Shown: positions 1 to 61,567 of the stretch, piece by piece
How the letters are laid out: each line of letters begins with the position of its first letter
How positions within the stretch are numbered: position 1 is the first letter of the stretch
Assembly (NCBI GenBank): GCA_019240115.1
Contig: JAFAYV010000022.1
Location: 1 to 61,567 of the forward strand
DNA from: Solirubrobacterales bacterium
GTDB taxonomy: Bacteria; Actinomycetota; Thermoleophilia; Solirubrobacterales; Solirubrobacteraceae
Reading direction: 5' to 3'
Length of the DNA stretch: 61,567 nt
The notes under the pieces: generated by a model
What the model saw: the letters and a program-made list of their open reading frames with translations, nothing else
Database searches by the model: none
Told to the model about the DNA's origin: nothing
Position numbers and translations under genes: made by a program

Positions 1-956
1 TCGGGGGTGGTCTTGCCGGCGTGGCGTTGTTTGGCGATGTAGGCGGCGGTGGCGGGGTCGTTGACCAGCTTGCACATGGCCAGCATGTGGAAGGCGTGGT
101 TGAGTTGGCGGTTGCCGCCGCGGTCCAGGCGGTGGCGGTCGGTGCGCCCGGAGCTGACCGGGATCGGGGCGCAGCCGGCCAGGCGGGCCAGCTGGGCGTC
201 GGTGTCAAAGCGGTGGATGCCGGCGATCTCGCCGATCAGCTTGGCGGCGATGAGCGGCCCGATCCCGCGTTCGGCCAGCAGCTGGGGTGCCAGTGCTTGC
301 ACCAGGCCGGTCAGCTGCTCGGTCAAGGCGCTGATCGTGCGGGTCAGCTCGCGCACGCGGGCCAGCAGGTCACCTGCGATCTGCACCCGGGCGCTGGCCG
401 GGGCGTGGCCCAGGCGGCGCGCCAGACGGGCCTGCCAGCGGCGCGCGATGAGCGCGCGGCGGGGGATCGTCAGCTCGGGCCACAGGTCGTGGCAGTGCCA
501 GCGCAGCTCGCAGATGAGCCCGGTGCGCTGGCGCACCAGCCGCTCGCGATGGACGACCAGCAGGCGGACCTCGAGTTCGGGACCGGCCAGCTGGGCGCTG
601 GGGAGGTTCTCGATGCCTTCGCGCAGCGCGGCGCGGGCGACCGCCAGCGCGTCGATCGGGTCAGACTTGCCCCGCTCGCGCACCCCGGTGCGCGCCCCGG
701 CCATCAGGTGCGGCGCCAGGCGCACCACCCGCTCGCCGTGATCAAGCAAGAACCGCTCCAAGCCGCCAGAGACCGCGCGGCAGTCCTCCATCACCCATAC
801 CCGCTCGCTGTCGCCCCGCCCCCGCGCCCACGCCACCAGCGCCCCCCACCCCTCCCGACGCGCCGGCTCGGTGCGCGTAGCGACCTGCCGGGCGACGGCG
901 TCGACGGCGACCGCGCAGTGGGTGTCCTTGTGCGGATCGATCCCGATCGTCAACAT
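1..956 (-). CDS. IS110-family transposase (DEDD type), C-terminus cut by window edge
   Basis: The frame is open from an ATG at 956 down to base 1, so about 318 residues are present and the C-terminus lies outside. The N-terminus (MLTIGIDPHKDTH) carries the first Asp (residue 7) of the RuvC-like DEDD domain, followed by an EDC motif near residue 57 and RGKSDPIDA near residue 100. A helix-hairpin-helix-like stretch (ERGIGPLIAAKLIGEI) and a C-terminal Tnp domain with APIPVSSG and GNRQLNHA follow; the Ser there is the family's second active-site residue. IS110 enzymes are RNA-guided DNA recombinases that lack terminal inverted repeats. The gene looks intact as far as visible. The upstream non-coding flank (957 to about 1200) is a candidate for the guide RNA. 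Confidence 0.93.
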   Translation of the reverse strand, partial: MLTIGIDPHKDTHCAVAVDAVARQVATRTEPARREGWGALVAWARGRGDSERVWVMEDCRAVSGGLERFLLDHGERVVRLAPHLMAGARTGVRERGKSDPIDALAVARAALREGIENLPSAQLAGPELEVRLLVVHRERLVRQRTGLICELRWHCHDLWPELTIPRRALIARRWQARLARRLGHAPASARVQIAGDLLARVRELTRTISALTEQLTGLVQALAPQLLAERGIGPLIAAKLIGEIAGIHRFDTDAQLARLAGCAPIPVSSGRTDRHRLDRGGNRQLNHAFHMLAMCKLVNDPATAAYIAKQRHAGKTTP

Positions 957-1343
957 CTCCCACGTCCCTTCAGTTAGAACCAGTGATGAAGCGGACGACC
1001 TGGCGGACATATTTCAGTCGGGGCGATGCCACGCTCCTATCAGGTCACGCCAGGCGTCCTCAGCGGCGACGGGCGACAGCTTTGTCGCAGGTCAGCCCAC
1101 GGCGACCAATCCGCGGTGAGTCAGCCCGCCGTCCGCTGAGGACCATCCACCACACGCCCGCTCAAACGCAAGCGCCCGGTCAGCCTCTCACTGAAATCGG
1201 GAGCGGCGATGCAGATTCGTCGCGCTGGGACGAGTGGCCGCCCGAGCGTCGAGCAGACTGAGAGCGCGCGGGCGCCCCCGAGGGGTCTTCTTCTCGGTCC
1301 ATCGCGCTCGCCGCCGAGTCGGTCACAATGGGTGCTCCCGCGG
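957..1343. other. Non-coding flank between the IS110 transposase and the Fur-type gene
   Basis: This 387-bp stretch separates two divergent genes. Its left half (to about 1150) is probably the IS110 left end because it directly precedes the transposase start, and it holds a strong inverted repeat (1056-1066 with 1133-1143). The right half shows no convincing gene. An in-frame extension of the Fur ORF back to 1209 is open but lacks any domain similarity. The exact element boundary cannot be placed without a second copy. Confidence 0.4.
1056..1143 (-). ncRNA. Candidate IS110 bridge RNA core (structured region)
   Basis: An 11-bp perfect inverted repeat (GTCCTCAGCGG at 1056-1066, CCGCTGAGGAC at 1133-1143) encloses 66 nt that contain a smaller perfect 6-bp hairpin with a 4-nt loop (GCGACA-gctt-TGTCGC, 1073-1088). 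The structure lies 100-190 nt upstream of the transposase start, on the side where IS110-group elements encode their bridge RNA. That position is established knowledge for the group; assigning it here is inference. Target-binding and donor-binding loops were not identified. Confidence 0.3.
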
Positions 1344-1784
1344 ATGACGCTCGCTCCTGACACCCCGCGCCTCGTCGTCTCGGACCCCGATCAGGCGGTC
1401 CGAGCGCTGCGCGAGTCCGGCCTGCGCCTGTCGACCGCGCGGCGGCTGATCATCGAGGCGCTGTTCGCCGCCGACGGTCCCGTGTCCGCCCAGGACCTGG
1501 CGGCGACGCTGTCGCTCGACGAGTCCTCGGTCTACCGCAACCTCGAGGTCCTCGAGCGCCACGGCCTGACCCGCCACGTCCATCTCGGCCACGGGCCGGG
1601 GCTGCACGCCCTCGTCGGCCGCGACGAGGGCGAGTACCTCTACTGCGAGCGCTGCGGCAAGGTCACCGTGCTGCACCCCGACGAGCTCGCTCCGGTCCGC
1701 GCCCATCTGATCGACAACTACGGGCACACGCCGCGGTTCACGCACTTCGCCGTCGTCGGGCTGTGCGAGCGCTGCGCCGCCTGA
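1344..1784 (+). CDS. Fur-family metalloregulator
   Basis: The 146-residue protein has an N-terminal winged helix (about residues 15-85, with the recognition segment LDESSVYRNLEVLERHGLT) and a C-terminal dimerisation and metal domain. Two CERC motifs (C101/C104 and C141/C144) form the structural zinc site. Length and layout match Fur/Zur/PerR regulators. The regulated metal cannot be told from sequence, though a peroxiredoxin lies 1.5 kb away. The ATG at 1344 is chosen because it leaves the usual short N-terminal arm; an open frame upstream has no family similarity. The next gene on the same strand, an aldo/keto reductase, starts 67 bp downstream. Confidence 0.88.
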   Translation: MTLAPDTPRLVVSDPDQAVRALRESGLRLSTARRLIIEALFAADGPVSAQDLAATLSLDESSVYRNLEVLERHGLTRHVHLGHGPGLHALVGRDEGEYLYCERCGKVTVLHPDELAPVRAHLIDNYGHTPRFTHFAVVGLCERCAA

Positions 1785-1851
1785 GGATTTCGCGCCCGCG
1801 GCCTGGGTAGCCCGCCTCGGACACGATCCGCGACAAAGGACCTGATCACAC

Positions 1852-2715
1852 ATGGCAACCACGCTCGTATCGAGCTCGGGCACGTTTGACATCGGCGGCC
1901 GCCTGACCGTCAACCGCCTCGGCTTCGGGGCGATGCAGCTGACCGGCGACGGCGTCTGGGGACCGCCGTCGGATCCCGACGAGGCGGTGCGCGTCCTGCG
2001 ACGGGCCGTCGAGCTGGGGGTGACCTTCATCGACACCGCCGACTCCTACGGCCCGTTCGTCGCCGAGGAGCTGATCCGCAAGGCGCTGCACCCCTACCCC
2101 GACGAGCTCGTGATCGCGACCAAGGCGGGGCTGACCCGCGCCGGCCCGAACGACTGGCGGCCCGTCGGGCGTCCCGAGTACCTGCGCCAGCAGTGCGAGC
2201 TCAGCCTCCGCCACCTCGGCCTCGAGCGGATCGAGCTCTTCCAGCTGCACCGGATCGACGAGCAGGTGCCGATGGCCGAGTCGCTCGGCGAGCTCGTCAA
2301 GCTCCAGGAGGAGGGCAAGATCGGCCAGATCGGCCTCTCTCAGGTTTCGGTCGCCGAGCTGCAGGAGGCGCACAAGACCACGCCGGTCGCCACCGTGCAG
2401 AACCTCTACAACCTCACCGACCGCTCCTCCGAGAACCTGCTCGACCACTGCGAGGCCCACGACATCGGCTTCATCCCCTGGTTCCCGTTGGCCACCGGCG
2501 AGCTGACCGAGTCGGGCGGCCCGCTCGACGAGGTCGCCTCCGAGACAGGCGCCAGCCCCTCGCAGCTCGCGCTCGCGTGGCTGCTGCGCCGCTCCCCGGC
2601 GATGCTGCCGATCCCCGGGACGTCGACCGTCGCCCATCTCGAGGAGAACCTCGCGGCCGCCGAGGTCGCGCTCACCGACGAGCAATACGAGTCGCTGGGC
2701 CGCGCGGGCGGCTGA
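1852..2715 (+). CDS. Aldo/keto reductase
   Basis: The 287-residue single-domain TIM-barrel oxidoreductase should use NADPH to reduce aldehydes or ketones in the cytoplasm. The catalytic tetrad is visible: D61 and Y66 (FIDTADSYG), K91 (IATKAG) and H133 (LFQLHRID). The C-terminal stretch PIPGTS is the usual cofactor-phosphate-binding region. An AAAGGA ribosome-binding site precedes ATG 1852. The substrate is unknown. It resembles the small general-stress AKRs (YdbC/YajO-like). The downstream 300 bp is repeat-rich and non-coding. Confidence 0.9.
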
Positions 2716-2786
2716 TCCCGGGCTTCGGCTCACCCGCGCCCCGGGCGGTCGCCGCGCAGCGGCACGAGTGGCACGGGGGTGGCGCC

Positions 2787-2910
2787 GGCGCCGACCCGGC
2801 GGTGGCCGCCGGCGCCGACCCGACGGGTGGCCACCGGCGCCGACCCGGGGGGTGGCCACCGGCGCCGACCCGGGGGGTGGCCGCCGGCGCCGACCCGGGG
2901 GGTGGCCGCC
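2787..2910. repeat. Tandem repeat, five units of 24-25 bp
   Basis: Units begin at 2787, 2811, 2836, 2861 and 2886 with GGCGCCGACCC and end with GTGGCC(A/G)CC. Spacing is 24 bp once and 25 bp three times. The period is not a multiple of three and the array lies between gene ends, so it is not coding. Confidence 0.85.
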
Positions 2911-2947
2911 AATAAGCCGGTCAGGCGCGGCAGTTGGGCTGCCACCC
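2899..2947. repeat. Dispersed 49-bp element, copy 1
   Basis: The element starts GGGGTGGCCGCCAATAAGCCG-like, has a variable middle, and ends GGGCTGCCACCC. Its ends form 7-bp inverted arms (GGGTGGC at 2900-2906, GCCACCC at 2941-2947). A second copy of identical length with the same conserved ends lies at 50636-50684, 48 kb away. Its left end merges into the 25-bp tandem array. Confidence 0.7.
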
Positions 2948-3014
2948 GTCAGGGGTGCACAGCACGTCGACGACCCGCCCGCGGGGTGCGCGACGGGCCG
3001 GCGGCGCGGGCGGG

Positions 3015-3683
3015 CTACTTGACGGGCTCGGGCGCGGGGACGATCCGCATGTAGGGCTTGGGCTCCTCCCAGCCTTCCGGGTAGGTCTCCTTGGCCTGGT
3101 CGTTGGAGACCGAGCCGGCGATGATGACCTTGTCGCCCTGGACCCAGTTGACCGGGGTGGCGACCTTGTGGTTCGCGGTCAGCTGCAGCGAGTCGATGAC
3201 GCGCAGCACCTCGTCGAAGTTGCGGCCCGTCGTCATCGGATAGACGAGGATGAGCTTGATCTTCTTGTCGGGGCCGATGACGAACACGTTGCGCACCGTC
3301 TGGTTGTCGGCCGGGGTGCGATCGCCGGCGTCGCCGCTGACGTCCGCCGGGAGCATCTCGTAGAGCTTGGAGACCGTGAAGTCCTCGTCGGAGATGATCG
3401 GATAGTTGGGCGCGGTGCCCTGCGTCTCCTCGATGTCCTCCGACCACCTCTGGTTCTCGTCGACGGGGTCGACGGAGAGGCCGAGGATCTTGACGTCGCG
3501 CCGATCGAACTCGGGCTTGATCGACGCCATGTAGCCGAGCTCGGTCGTGCAGATCGGCGTGAAGCTCTTGGGATGCGAGAACAGCACCGCCCAGGAGTCG
3601 CCGACCCAGTCGTAGAACGTGATCGGGCCTTCGGTCGTCTCGGCCTCGAAGTCGGGAGCCGTGGCCCCGATCTGCAGTGTCAT
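3015..3683 (-). CDS. 1-Cys peroxiredoxin (Prx6/AhpC-TSA family)
   Basis: The 222-residue thiol peroxidase reduces hydrogen peroxide and organic peroxides. The peroxidatic Cys is C45 in PKSFTPICTTE. Length, the long C-terminal extension and the motif PVNWVQGDKVIIAGSVSND match the Prx6 type, which has no resolving Cys in this position. The start is set at ATG 3683 because AGGAGG (3697-3692) sits 8 nt upstream; a TTG-initiated frame nine codons longer would contain that ribosome-binding site. It is likely a stand-alone oxidative-stress gene, and a Fur-type regulator lies nearby on the other strand. Confidence 0.92.
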   Translation of the reverse strand: MTLQIGATAPDFEAETTEGPITFYDWVGDSWAVLFSHPKSFTPICTTELGYMASIKPEFDRRDVKILGLSVDPVDENQRWSEDIEETQGTAPNYPIISDEDFTVSKLYEMLPADVSGDAGDRTPADNQTVRNVFVIGPDKKIKLILVYPMTTGRNFDEVLRVIDSLQLTANHKVATPVNWVQGDKVIIAGSVSNDQAKETYPEGWEEPKPYMRIVPAPEPVK

Positions 3684-3922
3684 CTGGCGGTCCTCCTGGA
3701 TTGTCGACAAATACGGTCGCGATTGTGCCGGATACGAGCGCGTCGGCGGTCGGCGCTGGCGGCTGGCGGCTGGCGGTCATTCGCGTGACTCCCTGAAGGA
3801 TAGGAACCTCGTAATTCTGAGTGGGTTTCGGTAGTTTTGCGTTGTCCAGCGCCGGGGCGGACGCGATCGCGACCGGCTGACCCGGCGTTTGCGCCGGGAC
3901 GCAGCCGGTCAGCATCGAGGCG

Positions 3923-4888
3923 ATGCTCGGCTCGCTGCTCGACGACGCGCTCGACCGCACCGTCGTCGGCGGATACACCAACGTCGGCTACGCGCTGCGC
4001 AGCCAGCTCTGGCCGCCCGACGACCTGCCGTCGATGGCCGGCCGGACGGCGCTCGTCACCGGCGCCACCTCGGGCCTCGGTCTGGCCACCGCCGAGGGTT
4101 TCGCCCGCCTCGGCGCCCGGGTCGTCCTCGTCGCCCGCGACGCCGAGCGCGGCGAGCGGGCGCGCGCCCGCGTCGCCGAGTACGGGCGCGGAGTGCAGCC
4201 GCAGCTCGAGCTCTGCGACCTCGCGTCGCTGCGGGCGGTCGGCGAGCTCGCCGAGCGGGTGAAGGCCGGCCTGGACCGCCTCGACGTGGCCGTCCACAAC
4301 GCCGGCGTCCTGCCGCCGGCCCGCGAGCTGACGGTCGACGGCATCGAGCTGACCTTCGCGGTCAACGTCGTCGCCCCCTTCCTGCTGACCCGGCGGCTCG
4401 TCGACATGCTGCAGCGCAGCCGCCCGGCGCGGATCGTGACCGTCTCCTCCGGCGGCATGTACGCGCGCGGGCTGCACGCCTCCGACCTCCAGTTCGCCGC
4501 GGGCGAGTTCAGCGGCACCACCGCCTACGCCCGAACCAAGCGCGCCCAGGTGGTCCTCGCCGAGATGTGGGCGTCGCGTCTCCGCGACCGCGGGATCGTC
4601 GTCAGCGCCGTGCATCCCGGCTGGGCGGACACGCCGGGCCTCAGCGCGGCGCTGCCGGCGTTTCACCGGCTCACCCGTCCGCTGCTGCGCACCGCCGAGC
4701 AGGGCGCCGACACGATCGTCTGGCTCGGCGCGGCCGCGCGGCCGGGACGCGAGACCGGCGGCTTCTGGCACGACCGCCGGCGCCGGCCGACCCACCTGCT
4801 GCCCGGCACCGGCGAGTCCGCGGCCGATCGCCAGACGCTGTGGCAGGAGTGCGAGCGCCTGACCGGCGGCCCGGTGCGGGACGCGTGA
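3923..4888 (+). CDS. Short-chain dehydrogenase/reductase (DHRS12-like)
   Basis: The 321-residue Rossmann oxidoreductase has the cofactor motif TGATSGLG at 46-53, HNAG at 125-128, the catalytic Ser in VTVSSGGMYARG near 175 and YARTK with Y202 and K206. The roughly 40-residue N-terminal lead (LLDDALDRTVVGGYTNVGY) and the C-terminal WHDRRRRPTHLLPGT segment are typical of the DHRS12-like branch. Those proteins are uncharacterised in bacteria but are predicted NAD(P)H-dependent. ATG 3923 follows a GAGG at short spacing. The PHP gene downstream starts 34 bp later, apparently from its own promoter. Confidence 0.85.
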   Translation: MLGSLLDDALDRTVVGGYTNVGYALRSQLWPPDDLPSMAGRTALVTGATSGLGLATAEGFARLGARVVLVARDAERGERARARVAEYGRGVQPQLELCDLASLRAVGELAERVKAGLDRLDVAVHNAGVLPPARELTVDGIELTFAVNVVAPFLLTRRLVDMLQRSRPARIVTVSSGGMYARGLHASDLQFAAGEFSGTTAYARTKRAQVVLAEMWASRLRDRGIVVSAVHPGWADTPGLSAALPAFHRLTRPLLRTAEQGADTIVWLGAAARPGRETGGFWHDRRRRPTHLLPGTGESAADRQTLWQECERLTGGPVRDA

Positions 4889-4922
4889 CGCCGCGCCCGG
4901 ACCATCGGCTAGCCTCGCCGGC

Positions 4923-5828
4923 TTGAACGAGGCCGTCGTCAGCTCAGCGCCGACGTTTGACCTGCAGAGCCACTCGCGGCACTCCGACGGTGCGCTGTCG
5001 CCCACCGAGGTGGTCGGCGCGGCCGCGGACGCCGGCGTGCGCCTGCTCGCGCTGTCAGACCACGACACCGCCACCGGCGTCGCCGAAGCCCAGACGGCCG
5101 CGCGCGAAGCCGGCCTCGCGCTCGTCACCGCCACCGAGATCAGCGCCCTGTTCGACGGCCACCAGGACCTCCACGTCCTCGGGTATCTCATCGATCCCCA
5201 GGAGCCGGGCCTGACCGAGGCGCTGCAGCGGTCGCGCGCCGACCGCGAGCATCGCGCCGACGCGATGGCCGATGCCCTGCGCGAGCTCGGCTTCGTGCTG
5301 GACGAGGCGATGCTCGCGCAGCGCGCCGCCCAGGGCGCCTCGATCGGGCGCCCGCATCTCGCCCAGGCGGTCATCGCCCAGGCCGAGAACCGCGAGCGGT
5401 GCCGGCGCGAGGGACTGACCGACTCCACCGACTTCCTCGTCGCCTACTTGGTCGAGGGCAAGCCGGCGTTCCGTCCCCGCCAGGCGCCGACCGTCGCGGA
5501 GGCGATCGAGCTGATCCACGGGGCGGGCGGCGTCGCGATCTGGGCGCACCCGTTCTGGGACATCTCCGAGCCCGACGCGGTCCTCGCCGCGATCGGACGC
5601 TTTCGCCGCCTCGGGCTCGATGGGATCGAGGGGTTCTACGTCACCCACACCGAGGACCAGACCCGACTGCTCGCCGCGCACTGCGCCGAGCACGGGCTGC
5701 TGTGCACCGGCTCCTCGGACTTCCACGGGCCCGAGCACCACACGTTCTCGCGCTTTCGCGCCCATCGCACGTACGGGCTGACGCCCGCGCTCGGCCCGCT
5801 CGAGCCTGAGCGCCCGCCCGCGGGTTGA
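4923..5828 (+). CDS. PHP-domain metal-dependent phosphoesterase (RNase AM/YciV-like)
   Basis: The 301-residue protein has the PHP signature set: FDLQSHSRHSDG (metal ligands H17, H20 and D22), LSDHDTATG, a metal-ligand Glu in TEIS, WAHPF, and GSDFHG near the C-terminus. Family members hydrolyse 3',5'-nucleotide bisphosphates or trim RNA 5' ends. The TTG at 4923 is chosen as start because a TAGCCT hexamer lies exactly 7 nt upstream with no ribosome-binding site, the leaderless arrangement seen at several genes here. The stop codon lies inside the left arm of a 20-bp inverted repeat. Confidence 0.87.
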   Translation: MNEAVVSSAPTFDLQSHSRHSDGALSPTEVVGAAADAGVRLLALSDHDTATGVAEAQTAAREAGLALVTATEISALFDGHQDLHVLGYLIDPQEPGLTEALQRSRADREHRADAMADALRELGFVLDEAMLAQRAAQGASIGRPHLAQAVIAQAENRERCRREGLTDSTDFLVAYLVEGKPAFRPRQAPTVAEAIELIHGAGGVAIWAHPFWDISEPDAVLAAIGRFRRLGLDGIEGFYVTHTEDQTRLLAAHCAEHGLLCTGSSDFHGPEHHTFSRFRAHRTYGLTPALGPLEPERPPAG

Positions 5829-5908
5829 GGACCGCCGCAGCCGCGGCCGGACGGCCCCGGCGGTCTTCAACCCGCGGACGGACGGACGCGGCGGTCTTCA
5901 ACCCGCGG
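5818..5908. terminator. Inverted repeat with a duplicated right arm, convergent gene end
   Basis: A 20-nt left arm (5818-5837), which contains the PHP stop codon, pairs with a right arm at 5858-5877 with one mismatch. The same right arm is repeated exactly 31 bp later (5889-5908). The site lies between two converging genes, so a bidirectional transcription stop is plausible, but there is no T-run. Confidence 0.5.
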
Positions 5909-5957
5909 ACGGGCAGACCAGCGATGCTCAGCGCCCGCGACTTCCAGTGGCGGGCCC

Positions 5958-6410
5958 TTACCTGGCGTTGTGCGCCGCCACCAGCGTGCGCTTCGGGGCC
6001 TGGATGACGACCACCCGCTGCCCCGGCTGGACGGCGGACAGGCTCGCCTTCTGGCCGTTGTCGCGGACCTGCGCGGTGCTCGGGATCGTCAGCGTGACCG
6101 TCTGATAGGTCGCCTTGGGCGTGCCATCCTGCACGGTGAGCTGCTGTCCGGACACCGACTGCACGACGCCGCGATCGACGGTGACCGTGGCAAAGCCGCT
6201 CTTCGTGTGCACGACGAAGTCGCCGTGCACCGACCGCAGGACGAGCCGCGGCAGACCGAAGGCGAGATCGGCGCGCAGGTGCCGAGCGGCCGGTCGGGCC
6301 TGGTGGCTCGTCGCCGCCCCCGCCGTCGCGATCACGCTCGCGCCGGCGCCGACCGCCAGGCAGCAGACCGCGACGACCAGCAGCCGGGCGTGTTTGACGA
6401 TGAATGACAT
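5958..6410 (-). CDS. Exported or membrane-anchored protein of unknown function
   Basis: The 150-residue protein starts MSFIVKHARLLVVAVCCLAVGAG, a typical signal peptide or N-terminal membrane anchor (residues 8-28). It is followed by a mostly beta-strand region (FVVHTKSGFATVTVDRGVVQSV, QTVTLTIPSTAQVRDNG, VQPGQRVVVIQAP) that resembles the DUF5666/OB-like exported domains with repeated VxxGQxV elements. ATG 6410 has GAGG about 10 nt upstream. It is divergent from the two-component system and could be its target, but nothing direct shows this. Confidence 0.65.
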   Translation of the reverse strand: MSFIVKHARLLVVAVCCLAVGAGASVIATAGAATSHQARPAARHLRADLAFGLPRLVLRSVHGDFVVHTKSGFATVTVDRGVVQSVSGQQLTVQDGTPKATYQTVTLTIPSTAQVRDNGQKASLSAVQPGQRVVVIQAPKRTLVAAHNAR

Positions 6411-6547
6411 GGATGAAGACCTCGCTTGTGAGAGTGCGGTTGTCGACGTGGAGGATGCTCGACGACTGAAAGCTGGCGGTGAGGGCAAGATCAGCGGCGC
6501 GTAAAGCCCTGACTCCTGCGCCGGATGCCCCACCTACGATGTCGTCG

Positions 6548-7207
6548 ATGAGCGCAACCGTGATGGTCGTCGAAGACGAGCCGAACATCGGCGCGCTCGT
6601 GCGCACCTATCTCGACCGCGCCGGCTACCGAGCGCTGTGGGTGCGCTCCGGCGAGGACGCCCTCGTCGAGCTGCGGCGCCATCCGATCCGCCTCGTCGTC
6701 CTCGACATCGGGCTGCCGGGAATCGACGGCTTCGAGGTCTGCCGTCAGATCGCCGGCACCGTGCCGGTGATCATGCTGACTGCGCGCGACGAGGAGCCCG
6801 ACCGCGTCGCCGGGCTCGAGGTCGGCGCCGACGACTATGTCGCCAAGCCCTTCTCGCCACGAGAGCTGACCGCCCGCGTCAAGGCCGTCCTGCGGCGCGC
6901 CGAGCGCGTCGACCAGCGCGAGGTGCTGAGCGTCGGCACGGTCACGCTCGCGCCCGCGGCGCGCGAGGTCCGCGTCGACGGCGGCGAGATCGAGCTGACC
7001 CAACGCGAGTTCGATCTGCTCGAGTACCTCGTGCGTCGCGCCGGCCAGGTCGTCACGCGCGACGAGCTGCTCGAGCGCGTCTGGGGCTACCTCGCACCGG
7101 GCGAGACCCGCACCGTCGAGGTACACATCGCGCAGCTGCGCAAGAAGCTCGGCCAGCCCGGCCTCATCCGCACCGTCCGTGGGGTCGGCTACAAGGCGGC
7201 GGCATGA
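6548..7207 (+). CDS. Two-component response regulator, OmpR/PhoB family
   Basis: The 219-residue protein has a receiver domain with an acidic pocket (E9/D10), phospho-acceptor D53 (LVVLDIGLP), T78 and K100 (AKPF). The C-terminal winged helix (about 125-219, with TQREFDLLEYLVRRAG and RTVRGVGYK) binds DNA. Start 6548 is chosen because TACGAT ends 7 nt upstream; ATG 6539 would overlap that hexamer. The sensor kinase follows with a 1-nt gap, so the two are co-transcribed. The signal is unknown. Confidence 0.92.
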   Translation: MSATVMVVEDEPNIGALVRTYLDRAGYRALWVRSGEDALVELRRHPIRLVVLDIGLPGIDGFEVCRQIAGTVPVIMLTARDEEPDRVAGLEVGADDYVAKPFSPRELTARVKAVLRRAERVDQREVLSVGTVTLAPAAREVRVDGGEIELTQREFDLLEYLVRRAGQVVTRDELLERVWGYLAPGETRTVEVHIAQLRKKLGQPGLIRTVRGVGYKAAA

Positions 7208-7208
7208 G

Positions 7209-8534
7209 GTGACCCTCCAGGCTCGCGTCCTGGGCTACCTGGCGTTGACCGCGGTGGTCTCCTGCGTGTTGACGGTCGGCGTGGCGGTCGTCCTCGTGCG
7301 CCGCCACATCGAGAGCGTGCGCCGGGTCAGCCTCCAGACCCAGGCCAACCTCGCGGCGACGATCGGCGGCCCACCGGGCGCGCTGCGCGCCGGCAACCAC
7401 GTCTACCGGGTCGGCGCCGCGATCCCCCGCCGCGTGCGCCCGGTGCTCGCCCGCCAGATCCTCGCCCAGCTGCCGAGCGGCGATGGGCAGGGCACGGTCT
7501 CGGTCGCCGACCGCTCGCTGCTGTGGGCCGCGCGGCAGACGGCCACCGGACGCATCGTGCTCATCCGATCGGCACGGCTGGCCTTCGGCGAGTGGCGGTC
7601 CTACCTCTCGAGCCTCCTCGTCGCCGGTCTCGGCGGCATCCTCATCGCGATCGCCCTCTCCTTCCTCGTCGCCCGGCGGCTGAGCCGGCCGATCGGCGCC
7701 CTGTCGGACGCGACCCGGCGGGTGGCCGCCGGCGAGGCCGGCGTCGCGGTGCCGGTGCGCGGCGACGACGAGCTCGCCGGCCTCGGCCGGTCGTTCAACC
7801 GGATGTCGGCGGAGCTCGGCGAGGCGCAGCGATCCCAGCGCCGTTTCCTGGAATCGGTCAGCCACGAGCTCAAGACCCCGCTGACCTCGATCCGCGGCTA
7901 CGCCGAGGCGCTGACCGAAGGGGCCGTCGAGCCGGCGCAGGGCGGCCGCGTCATCGGGGACGAGGCCGACCGCCTGCAGCGGCTCGTCCTCGACCTGCTC
8001 GACCTCGCCCGGCTCGGACGCGCCGACTTCGCGGTCGAGCATCGCCCCGTCGACCTCGCCGCGGTCGCCGCCGCCGCGGTGACCCGTCATCGGCCGCGGG
8101 CCCGGGAGCTCGGCGTCACCCTCTCCGGCGACGAGGACGAACCCGCCTGGGGGATCGGCGACGAGGGCCGGCTGCTGCAGGCGGCCTCGAACCTGATCGA
8201 GAACGCGCTGCGGCTCACCCCGGCCGGCGGATCGGTGACCGTGGCGGCACGCGCCGGCGAGATCGAGGTCTCCGACACCGGGCCGGGCCTCGAGGCCGAG
8301 GATCTGCCGCACGCCTTCGAGCGCTTCTACCTCTACAACCGCTATCGCTCGGAGCGCGCGGTCGGCTCCGGCCTCGGCCTGGCGCTCGTCAAGGAGCTGA
8401 CCGCGGCGATGGGCGGCGAGGTGCGCGCGGCCGCCCGCCCCGAGGGCGGCGCGCGCTTCACGCTGACCGTGCCGGCGACGGCGGTCAGGCGGCGACAGCG
8501 CGCTCGGACAGATGCGAGCCGACCTTGCGCTTGA
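7209..8534 (+). CDS. Sensor histidine kinase (HAMP-HisKA-HATPase)
   Basis: The 441-residue membrane kinase is the partner of the preceding regulator. TM1 is at about 8-31 and TM2 at about 136-155, with a short extracytoplasmic loop between. HAMP follows at about 155-208. The dimerisation and phospho-acceptor helix has H219 in SVSHELKTPLTSIRGYAE. The ATPase domain shows NLIENALRLTP, DTGPG and GSGLGLALVKEL. Start GTG 7209 lies one base after the regulator stop. The last 50 bp (8485-8534) are shared antisense with the 3' end of the sigma-factor gene. Confidence 0.92.
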   Translation: MTLQARVLGYLALTAVVSCVLTVGVAVVLVRRHIESVRRVSLQTQANLAATIGGPPGALRAGNHVYRVGAAIPRRVRPVLARQILAQLPSGDGQGTVSVADRSLLWAARQTATGRIVLIRSARLAFGEWRSYLSSLLVAGLGGILIAIALSFLVARRLSRPIGALSDATRRVAAGEAGVAVPVRGDDELAGLGRSFNRMSAELGEAQRSQRRFLESVSHELKTPLTSIRGYAEALTEGAVEPAQGGRVIGDEADRLQRLVLDLLDLARLGRADFAVEHRPVDLAAVAAAAVTRHRPRARELGVTLSGDEDEPAWGIGDEGRLLQAASNLIENALRLTPAGGSVTVAARAGEIEVSDTGPGLEAEDLPHAFERFYLYNRYRSERAVGSGLGLALVKELTAAMGGEVRAAARPEGGARFTLTVPATAVRRRQRARTDASRPCA

Positions 8535-9135
8535 CGCGCTGCAGCGCGTTGTCGACGGTCTTGCAGTCGCAGTCGAGGCGGCGGCCGATCTCCTCGTAGG
8601 AGTGCCCGTCGAGGTAGAGCCCGAGGACCCGGGACTCGAGCTCGGAGAGCACGGTCGAGATGCACGCGACGAGCGCGCGCAGCTCCTCGGAGGAGATGAC
8701 CTGGTTGACCGGGTCGTGCACGGTCGAGCCCGGCAGGACCTCGTCGAGCGTCGGCTCTGAGTCGGCCCCGCTCCCGGCGGGCGTGCTCGAGAACGAGACG
8801 TACTGGTTCAGCGGCGTGTGCTTGTTCCGCGTCGCGGTCTTGACCGCGGTGATGATCTGGCGCGTGATGCACAGCTCGGCGAAGTTGCGGAAGCTCGACT
8901 CGCGGTCGGTCCGATAATCGCGCACGGCCTTGTAGAGGCCGACGAGCCCCTCCTGGATGAGATCGTCGCTGTCGCCGCCGGCGAGGAAGTACGAGGAGGC
9001 CTTCAGCCGCACGAAGCCGAAGTACCGGCGCACGATCTGGTCGTACGCGTCCGTCTGCCCCTGCTTGGCAAGGGCAATGAGATACCCATCCTCAACGCGA
9101 GGCTGAGCCTGAGAATAGGAAGACAGTCGAGCCAC
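8485..9135 (-). CDS. sigH: RNA polymerase sigma factor, SigH/Spo0H-like
   Basis: The 216-residue sigma-70 protein has region 2 (YDQIVRRYFGFVRLKASSYFLAGGDSDDLIQEG) and region 4 (LSELESRVLGLYLDGHSYEEIGRRLDCDCKTVDNALQRVKRKV). It lacks region 3, as do Spo0H-type factors. In actinobacteria this gene sits after cysS in the clpC-cysS cluster, as here; those homologues are of uncertain role. The start is GTG 9135, with AAAGG about 10 nt upstream. The gene ends 50 bp inside the histidine kinase on the other strand. Confidence 0.87.
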   Translation of the reverse strand: MARLSSYSQAQPRVEDGYLIALAKQGQTDAYDQIVRRYFGFVRLKASSYFLAGGDSDDLIQEGLVGLYKAVRDYRTDRESSFRNFAELCITRQIITAVKTATRNKHTPLNQYVSFSSTPAGSGADSEPTLDEVLPGSTVHDPVNQVISSEELRALVACISTVLSELESRVLGLYLDGHSYEEIGRRLDCDCKTVDNALQRVKRKVGSHLSERAVAA

Positions 9136-9373
9136 AGACGCACCTTTCCCACTGCCACGGGCCGCGGCAGATCGGATTTGTCGTGGCGCGCTACCTCCCC
9201 TGGCGCCGCACCAATATGAGTTCGTTGGCCCCGGGAACGCTCCTCAAGAGCCGTCAACTGTCCAGCCCTAAAGCTGCAGTTGATCCTTACTTGCGGCGCG
9301 AGCTTGCCATAGCACCGCACTGCTGTCAAGCGCGACTGCAAGCGGACGCCCACATGCGACCGATCACGGTGGG
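9136..9373. other. Intergenic region upstream of the sigma-factor gene
   Basis: This 238-bp stretch is less GC-rich than its surroundings. On the minus strand TTGACA (9329-9324) is followed 12 nt later by an extended-type TG-C-TATGGC element. That spacing is too short for a standard promoter, so this is only a weak candidate. No tRNA or other RNA was recognised. Confidence 0.3.
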
Positions 9374-10741
9374 CTACACGGCGGAGCGCAGCTCGGGGCC
9401 CTGCGGACCGTCGCGGACCTCCCATCCCATCGTCCGCAACTCGTCACGCAGGCGATCGGCGGCCGCGTAGTCGCGGTCGCGGCGCGCCTGCTCGCGCGCG
9501 TCGCGCAGGGCGATCGCCGCCTCCGGGACCTCGGGGACGGCGACCTCGAGCAGCGAGGCGAGGCCGAGAACGTCGAGCATCGCGCGCAGGTCGTCGGCCC
9601 CGACGCCGCCGCCCGCGGCCGAGGCAATCGCGCGGTTGGACCGCCGGGTCCACTCGTTGACCGCCGCCAGGGCGCGGGGCGTGTTGAAGTCCTCGGCGAG
9701 CGCGTCGAGGAAGCGATCGCGCAGCGGCGCCGACCACTCCGGGCTCGGGCCGTCGACGAGGCCCCGGCCCGCCTCGCGGATCCCGGCGGCGCGGCCCCGC
9801 GCCGCCTCGAGCCGCTCGTCGTCGAAGTCGATCGGCTGGCGCCAGTGCGCGCCCGAGAAGTACGTCAGCAGCGTCTCGGCGCCGTAGCGCTCGAGGGTCT
9901 CGTCCAGCCCGAACACGTTGCCGATCGACTTGGACATCTTCTCGGCGCGCAAGCGAACCATCCCGTTGTGCATCCAGAGCCGGGTCAGGCGCTCACCGCG
10001 CCCCGCGCGGGTCTGCGCCGCCTCGTTCTCGTGGTGGGGGAAGATGAGGTCCGAGCCGCCGCCGTGGATCTCGAAGTCGAGCCCGAGCAGCTCCTCGGCC
10101 ATCGCGGAGCACTCGATGTGCCATCCCGGCCGCCCGGCCCCCCAGGGAGCCTCCCAGCGCGTGTCCTCGTTGACCTTGTGCGCCTTCCAGAGCGCGAAGT
10201 CGCGCGGATCACGCTTGCGCCGCGCGCCCTCGGTCCCCTCCCCCTGATCCATCTGGTCGACGTCGCGGTGCGAGAGCTCGCCGTACCGCGGATACGAGCG
10301 AACCGCGAAGTAGACGTCGCCGTCGGCGACGTAGGCGTGCTCGCGCGCGATCAGCCGCTCGATGAGCTCGATGATCCCGGGGATCGTCTCGGAGGCGAGC
10401 GGCTCGTGGTCGGGACGGCCCAGGCCGAGCGCGTCGGTGTCGGCGCGATAGGCCGCGGTCATCTCCCGCGCGAGCTCGTCGCTGCGCCGGCCGGCTGCGG
10501 CGGCCGCCGCGTAGATCTTGTCGTTGATGTCGGTGACGTTGGCGACGAGGGTGACGTCGTAGCCCTCGGCGAGCAGGAACCGCCGCAGCTGGGAGAAGAC
10601 GACGTAGGGGCGCGCGTTGCCGACATGGATCCGCCCGTACACGGTCGGACCGCAGGCGTAGATCCGCACGCGCCGCCCGCGGGCGGGCGTGAGCTCGGCG
10701 ATCCGGCCGGACAGGGTGTCGTGCAGGCGGACGGTCCGCAT
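9374..10741 (-). CDS. cysS: Cysteinyl-tRNA synthetase
   Basis: The 455-residue class I synthetase charges tRNA-Cys. The zinc site that selects cysteine is visible as C30, C211, H236 and E240. The HIGH-type motif is HVGN (39-42) and KMSKS is at 268-272. The C-terminal anticodon region (DALREQARRDRDYAAADRLRDELRTMGW) is typical. Initiation is probably leaderless, because TAGGGT (10757-10752) lies 10 nt before ATG 10741 and there is no ribosome-binding site. The gene is in the conserved ispD-ispF-cysS order. Confidence 0.97.
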   Translation of the reverse strand: MRTVRLHDTLSGRIAELTPARGRRVRIYACGPTVYGRIHVGNARPYVVFSQLRRFLLAEGYDVTLVANVTDINDKIYAAAAAAGRRSDELAREMTAAYRADTDALGLGRPDHEPLASETIPGIIELIERLIAREHAYVADGDVYFAVRSYPRYGELSHRDVDQMDQGEGTEGARRKRDPRDFALWKAHKVNEDTRWEAPWGAGRPGWHIECSAMAEELLGLDFEIHGGGSDLIFPHHENEAAQTRAGRGERLTRLWMHNGMVRLRAEKMSKSIGNVFGLDETLERYGAETLLTYFSGAHWRQPIDFDDERLEAARGRAAGIREAGRGLVDGPSPEWSAPLRDRFLDALAEDFNTPRALAAVNEWTRRSNRAIASAAGGGVGADDLRAMLDVLGLASLLEVAVPEVPEAAIALRDAREQARRDRDYAAADRLRDELRTMGWEVRDGPQGPELRSAV

Positions 10742-10780
10742 CGGCAGCGCAACCCTAGCGGCACGCCGCGCGACCGCCGG

Positions 10781-10846
10781 CTACTGGTGGTGGCCGACGT
10801 CGACGGCGTGCAGTTGGAGCACCGTCTGCCCGTCACCGAGGATCAT
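10781..10846 (-). CDS. Possible 21-codon mini-ORF between ispF and cysS
   Basis: The ATG (10846-10844) overlaps the ispF stop as ATGA, the junction style used by real gene pairs in this window. The product would be [21 protein letters not shown] without its last residue plus Q, that is 21 residues ending HAVDVGHHQ. It contains no Cys and no known domain. It could be a leader peptide, the relic of an older gene end, or chance. Confidence 0.2.
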
Positions 10847-11361
10847 CTCGTACTCGCCGCCTCGGCGGCCTGGCGCACGGTCGCGATCGCGAGCGCGGCA
10901 ATCCCCTCGGCGCGGCCGACGAACCCCATGCCCTCCCCGCGCGTCGCCTTGACGCTGACCTGGTCGCGCGCCAGCCCGAGCGTCTGCGCGAGGCGCGCGC
11001 GCATCGCGTCACGACTCGGAGCGAGCCGCGGCGCCTCGGCGACGACGGTCGCGTCGACGTTGACCACCGCCCAGCCGCCGACCCGGAGCATCTCCGCGGT
11101 GGCCGCGAGCAGACCGAGTGAGTCGGCGCCGGCGTACCGGGGGTCGGTGTCGGGGAAGTGCTCGCCGATGTCGCCGAGCGCCGCCGCTCCGAGGAGCGCG
11201 TCGATGACCGCGTGGGTCAGCGCGTCGGCGTCGGAGTGGCCGTCGAGCCCGCGGTCGTGGTCGAGCGCGACCCCCCCGAGGACGAGCGGCCGGCCGGCCA
11301 CCAATCGGTGACAGTCGTAGCCGAGTCCGGTGCGGGTGATCGGCTCGATCGACACGTTCAC
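10843..11361 (-). CDS. ispF: 2-C-methyl-D-erythritol 2,4-cyclodiphosphate synthase
   Basis: The 172-residue MEP-pathway enzyme forms the cyclodiphosphate of isoprenoid biosynthesis. Zinc ligands D16, H18 (GYDCHRL) and H50 ([21 protein letters not shown]) are present, with HFPDTDP and the C-terminal [13 protein letters not shown] motif. The start GTG (11361-11359) overlaps the ispD stop as GTGA, so the two are translationally coupled. An upstream in-frame extension reads inside ispD and has no family similarity. Confidence 0.96.
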
Positions 11362-12023
11362 CCGCCGCGCTCGGCGAGGATCAGCTCGGCCAGGCGCAGA
11401 TCCTCGCGCGTGGTGATCTTCAGGTTGCCGGGGTCCGAGCCGACGACGTGCACGACCCCGCCCGCCGCCTCGACGAGCCCGGCATCGTCGGTCGCCCGCG
11501 CCAGTTCGGAGTCCGGAACGTCGAGCGCGTGCTCGAGCGCCGCGCGGCGGAACACCTGCGGGGTCTGCACCGCCCACAGCCGGGCCCGGTGCAGCGTGCG
11601 CGCGACCGTACGGCCGTCGGCGGAGACCTCCTTGATCGTGTCGGTCACGGGCGCGGCGGCGATGACGGCGTCGGCCTCCGGGGAGAGCGCGAGCTCGTCG
11701 AGCGCCTGCTCGAACAGCGCCGGCGCCGCCAGCGGCCGTGCGGCGTCGTGCACGATCACCGGGTCGCCGGCGCCGGCACGCAGCGCGGCGCGGACCGAGT
11801 GCGCGCGATGCTCGCCCCCTGCCACCGCTCGCGTCCCCTCGGGGGCGCCGTCGAGTGCGTCAGCGGGCAGCGCGACGACGATCGCCTGCACCGCCGCGAC
11901 CGAGCGCAGCGCCGCAACGCTCCACGCGAGCATCGGGCGGCCGCCCAGCGAGACGAGCGCCTTGGGCCGGCCGGACCCAAGGCGCTCGCCCCTCCCGGCG
12001 GCCACGATCAACGCGACCGCCAT
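11358..12023 (-). CDS. ispD: 2-C-methyl-D-erythritol 4-phosphate cytidylyltransferase
   Basis: The 221-residue nucleotidyltransferase transfers CMP to methylerythritol phosphate. The N-terminal [18 protein letters not shown] loop binds CTP (K21 catalytic). [16 protein letters not shown] and TPQVF are further family motifs, and [10 protein letters not shown] is near the C-terminus. It overlaps ispF by 4 bp and lies 25 bp downstream of carD in the conserved actinobacterial series. Confidence 0.96.
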
Positions 12024-12048
12024 GCGGCTATCGCGCGCCGGCGGGCAC

Positions 12049-12627
12049 TCAGTCGGCGGCGAGGGCCACCTTGCCGTCGTGGCTCCCGCTGCCGTGGCCG
12101 CTCTCGATCAGCAGCATGTGCAGATGCTCCTCCACCTGCTCCTCGTCCATCTCCAGCGCGTACATGAGCTCGGAGGCGAGGATCTTCCGGGCGCGCGTGA
12201 ACATCTGCTTCTCGCCGGTCGACAGGCCCTTCTCCGACTCGCGGATGGCGAGGTTGCGCACCACCTCGGCAAGCTCGTAGATGTCGCCGGTCTTGATCTT
12301 GTCACGGTTGTGCTTGAAGCGCCGATTCCAGTTCTTGGGCATCTCCGAGCACTCGTCCTGCAGCACCGCGAGCACCTTCTTGACGGTCTCCTCGTCGATC
12401 ACGCGCCGCAGGCCGGCCAGCGCCGCGTTCGCCGTCGGGACCATGACGGTCATGTCGTTGTGCAGGATCTTGATCGTCAGGTACTCGCGCGTCTCGCCGA
12501 GCACCTCCTTATCCTCCTTGCGCAGCACCCTGCCCGCGCCGTGGTGGGGATACACGACGCTGTCGCCAATCTCAAACTCGACGTGGACCGGAACGTCCGG
12601 CTCCAGATCATCCAGCTGCTCTTCCAT
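12049..12627 (-). CDS. carD: CarD-family RNA polymerase-binding regulator
   Basis: The 192-residue protein stabilises open promoter complexes at housekeeping promoters in actinobacteria. The N-terminal RNA-polymerase-interaction domain starts at FEIGDSVVYPHHGAGRV (about 19-35), followed by the helical DNA-binding domain (NWNRRFKHNRDKIKTGD onward). It has an acidic lead of about 17 residues and a His-containing tail. ATG 12627 is the first standard start, but the good AGGAGG (12650-12645) ends 17 nt before it. A non-standard ATC in frame (12639-12637) lies at 5 nt spacing. Confidence 0.94.
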   Translation of the reverse strand: MEEQLDDLEPDVPVHVEFEIGDSVVYPHHGAGRVLRKEDKEVLGETREYLTIKILHNDMTVMVPTANAALAGLRRVIDEETVKKVLAVLQDECSEMPKNWNRRFKHNRDKIKTGDIYELAEVVRNLAIRESEKGLSTGEKQMFTRARKILASELMYALEMDEEQVEEHLHMLLIESGHGSGSHDGKVALAAD

Positions 12628-12686
12628 TAGCTCTGTGATGGTGTCCTCCTCGGGGGTGGCGGCGCGGGGGGCGCTCGCGGATTGCG

Positions 12687-13802
12687 CTACGTCTGCAGGT
12701 AGCGATCAACCAGATTGATCTCCTGCTGTCGGCGAAGGCCCTCGCGGATGTCCTTCGCCCGGATCTCGCCGACGCCGTCGACGGTCTCCAGCTCGCCATC
12801 CGGGGCGGCGAGCAGCTCCTCCAGGCCCCCGAACTCACCCACGATGCGCTGCACCACGAGCCTGGGGAGCCGCGGGATGCGCCCCAGGATGCGAAAACCG
12901 CGGGGCGACACGGGATAGTCGAGGGTGTTCAGCTTCCGATCGTAGCCGAGCAGCTCGGCGAGGCGGCCGAAGTCCAGCAGGTCCTGATGGGGAAGTCTCA
13001 CCAGCTGATCGCACACCGACGCGAAGCTCGCATCCGCGTCCTGGACGAGGTAGTCGTGCACGAGCGCCGCCTTGTCGGCGGCCACGCCCACCATCGTCTC
13101 GTCCAGCTGCATCTCGATCAACCGGCCCTCGGTGCCCAGCTCGACGATGTAGCGCTCGATCTCGACCGCCATCCGAGTCACCAGCTCGACGCGCTGGAGC
13201 ACGGTCAGCACGTCGTTCAGCGTCGCGCCGCCCTCGAACTCGAGCGCGGTCAACCGGGTCGAGACCTGATCGGAACGGCTCCGGTACTTGTCGAGCGTGG
13301 CCAGCGCCTGATTGGCCTTGGCCAGGACGACCGGGATGTCCTCCAGGATGTACTTGCCGCCGTCGACGTACAGCGAGACGACCTCGCGGCGCTCGGACAC
13401 CGCGATCACGATCGTGTCCGCCTGCTTGGAGACCCGCTCGGCCGTCCGATGGCGTGTGCCGGTCTCCAGCGTGAGGATCGTCGGATCCGGGGTCAGCTGG
13501 ACGTTGACGTGAGCGATCTTCGTGGCGTTCGAGCTCAGAACGATCGCCCCGTCCATCTTCGCCAGCTCGTACAGGAACGCAGGCGAGTAGTCGATGTCGA
13601 GCTTGATCCCGCCGGAGAACAGGAAGCCCAGCTCATTCGCATCGCCGATCACGATCAGCCCGCCGGTCCGGGCATCGACGATGTTGTCGATGCCCTCGCG
13701 CAGCGCCGTCCCGGGCGCCACCATCTCCAGCGCCCGCATGATTCGCGACTCCTGTCGAGACTCGAGCTCGTCTCTGAGCTCTTCCCCGGATCGCGGCGGC
13801 AC
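12687..13802 (-). CDS. disA: Diadenylate cyclase (c-di-AMP synthase) with DNA-scanning domain
   Basis: The 371-residue protein makes cyclic di-AMP from ATP and scans DNA for branched structures. The DAC domain shows KMDGAIVL (DGA at 84-86) and TGTRHRTAERVSKQ (RHR at 117-119). A helical spine follows, and the C-terminal HhH domain is VDGVGEIRAKDIREGL. GTG 13802 is preferred: TAAGAT (13815-13810) lies 7 nt upstream, fitting a leaderless start. A later ATG (13739) has AGGAG 9 nt upstream but would remove most of the N-terminal arm. The radA-disA order is conserved. Confidence 0.95.
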   Translation of the reverse strand: MPPRSGEELRDELESRQESRIMRALEMVAPGTALREGIDNIVDARTGGLIVIGDANELGFLFSGGIKLDIDYSPAFLYELAKMDGAIVLSSNATKIAHVNVQLTPDPTILTLETGTRHRTAERVSKQADTIVIAVSERREVVSLYVDGGKYILEDIPVVLAKANQALATLDKYRSRSDQVSTRLTALEFEGGATLNDVLTVLQRVELVTRMAVEIERYIVELGTEGRLIEMQLDETMVGVAADKAALVHDYLVQDADASFASVCDQLVRLPHQDLLDFGRLAELLGYDRKLNTLDYPVSPRGFRILGRIPRLPRLVVQRIVGEFGGLEELLAAPDGELETVDGVGEIRAKDIREGLRRQQEINLVDRYLQT

Positions 13803-13805
13803 CAC

Positions 13806-14386
13806 CGGAATCTTAGCTGGAAGGAGGGGAAGTCAGCCCTGTGGGGGGGCGGCGGCGGGGCGCGTTCTGCGCTTCTCGGTGCCCGGCGGTGACGGAGGCG
13901 TGCCACGCGTGCCCGCGCGGCTGCCCGGCCCGGGCACTCCAAGGCCTCTGCGTCACGCGGGGGGTCGTCGCGCAGGCGCGCGACCGGCGACCCGCGAAAA
14001 GCGCGCCCACCACGCCGCATGCCCGACGCGGCACGCCACGCGACGCGTCCACCCGCGGGCGCCGACGCCGAGCCCGCGTCACCCCGGGGGTGACGCGCCA
14101 CCGGAGCCGTCGCGGCGCGGTCAGGCGTCGCACGACCCCCATGGGGCGGGGGTCAGACGACAACGAACCGTCCCGGCAAGATCGAGCGTCGCGCGACCCC
14201 GTAGGGAGGGGGTCAGACGACAACGAACCGTCACGGCGAGATCGAGCGTCGCGCGACCCCCATTGGGAAGGGGCCTCCTCAGGCCGCGGTGGCCTCCTCA
14301 GGGCGCGACGCCGACCACAGGCCGCAAAGGGCGACGCAGGCCCCGGCGGCCTCCCTCAGGGCCGCCGACAGGCCGCAAGGGCGACC
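13806..14386. other. 580-bp non-coding spacer between radA and disA
   Basis: Both neighbours run on the minus strand, and such genes usually lie close together, so this is unusually long. It holds a 60-bp tandem array with hairpins (14125-14270), followed up to 14386 by shorter irregular repeats containing CAGGCCGC. Frames across it give only Arg/Pro-rich composition and no recognisable gene. Confidence 0.6.
14125..14270. repeat. 60-61-bp tandem repeat, about 2.5 units, each with a hairpin
   Basis: Units begin with GCGTCGC at 14125, 14186 and 14246. Each contains a GACCCC(C) / GGGG(G)TC stem (unit 1: 14134-14140 with 14148-14154; unit 2: 14195-14200 with 14209-14214) followed by the conserved CAGACGACAACGAACCGTC. 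The third unit breaks off after its left arm. Confidence 0.8.
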
Positions 14387-15838
14387 TCAGGCCGCGGCGG
14401 CGACCTCGGCAACGGGTCGCAGCGCCGCGGCGAGGGCCGCGCGCAGAGACCTGTGGCGCTCGGGGTGCAGGACCGGGCGCAGGCCGAACCGCTCCGCCTC
14501 GCATAGACGTCGGTCGCCGTGGGCGACGGTGCGCAGCTCGCCGGTGAGGCCGAGCTCGCCGAAGCAGGCGAGCGGGTGACCCTCCGGGCCGGTGAGCGCC
14601 ACCCGCTTGGCGGCGCTGGCGACCGCGAGCGCGACGGCGAGGTCGGCGCCGGGCTCGTCGACTCGCACGCCGCCGACGACGTTGACGAACACGTCGGAGG
14701 TCCCGAGCCCGATGCCGCCGTGGCGGCCGAGGACGGCGAGCACGAGCGCGACCCGGTTGCGGTCCAGCCCGGCGACGACGCGCCGTGGCGGGACGAGCTC
14801 GGACGGGCTGACGAGCGCCTGGACCTCGACGAGCAGCGGCCGGGACCCCTCCATCGCGCACAGAACGACGCTGCCGGGCGCCCGCGTCGCCTCGGCGAGG
14901 AAGCGCGCCGAGGCGTCGATCACCTCGACGAGGCCGTCGTCGCGCATCTCGAACACGCCAGCCTGGTTGGTCGAGCCGAAGCGGTTCTTGACCGCCCGGA
15001 CGGTCCGATACGTCCGCTCGCGCTCGCCCTCGAACTGCAGCACGCAGTCGACGAGATGCTCGAGCACGCGCGGGCCGGCGAGCGAGCCCTCCTTGGTGAC
15101 GTGGCCGACGAGCAGGACCGCGATCCGCAGCCGCTTGGCGACCTGCATCACGCCGTCGGCGACCTCGCGCACCTGCGCGACCGAGCCGGCCGCCGAAGAC
15201 AGCTCGGCGCTGTGCAGCGTCTGCACCGAGTCGATGACGCACACCTCGGGATGCTCGTGCTCAAGCGTGGCGAGCACTGCGGCCAGATCGGTCGCGGCGA
15301 TCACCGGCACCGACAGCGCCTCCCCGCCCCGCAGTCGCTGGGCGCGCAGGCGGATCTGCGCCGCGGACTCCTCAGCCGAGACGTACAGGGTACGCCGGCC
15401 GGCCTGCTGCAGATACCCGAGTGCCATCGTCGTCAGCGTCGACTTGCCGATCCCGGGCGCGCCGCCGAGCAGCACGAGCGACCCCGGCACCAACCCGCCG
15501 CCGAGCACGTCGTCGAGCTCGCCGATGCCCGTGCTGAGCCGATCGTGCTCGACTGCCTCGACGTCGCCGAGCGCCACCGGCGCGACCGGCCCGCCCCCAC
15601 CGAAGGCGCCGCGGAAGTCGCCGCCCCCACCGAAGATGCCGCCCCCACCGCCGCCTCCACCACCGGCGCGCCGGCCGCTCGCGCGCCCGCCCGCACCAGG
15701 GGGCCCGTGGCCCGCACCCGCCGGGCGCACATGCTCGGTCAGCGTGTTCCACTCCCCGCATCCCGGGCAACGACCCGCCCAGCGCGCGGTTTCGTGTCCG
15801 CAGGCCGAGCAGACATGGATCGAGGACGGTCGCGGCAT
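14387..15838 (-). CDS. radA: DNA repair protein RadA (branch-migration ATPase)
   Basis: The 483-residue RecA-like protein processes recombination intermediates. It has an N-terminal zinc finger (C10, C13, C24, C27), Walker A GGAPGIGKST (125-134), the RadA-specific KNRFG motif near 290 and a Lon-like C-terminal domain (GTSDVFVNVVGGVRVDEPGADLAVALA). An insertion of Gly-rich sequence, including a run of about nine Gly, lies between the zinc finger and the ATPase (about residues 40-85); typical RadA has a short linker here. It follows clpC in the conserved order. Confidence 0.96.
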   Translation of the reverse strand: MPRPSSIHVCSACGHETARWAGRCPGCGEWNTLTEHVRPAGAGHGPPGAGGRASGRRAGGGGGGGGGIFGGGGDFRGAFGGGGPVAPVALGDVEAVEHDRLSTGIGELDDVLGGGLVPGSLVLLGGAPGIGKSTLTTMALGYLQQAGRRTLYVSAEESAAQIRLRAQRLRGGEALSVPVIAATDLAAVLATLEHEHPEVCVIDSVQTLHSAELSSAAGSVAQVREVADGVMQVAKRLRIAVLLVGHVTKEGSLAGPRVLEHLVDCVLQFEGERERTYRTVRAVKNRFGSTNQAGVFEMRDDGLVEVIDASARFLAEATRAPGSVVLCAMEGSRPLLVEVQALVSPSELVPPRRVVAGLDRNRVALVLAVLGRHGGIGLGTSDVFVNVVGGVRVDEPGADLAVALAVASAAKRVALTGPEGHPLACFGELGLTGELRTVAHGDRRLCEAERFGLRPVLHPERHRSLRAALAAALRPVAEVAAAA

Positions 15839-16008
15839 CTCGGATATCTGAGCCTACCCCCGCGACAGGACGGAGACCGCCCCGCGCGCGGCGAAAATGA
15901 CGAAGTCGGCACAGCGCTTCGGCGCACGTGCGTGGCAGGTCTCCGAACGACCGACGGGCGCACCTCAGGGGCGCGCCCGACGACAAACGAAACCTCAGCG
16001 AAGAACCG

Positions 16009-18594
16009 CTACACGGAGGAGTCCGGCGGACCCGACGACGCGCCGTCGCCGGACGCGCTGGGCTCGGGCTCTTCGGAGGCGCCGCCCGCGGCGCCCACGC
16101 CCACCGGCGTCGGCTTCGGGGAGCCCTCGATCACCGAGAGCTTGACGTCCTCCTCCTCGTTGTCCTCGCTGCCCGGCTCGACGAGCACGGTGGCGCCCGC
16201 AGGCACCTGCTCGCGCAGGACGTAGTCGGCGAGCGGATCCTCGATGTAGCGCTGGATCGCCCGGCGGAGCGGACGAGCGCCCATCGCGGGATCCCAGCCC
16301 TTGTCGACGAGGAGGTCCTTGGCCTCCTCGGAGAGCTCGAGCTGGAGCTCGCGGTCGGCCATCTGCTCGCGGATACGGGTCAGCAGCAGATCGACGATCT
16401 CCTTGATCTCGTCCTTGGCCAGCTTGTGGAACACGATGACGTCGTCGATCCGGTTGAGGAACTCGGGCCGGAAGACCTTCTTAAGCTCGCCCATGATCCG
16501 GTTCTTCATGTCGTCGTAGGTGATCCCGGTCTCGTCATCGGAGACGGCGAAGCCGAGCGGCGTGTTGCGCGCGATCTCGGAGGCGCCGATGTTCGAGGTC
16601 ATGATCACGATCGTGTGCCGGAAGTCGACCGTGCGCCCCTGGGCGTCGGTCAGCCGGCCATCCTCGAGGATCTGCAGGAGGATGTTGAACACGTCGGGGT
16701 GAGCCTTCTCGATCTCGTCGAGCAGGAGGACGCTGTAGGGCTTGCGGCGCACCGCCTCGGTGAGCTGCCCGCCCTCGTCGTAGCCGATGTAGCCCGGAGG
16801 CGAGCCGACGAGCCGCGACACGGCGTGCTTCTCCATGTACTCGGACATGTCGATGCGGATCATCGTGTCCTCGTCGCCGAACAGGAACTCGGCCAGGGTC
16901 CGCGCGAGCTCGGTCTTGCCGACGCCCGACGGGCCGAGGAAGATGAACGAGCCGGTCGGGCGCTTCGGATCCTTCAGCCCCGCGCGCGAACGCCGGATCG
17001 CCTTGGACACGACTTCGATCGCCGGGTGCTGCCCGATGACGCGCTTGTGCAGCTCCTCCTCCATGCGCATGAGCTTCGCGGTCTCGGCCTCGGTCAGCTT
17101 GAACACCGGGATGCCGGTCCACATCGACACGATGTCGGCGATCTCCTCCTCGGCGATCGAGGGGCGCTCGGTCGACTCCCCCGCCTCCCACTGGTCGGCC
17201 AGCTCGCGCTTGCGCTGGGTCAGGCGTCGCTCGGTGTCGCGCAGGTTCGCGGCCTTTTCGAACTCCTGGGACTCGATCGCCTCCTCTTTGGCGCGCCGGG
17301 TCTCCTCGATCTCGTCCTCGAGCTCGCGGTAGACCGGCGGGGAGGTCATCGACTTGATCCGCATCCGCGACGCCGCCTCGTCGATGAGGTCGATCGCCTT
17401 GTCGGGGAGGAAACGGTCGGAGATGTAGCGGTCGGCCAGATCGGCGGCCGCGTCGAGCGCCTCATCGGTGATGTTGACCTTGTGGTGCTGCTCGTAGCGA
17501 TCGCGCAGGCCCTTGAGGATCTGCACGGTCTCCTCGGTCGAGGGCTGGTCGACGGTGATCTTCTGGAAGCGCCGCTCCAGCGCGGAGTCGCGCTCGAGGT
17601 ACTTGCGGTACTCCTCGAGCGTCGTCGCGCCGACCGTCTGCAGCTCGCCGCGCGCCAGGGCGGGCTTGAGGATCGAAGCGGCGTCGATCGCGCCCTCGGC
17701 GGCGCCCGCGCCGACGAGGTTGTGCAGCTCGTCGATGAACAGGATGATGTCGCCGCGCTGGGTGATCTCCTTCATCACCTTCTTCAGGCGCTCCTCGAAC
17801 TCGCCGCGGTACTTGGAGCCCGCGACCAGAGCGGCCAGGTCGAGCGTGTAGATCTGCTTACCCTTCAGCAGCTCGGGCACATCGGCGTTCGTGATCCGCT
17901 GCGCGAGGCCCTCGACGACGGCCGTCTTGCCGACGCCGGGCTCGCCCACGAGCACGGGATTGTTCTTCGTGCGGCGCGAGAGGATCTGCATGATCCGCTC
18001 GATCTCGGTCTCGCGGCCGACCACCGGGTCAAGCTTGCCCTCGGAGGCGAGCTTGGTCAGGTTGCGCCCGAACTGGTCGAGCAGCTTCGAGGACTTCTTG
18101 CCCTCGGCGGCGCCCGCCTGGGCGCCCGAGCCCGAGCCCGAGCCGCGCTGGCGGCTGCCGGGGCCCGAGAGCATGCGGATGACCTCGTTGCGGATCTTCT
18201 CCGAATCGGCGTCGAAGTCGAGCAGGATGCGAGCTGCCACGCCCTCGTTCTCGCGGACCAGGCCGAGCAGGATGTGCTCGGTGCCGATGTAGTTGTGGCC
18301 CAGGCTCAGCGCCTCGCGGAGCGCGAGCTCAAGGACCTTCTTGGCCCGGGGCGTGAAGGGGATCTGGCCGGAGGTGACCTCCTCGCCGGAGCCGACGATG
18401 CGGACCACCTGAGCGCGGACACGCTCCACCGTGATGTCGAGCGACTCGAGGACTCGAGCCGCGAGACCCTCCTCCTCGCGGAGCAGGCCGAGCAGGATGT
18501 GTTCGGTGCCGATGTAGTTGTGCTTGAGAGTCCGAGCCTCTTCCTGTGCCAAGACGACCACTTGGCGGGCTCGTTCTGTGAATCGCTCGAACAT
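16009..18594 (-). CDS. clpC: ATP-dependent Clp protease ATP-binding subunit ClpC
   Basis: The 861-residue AAA+ unfoldase feeds ClpP. It has two N-terminal Clp repeats, first ATPase GEPGVGKT, a middle domain (coiled coil around [21 protein letters not shown] without any visible break), second ATPase [11 protein letters not shown], and a VGSPPGYIG pore loop. The C-terminal tail is acidic and Ser/Pro-rich. ATG 18594 ([13 protein letters not shown]) is the canonical start and has AGGA 7 nt upstream; a frame 29 codons longer is not conserved in type. A palindrome and a TATATG hexamer upstream are candidate control elements. Confidence 0.97.
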
Positions 18595-18721
18595 GAGATT
18601 CCTAGGAGTGGTTGTGGCGGAGGAGTCGGTCGGGAAATGGTCTGATCTGGAGTTCGCCCACCGTCGCCAGAGTGCCGACACTCGAACGGCTGCAGGGACG
18701 CGGAGAACCCGTCTCTGTTCC

Positions 18722-18746
18722 CATATATTCGGCAGCGCTGCCCGAA
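18722..18746 (-). promoter_or_regulatory. Candidate clpC promoter/operator palindrome
   Basis: A near-perfect palindrome (TTCGGCAGCGCTGCCCGAA, 18728-18746) directly abuts a TATATG hexamer on the minus strand (18727-18722). The palindrome would occupy the -35 to -10 spacer of a clpC promoter. It does not match the HAIR/HspR site and only loosely the ClgR site, so the regulator is unknown. Confidence 0.35.
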
Positions 18747-18784
18747 CGGATGAGCGATGACGGACTTTCTCTCGGGGCCATAGG

Positions 18785-19735
18785 TCAGTCTAACACCCGG
18801 TTCTCGGGACCCGGCGCGGACAGTTCGCGCTCCTTCGGCGCTTCGTCAGCCCGCCGCAGGCTCCTTCCGGGGGGCAGGCGACCCCCCGTGGACAGCCACG
18901 ATCCGGCGAGGATCAGCACCAGTCCGACGACCGCCCCGGCGCCCGGATGCTCGCCCTCGAGCGTCGTCCCGAGCGCGAGCGCCACGACCGGGTTGACGTA
19001 GGTGATGACGGTCGCCCGGCTCGTGCCGGCCTCGCGGATGAGCACCGCGAAGATGACGAACGCGACGGCGGTGCACAGCACCCCGAGGGCCGCCACCGCC
19101 GCCAGCGCGCCCACGGTCGGCGAGCGCGTCGGGGTGTCGAGCGCCGCGAACGGGGTCAGGATCGCAGTGGCGACCGCCAGCGAGGCGCCCATCATCGCGC
19201 GGGGATCGAGGCCGCCGAGGCGGTGCTTGACGAGCATCGGCCCGATCGCGTAGCCGACCGCCCCGATGAGGATCGCGCCGGCTCCGAGCAGTTCGGCGCC
19301 GCTGCCCGCGACGTCGATCCCGACGAGCGCGATGACGCCCGAGAAGCCGAGCGCAAGCCCGGTGGCGCGCAGCGGGGTCGGCCGCTCCGACGCGTCGAAG
19401 CGCAGCGCCAGCAGCGCGCCGATGAGCGGGACCGCGGCGATGATGATCGCCGCTAGCGACGAGGCGACGTGGACCTCGCCCGCGGCGATGAGCGGGAACG
19501 GGATCGAGATCTCGGCGACCGCGTAGGCGACGAGCCATGGCCAGCGGCCGCGCAGCGACCCCAGCGTCCCCGCGCGCCCGGCGAGCGCGAGCAGCAGGAC
19601 GGCGGCGATCACGACGCGCAGCCACGCGACCGCCGGTGCGGGCAGCCCGCCTCGGTCGGCGATCTCGATCAGCAGATAGGAGATCCCCCACAGGACCGAC
19701 ATCGCCGCGAACGCGGCGACCGCACGACGGCTCAT
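18785..19735 (-). CDS. EamA-family drug/metabolite transporter
   Basis: The 316-residue integral membrane protein has about ten hydrophobic segments arranged as two five-helix EamA repeats (WGISYLLIEIADRGGLPAPAVAWLR in repeat 1, without separation shown; TYVNPVVALALGTTLEGE in repeat 2). Such proteins export small metabolites or amino acids; the substrate is not predictable. A hydrophilic tail of about 35 residues follows the last helix. It is on the same strand as clpC but separated by 190 bp that contain clpC control elements. Confidence 0.88.
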   Translation of the reverse strand: MSRRAVAAFAAMSVLWGISYLLIEIADRGGLPAPAVAWLRVVIAAVLLLALAGRAGTLGSLRGRWPWLVAYAVAEISIPFPLIAAGEVHVASSLAAIIIAAVPLIGALLALRFDASERPTPLRATGLALGFSGVIALVGIDVAGSGAELLGAGAILIGAVGYAIGPMLVKHRLGGLDPRAMMGASLAVATAILTPFAALDTPTRSPTVGALAAVAALGVLCTAVAFVIFAVLIREAGTSRATVITYVNPVVALALGTTLEGEHPGAGAVVGLVLILAGSWLSTGGRLPPGRSLRRADEAPKERELSAPGPENRVLD

Positions 19736-19782
19736 CGCCGGCCGGCCGCCGACGCCCGCACCCGACCGCCCTCCCGGGAGAC

Positions 19783-20262
19783 CTACTGGGCGCCGACGTC
19801 GATCTTGGTGATCTTCAACTGGCGCTCGCCGCGCGGCGTCGAGACCGTGACCTCTTCGCCCCGCTTGCGCCCGAGCAGCGCCTTGCCGACCGGAGACTCG
19901 TTGGAGAGCTTCATCTCGGCCGGCGCGGCCTCCGCCGAGCCGACGATCGTGTACTTGTTCGACTTCCCGGCCTCGTCCTTGACGTGCACGGTCGAGCCGA
20001 CGCGCACGACATCGGTGCCGAGGTCGGAGGCGTCCACCACGGTCGCCGAGCGCAGCTTGTCCTCCAGCTGCGCGATCCGAGCCTCCAGCATCGCCTGCTC
20101 GTTCTTGGCGTCGTCGTACTCCGCGTTCTCGGAGATGTCACCGAACTCGCGCGCCTCCTTGATCCGCGCGGCGACCTCACGTCGCCGCGTGGTCGCGAGA
20201 TGGTCGAGCTCGGACTTGAGGTTGGCGAGTCCGTCCTGGGTGAGAATGACGTCCTTGGGCAT
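19783..20262 (-). CDS. greA: Transcription elongation factor GreA
   Basis: The 159-residue factor rescues backtracked RNA polymerase. The N-terminal coiled coil carries the acidic tip FGDISENAEYDDAK (about 40-53), and the C-terminal FKBP-like domain includes SPVGKALLGRKRGEEV. ATG 20262 gives the canonical N-terminus. A TATACT hexamer on the minus strand (20360-20355) about 90 nt upstream is a plausible -10 element with a weak -35. Confidence 0.96.
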   Translation of the reverse strand: MPKDVILTQDGLANLKSELDHLATTRRREVAARIKEAREFGDISENAEYDDAKNEQAMLEARIAQLEDKLRSATVVDASDLGTDVVRVGSTVHVKDEAGKSNKYTIVGSAEAAPAEMKLSNESPVGKALLGRKRGEEVTVSTPRGERQLKITKIDVGAQ

Positions 20263-20401
20263 AGCGATCGGGACCTGTGTTCGGTGGTGAATCCGGTGAG
20301 ACGAGGAATCCGCTCAGGGCCAGGACCCCGGGACGCTGGCCGGGCGGGCGCATGAGTATAGTCACGGCCCGAGCGAGTCCCGTCACATGCGCCGAGATCG
20401 C

Positions 20402-23026
20402 TCAAGCAGGCTCGCGCAAATCCTCGACGAGCCTCACCCCGCGCTTCGCGACGTCGGTCACGACGAGCTGGATGACGAGCCGCCCGAGCGCGTGGCGCCG
20501 CGCCCGCCGGACGACCGCGGCGCTGACCTGCAGCGCGGGTGCGGCGATCGTCACCGTGGCCGCGCGCGCCGCGTCGCGTAAGGTGATCACGAGCCCACCG
20601 CGCCCGCGGCGGACGATGAGGCCGATCGATCGCGAGCTCGCGCGCGCCGACGTGCCGCGGCGCAGCGCCGCGACGCGGCCGGCGTAGCTCAGGCCGTGCG
20701 CCAGGCGGACCGTGACCGATCGCAGTGCCGGAGCGCCGGTGCCGGCGGCGAGCGTGAAGCGCAGCCGCGGACGATCGGCGGCCAGACCGCGCAGGGACAC
20801 CGCGCGCGCGGTCGGCGAGCCCACGGCGGGGGTCACGCCGGCCCCGGTGACCGTCCAGCGAAACGTCGTCGACGCCGCGTTGCCGTCGCCGTCGGCGGCG
20901 GTGACCGTGACCGTCCTTGACTCCGGCGTCGTCGGGGTCCCGGCGAGCACCCCGGTCGCCGGGTCGATCGCCAGCCCCGCCGGCAGTCCGCTCGCCATAT
21001 AGGACAGGCGGAGGCCGCCGGAGTCGGCGCCGCGCAGCGCCACCCTGACCGACGAGCCGGCGGCGGTCGTCTGAGCGCCCGGATTGCCGAGCGTCACCGT
21101 CAGGCTCGCCCGGGTGGCGCACAGGGAGTCGCCCAGCACGCCGGCGACCGGCGAGCCCAGGCCGGTCGCCATGTCATAGCCCGGCTGCAGCGGGTACAGA
21201 CCCGATGGGTCATCGACGTTGGCCCCGTCCCAGGTGTCGTTGCCGGCCGTGGCGTCGTAGGGGCCCGCGGCCGTGATGTCGTGGAAGTTCGCGGCATAGG
21301 CTCCGACGGCGAGCTGGTAGAGCGCCGGGTTCTCGAAGCCGAGCGACAACCCATGGCAGCGCGGCGAGGCGTCGGCGAGAGCGGTGGCGGCCGCCCACAG
21401 GGGCGCGGCCGCGCTCGTCCCCCCCACGCGGGTCCACGCCGAGTGACCGGCGGCGGTCAGGTACATCGCATAGCCGCTGTTCGGATCGGCATCGGCGGCG
21501 ACGTCGGGGACCTCGCGGCACAGTTGGCCGCCGCAGGCGCGGCTCGACGCCGCCTGGACGACCCCGGGGGTCGAGGACTGGTAGGCGGGCATCGGCCACG
21601 ACGCCGAGACGCCCCCGCCGGTGCCGCGGTGACCCGACGCCGGGCCGTCGTTCCAGACGTCCTCGCCGGGATAGCCGCCGCCGGCGGGGATGGCGCCGAG
21701 GTAGGTCCCGCCGACGCCGGTGGCGAACGGCTGACTGGCGGGGTCGAGCACCGACAGGCTCTGATCCGCCGGATCGGACTGGTAGCACTGGGTCGAGCCG
21801 CTGTCTCCCGAGGCGGCGAAGAAGGACTGGCCCTGGACGGCCATCTCCTGCAGCGCCGTGTTCTCGGCGGCGACGACCGCCGCCGGCGCGAGCGCCTCGC
21901 ACAGCCCCCAGGACGTGGAGACGACCTTGGCGGTGTCCTGCGCGGCGATCGCGGCGAGGACGTCGGCCTGGGCGCTCACCGTGTTCGGCGCCTGGTAGAC
22001 GCGGACGTCGGCGCCCGGGGCAAGTCCGATCACCTGCTCGATGTCGAGCGCCGGCTCGGCGTCGTCGCCGGCGAACGCGCCCGGCCCGCCGTCGACGTCG
22101 ACGTCGGTCACCGCCGCGTGCGTGCCGTAGCAGGCCTGATAGGTGGCGACGTCGGAGGCCTGGTAGGGCTCGAGCTCGACGAGCGCGACGCTCTGGCCCG
22201 CGCCTTCGTCGGCCGGGTAGTCGCTGCCCAGACCGTAGGCGGCGGCGATCTGATCGGCGGTGTCGCCGGTCGCGCTCGCGGCCGAGCACGGCGCCGGGCC
22301 ACTCCCGACCGCCCGCGGCGCGGCCCGCCCACCGGCCGCGGCCCGCCCACCGGCCGCGGCCGACGCGACCCGCGCCTGCGGCGCGACCGTCATCGCGTCG
22401 TCGAGCCCAAACACCCCCTGGACGTCGTGCCCGATCCGCGCGGGCAGCCGCGGCGCGGTCGTGTTCGCATAGGCGATCCGGCCCGACGCCAGCGCGACGC
22501 GCGCCTCGCGGATCGCGAACGCGCGCTGCACGGCGGCGACGGTCCCGGTGACCGGCAGCGACAGCCGGTTGGCTGCGGCCGCACCGACGTGCAGGCCGCG
22601 CGCGCGCAGCACCGCCGCGACCGCGGCGATCGTTCGCGGCGAGGCGCCGAAGCGGCGGGCGAAGGCCGCGACCGACAGCGTGTCACCGTGCGACCCCGAC
22701 CCGGGCGTCGCGACCGCGATCGCCAGGCGCCGCAGCCCCGCCGGATCCGTCGCGCGCAGCGCGATCGTCAGCGAGAGCCGCCGGTCGCCGTGCAAGCCGC
22801 CCGTGATCCGGGCGCGCGCCGGCAGCCCGGCGCGATCGCCCACGCGCACGAGCGCCGTCCGCGCGGTCGCCCTCGCCTCGAGACCCGGGGTCGGCGCCCT
22901 CCCCGGGGTCGCCGCCCTCCCCGGGGTCGCCGCCGTTCCCGAGGTCGCCGCCCTTCCCGGGGTCGCGGCCGCCCCCGCGAGACACAAGCTCGCGGCGACC
23001 GCGATCTGTCGCTGTCTGGCCGTCAT
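20402..23026 (-). CDS. Secreted S53 (sedolisin/kumamolisin) serine-carboxyl peptidase, copy 1
   Basis: The 874-residue pre-pro-enzyme acts outside the cell, usually at acid pH. A signal peptide (MTARQRQIAVAASLCLAGAA) leads into a run of six-residue ATPGRA-type repeats. The pro-domain spans about 60-230, then comes an Ala/Gly/Arg linker (AAAGGRAAAGGRAAP) at the likely activation site. Catalytic residues are visible as E and D in EPALDIEQ, D in AASGDSGS and S in GGTSAAAP. The calcium-binding end (NDTWDGAN, GYDMATGLGSP) is present. An Ig-like putative domain and a basic C-terminal region follow. It is a tandem paralogue of the next gene. Confidence 0.93.
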   Translation of the reverse strand: MTARQRQIAVAASLCLAGAAATPGRAATSGTAATPGRAATPGRAPTPGLEARATARTALVRVGDRAGLPARARITGGLHGDRRLSLTIALRATDPAGLRRLAIAVATPGSGSHGDTLSVAAFARRFGASPRTIAAVAAVLRARGLHVGAAAANRLSLPVTGTVAAVQRAFAIREARVALASGRIAYANTTAPRLPARIGHDVQGVFGLDDAMTVAPQARVASAAAGGRAAAGGRAAPRAVGSGPAPCSAASATGDTADQIAAAYGLGSDYPADEGAGQSVALVELEPYQASDVATYQACYGTHAAVTDVDVDGGPGAFAGDDAEPALDIEQVIGLAPGADVRVYQAPNTVSAQADVLAAIAAQDTAKVVSTSWGLCEALAPAAVVAAENTALQEMAVQGQSFFAASGDSGSTQCYQSDPADQSLSVLDPASQPFATGVGGTYLGAIPAGGGYPGEDVWNDGPASGHRGTGGGVSASWPMPAYQSSTPGVVQAASSRACGGQLCREVPDVAADADPNSGYAMYLTAAGHSAWTRVGGTSAAAPLWAAATALADASPRCHGLSLGFENPALYQLAVGAYAANFHDITAAGPYDATAGNDTWDGANVDDPSGLYPLQPGYDMATGLGSPVAGVLGDSLCATRASLTVTLGNPGAQTTAAGSSVRVALRGADSGGLRLSYMASGLPAGLAIDPATGVLAGTPTTPESRTVTVTAADGDGNAASTTFRWTVTGAGVTPAVGSPTARAVSLRGLAADRPRLRFTLAAGTGAPALRSVTVRLAHGLSYAGRVAALRRGTSARASSRSIGLIVRRGRGGLVITLRDAARAATVTIAAPALQVSAAVVRRARRHALGRLVIQLVVTDVAKRGVRLVEDLREPA

Positions 23027-23114
23027 GACTCCCACCACCGGCGTCCCGCCGGATTTCGGCGAAGCTAGCCGCGCTCCTGCGTGAAAGCGCGCACCCGCGC
23101 AGCAACGCGGAGCT

Positions 23115-25742
23115 TTAGCCCCTGACCCTGATCGCAACCCGGAAGCGTGAGGTCCGGCGGTGCTGGTCGGTCGCGTCGAGCGAGAGCGCGAGCGGACCCG
23201 CGCGCCCCTGCCGCGCCTGCGCCGCCAGCTTGCCGCTGGCCTGGATGGTCGGCGGGCCGATCGTCACCCCCACGCTGCTCTGGACGGTCCGGAACGCGAT
23301 CACCAGCGCCCCGCCTCTCAGTACCGGGGTGAAGCCGACCGGGCGGCGGCCGGCGAACACCGCGATCCCGCCCCCGCGACCGAACGACAGGCCCGGGGCG
23401 AGCCGTACCGTGATCGAGCGCAGCGGCGGCGCGTACCGCCCCCGGGCGACCGTGAACGCGAGCTCGGGGCGCCCGCGGGCGACGCCGGCGAGGCGGACCG
23501 CGGTGAATCGCGGCAGGGGCGTGATGACGCGCAGGCGAAAGCGCGAGCTGCTGCGGTTGGCGACGTCATCGGTCGCCCGCACCGTGACCAGCGAGCTGCC
23601 CAGGCGGATCGGCCGGCCGCTGATGACCCCGGTCCGGGCGTTGATCCGCAGCCCCCGCGGCAGGCCGGACGCGGAGTAACGCAGCCTCGCGTGGCCGGAG
23701 TCCGTCGCGCGCGTGGCCAGGCGAAACGCGCTGCGGTAGTAGGCGGTGCGCGTCCCCGGGTTGGCCAACGCGACGGCGTAGACGGGAGCCCGCAGGCCGC
23801 ACAGCCCGGGCGCGAGCGCGGCGGCGTCGGGCGCGCCGAGGCCGGTGGCCAGGTCGTAGCCACTGGCGACCGGGTACAGGCCGCCGTTGACCCCGAGGGC
23901 GTCGTTGCCGGCGAGGCCGCTCGTCGGGTCGCCGCCGGTGATGTCGCGGAAAGCCGGGCCGCCGCGACCGGCGAGCGTGTACAGGCTGGGGTTCTGGAAT
24001 CCGATCGACAGCCCGCGGCACGCCGGGAGCGCGTTGGTCAGCGCGGTCATCGCCGCCCACAGCGGCGCCGCGGCGCTCGTGCCCCCGTACACGGCCCAGC
24101 CCCCGTCGATGTAGACGACGTAGCCCGTGGCCGGATTGGCGTTGGCGCTGACGTCGGGGACTTCGCGGCAGCGCGCGGCGCCGCACGCCGGCCGCGCGAG
24201 CGGGCTGACGACGCCCAGGCGGACGGGTGCCGAGGATTGGTATCTCGGCATCGACCACAGCGACGAGACCCCGCCCCCGGTGGCGAGCGGAGCGCCCTTC
24301 GCGGTGCCCTGGTTCCAGACGCCCTCGGCGAGCGGCAGCCCGGGCGCCCAGGCGACCGCTTGTCCGCCGGCGGCCGGAGAGTAGAGCGTCGTGCCGCCGA
24401 CGCCGGTCACCATCGGCTGGCTGGCGGGGTCGTCGACCGCCAGTCCGGCGTCACCGTCGGAGCCGACGCAGTCGGCAGAGCCGCTGTCCCCGGAGGCGGC
24501 GATCACCGACTGGCCCTGGACGGCGGCCTCGTCGAAGAGCTCGTTCTCCATCCGCAGCTGGCCGTCCGACAGATAAGGCTCGCAGGCACCCCAGGAGGTC
24601 GAGATCGTCGCGGCGCGATCCTGGGACATGATCGTCGAGAGGATGTCGATGTTGGCGGCGCCGGTCGGCGGGGCCTGGTAGACGATGACGCGGGCCCCGG
24701 GCGCCAGCCCGATCAGCTGGTCGATGTCGAGCGCCGCCTCGGCGTCGTCGCCACCCGCCGGGGGATGGTCGATGTCGTCGTAGCTGACCTGCGTGTGCGT
24801 GCCGTAGCAGTGCTGGAAGACGGCGACGTCGGCGGGATCGAGCGTCTGCAGCTCGTAGAGGGCGATCGTCTGGCCGCTGCCGGAGTCGCCTGCTCGATAC
24901 AGCGAGGCGAGGCCGTAGGCCGCGGCGATCGTGTTTGCGGCGTAACTGCGCGTCCGCTGCGTGATCCCCGTAACGGCGCTGCACGGCTGCGGCCCGCTTC
25001 CGGCCGCCCGCGCCCGGGGGCGTGCCGCCCGCCCGGCGGCCCGCGCCCGGGGGCGTGCGGCCCGACCGGCGGGCCGGGGCAGGGGACGTGCGGCCTGCCC
25101 GGCGGCCCGCGCCGGGGGGCGTGCGGCCCGACCGGCGGGCCGGGGCAGGTGCAGGTCGTCGAGACCGGCGACCGTCGTCACCTCGCCGGCGATCGCGGCG
25201 GGCACCGCGGGTGCGGTCCGGTTGGCGAACGCGACCCGCCCGGAGGCGAGCCGCACGCGCTCAAGCGTCGTGCCGAACGCCCGCTGCACCCCGCCGGCGC
25301 TGCCCGAAGCGGGGATCGTCAGGCGATTCGCGGTCGGCTGCCCGACGGTCAGCCCCTCGGCCCGCAGGGCGCCCCGGACCGCCGCCACCTGCGACGCGGG
25401 CGCGCCGAAGCGCCGCGCGAACTGCGACACCGTGAGGTAGTCGCGAAACCGCGGGGAGGTCGGGTCGGAGATCGCGGCGGCCATCCGCCGCAGACCTGCG
25501 GGGTCGGCTCCGGCGAGGCCGATCGTGACGTGCACCGGGACGGCGGCCGGCACCGCACCGAGCACCTGCGCGCGCCGCGGCAGCCCCGGCGCCCTCCCCA
25601 AGCGGACGCGCGACGGCGCCGCCCCCGCTCCGGGCGTGCCCACAAGGGCCACGAGAACCACCAGGACGAGAGCCACCGCCGCCAGGGCGAACGCCAGCGC
25701 CGGCCTGGGCGCGCCCCCCGCGCGGATCCGAGACCTGCTCAC
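23115..25742 (-). CDS. Secreted S53 (sedolisin/kumamolisin) peptidase, copy 2
   Basis: The 875-residue paralogue of the adjacent peptidase has an N-terminal membrane or signal segment (about 15-37), a pro-domain (about 55-195) and a highly repetitive linker of PAGRAARPRARAAGRAARP type (about 200-250). The catalytic domain has EAALDIDQ, AASGDSGS and GGTSAAAP, and the calcium site includes GYDLATGLGAPD. A His/Ig-like C-terminal domain (SGLPRGLRINARTGVISG) follows. A TAGATT hexamer 6 nt before GTG 25742 suggests leaderless transcription; its TAG is the stop codon of the upstream dus gene. Confidence 0.93.
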   Translation of the reverse strand: MSRSRIRAGGAPRPALAFALAAVALVLVVLVALVGTPGAGAAPSRVRLGRAPGLPRRAQVLGAVPAAVPVHVTIGLAGADPAGLRRMAAAISDPTSPRFRDYLTVSQFARRFGAPASQVAAVRGALRAEGLTVGQPTANRLTIPASGSAGGVQRAFGTTLERVRLASGRVAFANRTAPAVPAAIAGEVTTVAGLDDLHLPRPAGRAARPPARAAGQAARPLPRPAGRAARPRARAAGRAARPRARAAGSGPQPCSAVTGITQRTRSYAANTIAAAYGLASLYRAGDSGSGQTIALYELQTLDPADVAVFQHCYGTHTQVSYDDIDHPPAGGDDAEAALDIDQLIGLAPGARVIVYQAPPTGAANIDILSTIMSQDRAATISTSWGACEPYLSDGQLRMENELFDEAAVQGQSVIAASGDSGSADCVGSDGDAGLAVDDPASQPMVTGVGGTTLYSPAAGGQAVAWAPGLPLAEGVWNQGTAKGAPLATGGGVSSLWSMPRYQSSAPVRLGVVSPLARPACGAARCREVPDVSANANPATGYVVYIDGGWAVYGGTSAAAPLWAAMTALTNALPACRGLSIGFQNPSLYTLAGRGGPAFRDITGGDPTSGLAGNDALGVNGGLYPVASGYDLATGLGAPDAAALAPGLCGLRAPVYAVALANPGTRTAYYRSAFRLATRATDSGHARLRYSASGLPRGLRINARTGVISGRPIRLGSSLVTVRATDDVANRSSSRFRLRVITPLPRFTAVRLAGVARGRPELAFTVARGRYAPPLRSITVRLAPGLSFGRGGGIAVFAGRRPVGFTPVLRGGALVIAFRTVQSSVGVTIGPPTIQASGKLAAQARQGRAGPLALSLDATDQHRRTSRFRVAIRVRG

Positions 25743-25751
25743 CGGCGCAAT

Positions 25752-26744
25752 CTAGCCCAGCCCGAGAAGCGCGCGCGCCGCTTGGAGGCTCGGAGCACGC
25801 TGGAGCGCATCCTGCAGCGCCGGGCCGTCGTGCAGCCGGGTCACGTACCACGGGTAGAACTTGCGCAGATAGCGCGCGGCGCGCTCCTCGCCGAGATGGT
25901 CGACGGCGCCGCGCATCACCCACTCGAGCTCGCGCAGGATCTCGGCGCGCGAGACCGCGTCCGGGCCGCCGCCCCGCCCGCCGAGCAACTCGTCGAACAG
26001 CCACGGGTTGCCGAGCGAGCCGCGCGCCAGCGCGACCGCGGCGGCGCCGGTGCGCTCGAACGCGGTATGGACGCGCTCGGCGCTGTGCAGCCCGCCGGAG
26101 ATGACGACCGGGACGTCGACCTCCTCGATCAGCTCGCGGGCGGCCGCGTGATCGAGAGAGCCCGAGTGGCGCTGGGCGGCCACGCGCGGGTGCAGGCACA
26201 GACCCGCGACGGCGCCCTCGCCGGCGAGCCGGCGGGCGAGCTCCAGGCCGCTGCGATCGCCCGCGCGCAGACCCGAGCGCAGCTTGACGGTGACCGGCAG
26301 GCCGGATCCGCGCGCCGCCGCCCGCGCCAGGGCGACCGCGCGCGCCGGCTCGTGCAGCAGCGCCGCGCCGGCGCCCGTCTTGCACACCTTCGGGACCGGA
26401 CAGCCCATGTTGAGGTCGATGAGGTCGGCCCCGGCGGCGGCGACCCGCTCGGCGGCCGAGGCCATGACGTCGGGGTCGTGGCCGAACAGCTGCATCGAGA
26501 CCGGGTGCTCGTCGGGGTGGATGCGCAACAGCTCCCGGCAGGTGCGCTCGTTGCGGTAGTGCACCGCGAAGCTCGAGACCATCTCGGAGGTGACCAGGCC
26601 GGCGCCGTGGCGTCTGGCCTGTAGGCGCACGAACCAGTTCCCGATGCCGGCGAGCGGCGCGAGCACGACCCGGTTGGCGATCGGCACGCCCCCGAGCGTC
26701 CACGGGTCCGACAGGGTGCGCACTCCATCCATCAGCGAGGTCAC
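25752..26744 (-). CDS. dus: tRNA-dihydrouridine synthase (DusB-like)
   Basis: The 330-residue FMN enzyme reduces uridines in the tRNA D-loop. The barrel shows APLAGIGNWFVR, VTSEMVSS, QLFGHDPDVM, the catalytic Cys in NMGCPVPKVCKTGAG, a KLRSGL phosphate/FMN motif, HPR and SGGLHSAE near the C-terminus, and a helical tRNA-binding end. GTG 26744 has GGAG 5 nt upstream. It is divergent from the amidohydrolase, with only 9 bp between the starts. Confidence 0.93.
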   Translation of the reverse strand: MTSLMDGVRTLSDPWTLGGVPIANRVVLAPLAGIGNWFVRLQARRHGAGLVTSEMVSSFAVHYRNERTCRELLRIHPDEHPVSMQLFGHDPDVMASAAERVAAAGADLIDLNMGCPVPKVCKTGAGAALLHEPARAVALARAAARGSGLPVTVKLRSGLRAGDRSGLELARRLAGEGAVAGLCLHPRVAAQRHSGSLDHAAARELIEEVDVPVVISGGLHSAERVHTAFERTGAAAVALARGSLGNPWLFDELLGGRGGGPDAVSRAEILRELEWVMRGAVDHLGEERAARYLRKFYPWYVTRLHDGPALQDALQRAPSLQAARALLGLG

Positions 26745-26753
26745 GGTCGCTCC

Positions 26754-27905
26754 ATGCTACGAATCCATCGCGTGGATCTCGTCCCCACCCTTGCACCCTG
26801 GGCCGACCAGATGCGCTCGGAGCTCCCCGGCGTGGAGCTGTTCGACGCCCACACCCACCTCGGCGACAACGACCCGGACGGGATGCGCCAGTCGGTCGAC
26901 GAGCTGCTCGACGTCCTGCGCGCCGCCGGGGCGGTCGGCGCGTTCACGTTCCCGATGCACGAGCCCGATGGTTATCCGCCCGCCAACGACATGGTCATCG
27001 AGGCGGCGCACCGCGCGGACGGCCTGCTGACCCCGTTCTGCCGGGTGAGCCCGAACGCGGGCGACGCGCCGCAGGAGGCCGAGCGCGCGCTGAACGCCGG
27101 CGCCCGAGGCATCAAGCTCCATCCTCGCGCCGAGCAGTTCAGCCTCGACCATCCCGCCGTCCGGTCGCTCGCGGCGATGGCCCACGAGCGGCGACTGCCG
27201 ATCCTCATCCACGCCGGGCGCGGGATCCCGGCGCTCGGCGCCCACGCCGTCCAGCTCGCCGGCGAGTTCCCCGAGGCTCGCCTCATCCTCGCCCACGCCG
27301 GGATCTGTGACCTGTCGTGGATCTGGCGCGTCGCCGCCGATCACCCGAACCTGCTGTTCGACACCGCGTGGTGGATGCCGGCGGACCTGCAGACGCTGTT
27401 CGCGCTGGTGCCGCCCGGCCAGATCCTCTTCGCCTCCGACGCGCCCTACGGTCACCCGATGGTCTCGGCGGTGGTCCAGCTGCGCTCCGCGCTCCAGGTC
27501 GGGCTCTCGGTGGCGCAGATCGCCGAGATCACGTCGCTGCAGTCGCTGCGGATCGCGGCCGGGGAACCGCTGGCGCCGGCAGGGGTCGCGATCGGCGAGC
27601 GCGACCGTGCGTCCCACCTGCTGCTGGACCGCGTCTCGGAGTTCCTCATGCTGGGCGCGATCGCCACCATGCGCGGGCACGAGAACGGCCCCGAGATGAT
27701 CGCGCTGGCGCGGCTGTCCTGCGACGTGCCCGACGACATCGACGACGCGCCGGTGTTCGCGGTGCTGCGCGAGCTGATTCGCGCCTACGAGGAGCTCACG
27801 GCCGCCGAGCCCGACAGCCGGCGGCGGATCTCGTTTCTCATCCTCGCCGCGACCGTCGCGCGGACCCCCGACGTCCCCGTCCCCGAGGTCTCGGCGCTCG
27901 CCTGA
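26754..27905 (+). CDS. Amidohydrolase-family metal-dependent hydrolase
   Basis: The 383-residue TIM-barrel protein has the metal-binding DAHTHLG (H-x-H near residue 33), GIKLHPR, LIHAGRG, LILAHAGI and FASDAPYG, so the metal site appears intact. The fold fits amidohydrolase_2 or TatD-like enzymes. A helical region of about 100 residues (from 285 on) follows the barrel and has no recognised domain. No SD is seen at ATG 26754. Its substrate is unknown. It stands alone between dus and coaX. Confidence 0.82.
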   Translation: MLRIHRVDLVPTLAPWADQMRSELPGVELFDAHTHLGDNDPDGMRQSVDELLDVLRAAGAVGAFTFPMHEPDGYPPANDMVIEAAHRADGLLTPFCRVSPNAGDAPQEAERALNAGARGIKLHPRAEQFSLDHPAVRSLAAMAHERRLPILIHAGRGIPALGAHAVQLAGEFPEARLILAHAGICDLSWIWRVAADHPNLLFDTAWWMPADLQTLFALVPPGQILFASDAPYGHPMVSAVVQLRSALQVGLSVAQIAEITSLQSLRIAAGEPLAPAGVAIGERDRASHLLLDRVSEFLMLGAIATMRGHENGPEMIALARLSCDVPDDIDDAPVFAVLRELIRAYEELTAAEPDSRRRISFLILAATVARTPDVPVPEVSALA

Positions 27906-27938
27906 CGCGGGCCCCCGTGGTTGTGGTCGGGCCGGCCA

Positions 27939-28715
27939 CTACTCCTGGTTGCGCTCCCAGATGAGTCGCAGCCCGGTCAGCGTCAGGAGCTCGTCGATCT
28001 CGTCGATCGTCTCGCGGACCGCCGGCACGAGCACCCAAGCGAGACCGCCGGTGGCCACCACCCGGGTCCCGTCTCCGAGCTCGTCGCGCAGCCGCCGCAC
28101 GATCCCGTCGACCTGGCCCGCGAACCCGAACACGATGCCCGAGCGGATCGCCTCGACCGTCGACTTGCCGATCAGCGCCCGCGGCTCGGCGAGCTCGACC
28201 TTCGGCAGCTTCGCCGCGCGCTCGTACAGCGCGTCGATCGAGATCTCCGCGCCGGGGGTGATGATGCCGCCGAGGTACTCGCCGGCGCCGGAGACGATGT
28301 CGTAGGTGATCGCGGTCCCGAAGTCGACGACGACGCACGCGTCGCCGACCCGCGCGTAGGCGGCCACGGCGTTGACGAGCCGGTCGGCGCCGACCTCGCG
28401 CGGGTTGTCGATCCGGATCGGCATCCCGGTGCGGATCGCCGGGCCGACGACGAGCATCTCGTGGCCGAGATAGCGCCGCGACATCGCCGTCCACTGATCC
28501 GCCAGTGACGGCACCGTCGAGGAGATGATCGAGCTCTCGACGTCGGCGAAGTGCAGCCCCCGCAGCTCGAGCAGGTTGCCGAGCTTGGAGGCGAGCTCGT
28601 CGGAGGTGGACTCGCGCACGGTGGCGAACCGCCAGTGCTCGGAGACGATCGCGTCCGCGTCGGGATAGACGCCGAAATGGGTCTGGGTGTTGCCGACGTC
28701 GACGACGAGCAGCAT
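27939..28715 (-). CDS. coaX: Type III pantothenate kinase
   Basis: The 258-residue ASKHA-fold kinase phosphorylates pantothenate in the first step of CoA synthesis. DVGNT (6-10), the conserved GADRLVNAVAAY, catalytic DFGTAITYD and GGIITPG are present. Type III enzymes need a monovalent cation and are not feedback-inhibited by CoA. A GATAAT hexamer (28729-28724) lies 8 nt before ATG 28715, suggesting its own leaderless transcript even though it follows folK closely. Confidence 0.96.
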   Translation of the reverse strand: MLLVVDVGNTQTHFGVYPDADAIVSEHWRFATVRESTSDELASKLGNLLELRGLHFADVESSIISSTVPSLADQWTAMSRRYLGHEMLVVGPAIRTGMPIRIDNPREVGADRLVNAVAAYARVGDACVVVDFGTAITYDIVSGAGEYLGGIITPGAEISIDALYERAAKLPKVELAEPRALIGKSTVEAIRSGIVFGFAGQVDGIVRRLRDELGDGTRVVATGGLAWVLVPAVRETIDEIDELLTLTGLRLIWERNQE

Positions 28716-28724
28716 CGGGCGGGA

Positions 28725-29252
28725 TTATCGGCCGGCGTCGGACCGCTTGACGTGCAGCGGGGGCCCGGCGCAACGGACCGCCTGGGCGGGCCGGGCTCGG
28801 TTCAGCCCCGCCAGCAGCGCGTCGAGCCGCTCGCCGTCGGGGAGCGCGAGGTCGGAGTCGAGCTCGAGCAGGGGCACGAGCACGAACCGTCGCGAGCTGA
28901 CCTCCGCGTGGGGGAGGGTCAGCCGCGGCGACGCGTAGCGCTCGTTGCCGAGCAGCAGCAGGTCGACGTCGATCACCCGCGGGCCGTGCCGCGGCCCCCC
29001 GGCCGCCCGCCCCACCTCGTGCTCGACCGCCTTGCAGGCGTCGAGCAGCGCCTCGGGGGCGAGCTCGGTGTCGATCTCGATCGCGGCGTTGAGGAACTCG
29101 GGCTGGTCGAGCACGAGCCCCACGGGCTCGGTCCGGTACGTCGATGAGGAGCGCAGCACGCGCACCCCGTGCTTGGCGAGCGTGGCCACCGCCGCCTCGA
29201 GATGGGCGCGGCTGTCCCCGATGTTCGACCCCAGCCCGAGGTACCCGCGCAC
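28725..29252 (-). CDS. folK: 2-amino-4-hydroxy-6-hydroxymethyldihydropteridine pyrophosphokinase
   Basis: The 175-residue folate enzyme pyrophosphorylates hydroxymethyl-dihydropterin. It shows YLGLGSNIGD at the N-terminus, SSSTYRTEPVG, QPEFLNAA and the catalytic RVIDVDLLLLG. GTG 29252 gives the canonical N-terminus (MRGYLGLGSN). A TTG eight codons earlier is also open but lies in a repeated segment. The start region (GACGTG plus about 13 nt) is repeated upstream with a 19-bp period. It follows folB in the folate operon. Confidence 0.94.
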   Translation of the reverse strand: MRGYLGLGSNIGDSRAHLEAAVATLAKHGVRVLRSSSTYRTEPVGLVLDQPEFLNAAIEIDTELAPEALLDACKAVEHEVGRAAGGPRHGPRVIDVDLLLLGNERYASPRLTLPHAEVSSRRFVLVPLLELDSDLALPDGERLDALLAGLNRARPAQAVRCAGPPLHVKRSDAGR

Positions 29253-29293
29253 GTCAGGCCCGCCCGCCCACGTCAACCCCGTCCGCGCACGTC
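29250..29293 (-). repeat. 19-bp tandem repeat carrying the folK start codon
   Basis: GACGTG recurs exactly every 19 bp on the minus strand (GTG codons at 29290, 29271 and 29252; the last is the folK start). The two upstream GTGs open five-codon frames (MRGRG, MGGRA) that each stop in a TGA one base before the next GTG. The sequence after each GTG resembles the first folK codons, so the start region has apparently been duplicated. Confidence 0.6.
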
Positions 29294-29307
29294 GTGGCGG
29301 CGCCGGC

Positions 29308-29742
29308 TCACTCGCCGTGCTCGGCCTCGCGCCACACCTCGACCGAGACCTCGGTCACCGGCAGCGCGAGCGGAGGCTCGGGCTTGGCCGCCTTGACCCA
29401 CACCGCCTCGGGGCCGTACTGCGCGAGCAGCCGCTCGGCGATCGCCGCGCACAGCCGCTCGAGCGTCTTGTACGTCCGCTGCTGGGCGACGAGGTTGACC
29501 GAGTCGCACACCTGCCCGTAGTCGACGGTGTCCTCGATCCGATCTGTGACCGTGGCGTCGCAATCAGTCACATCGAGGCGCAGGTCGAGCAGCAGCCTTT
29601 GGCCGACCTCGCGCTCGGCGGCGGTCACCCCGACGTGCGTGTACAGCGACAGTCCCGAGATCTCGATCGCGACCTCGGGCTCGGAGGCCTCAGGCTCGTC
29701 CTCTACCTCGTCGGGGTCATAGTCGGCGTCGTCCCGGGCCAT
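29308..29742 (-). CDS. folB: Dihydroneopterin aldolase
   Basis: The 144-residue enzyme converts dihydroneopterin to hydroxymethyl-dihydropterin. The core begins at EISGLSLYTHVGVTAAEREVGQ (about 27), with DTVDYGQVCD and the catalytic-region TYKTLERLCAAIAERLL. An acidic, disordered-looking N-terminus of about 22 residues (DDADYDPDEVEDEPEASEPE) precedes the core and is unusual. ATG 29742 lies 40 bp inside the folP 3' end, in another frame, so the extension may be a by-product of overlap. Confidence 0.95.
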   Translation of the reverse strand: MARDDADYDPDEVEDEPEASEPEVAIEISGLSLYTHVGVTAAEREVGQRLLLDLRLDVTDCDATVTDRIEDTVDYGQVCDSVNLVAQQRTYKTLERLCAAIAERLLAQYGPEAVWVKAAKPEPPLALPVTEVSVEVWREAEHGE

Positions 29743-30539
29743 GGCCGTGAGAACGTAGCAGCCGCGACCTCGAGCCCATCGCGCGTGGGGTGGACGTCGT
29801 GGACCCGGAAGACGCTGGCCCCGCGCTCGTAGGCCAGCACGTTGACGGCCACCGTCGCGACCACCCGCCCGTCGAGCGCCGCCCCGGTGATCTGCCCGAG
29901 GAACGACTTGCGCGAGGCCCCGAACACGATCGGCCGCCCGAGCGCAACGAGCTCGTCGAGCCGGCGCACCAGCTCGAGGTTGTGCTCGAGCGTCTTGCCG
30001 AACCCGATCCCGGGATCCAGGAGGATGCGCTCCTCGGCGATCCCCGCCTCGACGGCGGCGGCCATCCGCGCCTGCAGGAACGCCTTGACCTCGGAGACGA
30101 CATCGTCGTAGCGGGGATCGTCCTGCATCGTCCGCGGCTCGCCCAGCATGTGCATGAGGCAGCAGTCCACCCCGGCGTCCGCGACGATGCCCGCCATCGC
30201 CGGGTCACCGCGCAGCGCCGTGACGTCGTTGACGAGCGTCGCCCCGGCGCGGAGGCCCGCGGCGGCGACCGACGCCTTCGAGGTGTCGATCGACAGCTGC
30301 GCGCCGACGCCCCGCAACCCCTCGAGCACCGGCACGACGCGCTCGAGCTCGACCGCCTCGCCGACCGTCTCGGCTCCGGGCCGGGTGGACTCGCCGCCGA
30401 CGTCGAGGATCGCGGCACCCTGGGCGACGAGCGCGAGCCCATGCTGCACCGCCGCCCCCGGATCGAGGTAGCGCCCGCCGTCGGAGAACGAGTCGGGGGT
30501 GACGTTGACGATCCCCATGATCCGCGGCCCCGCGGTCAC
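29703..30539 (-). CDS. folP: Dihydropteroate synthase
   Basis: The 278-residue TIM-barrel enzyme condenses hydroxymethyl-dihydropterin pyrophosphate with p-aminobenzoate and is the sulfonamide target. It has GIVNVTPDSFSDGG, DVGGESTRPGA, INDVTAL-type VNDVTALRGD, DPGIGFGKT and GASRKSFLG. The start is GTG 30539 (ATG 30518 is also possible) with GGAG 5 nt upstream. That start and ribosome-binding site are the last unit of an eight-fold 17-bp repeat. No folE lies next to it, unlike in many actinobacteria. Confidence 0.96.
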   Translation of the reverse strand: MTAGPRIMGIVNVTPDSFSDGGRYLDPGAAVQHGLALVAQGAAILDVGGESTRPGAETVGEAVELERVVPVLEGLRGVGAQLSIDTSKASVAAAGLRAGATLVNDVTALRGDPAMAGIVADAGVDCCLMHMLGEPRTMQDDPRYDDVVSEVKAFLQARMAAAVEAGIAEERILLDPGIGFGKTLEHNLELVRRLDELVALGRPIVFGASRKSFLGQITGAALDGRVVATVAVNVLAYERGASVFRVHDVHPTRDGLEVAAATFSRPWPGTTPTMTPTR

Positions 30540-30670
30540 GTCGGCTCCTCGGTCACGTCGGCTCCCCGGTCACGTCGGCTCCCCGGTCATGTCGGCTCCC
30601 GGGTCACTGCGGTCCCCACGGTCACGTCGGCTCCCCGGTCACTGCGGCCCCCGTTTCACGTCGGCTCCTC
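30534..30670 (-). repeat. 17-bp tandem array of ribosome-binding site plus stop/start codon before folP
   Basis: Eight units (17 bp, one of 18) run from 30670 to 30534. The core on the minus strand is GGAGCCGACGTGACC: a GGAG ribosome-binding site, 5 nt, then GTGA in which a stop and a start overlap. The first unit is the end of the upstream gene (stop 30658-30656); the last provides the folP start. Units at 30585 have ATGA instead of GTGA. Reading through, each start opens a frame of 6 codons (12 at the 18-bp unit) ending at the next overlap. Confidence 0.85.
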
Positions 30671-30934
30671 GTCGGGCCAGCGCCCCGTGCGGTCGAAGTG
30701 CTCGCGCGCCCGCTCCTCCTCCTCGCGCTCGGCGTTGGACTGGAGACTGAGGCGAAACAGCCAGTTGGTCAGCCACACGATGAGCGCGACGATCACGAAC
30801 CCGACGCCCACCGCCGACTCCAGCGAGTGGGTGTCGGCGAGCTCCGAGTAGCTGAAGTGGCCGAGGAACAGCAGGACCACCCCGGCGACCCCAATCCCGA
30901 GCGGCAGCCAGACCCGCGTCAGGCGAAGGATCAC
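30656..30934 (-). CDS. Small two-helix membrane protein
   Basis: The 92-residue protein has two hydrophobic segments (about 9-25 and 41-61), then a charged, Glu/Arg-rich cytoplasmic tail (NAEREEEERAREHF). No family is recognised. It sits 29 bp after ftsH and before folP on the same strand, where folE is often found in other actinobacteria. Its last codons and stop (GAGGAGCCGACGTGA) are the founder copy of the 17-bp array that leads to folP. Confidence 0.7.
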   Translation of the reverse strand: MILRLTRVWLPLGIGVAGVVLLFLGHFSYSELADTHSLESAVGVGFVIVALIVWLTNWLFRLSLQSNAEREEEERAREHFDRTGRWPDEEPT

Positions 30935-30963
30935 CTAGTGCCCGCGTCCCGCGGACACGGGTT

Positions 30964-32904
<1,941 letters not shown>

Positions 32905-32986
32905 GATGGCGGTGCGCGACCTTCGTCCTTGAGACCCCGGACTGATCTGCCGCGGATCAGGTAGCCTAGCAGGAGCGTTTGTCCGC

Positions 32987-33529
32987 TCAGCCGGTCGATC
33001 CCGGCCGCAGGGCGGCCACGTACGGCAGGTTGCGGTAGCGCTCGGCGAGGTCGAGGCCGTAGCCGATCGCGAACCGGTCGGGGATCTCGAACCCGACGTA
33101 CCGCGTCTGGAGGTCGACCTTCCGGCGCTCGGGCTTGATCAGCAGCGCGCACACCTCGAGCGACGCCGGGTTGCGTCCGGCGAGGTTGCGCATCAGATAC
33201 TGCAGCGTCAGGCCCGAGTCGACGATGTCCTCGACGATCAGCACGTCGCGGCCCTCGATCGCCGCGTCGAGGTCCTTGAGGATCCGCACGACCCCCGACG
33301 AGCGCGTCGCCGACCCGTAGGAGGCGACCGCCATGAAGTCGACCTCAACGGGGATGGCGAGGTGGCGCATGAGGTCGGCGAGGAAGAACACGGCGCCCTT
33401 CAGCACCCCGATGAGCAGCAGGTCCTTGTCCACGTAGTCGCGCGAGACCTCGGCGGCGAGCTCGGCGACACGGCGCTGCAGGTCCTCCGCGGTGACGAGG
33501 ACCTCGCCGATCGCTCCGTCGTCGCTCAC
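32987..33529 (-). CDS. hpt: Hypoxanthine phosphoribosyltransferase
   Basis: The 180-residue purine-salvage enzyme makes IMP/GMP from bases and PRPP. VLKGAVFFLADLMR, the PRPP loop VLIVEDIVDSGLTLQYL and IPDRFAIGYGLD are characteristic. GTG 33529 overlaps the tilS stop as GTGA (4 bp), indicating coupling. An SD-like CAGGA overlaps the end of tilS. Confidence 0.95.
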   Translation of the reverse strand: MSDDGAIGEVLVTAEDLQRRVAELAAEVSRDYVDKDLLLIGVLKGAVFFLADLMRHLAIPVEVDFMAVASYGSATRSSGVVRILKDLDAAIEGRDVLIVEDIVDSGLTLQYLMRNLAGRNPASLEVCALLIKPERRKVDLQTRYVGFEIPDRFAIGYGLDLAERYRNLPYVAALRPGSTG

Positions 33530-34572
33530 TCCTGCATCTTAGGGGCGGGCTCCGCGGGTTGGTTTAGGGCGCGCTCCGCGCGCTGGTTGCCACCGTCGGC
33601 GGGGGCCTCGGCGCCGGGGACTGGGGCACCACCGTGCGGGGCGCGATCGTTCGGCGTGCGCCCGAAGCGCAGCCGCCCGGACCGCGCGGTCGCCCGCACG
33701 CCGCCGGGGAGATCGAGCGCGGCGGTCCCGGAGTCGGGCAGCGCGGCGATCTCCTCGGCGCGCCGCGCGACGCCCGCGGCGGGACGGCCGGCGGTCGCGT
33801 CGGCGAGGCGCTGGACGACGAGGCGGCGCAGCGCCGGGGTCAGGGACCGCAGCCGTGCCAGCTCGATCGCGTCGCCGTCGGCGAGCGCGGCGTCGACGAG
33901 CTCTGAGAGGACGTCGGCCTCCTCGCGCAGGATCTCGGCGAGCGCGAGCACGTTGGCCTGCGCCGCGGGGTGAATCCGCTCAAGCGCCGGCACGAGCTCG
34001 CCCCGGATCCGCCCGCGGGCGTAGGCGTCCGCGGCGTTGGACTCGTCCTCGCGCCAGCCCAGGCCTCGTGCCCGGCAGTACGCGCGCGCGTCCGCGCGCG
34101 TGAACATGAGCAGCGGGCGGACGAGCCGGCCGTCGCGGGGGCGCATGCCGAGCAGCGCCCGGCGGCTCGGCGAGGAGGCGAGGCGGTAGAGGATCGTCTC
34201 CACCTGGTCGGTGGCCGTGTGCCCCGCCGCGACATCGGCCCCGCGGGGCTCGGCGAGCGCGGCCGCCGCGCCGTAGCGCTGATCGCGCGCCCAGGCCTGC
34301 AGGTTGCCGACCGCGGGCCGGCGCGGCCGCCGGACCGCGAGCGCGACCCCGAGGGCCGCGCATGTCGCCCGGCAGTGGCGCTCGTCGCCGGCGGCGGCGT
34401 CACGCAGCCCGTAGTTGAGGTGCAGCGCGGTCACCGCCGGCGCCCCCGCGATCCGCGCCGCGAGATCGAGCAGGCAGGTCGAGTCGCCCCCGCCCGAGTA
34501 CAGGACGACGACCGCCCGCCCGGGGGTCAGCAGCCCGGCAGCGCGCACGCGCGCCTCGAGCTCGTCGCTCAC
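33526..34572 (-). CDS. tilS: tRNA(Ile)-lysidine synthase
   Basis: The 348-residue N-type PP-loop enzyme converts C34 to lysidine in tRNA-Ile(CAU). The ATP loop is LYSGGGDSTCLLD (about 25-35), with HLNYGLR, AAGHTATDQVETILYRL and RPLL motifs. The C-terminal region is Ala/Pro-rich and lacks a clear TilS C-domain, a short actinobacterial form. The TilS GTG start overlaps the stop of a 59-codon upstream frame as GTGA. A consensus promoter lies about 180 bp upstream. Confidence 0.93.
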   Translation of the reverse strand: MSDELEARVRAAGLLTPGRAVVVLYSGGGDSTCLLDLAARIAGAPAVTALHLNYGLRDAAAGDERHCRATCAALGVALAVRRPRRPAVGNLQAWARDQRYGAAAALAEPRGADVAAGHTATDQVETILYRLASSPSRRALLGMRPRDGRLVRPLLMFTRADARAYCRARGLGWREDESNAADAYARGRIRGELVPALERIHPAAQANVLALAEILREEADVLSELVDAALADGDAIELARLRSLTPALRRLVVQRLADATAGRPAAGVARRAEEIAALPDSGTAALDLPGGVRATARSGRLRFGRTPNDRAPHGGAPVPGAEAPADGGNQRAERALNQPAEPAPKMQE

Positions 34573-34748
34573 GCCGGCACGGAGGTCGCAAGTTGGCGGC
34601 GGGGTCCCGGTGAGTTCGTGGCCCCGCCGCCCGCGGGCGCAGCGGCCCGCTGCGTCGGCCGTCGGCGCTCGTCACGTTTCCGGCGGCGCCTCGCGATCGC
34701 GCCGCGCGGCGCGATCACGCTCCGGCCTGTGGCCTTGCGTTGAGGCAT
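34569..34748 (-). CDS. Possible 59-residue basic protein ahead of tilS
   Basis: The frame starts at ATG 34748 (MPQRKATGRSVIAP) and ends with TGA inside the tilS GTG start (GTGA). The product is very Arg-rich and has no known domain. The exact stop/start overlap favours a real gene. Against it, the -10 box of the strong promoter ends only 2 nt before the ATG, so that ATG would not be on the transcript; a downstream GTG (34718) would then be needed. It may be leader RNA only. Confidence 0.25.
   Translation of the reverse strand: MPQRKATGRSVIAPRGAIARRRRKRDERRRPTQRAAAPAGGGATNSPGPRRQLATSVPA
34695..34716. promoter_or_regulatory. Perfect 22-bp palindrome in the tilS leader
   Basis: The segment is a perfect self-complementary sequence of G and C with GATC at each end. 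On the minus-strand transcript it would form a hairpin about 30-50 nt after the predicted transcription start. No T-run follows, so simple termination is unlikely; it could affect mRNA stability or be a protein site. Confidence 0.45.
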
Positions 34749-34750
34749 CC

Positions 34751-34779
34751 TTTATACCCCGCTCAACCTCTCGTGTCAA
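34751..34779 (-). promoter_or_regulatory. Consensus sigma-70 promoter of the tilS-hpt-ftsH operon
   Basis: On the minus strand TTGACA (34779-34774) is followed by exactly 17 bp and TATAAA (34756-34751). This is the best promoter match in the window. The predicted start is near 34744, giving a leader of about 170 nt before tilS. Confidence 0.8.
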
Positions 34780-34837
34780 TCGCTACGAGAAATCCGTCTC
34801 AAGCGAGTCTACGGGCGGCCGGCTCTACGCTGCCGCG

Positions 34838-35569
34838 ATGGCGCCGACGCTGCACGTGCAGCCCACCGCCCCGCTCGCCGAGCGCGTGCTGCTGCCCGGC
34901 GACCCGGCCCGCGCGCTCGCGCTCGCGCAGTCGCTGCTGCACCAGCCGAAGATGTTCAACCTCACCCGCGGGCTGTGGGGCTACAGCGGTGACGCGATCG
35001 TCGACGGCAAGCCGATGACGATCCAGAGCACCGGCATGGGCGGGCCGAGCGCGGCGATCGTCATCACCGAGCTCGCGCAGCTCGGCGCGCGCACGATGGT
35101 CCGCGTCGGCACCTGCGGCGCGCTCGACCCGACGTTGGCGCTCGGCGATCTGCTCGTCGTCTCGGCGGCGCTCGCCGACGACGGGTGCAGCCGCGCGCTC
35201 GCCGCGCGGACGCGGGTGGCGCCCGACCGCGCGCTCGCCGCGGGAACCCGGGTGGCGCCCGACCCCTCGCTGACCGCGGCGCTCGCGCGCGCCGGTACCG
35301 CGCGCGAGGTGACCGTCGTCTCCACCGACCTCTTCTACGATGCGCCCGCCGGCGCCGAGCAGGCGTGGCGCGACCAGGGGGCCGCGGCGGTCGAGATGGA
35401 GGCGGCGACCCTGTTCGCGCTCGCCGCCCGCCGATCGCTGGTCGCGGGCGCGGCGCTCATCGTCACCGACCTGCTCGCGCACGACCGGCGCCGGATCGAG
35501 CCCGACGCGCTGCGCGAGGCTGAGCTCGCCCTCGGCGGGCTCGCGGCCGCCGCGCTCGCCGGCCGGTAG
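34838..35569 (+). CDS. deoD: Purine nucleoside phosphorylase (DeoD/Udp type)
   Basis: The 243-residue enzyme cleaves purine (or uridine) nucleosides with phosphate. Signature parts are LLPGDPARA, MTIQSTGMGGPSAAIVI, MVRVGTCGALDP and AVEMEAATLFALA. A perfect in-frame 12-residue duplication (RALAARTRVAPD then RALAAGTRVAPD) occupies the loop near residue 120. ATG 34838 follows TACGCT by 6 nt, a leaderless arrangement. It is divergent from the tilS operon and, with hpt, supports purine salvage. Substrate choice between purine and uridine is uncertain. Confidence 0.88.
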   Translation: MAPTLHVQPTAPLAERVLLPGDPARALALAQSLLHQPKMFNLTRGLWGYSGDAIVDGKPMTIQSTGMGGPSAAIVITELAQLGARTMVRVGTCGALDPTLALGDLLVVSAALADDGCSRALAARTRVAPDRALAAGTRVAPDPSLTAALARAGTAREVTVVSTDLFYDAPAGAEQAWRDQGAAAVEMEAATLFALAARRSLVAGAALIVTDLLAHDRRRIEPDALREAELALGGLAAAALAGR

Positions 35570-35593
35570 TGCCCCCGTCCGCAAGTCCTGCGG

Positions 35594-35689
35594 ACGCGGA
35601 TACTGGTCAGCTGTCCGGCGCGGATACTGCTCTGCTGCCCGGCGCGGACACTGGTCTGCTGCCCGGCGCGAACAGTGGTCAGCTGCCCC
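35594..35689. repeat. 24-bp tandem repeat, four units
   Basis: Units start at 35594, 35618, 35642 and 35666 and have the form (G/A)CGCGGA(T/C)ACTG(G/C)TC-GCTG-CC-G. The array fills the gap between converging genes, and its last 11 bp lie inside the 3' end of the minus-strand coiled-coil gene. Confidence 0.85.
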
Positions 35690-36116
35690 GCGCGGGCCCG
35701 GCGGCGGGCTTGGCCGCCGCGGCCCGGCGCGATCGCGCGGGCCGGGGAGCCTGCGCCGCGGCCTCGAGGCGCACGAGCGCCGCCTCGATCCGCTCCAGGC
35801 GCTCCTCGAGCGACCGGGTCTGGGCGCCGCGCGGGAGGCGCTCCTCGAGCCGGTCGAGCGCGTCCTCGATGCCCTCGAGGCGCTGGGAGACGTTGCGCAC
35901 CCGGCGCGTCAGGCGCTCGAGGTCGCTCGCCGACGGCAGACCGAGCGCCTGCAGCGCGATCTCCTGGGCACGCATCGCCTTCTCCCGGGTCTCGAACACC
36001 CGGGTCAGGGCGCCCGAGACGACCGAGTTCTCGAGCAGCTCCTGCGCAAGCTTGCCGACCGCTTCCTCGCCCTGCCGGGTGACGCGATCGGTGAATCCCT
36101 GCTCGTCGCTCATCAT
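35679..36116 (-). CDS. Coiled-coil protein, phasin-like, unknown function
   Basis: The 145-residue protein is almost entirely helical and charged, with heptad-rich segments (RVRNVSQRLEGIEDALDRLEERL, LEERLERIEAALVRLEAA, each under 25 residues and shown in part). It ends in an Ala/Pro/Lys/Arg tail (RRAAAAKPAAGPARGS) like those of phasins and histone-like tails. No domain is recognised. It may start at ATG 36116 or 36113. It is divergent from the transglycosylase gene. Confidence 0.6.
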   Translation of the reverse strand: MMSDEQGFTDRVTRQGEEAVGKLAQELLENSVVSGALTRVFETREKAMRAQEIALQALGLPSASDLERLTRRVRNVSQRLEGIEDALDRLEERLPRGAQTRSLEERLERIEAALVRLEAAAQAPRPARSRRAAAAKPAAGPARGS

Positions 36117-36319
36117 GCCGACTCTATCGCCGCCGTTCTCCGATGTGATGTCTCACCCTCGACTCAAGCCTTCGTGTTGCCATCTCGTGAGCGACCGGTG
36201 AGGGTTCCGGTTCTCCGTTGCCATCCGTCGGAGCGATCCAGTACCGTCGAACGCGGGCGCCTGGTTCGGCGTGCGTTCTCACAATGATGGTCGATCGGAC
36301 ACGCGGACACGGCGACGGT

Positions 36320-38905
36320 ATGGCGCGGGCGGGCGCACTCCGCTCACGCTCGGCGCTCGCAGGGCTCCTTGGAGCGCTCCTTGGGGCGCTCGTCGCATCG
36401 CTCGCCCTCGCGCTTGGGCGGACCGCCGATGCCGCCGCTGCCGCCGGGGCACCGTGCGCGGTGCAGACGACGCTGGTCGACGGGCAGGTGGAGCCGACCT
36501 CCACCGTCCCGGCGGGCACGCCCCCGTCGGCGCTGCAGGTCCCCCCCGGCGGCAAGGTCGTCATGACGTGCACGACACCCACCACGATCACTCAGGTCAC
36601 GGTCACCGCCAGCGGCGTGCAGACGGTGACGACCACGACGACGATCCCGGTGCAGAGCGGCACCCAGAACAGCCCGCCGACGAGCACGACCACGACGACG
36701 ACCACGACGACCACCACCGCGCCGAGCCCGACCACCACGGCCCCGAACACGACCTCGAGCTCGGCCTCGACCCCAGCTCCACCCCGCCGCAAGCCCTCCC
36801 CGTCGCCCGCCAAGCCGAAGCGATCACGCAGGCCGTCGAAGCGCAAGCCGTCCTCGCAGCACCGCACCCGCCCGGGCCAGGCCCGCCACGGCGCCGCCAC
36901 GGCCGGGGCGCCGAAGCCGAGCAGCTCGACCGAGCCGAGCGGCGGCTTGGGCGCGAACCCGGGCTTCTCGCTCACGCTCCCGCCTCAGGCGCCGGCCGGG
37001 GTCCCGAACTTCTTCATCGACTCGTTCCAGATCCCGCCCTTCCTCATCCCGATCTACCAGGCGGCCGGGATCCAGTATCAGGTCCCGTGGCAGGTGCTCG
37101 CGGCGATCAACGAGATCGAGACCGACTACGGGCGCAACCTGTCGACCTCGTCGGCGGGGGCCGTGGGGTGGATGCAGTTCCTGCCCTCGACCTGGAAGGT
37201 GTGGGGCGTCGACGCCAACGGCGACGGCGTGGCCGATCCCTACAACCCGGTCGACGCGATCTTCGCGGCCGCCCGCTACCTGCACGCCGCGGGCGCGTCG
37301 CAGAACCTCTCGCAGGCGATCTTCGCCTACAACCACGCCGGCTGGTACGTGCAGTCGGTGCTGCTGCGCGCGAAGCTGATCGGCGGCATCCCGGCCCAGA
37401 TCGTCAGCGCCCTCGGCGGGATGGTGCAGGGCCACTTCCCGGTGGCCGCGCGCTCCCAGTACGGCGACGATTCGGTCGTCGCGCTCGCCGGGCACCGGGT
37501 CAGGGGCGCCAACGCCGCGGTGACGATCGGGTCGGACCCGTCCTCGCGCGGGACCACGATCTTCTCCGCCGCCGGGTCGCCGGTCGTCGCGGTCAACGAC
37601 GGCCGCATCGTCAGGCTGGGCGACAGCCCCGCGCTCGGCCACTACGTCGAGCTGCAGGACGCGACCGGCAACGTCTACACCTACGCCCACCTCGGCTCGG
37701 TGTCGACGACCTATCCCGTGCCCAAGCTGGTCGCGGCCGCCCCCGGCGGGCCGGGCGGCGGCCGCCAGGCCAGCGCCGCCGGCCCCGGCGCCCCGAGCGC
37801 GCCGGCCTCCGCCGGACAGCAGCCCGACTCCGCCAGCCCGGCGGCGCCCGCGGCCACGCCGCCCGCGCACCGGGACGGGCACGCGGGGGCGCGCTCGAAC
37901 CGCGCGACCCGCGTCACGGCGGCGGCCCCGACGGTCAAGGAGCGCCTGTTCGCCCATCCGTCACGTCCCGCGTCCTACGCCGCGGGGGGCAGGCAGCAGG
38001 TCGGCCACCGCGCCCCGACGATCACCAACTTCGACAACTACTTCGCCGACGCGCTGCACCTGGGGCGCGATCAGTACACGCTGGCGCGGCTCCGCGTCGG
38101 TTCGATCGTCATCGCCGGGACGATCCTCGGTCGGATCGGCGGCCCCAGCCAGGGCCTCACGCCCCACCTGTACTTCACCATCCAGCCCGCGGGCAAGGGC
38201 GCGCCCCAGATCGACCCCAAGCCGATCCTCGACGGCTGGAAGCTGCTCGCCGCCACCGACGTCTACCGCGGAGGCGGATCGGCGACCTACTTCGGCCCCG
38301 GGGCCAAGGACCCGAGCGTCGGGCAGATCCTGCTCATGTCCAAGCAGCAGTTGACCCAGCGGGTGCTCCGCGACCCCGGCGTGCAGATCTACGCCTGCGG
38401 CCGCCGCGACATCGAGACCGGGCAGATCGACCGGCGGGTGCTGGCGACGATCGAGTTCCTCTCCGCCTCCGGACTGCACCCCGACGTCTCCGGGCTCAAG
38501 TGCGGGGCGGGCGCCGGGGCCGGCGTCGATCCCGAGGGCCGCACCGGGCTCAGCGTCGACATCTCCAAGCTCAACGGCGTCCCGGTCGCCGGCCACCAGA
38601 CCTCCGGATCGGTGACCGACCTCGCGATCCGCCGGCTGCTGACCCTCCAGGGCGCGATGCGCCCCGACGAGATCATCTCGGACATCGCCTACCGGGGACA
38701 GGCCAACACCCTCGCCCTCCCCGACCACCGCAACCGCGTCCAGATCCTGTTCACGCCCGACTACGGCACCAACGCCAAGGTCTCGGAGCAGGTCAAGAGC
38801 ATCCTCGCGCCCGGCGAGTGGGCGAAGCTGATCGACCGCCTCGACCAGATCCCCGAGCCGGTCGTGCCGATCTCGCCGAGCCGCTACGCGATCCGCCAGC
38901 GCTGA
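36320..38905 (+). CDS. Secreted lytic transglycosylase with split, degenerate LytM/M23-like domain
   Basis: The 861-residue protein has a signal peptide (ALRSRSALAGLLGALLGAL, cleavage near 40), a Thr/Ser/Pro-rich wall-type linker (about 100-210, including a run of about 13 Thr) and an SLT domain (about 245-330: AINEIETDYGRN, GAVGWMQFLPSTW, YNPVDAIFAAARYL). A M23-like fold follows (SPVVAVNDGRIV, YVELQDATGNVYTYAHLG), is interrupted by about 100 low-complexity residues, and resumes at IAGTILGRIG with TPHLYFTIQP. The HxxxD and HxH zinc motifs are missing or altered. The last 230 residues are an unidentified domain. ATG 36284/36287 are other possible starts. Confidence 0.82.
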   Translation: MARAGALRSRSALAGLLGALLGALVASLALALGRTADAAAAAGAPCAVQTTLVDGQVEPTSTVPAGTPPSALQVPPGGKVVMTCTTPTTITQVTVTASGVQTVTTTTTIPVQSGTQNSPPTSTTTTTTTTTTTAPSPTTTAPNTTSSSASTPAPPRRKPSPSPAKPKRSRRPSKRKPSSQHRTRPGQARHGAATAGAPKPSSSTEPSGGLGANPGFSLTLPPQAPAGVPNFFIDSFQIPPFLIPIYQAAGIQYQVPWQVLAAINEIETDYGRNLSTSSAGAVGWMQFLPSTWKVWGVDANGDGVADPYNPVDAIFAAARYLHAAGASQNLSQAIFAYNHAGWYVQSVLLRAKLIGGIPAQIVSALGGMVQGHFPVAARSQYGDDSVVALAGHRVRGANAAVTIGSDPSSRGTTIFSAAGSPVVAVNDGRIVRLGDSPALGHYVELQDATGNVYTYAHLGSVSTTYPVPKLVAAAPGGPGGGRQASAAGPGAPSAPASAGQQPDSASPAAPAATPPAHRDGHAGARSNRATRVTAAAPTVKERLFAHPSRPASYAAGGRQQVGHRAPTITNFDNYFADALHLGRDQYTLARLRVGSIVIAGTILGRIGGPSQGLTPHLYFTIQPAGKGAPQIDPKPILDGWKLLAATDVYRGGGSATYFGPGAKDPSVGQILLMSKQQLTQRVLRDPGVQIYACGRRDIETGQIDRRVLATIEFLSASGLHPDVSGLKCGAGAGAGVDPEGRTGLSVDISKLNGVPVAGHQTSGSVTDLAIRRLLTLQGAMRPDEIISDIAYRGQANTLALPDHRNRVQILFTPDYGTNAKVSEQVKSILAPGEWAKLIDRLDQIPEPVVPISPSRYAIRQR

Positions 38906-38948
38906 CCCGATCCGCCAGCGCTGACCGAGACGCCTCGCCGGCCGGGCG

Positions 38949-41900
38949 TCAGGCGGCGACGAGGTGCTTCTTGTGCTTCGTCGTCTTGTGCCGCTTCGGG
39001 TGCTTGACCGTGGGGAACGGGATCTTCGCGCTCGCCGACACGCTCGGGCCCTTGACCCCGTCGACGCGGATGCCCCGGACACTGACCGTGACGCCGTCGC
39101 CGTAGCCGATCACCGCGACGCTGCCCTGGTGGACGCCGGGCATGATCACCCGCTGCAGATGCCGGCCGTCGGTGCCGACGATCGTGACCAGCGTTCGCAC
39201 CGAGTTGGCCGGCGGCCGGAAGCTGTAGCTGAACGCGCCGCCCTGAGCGCGCACCCGCACGTGCGCGGCCCGGCCCGGGAGCGCCGGGGCGGGGACGGTG
39301 AAGGAAGCGAGCGTCTGGCTGTCCTGAGGCACCCCGCCGGCGCTGATGTTGGCGACGAGCGTCCGGCCGCCGCCCGGACCGAACGCGGGCGTGAACGGGA
39401 TCGTGCCCGATCCGTTGTGGACGTTCCCGATCACGTGCATGAGGCGTCCGCCCTGCTCCGCCAGCGAGATCGTGGCCCCGCTGGGAACCGTGGCGTGGTA
39501 GTGCACGACGCGGTGCGCCCCGCGGCCCGTGACGTGCGCTTGGATCGTCGGCGCCGGCACGCCGATCGCGTACGCCACGCTCGCGATCGGGACCGCGTTG
39601 GTCGCGGCCGGGATGACGCTCCAGGTGCCGGCCTGGGGGTGCTTGATCCCGACGAGCGTCTCCTGCTGATCGGCGATGGGCAGCTGCTGCGAATCGGCGC
39701 TCGCGGCGCCGTCGACCGCCGGCGTGACCTGCTGACCGCCGGGGCCGACGAGTGTCACCGTCGGGGCGCCACCCGTGCCGTGGACGATGAGGCTCGCGCT
39801 CGGTGCCCCCGACGGGACCGCGAACGTCGCCGACGCGGCTGCGGCGTGTGCGCCGTGACCGCCGTTCATGGCCGCCATCTGAATCTTCTGGATCCAGGGA
39901 CTGTCCGCGGTCAGCGACACGTCATCGTCGCCCCAGTTGTAGCTCACGCCGCCGCAGAAGACCGTGACGCAGACATGCGCCCCGAACCCCTGGTTGTTGA
40001 TGTGGACGTCGACAGAGGCAACGTCGATCGTGATTCCCAGCTTGAGCTTGAGGTCCGCCATGACTTCGGCGCTGTACATCTTGTCCTTGGGATCGAACAG
40101 CCCGTCGAAGCCGCCGTCGAAGCTGATGAGCGGCAGGTCCAAATTGACGCTCGAGTGCAGCGAGAACGTGTCGGGCACCTGATACACGAAATCGGAGTTG
40201 AGGAACTTGAGCGTGTACAGGTACCCCTGGGTGGACGCGGTGAACGTGACCGGGGAACCGAACGACACCATCAGCTGCCCCTCGAGCCTGATCGCATAGT
40301 CGGTGCTGGAGCCCTCGCCCGGCGGCTTGAGCGGGAGCACCCCGATGCCGGCTTGACCACCGAACGTGGGCGGACCGAGGCCGAGCGACAGGCCGACGTG
40401 GCTGAGGTAGATCAGCGGACCTTCGTCGTCGAGCAGGATGCCGGGGTAGCCCCCGGGGATGACGTCGAGCGATCCCTTCTTGAACGCGCCGTTGTCGAAC
40501 TCGACCTCGATCTTCGCGTCGAGCGCCGAGCCGCCCGCAGGAACCAGCAGCTGCGCCATGCCCGACCACATGTCGCCCTGCTGGTCGTACTTGACCATCA
40601 GATTCTTGATCTCCAGCGCGCCGAGGTTGGCGTCGCCGACCATGAAGTTCACCGACTGAATGCTCAGGCCGGTGTTCAGGTCGGCGTGCAGCGTCACTGC
40701 GCCGGAGACCCCGCCGAGGTCCCCCGGCAGCTTCAACGAGATCGGTATGTTGACGCCGCCCTTGGCGAGCTTGATGTCGATGTCGCCGTCGATCGGGAAG
40801 CCCTCCACGCTCGGCAGCAGGTTCGTCAGGTCCGACGGCTTGAAGTCGACGAGCGTGTCGCCCGGGCCGTCGTTCGGGCACTGGATGTGCAGCGACCCGT
40901 GGTACAGGGTGATGTGCGTCCCGCCGGCGGTGAGGACCACCTTGACCGGACCGGTGGTGTCGAGCGTGTGGGCCTTGGGATCGATGCCGATCTTGGTCCC
41001 GGGGTCGGGGATGATCTGCAGGCCGTTGAGGTTCAGCGTGCCGAACGTCACGTCGAGATTCGGATCGGAGGGATCGTGGGCGAAGCAGCCGCCACCGGCC
41101 GGATAGACGTCGCCCTCGACGACCCCGAACGTCGCGCTCGAGCAGGTCGAGTTGGCGAGCTTGTCGCCCACCGCCGACCCGATCCCTCCGCCGGGCAGCG
41201 GGCCGAGGCCCGGGAGCTTGTTGGCCACCTGGGTCCCGAACGCCGAGACGACGACCTGCCCGACGGCCTCGGCGCCGACGGGGTTCTTGACGAACGTGGC
41301 GAAGCCGCCGCCGTCGCCCGCCGCCCCGACGACCAGGTGGGCAATCGAGGTTCCCGACGGCAGCGCCGCGGCGAGTTGAGTCCCAGAGAAGTCGACGCCG
41401 TTCAACGAGCTGCGGATCTCGACGCCGTATTGGTCGGTGAAGGCATAGGAGATCTGTCCGGCGGCATCCTCGGCGATTGCCGGCGCCGATGCCGACGTGC
41501 CCAGGGCGGTCGCCGCCCCGCTGGCCGCGCCGTTGACGATCCGGCGCAGCGACAGATGCCCGCCGTTGATGCGGCTGTCCGACGAGAGCACGAACACTCC
41601 GGCGGCGCCGCCGATGATCTGCGGCGAGAAGCCCTTGAACGACGATTCCGACCAGTTGGCCGGATCGTTGACGTCGCCCTGGCCCGAGTACTCGCGCACG
41701 AACACGTTGCCGCTCAGGTCGGCGAACGCCGCCACCGGCCGCGTCCCGTCCAGGGCCAGCTCGCCGTCGTAGGCCTGGTCGCCCGTGCCCAGCTGCGCCT
41801 GAGCGCTCGTGTACGTCCCGGGCGCGGTGCCCTGGAAGAACGTGCCGCCGGTCTCGGTGCGGCTGATCGTGCCGATCGACTGGCCGGCGGGGTCGCCGTA

Positions 41901-42518
41901 GGCGATCGCCCCGCCCGACATCTGGTTGTCGCCGATCTCCCCTGGCCCGGTCAGGGTCGCCCCGCCGTCCGCGGAGGTCCACTCGAACACGTTGCTGTCC
42001 GACGTGTCCGTGGAGCCCGGCACCGGGAACACCTCGGGGAAGCGGCGTTGGATGACGATCAGCTGGTTGCCGACGTCCAGCGGCACCGGCCCGTCAAAGT
42101 CGTGGTCGAGATACGGCGAGTTGCCTTCAAGGGGGGGGAACGCCGGAGCCGGGATCGTGCCCTCCGACGCGCACGTCTTGATCCCGCGCTGCAGGTTGCA
42201 CACCGAGAATGTGTCCGCGGTCGAGCTGTCCGTGCCGTCGTGGTCGAACACGATGTGCGCGGTCCCCGAGGGGTCGACGAACAGGTTCGGGTACTTGCCC
42301 GTTCCGAGTGAGATCGAGGGCAGCGCCTGGGGAGTGAGGTTGGCCCCGAAGTTCGTCTTCCCCGCGTAGCCCGGCGAGCGGTAGGCGGGCGACGCCGCCG
42401 ACGCCGTGCCCACGTGCAGCCACGCCGCTGCCAGCGCGATCACCACGGTCGCGGTCAACCGCAGGGTCCAGGCCGCGGCGCGAGGTGTTGAGCGATAGGG
42501 CGACACGATCCGGTCCAC
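38949..42518 (-). CDS. Very large exported protein of unknown function, propeller-like N-terminus
   Basis: The 1189-residue protein has a signal peptide (LRLTATVVIALAAAWLHVGTASA in the first 40 residues, shown in part here). The N-terminal half (about 60-430) has BNR-like elements (NLFVDPSGTAHIVFDHDG, EWTSADGGATLTGPGEIG) suggesting a beta-propeller. The middle (450-880) is beta-rich with no recognised family. The C-terminus has beta-sandwich-like repeats and a Lys/His tail (KHPKRHKTTKHKKHLVAA). The GTG start 42518 follows TAGGTT by 9 nt, leaderless style. It is divergent from the next exported gene. Confidence 0.72.
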   Translation of the reverse strand: MDRIVSPYRSTPRAAAWTLRLTATVVIALAAAWLHVGTASAASPAYRSPGYAGKTNFGANLTPQALPSISLGTGKYPNLFVDPSGTAHIVFDHDGTDSSTADTFSVCNLQRGIKTCASEGTIPAPAFPPLEGNSPYLDHDFDGPVPLDVGNQLIVIQRRFPEVFPVPGSTDTSDSNVFEWTSADGGATLTGPGEIGDNQMSGGAIAYGDPAGQSIGTISRTETGGTFFQGTAPGTYTSAQAQLGTGDQAYDGELALDGTRPVAAFADLSGNVFVREYSGQGDVNDPANWSESSFKGFSPQIIGGAAGVFVLSSDSRINGGHLSLRRIVNGAASGAATALGTSASAPAIAEDAAGQISYAFTDQYGVEIRSSLNGVDFSGTQLAAALPSGTSIAHLVVGAAGDGGGFATFVKNPVGAEAVGQVVVSAFGTQVANKLPGLGPLPGGGIGSAVGDKLANSTCSSATFGVVEGDVYPAGGGCFAHDPSDPNLDVTFGTLNLNGLQIIPDPGTKIGIDPKAHTLDTTGPVKVVLTAGGTHITLYHGSLHIQCPNDGPGDTLVDFKPSDLTNLLPSVEGFPIDGDIDIKLAKGGVNIPISLKLPGDLGGVSGAVTLHADLNTGLSIQSVNFMVGDANLGALEIKNLMVKYDQQGDMWSGMAQLLVPAGGSALDAKIEVEFDNGAFKKGSLDVIPGGYPGILLDDEGPLIYLSHVGLSLGLGPPTFGGQAGIGVLPLKPPGEGSSTDYAIRLEGQLMVSFGSPVTFTASTQGYLYTLKFLNSDFVYQVPDTFSLHSSVNLDLPLISFDGGFDGLFDPKDKMYSAEVMADLKLKLGITIDVASVDVHINNQGFGAHVCVTVFCGGVSYNWGDDDVSLTADSPWIQKIQMAAMNGGHGAHAAAASATFAVPSGAPSASLIVHGTGGAPTVTLVGPGGQQVTPAVDGAASADSQQLPIADQQETLVGIKHPQAGTWSVIPAATNAVPIASVAYAIGVPAPTIQAHVTGRGAHRVVHYHATVPSGATISLAEQGGRLMHVIGNVHNGSGTIPFTPAFGPGGGRTLVANISAGGVPQDSQTLASFTVPAPALPGRAAHVRVRAQGGAFSYSFRPPANSVRTLVTIVGTDGRHLQRVIMPGVHQGSVAVIGYGDGVTVSVRGIRVDGVKGPSVSASAKIPFPTVKHPKRHKTTKHKKHLVAA

Positions 42519-42549
42519 GGTGGCGGCAACCTATGCCACCGGTTTGCGG

Positions 42550-42608
42550 TTTGCGTCGGGGTGCACCCTGAACTTTTCCGCAAAGATCAGGGTGCACCCC
42601 GACGCAAA
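42550..42608. repeat. Long perfect inverted repeat between divergent exported-protein genes
   Basis: Two 22-nt arms (42550-42571 and 42587-42608) are perfectly complementary. After an A/A mismatch the stem continues for 4 more bp (CTTT/AAAG), leaving a TCCGC loop. The right arm, with the last loop bases, recurs as a partial copy near 50469-50494 (two changed bases). It looks like a REP-type palindromic element or a protein-binding site. Confidence 0.8.
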
Positions 42609-42638
42609 CCCGGTCGCCCGCCGTTAGCGTCGCCCGGG

Positions 42639-43742
42639 ATGACCGAGCGATTCACCCGATCGCGCCTGGCCTGGATCGTGGCGACGGTGCTCGCCGTCGC
42701 CGCGGGCGTGCTGGCGGCGACCGCGATGAAGAGCTCGGGGGCCGCGAGCCAGACCGTCACGCTTGGCAGCACGAGCGGAACGCCGAATCAGAACATCTGT
42801 CCGGCCGGAACGAACTGCACCTACCTGACCTTCTCGAGCGGCAGCACCCCGGCACTGCAGGTGCCGTTCGACGGGACGGTGACGGGCTTCTCGGTCAACT
42901 CCGGGAGCAGCGGCGGCACGGTGCGCCTGCGGGTGCTTCGCCCTGCGGGTGGCGGTCAGTACACCGGCGCCGGCACGAGCGCCTCGGACACGCTCGCGGA
43001 CGGCCCCAACAGCTTCTCCACGTCACTTGCGGTCAAGGCCGGCGACCTGCTCGGGCTCGACAACGCCACCAGCGCGCTCCTGTTCGATACCTCGAGCATC
43101 GAGCCCGATGTGCAGTACTTCCAGCCGGGGCTCGCCGACGACCAGACCGGCGCCCCGGGCCAAGTCGAGGGCGGGTACCGCCTGCTGCTGAGCGCAACGG
43201 TGCAGGCGGCCGCGACGCCGACCACGACCGGCACGACGCCGGGCACGACCGGTCCGACGACCACCTCACGCACGACGTCCACGAACACCACCCCGACCTC
43301 CCCGCCGACCCCCCCGTCGCGGACCCACCGCACGCCGCGGCTGAGCGGCGTCCATCAGAGCCACGCGAGCTGGAGCGAGCCGTCGAAGGCCGGCGGGAAG
43401 TCCGGGCCGGTGGGCACGACGTTCAGCTTCCAGCTCAACGAGGCGGCCCAGGTCCAGCTGCACTTCTACCAGCAGCTCCCCGGGCGCCGCGTCGGCGGCG
43501 GGTGCGTCGCGCCGACCGCCTCCAACCATGCGCGCCGCGCCTGCACGCGCTTGCTGCTGCGCGGCGGCCTGAGCCCGCGCGGGAGCGCCGGATCCAACCA
43601 GGTCGCATTCCGGGGCCGGCTGACCGGCGGGACCGTACTCGCGCCGGGGCACTACGCGCTGCTCATCACCGCGACGAGCGCCGGCCGCCGCTCGGGCGTC
43701 GCGCGGCTGGCGTTCACGATCCTGGCATCTGTACACCGGTGA
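42639..43742 (+). CDS. Exported protein of unknown function with Thr-rich linker
   Basis: The 367-residue protein begins with a signal peptide or anchor (LAWIVATVLAVAAGVLAATAM, about 10-30). A first beta-domain (TLGSTSGTPNQNICPAGTNC onward, to about 190) is joined by a Thr/Pro linker (about 200-240) to a second domain that includes QVQLHFYQQLPGRR and ends HYALLITATSAGRRSG. The linker style suggests a surface-anchored protein. TAGCGT lies 8 nt before ATG 42639. Its stop overlaps the next start as GTGA. A degraded copy of its 3' end lies at 45544-45613. Confidence 0.7.
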   Translation: MTERFTRSRLAWIVATVLAVAAGVLAATAMKSSGAASQTVTLGSTSGTPNQNICPAGTNCTYLTFSSGSTPALQVPFDGTVTGFSVNSGSSGGTVRLRVLRPAGGGQYTGAGTSASDTLADGPNSFSTSLAVKAGDLLGLDNATSALLFDTSSIEPDVQYFQPGLADDQTGAPGQVEGGYRLLLSATVQAAATPTTTGTTPGTTGPTTTSRTTSTNTTPTSPPTPPSRTHRTPRLSGVHQSHASWSEPSKAGGKSGPVGTTFSFQLNEAAQVQLHFYQQLPGRRVGGGCVAPTASNHARRACTRLLLRGGLSPRGSAGSNQVAFRGRLTGGTVLAPGHYALLITATSAGRRSGVARLAFTILASVHR

Positions 43743-44194
43743 GAGACCGCCGAGCGCGCACCCGCGGACTGCGACTGGCGCGCCGCGCGCTGATCGCCTT
43801 CGGGTTGGCGTTCGTGCTGTTGGCGTCGGCCGCGGTGGCCGCTCCGGGCGACCTCGACCCGGGCTTTGGCAGCGGCGGCAAGGCGGTGGTGTCGTTTGGC
43901 GGCACCAGCGAGGAGGGGGGGGCGGTGGCGCTCCAGTCCGACGGCAAGATCGTCGTCGCCGGCACCAGCAATGTGAGCCGCAGTTTGCAGTTCGCGGTCG
44001 CGCGGCTCACCGCGCAGGGCACGCCCGACATGAGCTTTGGCAGCGGCGGCCAGTCGCTGGTCTCCTTCGGCTTTGGCGGCTCCCAGGACTTTGCCCAGGC
44101 GGTCGCCGTTCAGCCTGACGGCAAGATCATCGCCGCCGGCTTTGACGAGGTCGCCGGCGGCAACAACACTTCCAGTACGCCATCGAGCGCCTGA
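43739..44194 (+). CDS. Delta-60-repeat protein, N-terminal fragment (frameshifted)
   Basis: The 151-residue frame starts at GTG 43739, overlapping the previous stop as GTGA. It has a signal peptide (ALIAFGLAFVLLASAAVA) and two delta-60 (DUF5122) repeats (DLDPGFGSGGKAVVSFGG, MSFGSGGQ). It then reads out of frame after GFDEVAGG near 44155-44170 and stops at 44194. The same repeats go on in another frame, so this is the first part of a broken gene unless recoding occurs. Confidence 0.7.
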   Translation: MRDRRARTRGLRLARRALIAFGLAFVLLASAAVAAPGDLDPGFGSGGKAVVSFGGTSEEGGAVALQSDGKIVVAGTSNVSRSLQFAVARLTAQGTPDMSFGSGGQSLVSFGFGGSQDFAQAVAVQPDGKIIAAGFDEVAGGNNTSSTPSSA

Positions 44195-44238
44195 CCCCGC
44201 AGGGCGACCTCGACCCGAGCTTTGGCAGCGCCGGCAAG

Positions 44239-45513
44239 GTGCTGCTGTCCTTCGGCGCCGCACCCAACGTCGACATCGCCGATGGCCTGGCGCTCCAGCC
44301 CGACGGCAAGATCCTCGTCGCCGGCACCAGCGTCGTCAACGGCACTGAGTTCTCGGTCGCGCGGCTGAACCCCGACGGTACGCTTGACCCGAGCTTCGGC
44401 AGCGGCGGCAAGGCGCTGGTGTCCTTCGGCGGCGGCGTTGACGAGGGCCGAGCGATCGCGCTTCAGCCCGACGGCAGGATCATCCTCGCCGGCGTTGCGA
44501 CCACCCCGGGCGCGCCCGGGGAGTTCGCCGTCGCGCGGCTCAACCCGAGCGGCACCCTCGACCCGAGCTTCGGGAGCGCCGGGCGGTCGCTCGTCTCGTT
44601 CGGCGGCGATGACGCTCAAGCCAATGGCCTCGCCGTTGCGCCCGATGGCACGATCGTCGTCGCAGGCTCCAGCACCGCGGGCGGTCAGTCTCAGTTCGCT
44701 CTCGAGCGGTTGACTGCGCAGGGCGACCTTGATCCGAGCTTTGGCAGCGGGGGCAAGTTGTTGTCCTTCGGTGGCACGAGCTCGGTCGCCAACGGGGTTG
44801 CGCTCCAGCCCGATGGCAAGATCGTCGTCGCCGGCCATAGCGACGTGGGCGGCCTGCCTCGGTTCGCGCTCGAGCGGCTTGACTCCCACGGCGTCCCGGA
44901 CCCGAGCTTCGGCAGCGGCGGCAAGACCTTGACCTGCTTCGGCGGCACCGACGACGAGGCAGAGGCCGTCGCCCTCCAGCGGGACGGCAAGATCGTCGCC
45001 GTCGGTCGCAGCGCCGCGAACAACACCGAGCGATTTGTCGTTGAGCGGCTTCAGGGCGACGCGACCACCGGCGGTGGCGGCGGTGGCTCTGGCGGCGGTG
45101 GCTCTGGCGGCGGTCGCGGTGGTCGCGGCACGAGATCGGTCCACGGCTCTGCCGCGGGACAGAACTTCACGCTCAGCACCGGAGCCGCCTGCGTGGCCCC
45201 CGGCGCGAAGCTCGGCGTCACCCTGACCAGGTCGGCGGCGAACACGACCTATGGTGTCTCCGCCTATCGCTACTACATCGACCGCGGGATCGCGCACCGC
45301 TTGCTCGTCACGGTGCACGGGCACCACAAGACCGTGACCAGATACGGTCCGAACCTCGTCACCACTCACGACGGTGTCGTCCGCCTGCCGCTCAAGCGTT
45401 CCATCAGCCACGGCAGCCACGCGCTCGGGCTCGTCATCCGGTTGCAGGCGAGGCAGGGTCACCCGCCACGGAGCAGGACCCTGTCGCTACGGCTCGGGTT
45501 CGCGGTCTGCTGA
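44239..45513 (+). CDS. Delta-60-repeat protein, C-terminal part of the frameshifted gene
   Basis: The 424-residue frame opens at GTG 44239, but homology in this frame already begins at 44170 (HFQYAIERLTPQGDLDPSFG). It holds five further delta-60 repeats of the DPSFGSGGK type and then a Gly-rich linker (GGGGGGSGGGGSGGG). The C-terminal domain of about 120 residues (FTLSTGAACVAPGAKLGVTL onward) is unidentified. Without its own signal peptide it would not be exported. A one-base loss (or two-base gain) near 44160 separates the two parts. Confidence 0.7.
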   Translation: MLLSFGAAPNVDIADGLALQPDGKILVAGTSVVNGTEFSVARLNPDGTLDPSFGSGGKALVSFGGGVDEGRAIALQPDGRIILAGVATTPGAPGEFAVARLNPSGTLDPSFGSAGRSLVSFGGDDAQANGLAVAPDGTIVVAGSSTAGGQSQFALERLTAQGDLDPSFGSGGKLLSFGGTSSVANGVALQPDGKIVVAGHSDVGGLPRFALERLDSHGVPDPSFGSGGKTLTCFGGTDDEAEAVALQRDGKIVAVGRSAANNTERFVVERLQGDATTGGGGGGSGGGGSGGGRGGRGTRSVHGSAAGQNFTLSTGAACVAPGAKLGVTLTRSAANTTYGVSAYRYYIDRGIAHRLLVTVHGHHKTVTRYGPNLVTTHDGVVRLPLKRSISHGSHALGLVIRLQARQGHPPRSRTLSLRLGFAVC

Positions 45514-45613
45514 CCCAGAGCCACCCGAGCTGGGGCCCGCTGCGCGCTGCTGATCACCGCGACGCGCGCCGGCCGTGCTCGGGCATCGCGCGGCTGGCGT
45601 TCACGATCCTGGC
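45514..45613 (+). pseudogene. Relic of the 42639-43742 gene's 3' end
   Basis: Bases 45544-45613 match 43656-43726 closely: only a few substitutions and one deletion over about 70 bp, including CTGGCGTTCACGATCCTGGC. The preceding CAGAGCCAC-CGAGCTGG also matches the region near 43355. The order resembles a decayed second copy after the delta-60 gene. The sirtuin stop codon (45603-45601) lies in this relic. Confidence 0.65.
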
Positions 45614-46434
45614 GACGATGTCGGCCCGGTCGCTGGCGAGGACGTCGGTCCGGTCGGGGACGCAGGGTCGGCGTGCGCCGAGAGCCCGAGCGCGGCCAGG
45701 AGCGCGGCGAGCTCGTCGACGACGTCGCCGTGGGCGCGGACCGCCGCCCGATGGTCGAGGTCGGTCGGGCCCTGGGTGATGATCGCCAGCCGTCCGCCGG
45801 CGGCGAGGGTCATCTCCGGCAGCCCGGCGACCGGGTAGACCTCGAGCGAGGAGCCGACGCAGAGCATGAGGTCGGCGCCCGCGGCCAGCCGCTCGGCCCG
45901 GGCGAACGCCGCCATCGGCAGCAGCTCCCCGAACAGGACGACGTCGGGCTTCAGCGGCCGCCCGCAGTCGCAGCGCGGCACGCCCTCCGGGTCCTCGCCC
46001 AGCCGCCGGCGCACCTCCGCAAGCTCGACGCGCGCCCCGCAGTGCGGGCACGACGAGGTGGCGATCGTCCCGTGCACCTCGATCAGCTCGCGCGTGCCCG
46101 CGCGCGCGTGCAGACGATCGATGTTCTGCGTGATCACCGCGTCCAGCAGGCCCGCTCGCTCGACCGCGGCGAGCGCGCGGTGGGCGCCGTTGGGCTCGAT
46201 CGCTGAAAGCGTCGCAAATCGTCGCCCGTAGAAGTCCCAGAACCGCGCGGGGTCGCGGCGGAAGACGTCGATGTGGGCGACCTCCATCGGGTTGACGTTC
46301 GCCCACAGGCCGGTCCCCGGCGAGCGGAAGTCCGGGATGCCCGACGGCACCGAGATCCCCGCGCCGGTGAGCGCGACGACCGAGTCGGCGTCGTCGATCA
46401 GCTCGGCGAGTCGGGACGCGGCGTCGGCGGACAC
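45601..46434 (-). CDS. cobB: Sirtuin, NAD-dependent protein deacylase
   Basis: The 277-residue protein removes acyl groups from lysines using NAD. It has GAGISVPSGIPDFRSP (about 24-39), TQNIDRLH, catalytic H121 (VHGTI), a zinc site C129, C132, C155, C157 (second pair C-x-C) and GSSLEVYPV. GTG 46434 is chosen because TAGACT (46450-46445) lies 10 nt upstream and earlier codons lack family similarity. The Ser/Thr/Pro tail (SPTGPTSSPATGPTSSPGS) is repetitive and ends in the neighbouring pseudogene relic. Confidence 0.92.
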   Translation of the reverse strand: MSADAASRLAELIDDADSVVALTGAGISVPSGIPDFRSPGTGLWANVNPMEVAHIDVFRRDPARFWDFYGRRFATLSAIEPNGAHRALAAVERAGLLDAVITQNIDRLHARAGTRELIEVHGTIATSSCPHCGARVELAEVRRRLGEDPEGVPRCDCGRPLKPDVVLFGELLPMAAFARAERLAAGADLMLCVGSSLEVYPVAGLPEMTLAAGGRLAIITQGPTDLDHRAAVRAHGDVVDELAALLAALGLSAHADPASPTGPTSSPATGPTSSPGS

Positions 46435-46501
46435 GGTGGGGCCGAGTCTAGGATGCGACCGCCCCGGGCGGCGACGGCGTGCCGGTAGCCTTCGCCCGAC
46501 G

Positions 46502-47503
46502 ATGCCCGACGATCTCCCGCAGTCGGTGCCGCCGTATCCCGGCATCTCCCCCAAGGCCTACGAGCACCCCGCCGACCGCGCCGCCACGGCCGCGCTGAAG
46601 TCGGTCCCGATGCTCGATACGGTCGTGCGACGGCTCGTCGAGTACAGCTACGAGCGGGCGCTGCGCCAGTCCTACCTCGGCAACTCGGTCCGCGTCTCCG
46701 AGCGCCAGCTCCCCGAGCTGTGGGCCTCCTACCGCGGCGTGCACCGGATCCTCGACATGCCCGGCGACTACGACCTCTACGTCAGCTCCTCCCTGTACTG
46801 GAACGCGGTCACGATCGGCTCGCAGCGCCCGATGCTCGTCGTCGGCTCCAACCTGCTCGCCCAGCTCGGCCCCGGCGAGCAGCGCACCGTGCTCGCCCAC
46901 GAGCTCGGCCACATCCTCTCTGACCACGTCCTCTACAGCACCGCGCTGGCGATCCTCGTCAACGCCGGCGGCAGCCTCCCGCTCGGGCTCGGCCTGCCCG
47001 TCCGCGCCATCCAGGCGGTCCTGCTCGAGTGGTCCCGCGCCGCCGAGCTCAGCTGCGACCGTGCCGCCACGCTCGCCGTTCGCGACCCGGCGATCGTCTG
47101 CCGCGCCCTGATGGTCATCGCCGGCGGTCTGCCCGCCGACCAGCTCGACCTCGACGCCTTCATGGCCCAGGCGATGGAGTACGAGAACTGGGAGGACGCC
47201 CACGATCGCGTCCGCCGCTTCTTCAACGAGATCAACGCGACCCACGCCAACGCCGTCCGCCGCGTCTCCGAGGTGATGCGTTGGGTTCAGACCGGCGAGT
47301 ACGACCGGATCCTGCGCGGCGAGTACCGCCGCCGCGACGAGCCCACCAACGTCCGCGACGAGGCCGGCGACGCGGTCGAGTTCTACGCCGAGCGCTTCCG
47401 CGCCCTCCTGCGCGAGGTCGGCGACAACGTCACAAGCCTCGGCGCCCAGATGGGCGACGCCAGCCAGCAGCTGGCCGACTGGCTGCGCCGGCGCGGCGGC
47501 TGA
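46502..47503 (+). CDS. M48-type metalloprotease
   Basis: The 333-residue protein has zinc motif HELGH (LAHELGHILSDHVLY) and a third-ligand region ELSCDRAA, as in M48/HtpX-like proteases. N-terminal residues (PPYPGISPKAYEHPADRAA) and a soluble-looking first 130 residues precede the active site. One or two hydrophobic segments near LAILVNAGGSLPLGLGL could contact the membrane. TAGCCT lies 10 nt before ATG 46502. It is divergent from the sirtuin, 67 bp apart. Confidence 0.86.
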   Translation: MPDDLPQSVPPYPGISPKAYEHPADRAATAALKSVPMLDTVVRRLVEYSYERALRQSYLGNSVRVSERQLPELWASYRGVHRILDMPGDYDLYVSSSLYWNAVTIGSQRPMLVVGSNLLAQLGPGEQRTVLAHELGHILSDHVLYSTALAILVNAGGSLPLGLGLPVRAIQAVLLEWSRAAELSCDRAATLAVRDPAIVCRALMVIAGGLPADQLDLDAFMAQAMEYENWEDAHDRVRRFFNEINATHANAVRRVSEVMRWVQTGEYDRILRGEYRRRDEPTNVRDEAGDAVEFYAERFRALLREVGDNVTSLGAQMGDASQQLADWLRRRGG

Positions 47504-47518
47504 CCGCCGCGCCGGCGC
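47485..47518. terminator. 15-bp perfect hairpin over the metalloprotease stop codon
   Basis: Left arm 47485-47499 and right arm 47504-47518 are perfectly complementary, with a CTGA loop that contains the stop codon. The first 18 bases also recur as a direct repeat at 47509-47526. There is no T-run, so whether it terminates transcription is uncertain. Confidence 0.45.
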
Positions 47519-47602
47519 GGCGGCTGCCCGACGTGGCACGGGCCTCGCGAATCGCGGCGAGCCGTTCCTGCACCTCGCGACGAGCCGGCGACCCTCTGGA
47601 CG

Positions 47603-50416
47603 TCAGACGAGCTCGCTCTCGCGCAGCGCGTCGCCGAGCCTGGTGCGCGAGCCGGGTCCGGCGAGGCCCAGCTTCAGGTACGCGCGCGTCAGGTGGGTCT
47701 CGACGGTCTTGAGGCTGACGTAGAGCTCCTGGGCGATCCTCACGTTGGTCTGACCGGAGCTGGCCAGCCGGACCACCCGCAGCTCGGAGGCGGTCAGCGC
47801 GTCCCGGTCGCGCGCGGTCAGCCGCGGCCGGCGGCCGCCGGCGGCCCGCAGCTCCTGCTGAGCGTGGTCGGCGAGCCGTTGCGCGCCGCAGTCGACGGCG
47901 GCGCGAACGCCGGCGGTCAGCGGCGGACGAGCCTCGCTGCGGCGGTTGTCGCGCCGCAACGCGCTGCCCAGCGCGACCAGCGAGCGAGCGTGCTCGAGCC
48001 GCGCCGGCGAGGTCTCGAGCGCCGCGATCGACTCGCGCAGGAGCCTCTCGCCCGCCACGCCGGGCGTGATCGTGCCCAGCGCGCGCAGCGCGATGCCCTG
48101 CGGGCGGGGCAGGCCGGTCGCGCGGGCCAGCTCGAGCTCCTCGGCGGCGAGCGCGCGGGCCTCGTCGGGGTGGGTGGGGGCCACGGCGAGCGCGAGCGCC
48201 GAGCGCCACGTCGTGAACGGCGGCCCGAAGCCCAGCGCGTCGTTGATCGCCCCCGCGGCGCGCAGGTCGGCCACCCCCCCGGCGCGATCGCGCCGGCGCA
48301 GGCGCAGCCGGCCGCGCGCCTCCATCAGCATCGCGCCGCTGGTCGTGGCCAGGAAGTCGGGCGCCAGCTGCGTGCCCTCGACGAGATCGAGCAGCTCGGG
48401 TAGGTCGTCGCGCTCGAGCAGCACGTCGACGAGCAGAAATGCAGTCGTGGTGATGCCCATGAGCAGGTCGGCCTGGCGCGCGAAGTCAAACACGGTGGCC
48501 AGCTCGCCGGCCGCGGCGGTCAGCTCCCCGCGCCGGGCGCGGATCGTCGCCCGAAAGGCGAGCACGGTGTAGCGCGCAAACGCCGAGCCCAGCGTGCGCG
48601 CCGCCTCGTCGAGGATGTCAAGCGCGGGCCCGACGCGCTCGATCTCGTCGGCGAAGACGAACGCCATCAGCACCTGGACCGACGCCCACGCGCCGGCGCG
48701 CTGGGCCAGCAGCAGATCGTCGCCCAGCGCGCGCTCGCCCAGCGCCATCCCCTCGGCGACCCGGCCGCGGAAGACCGACTCGACGGCCAGCACCGCCGCC
48801 AGGGCGCGCGAGCCCCAGTGCTCGTCCTCGGTCAGTGCGACCGCGTCGACACGCCGGCGATCGAAGTCCGCCACGCGGTCGGGGTCGTTGAGCGCGATCA
48901 CCGCCCGGACCGCGGCGATCTCGGCGCGCAGCGCCCCGTCGGCCTCACCGGCCGCGACCTCGCTGGCCTCCAGCACGTCGATCGCGGCGCTCCACCGCCC
49001 GGCCAACCCCAGACCCTCGGCGAGCAGGACGCCCACCCGCCCCCGCTCAGCGGCGCCGGGCGCGAGCTCGAACGCCTCGCGCAGCGTCGCAAACGCGCTC
49101 GGATCGCGCTGCATCGACTGCACCGTGCCCAGGGTCGCGAGCAGCTCGCCGCGCGGCGGCCGCGCCGCGCCCTCGGCAAGCGCGCGGCGCAACCAGCCGA
49201 TCGCCTCGTCGGAAGCCGCTCGCGCCAGCGCCGCCGCGGCGGCGGCCTGCAGGGTCTCGGCCACCTCGACGTCGCCCGACGGCGTGAGCATGCGCAGATG
49301 GCTGGCGACCGTCTGCGCCGGCGCGCCGTCGTCGCGCAGCCGCCGCGCCGCCTCACGATGGGCGGCTTGGCGCTCGGCGTCGGGCAGCGTGTCATATACC
49401 GACCCGCGGACCAGCGGATGAACGAACGCGATCGGGTCCTCGGCGCCGAGCATCTCGATCCGCCGCAGCCGGTGCGCGATCCAACCCGCCTCGGCCTCGG
49501 GCACCCCCGCCAGCCCGGCCGCCATCGCCAGCCGCCCGCCGTTGCCGAGCACCGCCATCGCCCGCACCAGCGCCGGCGCGTCCGGCGCCACCCGGGCGGC
49601 GCGTCGCAGCACCCGATCGCCGAGGAAGCGCAGCGACGCCGCCGCCACCCCCTCCGCGGTCGGCGCCTCGCCGGCGACGCGCAGGCCGCGGATCAGCTCC
49701 TGGAGGTAGAGCGGGTTGCCCGCGGTGGCCGCCTCACAGGCCCGGCACAGCTCCTCGTCGGCGTCGGGGAACTCCTCGCGTACGACCGCAGCCACCGATG
49801 CCGCGTGCAGGCCGGCGGGGGAGATGCGCAGGTCGGCGTCCCCGCGCAGCTCGTCGAGCAGCGCCAGCCGCGCGCCGGGCTCGTCGGGGCGCGCCGCGAC
49901 GAGCAGCGCAATCGGCAGGTCGGCGACCCGGCGAGCCAGGTAGTGCAGCGCGCGCAGCGACGAGGGGTCCGCCCAGTGGGCATCGTCGACGGCGATCAGC
50001 AGCGGCGTGCTCGTGGCCAGCCCGGCCGCCAGCCAGTACAGCGCGTGCATGATCGCGAATCCGGCCGCCTCGGCGCCCGGCCCGCCCTCGGCCGCGCCCA
50101 GCAGCCGCGCGGCCGGAGCGGCGGCTCCGCCGAGCAGGCGCGCGCGCTCGGCGCCCGACGCCGCGCTCAGCGGCGGCTCGTACAGCTGGCGGACCACCCC
50201 GAACGCGAACTCCTGCTCCAGCTCTCCGCCGCGGGCGGCGAGCGTCCGCAGCCCTCGTTCTCGCGCCAGCTCGCCGGCAGCGCCGATCAGCGCGCTCTTA
50301 CCGACCCCGGCCGCGCCCTCGAGCAGCACCGTGCGGCCGTGACCATCACGCGCGCGGCGCACCGCAAGCTCGAGCACCTCCAGTTCCCCCTCGCGCTCCA
50401 GCAGTGTCGCCCCCAT
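47603..50416 (-). CDS. Large ATP-binding LuxR-family regulator (LAL type)
   Basis: The 937-residue protein joins an N-terminal AAA/STAND ATPase (Walker A GAAGVGKS at about 34-41; Walker B LLIAVDDAHW) to a long helical TPR-like middle and a C-terminal LuxR helix-turn-helix (LTASELRVVRLASSGQTNVRIAQELYVSLKTVETHL, split). Such proteins are pathway-specific activators in actinobacteria. A TAGGCT (50433-50428) lies 11 nt before ATG 50416. Its target is unknown; no biosynthetic cluster is adjacent. Confidence 0.93.
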   Translation of the reverse strand: MGATLLEREGELEVLELAVRRARDGHGRTVLLEGAAGVGKSALIGAAGELARERGLRTLAARGGELEQEFAFGVVRQLYEPPLSAASGAERARLLGGAAAPAARLLGAAEGGPGAEAAGFAIMHALYWLAAGLATSTPLLIAVDDAHWADPSSLRALHYLARRVADLPIALLVAARPDEPGARLALLDELRGDADLRISPAGLHAASVAAVVREEFPDADEELCRACEAATAGNPLYLQELIRGLRVAGEAPTAEGVAAASLRFLGDRVLRRAARVAPDAPALVRAMAVLGNGGRLAMAAGLAGVPEAEAGWIAHRLRRIEMLGAEDPIAFVHPLVRGSVYDTLPDAERQAAHREAARRLRDDGAPAQTVASHLRMLTPSGDVEVAETLQAAAAAALARAASDEAIGWLRRALAEGAARPPRGELLATLGTVQSMQRDPSAFATLREAFELAPGAAERGRVGVLLAEGLGLAGRWSAAIDVLEASEVAAGEADGALRAEIAAVRAVIALNDPDRVADFDRRRVDAVALTEDEHWGSRALAAVLAVESVFRGRVAEGMALGERALGDDLLLAQRAGAWASVQVLMAFVFADEIERVGPALDILDEAARTLGSAFARYTVLAFRATIRARRGELTAAAGELATVFDFARQADLLMGITTTAFLLVDVLLERDDLPELLDLVEGTQLAPDFLATTSGAMLMEARGRLRLRRRDRAGGVADLRAAGAINDALGFGPPFTTWRSALALAVAPTHPDEARALAAEELELARATGLPRPQGIALRALGTITPGVAGERLLRESIAALETSPARLEHARSLVALGSALRRDNRRSEARPPLTAGVRAAVDCGAQRLADHAQQELRAAGGRRPRLTARDRDALTASELRVVRLASSGQTNVRIAQELYVSLKTVETHLTRAYLKLGLAGPGSRTRLGDALRESELV

Positions 50417-51001
50417 CCAGGACGGTCAGCCTAACAGTTCGCTAATAAACGGAGCGCCCTGAAGATCAGGGTCGACCCCGACGCAAAGGCGCCATCGAGT
50501 ATGAGAGGTTGCCCACGGGGCCGGGACGGGGACCGGGCCGGCGTCGCCGCCGTGCATCCGCAAGGCGGCGGCGCCGGCAGCCACCGCTGATCGCGCGCCG
50601 ACTCGGTGGCGCCGCGGTGGCACGGACCCCGGACTGGGGTGGCCGCCAATAAGCCGCCTCTGGCGACCGCTCGGGCTGCCACCCCGCACGGGCTCGAGTC
50701 GGCACGTGTCACGACGCGTTCAGCCTCCCGGCCGCGCAGCGGACGCTCCCGGGCCGGCGGAGCGAGGGGAACGCGACAATCGGCGACGCCACGGCTGCCG
50801 CACGGCGCACGACCCCCGCCACGCGGGGGCGAGACGACATCGGGCGCCGCCGGCCCGATCCGACGTCGCACAGCCCCTCCTCGGGACGCGACTGCGCAGC
50901 CCGCCGTTGCCTCGTGAGGCGGGTCGATCGGTGGTTCTGATCTACTAAGCGCTCGGTCTGACGTGAGCGACCGGCGAGACGAGGCGAGACGGGAGGCGGC
51001 G
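50417..51001. other. 585-bp non-coding region with two dispersed-repeat remnants
   Basis: Two divergent genes flank this stretch. It holds a partial copy of the 42550 palindrome (about 50469-50494, next to a CCCTGA/TCAGGG hairpin), the second copy of the 49-bp element (50636-50684) and a GACCCCC/GGGGGC-type hairpin near 50810. No frame here encodes a recognisable protein. Confidence 0.5.
50636..50684. repeat. Dispersed 49-bp element, copy 2
   Basis: Same length and same conserved ends as 2899-2947, including AATAAGCCG and GGGCTGCCACCC. The 7-bp inverted arms are at 50637-50643 and 50678-50684. The middle differs between the copies, which suggests the ends are under constraint. Confidence 0.7.
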
Positions 51002-52021
51002 ATGGCGTTGCGCACGACGGTGGTCGGTTCGTGGTGGAAGCTCGACGAGCACGAGGCCGAGCTCGCCCGCTATCACCGCGGTGAGCTCTCCCGCAGCGAG
51101 GGCGAGGATCTGCTCGCTCGGGCCGCGGCGGCGGCGATCGCCCAGCAGCGGGACCTCGGCCTGGATGAATGGACGGGCGGCGAGTACTTCACCGACAACT
51201 TCATCGATCACATGCAGCGCGTGCTGCACGGGCTCGTGATCGACAAGCCCGACGAGCCCGACCCGTTCGACTACGACGATCTTGCGCACTGCCGCATCAC
51301 CGGGCCGCTGTCGGCTCCCGAGGGCCTGGGCTATGCCCGGGCGTACGCGCGGGAGGCCGAGCTTCCCGGCGGCGTGCGCAAGGCGACGGTCGTCGGTCCG
51401 CTCGAGATCACCGTGCACGCCGCCGATCAACAGGAGGAGCTGGCCCGCCAGATGCCCAACCTCATCGGGATCGTCAACCGCGAGATCCGCGATCTCGCGG
51501 CCGCGGGCTGTCCCCACGTGCAGCTTGACGTCCCGGTGTTCGGCGGCCTGCTGAACACCGAGCTGATGCGTCCCGACGATGCGGCCGCGATCATCGCCGG
51601 CTGCTTCGAGGGCGTCGAGGGGATCACCCGCGGCATTCACATCTGCAACGGCAACTTCAAGGGTCGGCCGCTGTCGCCGATCGTTCGCAACGCTCCGTGG
51701 GTCGCGCTGCTGCAGCGCCTGTCGGGGGTGATCGACATCGCCGCGTTTGAGTGCAGCTACTTCGCCCAGTGGGCCGAGCGTGACGCGTTCGCCGATCTGC
51801 CCGCCGGCATCGAGTTCGCCGCCGGCATCGTCGACGAGGCCAGCTACGGCATCGAGACCGTCAAGAAGATCCGCGACCGCGCCGCCGATTGGGCGCGCGT
51901 CGTCGGCGAGGAGCGATTGTGGATCTCGCCCTCCTGCGGCTTCGGGCGCCACCCCGCCCGCAGCCGTCCCGTCCTGGAGGCCAAGATGGAGAATCTGGCG
52001 CAGGCGGCTCAGGCGTTCTAG
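51002..52021 (+). CDS. MetE C-terminal-domain-like methyltransferase
   Basis: The 339-residue protein matches only the catalytic C-terminal barrel of cobalamin-independent methionine synthase. The zinc ligands are conserved: H213 and C215 (GIHICNGN), E250 (FECSYF) and C312 (SPSCGFG). Stand-alone proteins like this transfer methyl groups to thiols or act in other one-carbon reactions. ATG 51002 has GGAGG at 5 nt spacing; a GTG 13 codons upstream is a weaker start. An amidohydrolase follows 22 bp downstream, so the two likely form an operon. Confidence 0.85.
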   Translation: MALRTTVVGSWWKLDEHEAELARYHRGELSRSEGEDLLARAAAAAIAQQRDLGLDEWTGGEYFTDNFIDHMQRVLHGLVIDKPDEPDPFDYDDLAHCRITGPLSAPEGLGYARAYAREAELPGGVRKATVVGPLEITVHAADQQEELARQMPNLIGIVNREIRDLAAAGCPHVQLDVPVFGGLLNTELMRPDDAAAIIAGCFEGVEGITRGIHICNGNFKGRPLSPIVRNAPWVALLQRLSGVIDIAAFECSYFAQWAERDAFADLPAGIEFAAGIVDEASYGIETVKKIRDRAADWARVVGEERLWISPSCGFGRHPARSRPVLEAKMENLAQAAQAF

Positions 52022-52043
52022 AGCGCCGGCTCCGAGCACCGAG

Positions 52044-53033
52044 ATGAGGACGATCGGCACCGAGGAGCACTTCGTCACCGACGAGGTCGTCGCCGCATGG
52101 AACCGGCTCGACGCGCGAACGCGTGAGGATTCACGGGCCGGCCTGCCACCGGGGGAGCTGGGCGAGCGGCTGCGCGAGGTCGGAGACAGCCGGATCGCCG
52201 CGATGGACGAGGCGGGGCTCGACGTCCAGGTGATCTCGCTCACCTCGCCCGGCCTGCACAACCTTGCGGCGAGGGATGCGACCCGTCTGCAGGTCGAGAT
52301 CAACGACCGGATCGCCGAGCTCGTCGCCGCCCAGCCCGATCGGTTGCAGGGGTTTGCCACCCTGGCCACCCCGGCGCCCGCCGCGGCCGCGCAGGAGCTC
52401 GAGCGCGCCGTCACCCGGCTCGGCCTCAACGGCGCGCTGCTCTTCGGCCGGACCGGCGAGCGCAACCTCGATCACCCCGACAACTGGCCGATCTTCGAGG
52501 CCGCCGCGGCCCTCCGCGCCCCGCTCTACATCCACCCGCAGATCCCGCAGCCGCGCGTGCGCGCGGCGCTGTACGCGGGCTTCGACGACGCCGTCGACGC
52601 CGCCTTTGCCACCCACGGGATCGGCTGGCACTACGAGACCGGAGTGCAGTTCCTCCGGCTCGCGCTCGCCGGCGTGTTCGACCGCTTCCCCGACCTCCAG
52701 GTCGTCCTCGGCCACTGGGGCGAGGTCGTCCTCTTCTATCTCGACCGCGCCGACGGGCTGGCCGCGCAGGCCGAGCTCCCGCGGACCTTCTCGGAGTACG
52801 TCCTCACGAACGCCCATATCACCGCCGGCGGCGTCTACAGCCAGCGCTACCTGCGGTGGGCGGTCGATGTGGTCGGCGTGCGGCGCATCCTGTTCGCGAC
52901 CGACTACCCCTACCGGCCCGGCCCCGAGGGCGGCGTCCAGCAGTTCCTGCAGGAGTCGGGCCTTGACCGGGCCGACCAGGAGCGGATCGCCGCCGGCAAC
53001 TGGGACGCGCTCGTCGCCGGCATCCGGCGCTGA
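52044..53033 (+). CDS. Amidohydrolase (ACMSD/o-pyrocatechuate decarboxylase-like)
   Basis: The 329-residue TIM-barrel protein resembles the amidohydrolase_2 decarboxylases. It has GTEEHF at the N-terminus (in place of the usual D-x-H-x-H), LYIHPQIPQP, GHWGEVVLFYLDR and FATDYPYRP with the metal-ligand Asp. The family decarboxylates or hydrolyses aromatic or semialdehyde acids. It directly follows the MetE-like gene; a shared role in demethylation or degradation of methoxylated aromatics would fit but is inference. Confidence 0.85.
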   Translation: MRTIGTEEHFVTDEVVAAWNRLDARTREDSRAGLPPGELGERLREVGDSRIAAMDEAGLDVQVISLTSPGLHNLAARDATRLQVEINDRIAELVAAQPDRLQGFATLATPAPAAAAQELERAVTRLGLNGALLFGRTGERNLDHPDNWPIFEAAAALRAPLYIHPQIPQPRVRAALYAGFDDAVDAAFATHGIGWHYETGVQFLRLALAGVFDRFPDLQVVLGHWGEVVLFYLDRADGLAAQAELPRTFSEYVLTNAHITAGGVYSQRYLRWAVDVVGVRRILFATDYPYRPGPEGGVQQFLQESGLDRADQERIAAGNWDALVAGIRR

Positions 53034-53056
53034 GCATCGGCTCGCGCCCGAGGAAC

Positions 53057-53112
53057 CGAGGCTCGTGAGTGCGCTCGCGGCTTCGAGGCTCGTGAGTGCG
53101 CTCACGGGCTTA
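53057..53112. repeat. 27-bp direct repeat with GTGAG/CTCAC hairpin after the amidohydrolase
   Basis: CGAGGCTCGTGAGTGCGCTC occurs at 53057 and again at 53084, 27 bp apart. The second unit forms a GTGAG-tgcg-CTCAC hairpin. It ends about 15 bp before the PadR promoter, so it may act as the terminator of the previous operon. Confidence 0.5.
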
Positions 53113-53122
53113 GAAAACATTC

Positions 53123-53159
53123 TTGACGTGTCGCCGATATATCGCTAACCTATCGGAAC
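53123..53159 (+). promoter_or_regulatory. PadR-operon promoter with overlapping inverted-repeat operator
   Basis: TTGACG (53123-53128), 17 bp, TAACCT (53146-53151) makes a good sigma-70-type promoter. CCGATA and TATCGG (11 bp apart, 53134-53156) flank the -10 element, and CGATATATCG is itself a 10-bp palindrome. An operator here would suit autorepression by the PadR protein encoded next. AAAGGAG precedes ATG 53184. Confidence 0.6.
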
Positions 53160-53183
53160 ACGACAACGAAAGGAGACAGCCAC

Positions 53184-53960
53184 ATGACTGGCTATCCATT
53201 CTCAGAAGCATGGCCCGGCGCGGGCCGCGGAGGACCGGGGTCCGGCCGCCGCCACCACCACCACCACGATCACCGTTCCGAGGGCAAGGCGCTGGCCCGG
53301 GAGCTGGCCCGCCAGTGGGCGTTCGCCCGCGGCGTCCCCGGGGGGCGCGGTCGCGGGCCCTCGCCCGAGGAGATCGAGAACCTCCGGGAGCTCCGCCGGA
53401 TGGCGGGTGCCGCGTTCGGCGGCGGTCCCTTCGGACGCGGCCCGCGCGGTCGCGGCCGGGGCCGGCGGCGCCGGGGCGACGTGCGCCTGGCGCTGCTGCG
53501 ACTGCTCGGCGAGGAGCCGCGCAACGGCTACCAGCTGATGCAGACGATCGAGGAGCGCAGCGGCGGGAACTGGCGGCCGAGCCCGGGGTCGGTCTACCCG
53601 ACGCTCGCTCAGCTCGAGGACGAGGGGCTGATCCGCAGCACCGAGGCCGACGGCGCCCGGCGCTTTCAGATCACCGACGCCGGGCGAGGGCACCTCGAGT
53701 CCCGCGCGGACGAGCCCGATCCCTGGCAGTCCGATGACGCGGAGGGCGAGCACGCCCTCGCCGAGCTCGGCCCGGCGATCGTCGGACTGGGCAAGGCCGC
53801 CTGGCAGGTGGCCTCGGAGGGCGACGCCGATCAGCGCGCCCGCGCGAGCGAGATCCTCGCCGCGGCCCGGCGCGACCTGTACCGGATCCTCACCGAGGAG
53901 CCCCGGGCGGGCGAGGCCGAGCCGGACGCCGATGGCGACAACGAGACCTCCGAGGTCTAA
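53184..53960 (+). CDS. PadR-family transcriptional regulator with His-rich N-terminus
   Basis: The 258-residue regulator has a PadR winged helix (about 97-175: RLALLRLLGEEPRNGYQLM, WRPSPGSVYPTLAQLEDEGLI) and a C-terminal dimerisation helix region. The first 95 residues are unusual: GRRHHHHHDHR near 22-32, then Gly/Arg/Pro-rich sequence. Such a stretch could bind metal ions. The ABC exporter ATPase starts 2-4 bp after the stop, so PadR very probably controls the exporter, as PadR proteins commonly do for drug exporters. Confidence 0.92.
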   Translation: MTGYPFSEAWPGAGRGGPGSGRRHHHHHDHRSEGKALARELARQWAFARGVPGGRGRGPSPEEIENLRELRRMAGAAFGGGPFGRGPRGRGRGRRRRGDVRLALLRLLGEEPRNGYQLMQTIEERSGGNWRPSPGSVYPTLAQLEDEGLIRSTEADGARRFQITDAGRGHLESRADEPDPWQSDDAEGEHALAELGPAIVGLGKAAWQVASEGDADQRARASEILAAARRDLYRILTEEPRAGEAEPDADGDNETSEV

Positions 53961-53964
53961 CGTG

Positions 53965-55023
53965 ATGGGTCCGATGACGTCGGATTCGACCATCGAACGC
54001 GAACCGGCGGCGGGCGAGCCCGTCGCCGGCAGCGGCGTCCCCGCGATCGCCGTGCGCGAGCTGACCAAGCGCTTCGGCGAGGTGCAGGCGGTCCGGGGCG
54101 TGGACTTCGAGGTCGCCGCCGGCGAGGTATTCGGCTTCCTCGGCCCCAACGGGGCCGGCAAGACGACGACGATCAACATGCTCTGCACCCTGGCCAAGCC
54201 GACGAGCGGTCGGGCGAGCGTCGCCGGGCACGACGTCGTCACGCAGCGCGACGAGGTGCGCCGGAACATCGGCCTCGTCTTTCAGGACCCGACCCTCGAC
54301 GGCTACCTCACCGCCGCCCAGAACCTCGAATTGCACGCCGAGCTGTACGGCGTTCAGTCCGACCTCGTCGAGCCCCGGATGCAGCAGGTGATGGAGATGG
54401 TCGGCCTGTGGGAACGGAGGGATTCGATCGTCGGCACCTTCTCGGGCGGCATGCGCCGCCGGCTGGAGATCGCCCGGGGGCTCATGCACTCCCCCCGCGT
54501 CCTGTTCCTCGACGAGCCGACGATCGGGCTGGACCCGCAGACGCGCCGCTCGATCTGGGACTACATCTCCGAGCTGCAGGAGCGTGAGGAGATCACGATC
54601 TTCATGACCACCCACTACATGGACGAGGCCGAGTGGTGCGACCGGATCGCGATCATGGACCATGGCGAGATCGTCGCCCTGGACTCGCCCGCGGCGCTGA
54701 AGGCGCGCATCGGCTCCGACCGGATCACGATCCACACCGACGACGACCAGGCGGCGATCGAGGCGCTGAAGCGCCAGTTCGAGATCGACGGACTTCTCAG
54801 CGAGGGCGCGGTCATGTTCGGCGTCCCCTCGGGCGAGGAGTTCGTGCCGCGGCTGTTCGCCGAGTTCGAGCTGCCGATCCGCTCGGTCAGCGTGTCGCGA
54901 CCGACGCTGGACGACGTCTTCATGTCGTTCACCGGGTCGACGATCCGCGACGCCGAGGAGGACGGGTCCAAGCACCGCAACCGCGTGATGATGCAGATGA
55001 TGACCGGAGCAGGACGGCGATGA
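53965..55023 (+). CDS. ABC transporter ATP-binding protein (DrrA-like)
   Basis: The 352-residue ATPase powers the adjacent permease. Walker A GPNGAGKTT, signature SGGMRRRLEIARGL, Walker B VLFLDEPTIGLDP and the switch His (TTHYMDEAE) are present. The C-terminal extension of about 100 residues is as in DrrA-type exporters. ATG 53965 has GAGG 9 nt upstream; GTG 53962 is possible. The stop overlaps the permease ATG (ATGA). The substrate is likely a drug or lipid-like compound, by family only. Confidence 0.94.
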   Translation: MGPMTSDSTIEREPAAGEPVAGSGVPAIAVRELTKRFGEVQAVRGVDFEVAAGEVFGFLGPNGAGKTTTINMLCTLAKPTSGRASVAGHDVVTQRDEVRRNIGLVFQDPTLDGYLTAAQNLELHAELYGVQSDLVEPRMQQVMEMVGLWERRDSIVGTFSGGMRRRLEIARGLMHSPRVLFLDEPTIGLDPQTRRSIWDYISELQEREEITIFMTTHYMDEAEWCDRIAIMDHGEIVALDSPAALKARIGSDRITIHTDDDQAAIEALKRQFEIDGLLSEGAVMFGVPSGEEFVPRLFAEFELPIRSVSVSRPTLDDVFMSFTGSTIRDAEEDGSKHRNRVMMQMMTGAGRR

Positions 55024-55928
55024 GCACCACGATCCAGACCCCACGTACCGACCCGACCGGCCCGCGCTCCGGGGCGCGCGCCGAGATCGTCCGGGTCCGC
55101 GTCCCCGAACGCAGCTGGCGCTCGGAGCTGCGCGCGATCAAGATCGTCTGGCGGCGCGAGCTCATCCGCTTCAAGTCCGACCGGCTGCGGATCGTCACCT
55201 CGCTCGTCCAGCCGCTCCTGTTCCTGTTCGTACTCGGCTCGGGCCTCCAGCGGTTGTCGAACGCCGGCACCCACGGCGTCGACCTGAAGACGTTCATCTA
55301 TCCCGGCATCCTCTGCATCGCGGTCATGTTCACCGCGATGTTCTCGGCCGCCTCGATCGTCTGGGATCGCGAGTTCGGCTTCCTGCGCGAGATGATGGTG
55401 GCCCCGATCCGGCGCGGCTCGATCGTCGTCGGCAAGTGCCTGGGCGGCGCGACGGTGGCGAGCTTTCAGGGCGTGATCGTGCTCTGCCTCGCCGGGTTCG
55501 TCCACGTCCCCTACGACCCGCTGCTCATCGGCGGGGTGTTCGCGCTGCAGCTGCTGCTCGCGTTCTCGATCACCGCCTTCGGGGTGATGATCGCGGTGCG
55601 CATCAAGCAGATGCAGTCGTTCATGGGCGTCATGCAGATGGTCGTGATGCCGATGTTCTTCATCTCGGGCGCGCTGTTCCCGGCGTCGGGCCTGCCGGGC
55701 TGGCTGACGGTGCTCAACCGGCTCGATCCGCTGACCTATGCCGTCGATCCGATGCGCCGGCTCGTGTTCAACCACCTCCGCATTTCGCCGGCCGCACGCC
55801 GCGCGCTCGACCCCGGCGTCACCTGGTGGGGCTGGCACGTGCCGGCCCTCGCCGAGGCCGGGGTGATCGTCGCCCTCGGCGTCGGGATGATGCTCGTCGC
55901 CGTCTGGCGCTTTTCCACGAGCGAGTAA
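55020..55928 (+). CDS. ABC-2 type transporter permease (DrrB-like)
   Basis: The 302-residue membrane protein has about six hydrophobic segments. The family motif of the ABC-2 group (REFGFLREMMVAPIRRGSIVVGK, shown in part) and the closing segment LPGWLTVLNRLDPLTYAVD are present. A charged N-terminus of about 45 residues precedes TM1. It overlaps the ATPase gene by 4 bp, and together they form a complete exporter. Confidence 0.92.
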   Translation: MSTTIQTPRTDPTGPRSGARAEIVRVRVPERSWRSELRAIKIVWRRELIRFKSDRLRIVTSLVQPLLFLFVLGSGLQRLSNAGTHGVDLKTFIYPGILCIAVMFTAMFSAASIVWDREFGFLREMMVAPIRRGSIVVGKCLGGATVASFQGVIVLCLAGFVHVPYDPLLIGGVFALQLLLAFSITAFGVMIAVRIKQMQSFMGVMQMVVMPMFFISGALFPASGLPGWLTVLNRLDPLTYAVDPMRRLVFNHLRISPAARRALDPGVTWWGWHVPALAEAGVIVALGVGMMLVAVWRFSTSE

Positions 55929-55936
55929 GCCACAGG

Positions 55937-55955
55937 ACGTTCACACGTTGGTTAC
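55937..55955 (+). promoter_or_regulatory. Possible PHO box upstream of the phosphate transporter
   Basis: GTTCACA (55937-55943) and GTTACAA (55949-55955) are repeated at 12-bp spacing in front of the PiT gene. Actinobacterial PhoP sites are direct repeats of GTTCACC with 11-bp period, so the match is partial. The position directly before a phosphate transporter supports it. Confidence 0.3.
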
Positions 55956-55989
55956 AACCGGCGCGGCGGGCGCTGCGAGCCTGCCGCGC

Positions 55990-57156
55990 ATGGTCATCCT
56001 CGTCCTCGTCGTCATCACCGCGGTCGCCTTCGACTTCACCAACGGGTTTCACGACACGGCCAACGCGGTCGCCACCTCGATCGCCACCGGGGCCCTGAAG
56101 CCGCGCGTCGCGGTGCTGATGTCGGCCGTGCTGAACCTGGTCGGCGCGTTCGTCTCGATCAAGGTCGCCGCCACGATCGCCAAGGGGATCGTCGACCCCA
56201 AGGCGCTCGAGAGCAACGCCGGCCTCTCCCTGGTGTTCGCCGCGCTCATCGGCGCGATCATCTGGAACCTGATCACCTGGTACTTCACGCTGCCCTCGAG
56301 CTCGAGCCACGCGCTCATCGGCGGCATCATCGGCGCCACGCTCGTCGCCTCCGGCGCCCACGCGGTCATGTTCCACGGGATCGCCAAGTCGGTCATCGCC
56401 CCGGCGATCCTGTCGCCGATCATCTGCTTCCTGGTGGCCGGGATCGGCACCTACGTCGTCTACCGCCTCATGCGGCTGATCACCGGCGCCGAGGCGGTCC
56501 GCGGCTACCGCTACGGGCAGATCGGCTCGGCGGCGCTCGTCTCGCTCGCGCACGGGACCAACGACGCGCAGAAGACGATGGGCGTGATCACGCTCGCGCT
56601 CATCGCCCACGGGTCGATCAGCGCGTCGCACTTCTACGTCCCGCTGTGGGTCAAGCTCGCGTGCGCGTGCGCGATCGCCGCGGGCACGGCGATCGGCGGC
56701 TGGCGGATCATCAACACGATGGGCAACCGGATCACCGAGGTCGAGTCCCCCCAGGGCTTCGCCGCCGAGGCGGCGAGCGCCGCGGTCATCCTGTCGTCCT
56801 CCTACTACGGCTATCCGCTGTCGACCACCCACGTCGTCTCGGGCGGCGTGATGGGCGCCGGCGCCGGGCGCAAGCTCGAGAGCGTGCACTGGAACGTCGC
56901 CGGCCAGATGGTGACCGCGTGGGTGTTCACGATCCCCGCCGCCGGCGTCGTCGCCGCCGCCACCTGGGAGATCGCGCGGGTCTTCGGCGCCAACAGCACC
57001 GCGGGCACGATCGTCATGGCGGTCCTCGCCGCCGCGGCCGCCGCGGGGCTGTTCACGCTCGCCCAGCGCAGCAAGGTCGGCGCCACCGACCTCGACCGCA
57101 CCCACGTCTCGCCCGAGCGCGAGGCCCAGCTCGGCACGGCCCCGGCCGTCGCCTAG
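55990..57156 (+). CDS. pit: PiT-family inorganic phosphate transporter
   Basis: The 388-residue membrane protein imports phosphate with protons or metal phosphate. It has the two PiT signatures GFHDTANAVATSIATGAL and GTNDAQKTMGVI, in the inverted-repeat architecture, and about ten hydrophobic segments. ATG 55990 is the conserved start; an upstream TTG is not. No clear SD is seen. A small membrane protein follows 8 bp later and is probably co-transcribed. Confidence 0.94.
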   Translation: MVILVLVVITAVAFDFTNGFHDTANAVATSIATGALKPRVAVLMSAVLNLVGAFVSIKVAATIAKGIVDPKALESNAGLSLVFAALIGAIIWNLITWYFTLPSSSSHALIGGIIGATLVASGAHAVMFHGIAKSVIAPAILSPIICFLVAGIGTYVVYRLMRLITGAEAVRGYRYGQIGSAALVSLAHGTNDAQKTMGVITLALIAHGSISASHFYVPLWVKLACACAIAAGTAIGGWRIINTMGNRITEVESPQGFAAEAASAAVILSSSYYGYPLSTTHVVSGGVMGAGAGRKLESVHWNVAGQMVTAWVFTIPAAGVVAAATWEIARVFGANSTAGTIVMAVLAAAAAAGLFTLAQRSKVGATDLDRTHVSPEREAQLGTAPAVA

Positions 57157-57164
57157 GAGACCGT

Positions 57165-57407
57165 ATGCTCGCCCTCGCCTCCCCCATCGTCGACACCAAC
57201 GCGCTGTGGAAGATCGTCCTCGCGTCGCTCGCCGCGGGCGCGGGCGTGGCGATCGCCTTCGGGATCCTGCTCATCGGCGTCTCGCGCGCCCAGAAGACGA
57301 CCAACGGCGGTGCCAGGGTGCTCGACTACGGGCTCGCGGTGATCATGGGCGCCTTCTGCGTGTTCGCCGTGGTCGCCGGAATCCACGCGATGACCGTCAA
57401 GCACTGA
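57165..57407 (+). CDS. Small two-helix membrane protein linked to pit
   Basis: The 80-residue protein has two hydrophobic segments (about 16-40 and 53-75) with a short polar middle (VSRAQKTTNGGARVLDYG). AGGAGA lies 5 nt before ATG 57165, overlapping the pit stop. It is probably an accessory subunit of the phosphate transporter by position alone; no domain is recognised. Confidence 0.72.
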   Translation: MLALASPIVDTNALWKIVLASLAAGAGVAIAFGILLIGVSRAQKTTNGGARVLDYGLAVIMGAFCVFAVVAGIHAMTVKH

Positions 57408-57455
57408 GCGTCCGGGCGGGTCCGCGCGCGGCGGGCCGTTGGTAGCGTGTGCCGC

Positions 57456-58442
57456 GTGTCGGAGGGCGATCAAGCCGTCACGCCGGGTCTGAACGTGCAG
57501 GTCCCCTCCGAGCACGACCGCGAGCCCGGCGAGGTCGGCGCGCACGTCGAAGGTGGTCGGTTCGTCTGGATCGATCTCGAGGACCCGTCGGAGGAGGCCC
57601 TGCGCCGGGTCGCTCATCGGATGTCGCTGCATCCGCTGACCGTCGAGCAGCTGCGGACGTTCGGCCAGCGGCCGAGGTTCGAGGACTACGACGGCTACGT
57701 GTCGGTCGTCGTGTTCGGGGTCAACTCGGGCACCGAGGCGGGCGGGCCGCTGCTGCGCGAGGTCCACCTCATCATCTCCGGTGACGCGGTGGTCACCGTC
57801 CACCGACGGCCGTTCGATGCGCTCGCCGACCTGCGCACGCGCTATCCCGAGGAGCGCGTCCGCTCCGAGCAGTTCCTCGTCTACACGGTGCTGGACGCGA
57901 TCATCTCGACCTTCGGCCCCGTGCTGTCGCGCATCGACGACGAGATCGACTCGCTCGAGCAGGAGATCGTCGCCCGGGCCTCGGCCGAGGACCTGCAGCG
58001 GATCTTCTCGCTCAGGCGCGACCTGGTGGCGATGCGGCGGATCGTCACCCCGATGCGCGACATGTTCCAGCACAACGGCGACCGGATCGCCAACCTCCCG
58101 GGCCTGCAGACCGACGATCCGCTCTACTTCCGCGACCTCTACGACGAGCTCGTCCGGACCTCCGAGCTCGTCGACTCCTATCGCGACCTGCTCTCGGGAG
58201 CGACCGACATGTACCTGTCCACGATCGCCAACCGTCAGGGCGAGATCAACAAGCAGCTGACGATCATCGCCACGATCTTCCTCCCGCTGACCTTCCTGAC
58301 CGGCTTCTTCGGCCAGAACTTCTCCCTCCTGATCAACCACGTCCTCAACCACGCCTGGTCGTTCTGGGTGTTCGGGATCGGGCTGCTCGTCGCCTCGGCG
58401 ATCGGCTTTTGGATCTACCTCCGGCGCAAGCGCTGGCTCTAG
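57456..58442 (+). CDS. corA: CorA-like divalent-cation transporter
   Basis: The 328-residue magnesium/cobalt channel has a soluble alpha/beta N-domain, the long coiled stalk helix (LFSLRRDLVAMRR-like: SLRRDLVAMRRIVTPMRDM) and two C-terminal membrane helices. The pore-signature GMN appears as GQN in TGFFGQNFSLL. The C-terminus is basic (RRKRWL). GTG 57456 is chosen over GTG 57447 because TAGCGT lies 7 nt upstream. Assignment to CorA is sure; ion choice is not. Confidence 0.9.
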   Translation: MSEGDQAVTPGLNVQVPSEHDREPGEVGAHVEGGRFVWIDLEDPSEEALRRVAHRMSLHPLTVEQLRTFGQRPRFEDYDGYVSVVVFGVNSGTEAGGPLLREVHLIISGDAVVTVHRRPFDALADLRTRYPEERVRSEQFLVYTVLDAIISTFGPVLSRIDDEIDSLEQEIVARASAEDLQRIFSLRRDLVAMRRIVTPMRDMFQHNGDRIANLPGLQTDDPLYFRDLYDELVRTSELVDSYRDLLSGATDMYLSTIANRQGEINKQLTIIATIFLPLTFLTGFFGQNFSLLINHVLNHAWSFWVFGIGLLVASAIGFWIYLRRKRWL

Positions 58443-58473
58443 CTCGCGCCCCCGGCCAGGCGGAGGTTCTCGG

Positions 58474-59646
58474 CTAGGCGGTGGCCGGCTCGCGGACCTC
58501 GCCGCGGTCGGCCAGCAGCATCTCGCGGGCGATGACCAGGCGCTGGATCTGCGCGGTGCCCTCGTAGAGCTGCAGGATCTTCGCGTCGCGCATCAGCTTC
58601 TCGACCTTGTAGTCCTTGATGAAGCCGTAGCCGCCGTAGACCTGGACCGCGTCGGTGGTGACCTCCATCGCGGTGTCGGCGGCGAAGCGCTTGGCGTGCG
58701 AGGACTCGAGCGTGTTGCGCCGTCCCTGATCGAGGAGGACCGCGGCGTTGTGGGTGGCGAGCCGCGCGAGATGGACCTTGGTCGCCATGTCGGCGATGAT
58801 GAACTGGATCGCCTCGTGCATCGCGATCGGCACGCCGAACTGGACGCGCTGGCGGGCGTAGTCGATCGCCATCTCCATCGCCGCCCGGGCGACGCCGACG
58901 CCCATCGCCGCCACCCCGGGCCGGGTGCGGTCGAGCGCGGCCATCGCGATCTTGAACCCGGCGTTCTCCTCGCCGACGAGGTGGTCGAGCGGGATCTCGA
59001 CGTCGTGCAACGAGATCGCGGCCGTGTTGGAGGCACGCTGGCCCATCTTGTCCTCGTGCTTGTCGACGACGACGCCGGCGTCGCGGGGCACGATGAAGCA
59101 GGAGATCCCCCGGTGGCCCGCCTCGCGGTCGGTCTTGGCGTAGACCGTGTACCAGTCGGCGTACACGCCGTTGGTGATGAAGCACTTGGAGCCGTTGATC
59201 ACCCAGCGGTCGCCCCGCCGCACCGCGGTCGTCTTCATCGCCGCGACGTCGGAGCCCGCGTCGGGCTCGGTCAGGCAGAAGGAGGCGAGCAGCGGCGCCT
59301 CGGTCAGCCGTCCGAGGTACTCGCGCTGCAGCGACTCGGAGGCCGCGAGCGCGATCGGGGCGGTCGCGAGACCGTTGCAGGCCAGCGAGGTCCCGATGCC
59401 CGAGCATCCCCACGCGATCTCCTCCTCGATCAGGCACCCGTCGAGGTAGCTCAACCCGGGGCCGCCGAAGCGCTCGGGGAGGTGGACGTTCATCAGCCCG
59501 AGCTCCCACGCCTTGTCGAGGATCTCCCGAGGCCAGGTGCCGTCGCGGTCGTAGTCCCAGGCGACGGGCCGGATCTCCTTGCGGGCGAACTCGTGCGCCA
59601 TCTCGCGCATGCTCTGCTGCTCGTCACTGAGCGTGAAATCAACCAC
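58474..59646 (-). CDS. Acyl-CoA dehydrogenase
   Basis: The 390-residue flavoprotein oxidises acyl-CoA in beta-oxidation or related catabolism. FAD-binding FCLTEPDAGSDVA and WVINGSKCFITNG, and the C-terminal YGGYGFIKDYKVEKLMRD with catalytic Glu in LYEGTAQIQ are present. GTG 59646 has AAGGAG 6 nt upstream. A TetR-type operator-like sequence (59671-59689) overlaps the promoter region, so expression is probably repressed in the absence of acyl-CoA. Confidence 0.94.
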   Translation of the reverse strand: MVDFTLSDEQQSMREMAHEFARKEIRPVAWDYDRDGTWPREILDKAWELGLMNVHLPERFGGPGLSYLDGCLIEEEIAWGCSGIGTSLACNGLATAPIALAASESLQREYLGRLTEAPLLASFCLTEPDAGSDVAAMKTTAVRRGDRWVINGSKCFITNGVYADWYTVYAKTDREAGHRGISCFIVPRDAGVVVDKHEDKMGQRASNTAAISLHDVEIPLDHLVGEENAGFKIAMAALDRTRPGVAAMGVGVARAAMEMAIDYARQRVQFGVPIAMHEAIQFIIADMATKVHLARLATHNAAVLLDQGRRNTLESSHAKRFAADTAMEVTTDAVQVYGGYGFIKDYKVEKLMRDAKILQLYEGTAQIQRLVIAREMLLADRGEVREPATA

Positions 59647-59670
59647 GATGAGCTCCTTGATCGGGATGCT

Positions 59671-59689
59671 GATTGACTAGTCAGTCAAC
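59671..59689 (-). promoter_or_regulatory. TetR-type operator before acyl-CoA dehydrogenase
   Basis: The plus strand reads GATTGACTAGTCAGTCAAC around a central ACTAGT; both half-sites read TGACT/AGTCA with two mismatches. It lies 24 bp upstream of the start codon and just downstream of a TATGCT hexamer (59708-59703). Sites of the TGACTnnnAGTCA kind bind TetR-family lipid-metabolism repressors in actinobacteria. Confidence 0.5.
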
Positions 59690-59742
59690 AGTGCTTCTCG
59701 GAAGCATACCCGACCTGGCTTTGGGGTAGATTGCCCGGCGCG

Positions 59743-60054
59743 ATGGCCGACCTCCGCACGTTCGAGCTCGACGAGCTCGCCAACCGCCCCGGCACCTACT
59801 TCAACCCGAAGACCGAGATGCTGATCGTCGTCGACGACTCCTCCGCGCTCGACGCCGAGGCCTTCGAGGTCGATGGGTCCGAGGGGTCGGAGTGGGTGCT
59901 CGTCTCCGACGAGGTCCCCGTCGACGAGAGCCGACGCGACGAGCTGCTCGAGACCTTCCAGGTCGACCGGCAGACGGGCGCCGCCGACGAGCTCGATGAC
60001 GAGCCAGAGGAGGACGAGGACGAGCTCGACGGCGTCGAGGAGCTCGACGCCTAG
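59743..60054 (+). CDS. Small acidic protein, unknown function
   Basis: The 103-residue protein starts MADLRTFELDELANRPGTYFNPKTEMLIVVDDS and ends in a strongly acidic tail (DELDDEPEEDEDELDGVEELDA, shown in part). No family is recognised; the first half may be a small beta-fold. TAGATT lies 10 nt before ATG 59743, leaderless style. It is divergent from the acyl-CoA dehydrogenase. Confidence 0.65.
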   Translation: MADLRTFELDELANRPGTYFNPKTEMLIVVDDSSALDAEAFEVDGSEGSEWVLVSDEVPVDESRRDELLETFQVDRQTGAADELDDEPEEDEDELDGVEELDA

Positions 60055-60057
60055 GCT

Positions 60058-60450
60058 GAGCTCGGCAGACGCTGCAGCTCGGTCTGCAGCCGGCGGGTGC
60101 CTCGCGGTCGATCGCGAAGAGGATCACCGAGGCGATCGGATCGTTCGCCCTGTGCGGGCCGGAGCCGGAGAAGTCCGTCCGGTACGCGACCGCCGTGCCG
60201 CCGTCGTCGGGGGGTCAGGCCGTAGGTGTCCGTGGTGTCCTCGAGCGCCGTATGCGTGACCTCCAGGCGCCCGCGCTCGCATCCGCGGCGGTGCCGGAGC
60301 GGCTCTCGACATGCCGAGCCCACCCGGGCACGCGCCGCGCCGCCGTGCCGAGAGGAGGACGCTCGCTGCGGTCCGGGCGGCGAGCGCGACTGCCGCGGCG
60401 GCCAGCGCTCCCAGCAGCAGGATGGTGAGGATCCGGGCACGTGCGGTCAT
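60058..60450 (-). pseudogene. Decayed exported-protein gene with several frameshifts
   Basis: ATG 60450 opens a signal-peptide-like start (MTARARILTILLLGALAAAA). After about residue 40 the frame degenerates to Arg/Ala-rich sequence. Protein-like sequence continues in other frames: EVTHTALEDTTDTYGLTP, then DDGGTAVAYRTDFSGSG and ASVILFAIDREAP, then LQTELQRLPSSA to a stop at 60058. At least three frame changes are needed. Sequencing error or true decay cannot be separated here. Confidence 0.4.
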
Positions 60451-60661
60451 GGTTGTGGTCCTCGCTCGATCGCGTCGCGTCGCATGATGTGGACTGCGCA
60501 GACCCGGCCCTCGCGGGTGAAGGGTCACGGGGAGATCCTCGGAGCCAGCGCCGGGGGCGCGCTCCGAGCAGATCCCTCGGCGGCGGGGGTTGTGCAGGTG
60601 CCACCGCGCCCGCCCGGCAACGCGGTCCCGGCGCCTCTCGGGCACCACCCGACCCGCGGCA

Positions 60662-60667
60662 TACAAT
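60662..60667 (+). promoter_or_regulatory. Possible -10 element of the last gene
   Basis: TACAAT lies 32 bp before ATG 60700, giving a short leader with GGGAGAG as ribosome-binding site. No clear -35 element is visible. Confidence 0.3.
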
Positions 60668-60699
60668 CTCCCCGTGCGCCGCCGGGAGAGCGTCAGGGG

Positions 60700-61567
60700 A
60701 TGAGCAGCGGCGACGAGTCGCCCCGGATGGAGGCGATGGTCGACCGCGCCGAAGCGGTGTGGGGCCGTCTGTCACGCGTCTGGGAGCGCCTGACGCGCGA
60801 GCGGCGACTCGCCGCCGGAGCCGCCGTCGGGCTCTTCATCAGCCTGTTCCTCCCCTGGTATCAGGAGACGGTGATCGCCCGCGGCGTGACCAACCTGCGC
60901 TCGCTGAGCGAGACCCTGACCGGCTGGGGGGCATTCTCGTTCGTCGAGGCGGCGGTGCTGCTCGTCGCCGGGGGCGTGCTCGTGCTCGTCTTCGCCCGAG
61001 CCGAGGGTCGCGCCTTCCACGTGCCCGGCGGCGATGGCGGGGTCATCGTCGCCGCCGGCGGTTGGACCTGCCTGCTGATCATCTGGCGGATATTCGACAA
61101 GCAGGGCATCGAGGGCCACCGGCTGTACGCCATGACCTCGGGCATCGAGTGGGGGCTCGTGGTCGCGCTCGCGATCGCCGCCGTGCTGACCTACGCCGGG
61201 GTGCAGATCCGCCTCACGGCCGAGCCCGAGCCGCCGCTGCTCGACGAACCGCCGGACCGGGCCGCGCGGGCCGCCGGCCGGCGAGTGGCGATGCGCCCCC
61301 CGCGCGCCCGACCCGGCGCCGCGGACCGCAGCCCCTCGCCGGGGCCGGCGGGGCCCGACCTCGACGAGACGTGGATCGCCGTCGAGCGCTCGACGGCCGC
61401 GATCGAGCCGGTCGTGCGCCGCCGGCGCCCGAGCAGCCTCGCCGACGGCCCCGACATCGCCGACATCCTCGCGTCGCCGGCCGATGCCGCCCCCCCGCGC
61501 GCGCCGGCCGCCGAGGCCGGCACCGCGCCCCTGCGCGCGCGGGACGCCGCGGCCGACACCGCGCCCC
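60700..61567 (+). CDS. Membrane protein with long hydrophilic tail, C-terminus outside window
   Basis: The frame is open from ATG 60700 to the window end (289 codons). About four hydrophobic segments lie between residues 40 and 165 (RLAAGAAVGLFISLFLPW, VEAAVLLVAGGVLVLVFA, GVIVAAGGWTCLLIIW, WGLVVALAIAAVLTYAG), followed by a Pro/Ala/Arg-rich cytoplasmic tail. No family is recognised. The N-terminal 35 residues are charged and soluble. Confidence 0.65.
   Translation, partial: MSSGDESPRMEAMVDRAEAVWGRLSRVWERLTRERRLAAGAAVGLFISLFLPWYQETVIARGVTNLRSLSETLTGWGAFSFVEAAVLLVAGGVLVLVFARAEGRAFHVPGGDGGVIVAAGGWTCLLIIWRIFDKQGIEGHRLYAMTSGIEWGLVVALAIAAVLTYAGVQIRLTAEPEPPLLDEPPDRAARAAGRRVAMRPPRARPGAADRSPSPGPAGPDLDETWIAVERSTAAIEPVVRRRRPSSLADGPDIADILASPADAAPPRAPAAEAGTAPLRARDAAADTAP

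Follow-up and report, generated by a model that had tools for sequence, protein, structure and literature searches.

A 17-bp tandem array of eight stop/start overlaps upstream of folP: probably a duplicated gene junction of near-neutral effect

In the window, i. e. the whole 61,567-nt stretch of contig JAFAYV010000022.1 from a Solirubrobacterales bacterium (GCA_019240115.1), the minus-strand junction between a small membrane protein gene (gene 1) and folP consists of a short tandem array. Its stop/start overlaps form a chain of mini-ORFs that leads from the stop codon of gene 1 to the start codon of folP. We give a probability of roughly three in four to the reading that the array is a duplicated GTGA junction which is near-neutral or mildly weakens the coupling of the two genes, rather than a tuned device.

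The gene order on the minus strand is hpt, ftsH, gene 1, array, folP, folB, folK. The identities of folP and folB are backed by Pfam; the names hpt, ftsH and folK are our assumption from the translations. Gene 1 was matched in 27 of 28 genomes of the genus (its own genome counted) and had no match in a Pfam search at E 1e-5. Throughout, the genes in stretches and loci are predictions of a simple caller and not curated annotation. The features of the junction are:

30656..30934, minus strand: gene 1, small membrane protein of 92 aa, C-terminus EEPT, followed by the TGA with which the stops of the array begin
30525..30668, minus strand: 17-bp tandem array, strand consensus ACGTGACCGGGGAGCCG (Tandem Repeats Finder: period 17, 8.4 copies, 80% matches, score 179)
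30536..30659, minus strand: span of the eight RTGA stop/start overlaps
30639..30659, minus strand: mini-ORF 1, GTG start, M-KRGPQ
30622..30642, minus strand: mini-ORF 2, GTG start, M-TGEPT
30587..30625, minus strand: mini-ORF 3, GTG start, 12 codons, crosses the 18-bp unit
30587..30607, minus strand: off-path mini-ORF from the GTG at 30607, stop shared with mini-ORF 3 (frame read by eye)
30570..30590, minus strand: mini-ORF 4, ATG start, MTGEPT
30553..30573, minus strand: mini-ORF 5, GTG start, M-TGEPT
30536..30556, minus strand: mini-ORF 6, GTG start, M-TEEPT
5 nt upstream of the folP GTG, minus strand: folP's own GAGGAG, anti-SD duplex -8.2 kcal/mol
29703..30539, minus strand: folP, dihydropteroate synthase, GTG start at the last overlap (Pfam PF00809 Pterin_bind, E 1.3e-85)

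By copy number, the array ranks third among 376 arrays whose period is at least 10. The first bases of the RTGA overlaps lie at plus-strand coordinates 30659, 30642, 30625, 30607, 30590, 30573, 30556 and 30539; seven are GTGA and one, at 30590, is ATGA. They are spaced by 17 nt throughout, except for one 18-bp unit between 30625 and 30607. From the TGA of gene 1 the frames lead without interruption through six mini-ORFs of 6, 6, 12, 6, 6 and 6 codons, which encode KRGPQ, TGEPT, VTVGTAVTREPT (11 residues after the initiator), TGEPT, TGEPT and TEEPT, to the GTG of folP, and each step is a stop/start overlap of -4 nt. The repeat finder and this frame walk agree with the first-pass annotation, which had read from the letters an eight-fold stop/start junction before folP, the same mini-ORF peptides with an 11-residue frame at the 18-bp unit, and a chain without a break into folP. 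Its peptides are right; the start at 30607 lies off the main path and shares its stop with the 12-codon frame. The GGAG that it had placed in each unit is exact before six of the eight overlaps; G-runs take its place before the overlaps at 30642 and 30607, with anti-SD duplex energies of -8.6 and -5.5 kcal/mol. SD-like sequence precedes all eight starts, with duplex energies from -5.5 to -8.6 kcal/mol for the anti-SD letters that we assumed in the calculation.

The unbroken chain is the arithmetic of a 17-bp duplication and no sign of function. With a unit length of 2 mod 3, the frame that starts in one copy ends at the TGA of the next; with 1 mod 3 it ends two copies on, and with 0 mod 3 it reads into the downstream gene. 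Seventeen is 2 mod 3, so a unit of this length that contains an RTGA and lacks further in-frame stops closes into a relay of its own accord. A single 18-bp unit makes one frame skip one overlap, as observed. Origin by chance was rejected: when the pattern of four RTGA at 17-nt spacing was reversed as a control, it had no match in the own genome and two matches across all 28 genomes of the genus.

That the array originated when an ordinary GTGA junction was duplicated in tandem, as the first-pass annotation had proposed, is likely and well supported by sequence comparison. The two outer copies, at the end of gene 1 and at the start of folP, both contain CGAGGAGCCGACGTGA, the inner copies vary, and relatives have single overlaps at this place. 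The junction was examined in 24 of the 28 genus genomes, and the end of gene 1 was recognised in 20 of them, the own genome included. Eleven of the 19 others have a single overlap or near-overlap: -4 nt in seven, -8 nt in three (G007, G023, G016) and, in G001, either a longer overlap or a start 1 nt past the stop. In three, the spacer is bridged by mini-ORFs (two in G002, one each in G005 and G009); the chain in G002 runs via a TTGA repeat unrelated to the 17-bp unit. The remaining five have neither an overlap nor a bridged spacer; in them folP could start in frame 6-9 nt (G013, G024, G011, G020) or 25 nt (G017) past the stop of gene 1. By the script's -4/-1 rule, a complete chain is missing in nine of the 20 genomes, namely in four with an overlap of -8 nt or longer, four with the start 6-9 nt downstream and one with the 25-nt gap (G017).

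A diverged homologous array in relatives, which the first-pass annotation had named as counting against its view, was not seen among the genus genomes viewed: inspection by eye of the region upstream of folP in the 23 others revealed no 17-bp array. Since the unit is absent from these genomes, the array is probably recent, and it looks like a local expansion of an ordinary junction. In the closest relative at gene 1 (G013, 69% identity), folP has an in-frame N-terminal extension containing GC-rich repeats of its own; the extension marks a slack site at folP that is filled differently there. Further along the window, a 19-bp array of 2.6 copies containing GACGTG lies over the folK start region at the folB-folK junction (29244-29293, minus strand), in which no RTGA relay was apparent on inspection. 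A megablast against plasmids gave a single, uninformative match covering 11% of the query (Rhodococcus).

Tandem arrays across stop codons are over-represented in this genome. Our sample comprised 81 stretches (1.29 of 4.03 Mb); arrays were counted if their period was at least 7 and they lay clear of the stretch ends. The 389 arrays fell into 263 in-gene, 74 intergenic, 38 stop-only, 6 stop+start and 8 start-only arrays, compared with 326.6, 28.6, 13.0, 7.3 and 13.5, respectively, under random placement. The stop-only count exceeded the maximum of 23 in 300 random placements. Altogether 44 arrays span a stop (about 20 expected), and the folP array is among the six that also span a start. The period is a multiple of 3 in 228 of the 263 in-gene arrays versus 9 of the 44 stop-spanning arrays, which is what coding-silent duplication of the latter predicts. 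Unlike stop-only arrays, stop+start arrays are not enriched; thus the junction is not free of cost. In G013 a stop lies within 9 of the 99 arrays, where 5.1 were expected (stop-only and stop+start pooled). The complete genome G015 has 2 of 64 in 400 kb (2.5 expected), hence the excess is not genus-wide. One array of the own genome (L132, 7638-7701) carries about nine repeats of the 7-bp unit TGAGTCG across the stop codon of a gene.

The course of events that we propose starts with one GTGA overlap between gene 1 and folP, which would have been duplicated in 17-bp steps, one copy being 18 bp long, in a G+C-rich genome where short duplications are frequent and over-represented across stop codons. 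Duplication over the overlap spares both proteins, as the first copy stops gene 1 and the last starts folP. Since the unit is 2 mod 3 long and brings along an SD-like sequence and an RTGA, every additional copy automatically adds a mini-ORF whose end is at a later start. Ribosomes leaving gene 1 could in principle proceed into folP by stepwise termination-reinitiation, and folP could also be started de novo from its own GAGGAG, which would set a floor for its translation. Very short frames may lose peptidyl-tRNA. We infer that stepwise reinitiation takes place at some rate and that its effect is near-neutral or mildly weakening: if each step is below full efficiency, the flux would be attenuated, so that more copies would weaken the coupling rather than strengthen it. 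The putative tuning of folP by copy number, an idea of the first-pass annotation, is possible.

The first-pass annotation had also named a transcript start downstream of the array as counting against a relay. A scan of 30400-31100 returned no sigma-70-like promoter and no terminator; the promoter scan may not cover the promoters of this organism. A structured RNA is unsupported, as the array RNA folds less stably than its own shuffles (z +1.92) and an Rfam search of 29000-31500 found no family.

Similar relays exist elsewhere. The 28 genus genomes were searched with exact spacing for at least four RTGA at periods 14, 16, 17, 19 and 20, and the unit sequence differs between the arrays found. 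Relays lie between P-loop_TraG and T4SS-DNA_transf genes (contig C27) and between SIS domain and HypF genes (C51, period 20) in the own genome, and between LutB-like and LUD domain genes, a LutB-LutC-like pair, in G022. At L320, L322 and L343 the first RTGA is the upstream stop and the last the downstream start. L320 (1501-1555; G002:C643) has four ATGA at 17-nt spacing in strongly diverged units, flanked by acyl-CoA dehydrogenase-like and enoyl-CoA hydratase-like genes, and is possibly an old relay. At L361 (G000:C97, about 32815-32998) ten ATGA stand at 20-bp spacing in near-identical units; there the flanking genes are on the opposite strand, and our gene calls give no relay. By the same calls, 7 of 19 RTGA loci of periods 16, 17, 19 and 20 lie at same-strand junctions (both ends within 60 nt), versus 2 of 21 for CTGA (21 of 25 arrays; three had no locus and one was identical with an RTGA array).

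When GTDB genomes were scanned for runs of five RTGA with a 17-nt period, at least 119 stretches came up, which are a non-random sample, with at least 123 arrays, at least 91 of them away from locus ends among the matches listed. Of these 91, 9 were classed as relays; 23 touch a stop alone and 9 a start alone, 6 are antisense in genes and 44 lie elsewhere; most RTGA arrays among the matches listed are therefore not relays. Stop and start are both in phase with the array at L232, L254, L264, L271, L300 and L311 (among the matches listed), and L295 and L305 were taken as approximate relays. For example, a cytidine deaminase gene and a phosphorylase gene flank the relay in Mesorhizobium kowhaii (L232), and that of an Actinomycetota MAG lies between two ABC-2 permease genes. 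An alphaproteobacterial relay (L264, 4124-4195) lies upstream of a pgpA gene, and its unit ATGACGGGAGAACCAGA resembles the folP unit in sequence and SD position. L262 was dropped as a relay, its unit identity of 0.45 being about the level given by the fixed RTGA alone and the next gene probably beginning at a later ATG. To judge from these sequences, relays with unrelated units arise repeatedly, in the genus and in distant bacteria.

Whether such geometry is selected was assessed in several ways. CTG is rarely a start codon, and CTGA arrays served as control. Among arrays of at least four units, those of periods 17 and 20 stand to those of periods 16 and 19 as 14:4 for RTGA and 17:8 for CTGA (Fisher p=0.73, with the degenerate RTGA array G002:C643 dropped, the degenerate CTGA array G022:C288 kept and G016:C85 on both sides); with G002:C643 kept, p was 0.51. 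Period-14 RTGA arrays have no CTGA counterpart and were left out. There is no RTGA-specific frame bias relative to CTGA. When RTGA and CTGA arrays are pooled, periods of 17 and 20 are commoner than those of 16 and 19, a lean to 2 mod 3 in both groups (31/43, one array counted on both sides; p=0.005).

A second comparison used three genomes, with the cutoff for array scores reduced to 38. Here the unit was 2 mod 3 long in 7 of 10 stop+start arrays versus 19 of 54 stop-only arrays (p=0.076), a lean that is suggestive of relay-compatible selection. In the first sample all six stop+start arrays were 2 mod 3, after hand correction of two compound periods, one of which was also corrected by the automatic rule; the addition of four low-scoring arrays, of which G000 contributed three and G013 one and which include two of 2 mod 3, led to the p value given. 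The GTDB loci (at least 119; 882,855 bases), selected arrays excluded, contained no stop+start array to count. Finally, complete chains were counted at junctions with gaps of 12-300 nt. The own genome has 30 in 405 junctions, against an expectation of 21.05 and a highest count of 27 among 200 shuffles; tandem arrays account for at least six of these chains (the one in the window, L096, L104, L107, L132, L139). G015 has 3 in 123 (2.84 expected) and G013 1 in 66 (0.56 expected). In these three genomes there is no clear excess of non-repeat relays beyond the arrays. Taken together, the selection tests are mixed, leaning neutral.

It is unlikely, in our view, that the array has been kept by selection as a relay in which stepwise reinitiation preserves or tunes the gene 1-folP coupling over the 116-nt gap. 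One argument for this comes from the native pairs of Huber et al. 2023: according to the available part of PMC10666635, coupling drops to near zero within 20-38 nt, and the last 15 nt of the upstream gene are enough for coupling. If this rule holds, ribosomes from gene 1 would reach folP via the chain only. However, other studies cited in the same part of PMC10666635 find coupling across at least 73 nt, so the distance rule is contested. The lengthened junctions of G002, G005 and G009 are likewise bridged by mini-ORFs, yet nine of 20 genomes do without a complete chain at this place. Relays with other units at the LutB-LutC-like, SIS-HypF and TraG-like pairs, and the lean of stop+start arrays to 2 mod 3, also point to selection, whereas the missing RTGA-specific bias and the 21 complete chains expected by chance in 405 junctions argue against it. 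The higher share of RTGA than of CTGA arrays at same-strand junctions fits a selected relay, but it equally fits duplication that starts from RTGA junctions. All eight overlaps are intact despite about a dozen changes elsewhere in the units (a hand count of little weight); against this, the array was seen in one species only, with one genome per species, and folP has an SD of its own. The broader proposal that tandem relays are a recurrent self-made class of junction in bacteria, in which the unit lengths surviving duplication of a coupled junction mostly keep the RTGA chain, ribosomes traverse many mini-ORFs in succession and copy number sets downstream translation, seems doubtful to us.

A role of the array as a binding site or structure at the DNA or RNA level, with incidental frames, is very improbable. 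G-rich direct repeats could be a putative protein-binding site, but the weak fold, the negative Rfam search and the lack of a sigma-70-like promoter or terminator at 30400-31100 speak against such a role.

Mycobacterial interspersed repetitive units (MIRUs) have units of tens to about 100 bp, and their copy number differs between strains. They were reportedly described by Supply et al. in 1997. According to the available sections of PMC12548453, they are seemingly mobile and occur in many mycobacteria, and they resemble the folP array as junction repeats that contain an ORF in -4-nt coupling with the following gene and are expected to disturb the host gene little. By that account a MIRU inserts with an internal ORF coupled at -4 nt, and the geometry is the same in the folP array, which overlaps its flanking gene start at -4 nt, with eight RTGA in series. 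Its unit of 17 bp is however shorter than that of MIRUs, its frames have 6-12 codons, and it appears to have arisen in place. Moreover, GGAGCCGACGTGACCG with at most one mismatch occurs five times in the array and four times singly elsewhere in the genome, with 29 further places at two mismatches (a control pattern had 5 in all), and the other RTGA arrays of the genus have different units. Insertion of a mobile MIRU-like family was rejected on finding no second array of the 17-bp unit in the own genome, and we consider its probability next to negligible. Since the array shares the -4-nt geometry with MIRUs but is not a dispersed family, we class it as a home-made, MIRU-like serial overlap.

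Other known systems share single traits with it. Termination-reinitiation pairs, as described in the available parts of PMC6728339 (Huber et al. 2019) and PMC10666635, likewise have an RTGA overlap and SD-like sequence in the upstream gene end, and they have one overlap, whereas the folP array has eight in series, with 4 nt at every step and SD-like sequence before all eight. The TAACTGA repeats of Beggiatoaceae are also short, tandem and stop-bearing and lie near starts, sometimes over an upstream stop; they differ, in the available part of PMC4679880, in being one common 7-bp sequence at many loci whose unit has no start codon and does not match the folP unit. In the available part of PMC5574718, a short ORF is translationally coupled to iraD, as the mini-ORFs may be to folP, but it is a single one under CsrA control. 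We found no prior report of 17-bp relay arrays in the available parts of the open-licence PMC literature, to which the search was confined.

Most likely, then, the folP array is a by-product of the frequent short DNA duplications in this bacterium, and it is probably near-neutral. It offers a natural test of how many times in succession a ribosome can terminate and restart, on frames down to six codons; under the contested rule of about 20-38 nt, as given in the available part of PMC10666635, the output of the downstream gene would differ sharply between a junction that has the chain and one that lacks it. For annotation the array is a warning, since such arrays leave start calls uncertain. 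For the organism, it illustrates that tandem duplication across a stop codon can lengthen an operon junction and leave both proteins unchanged.
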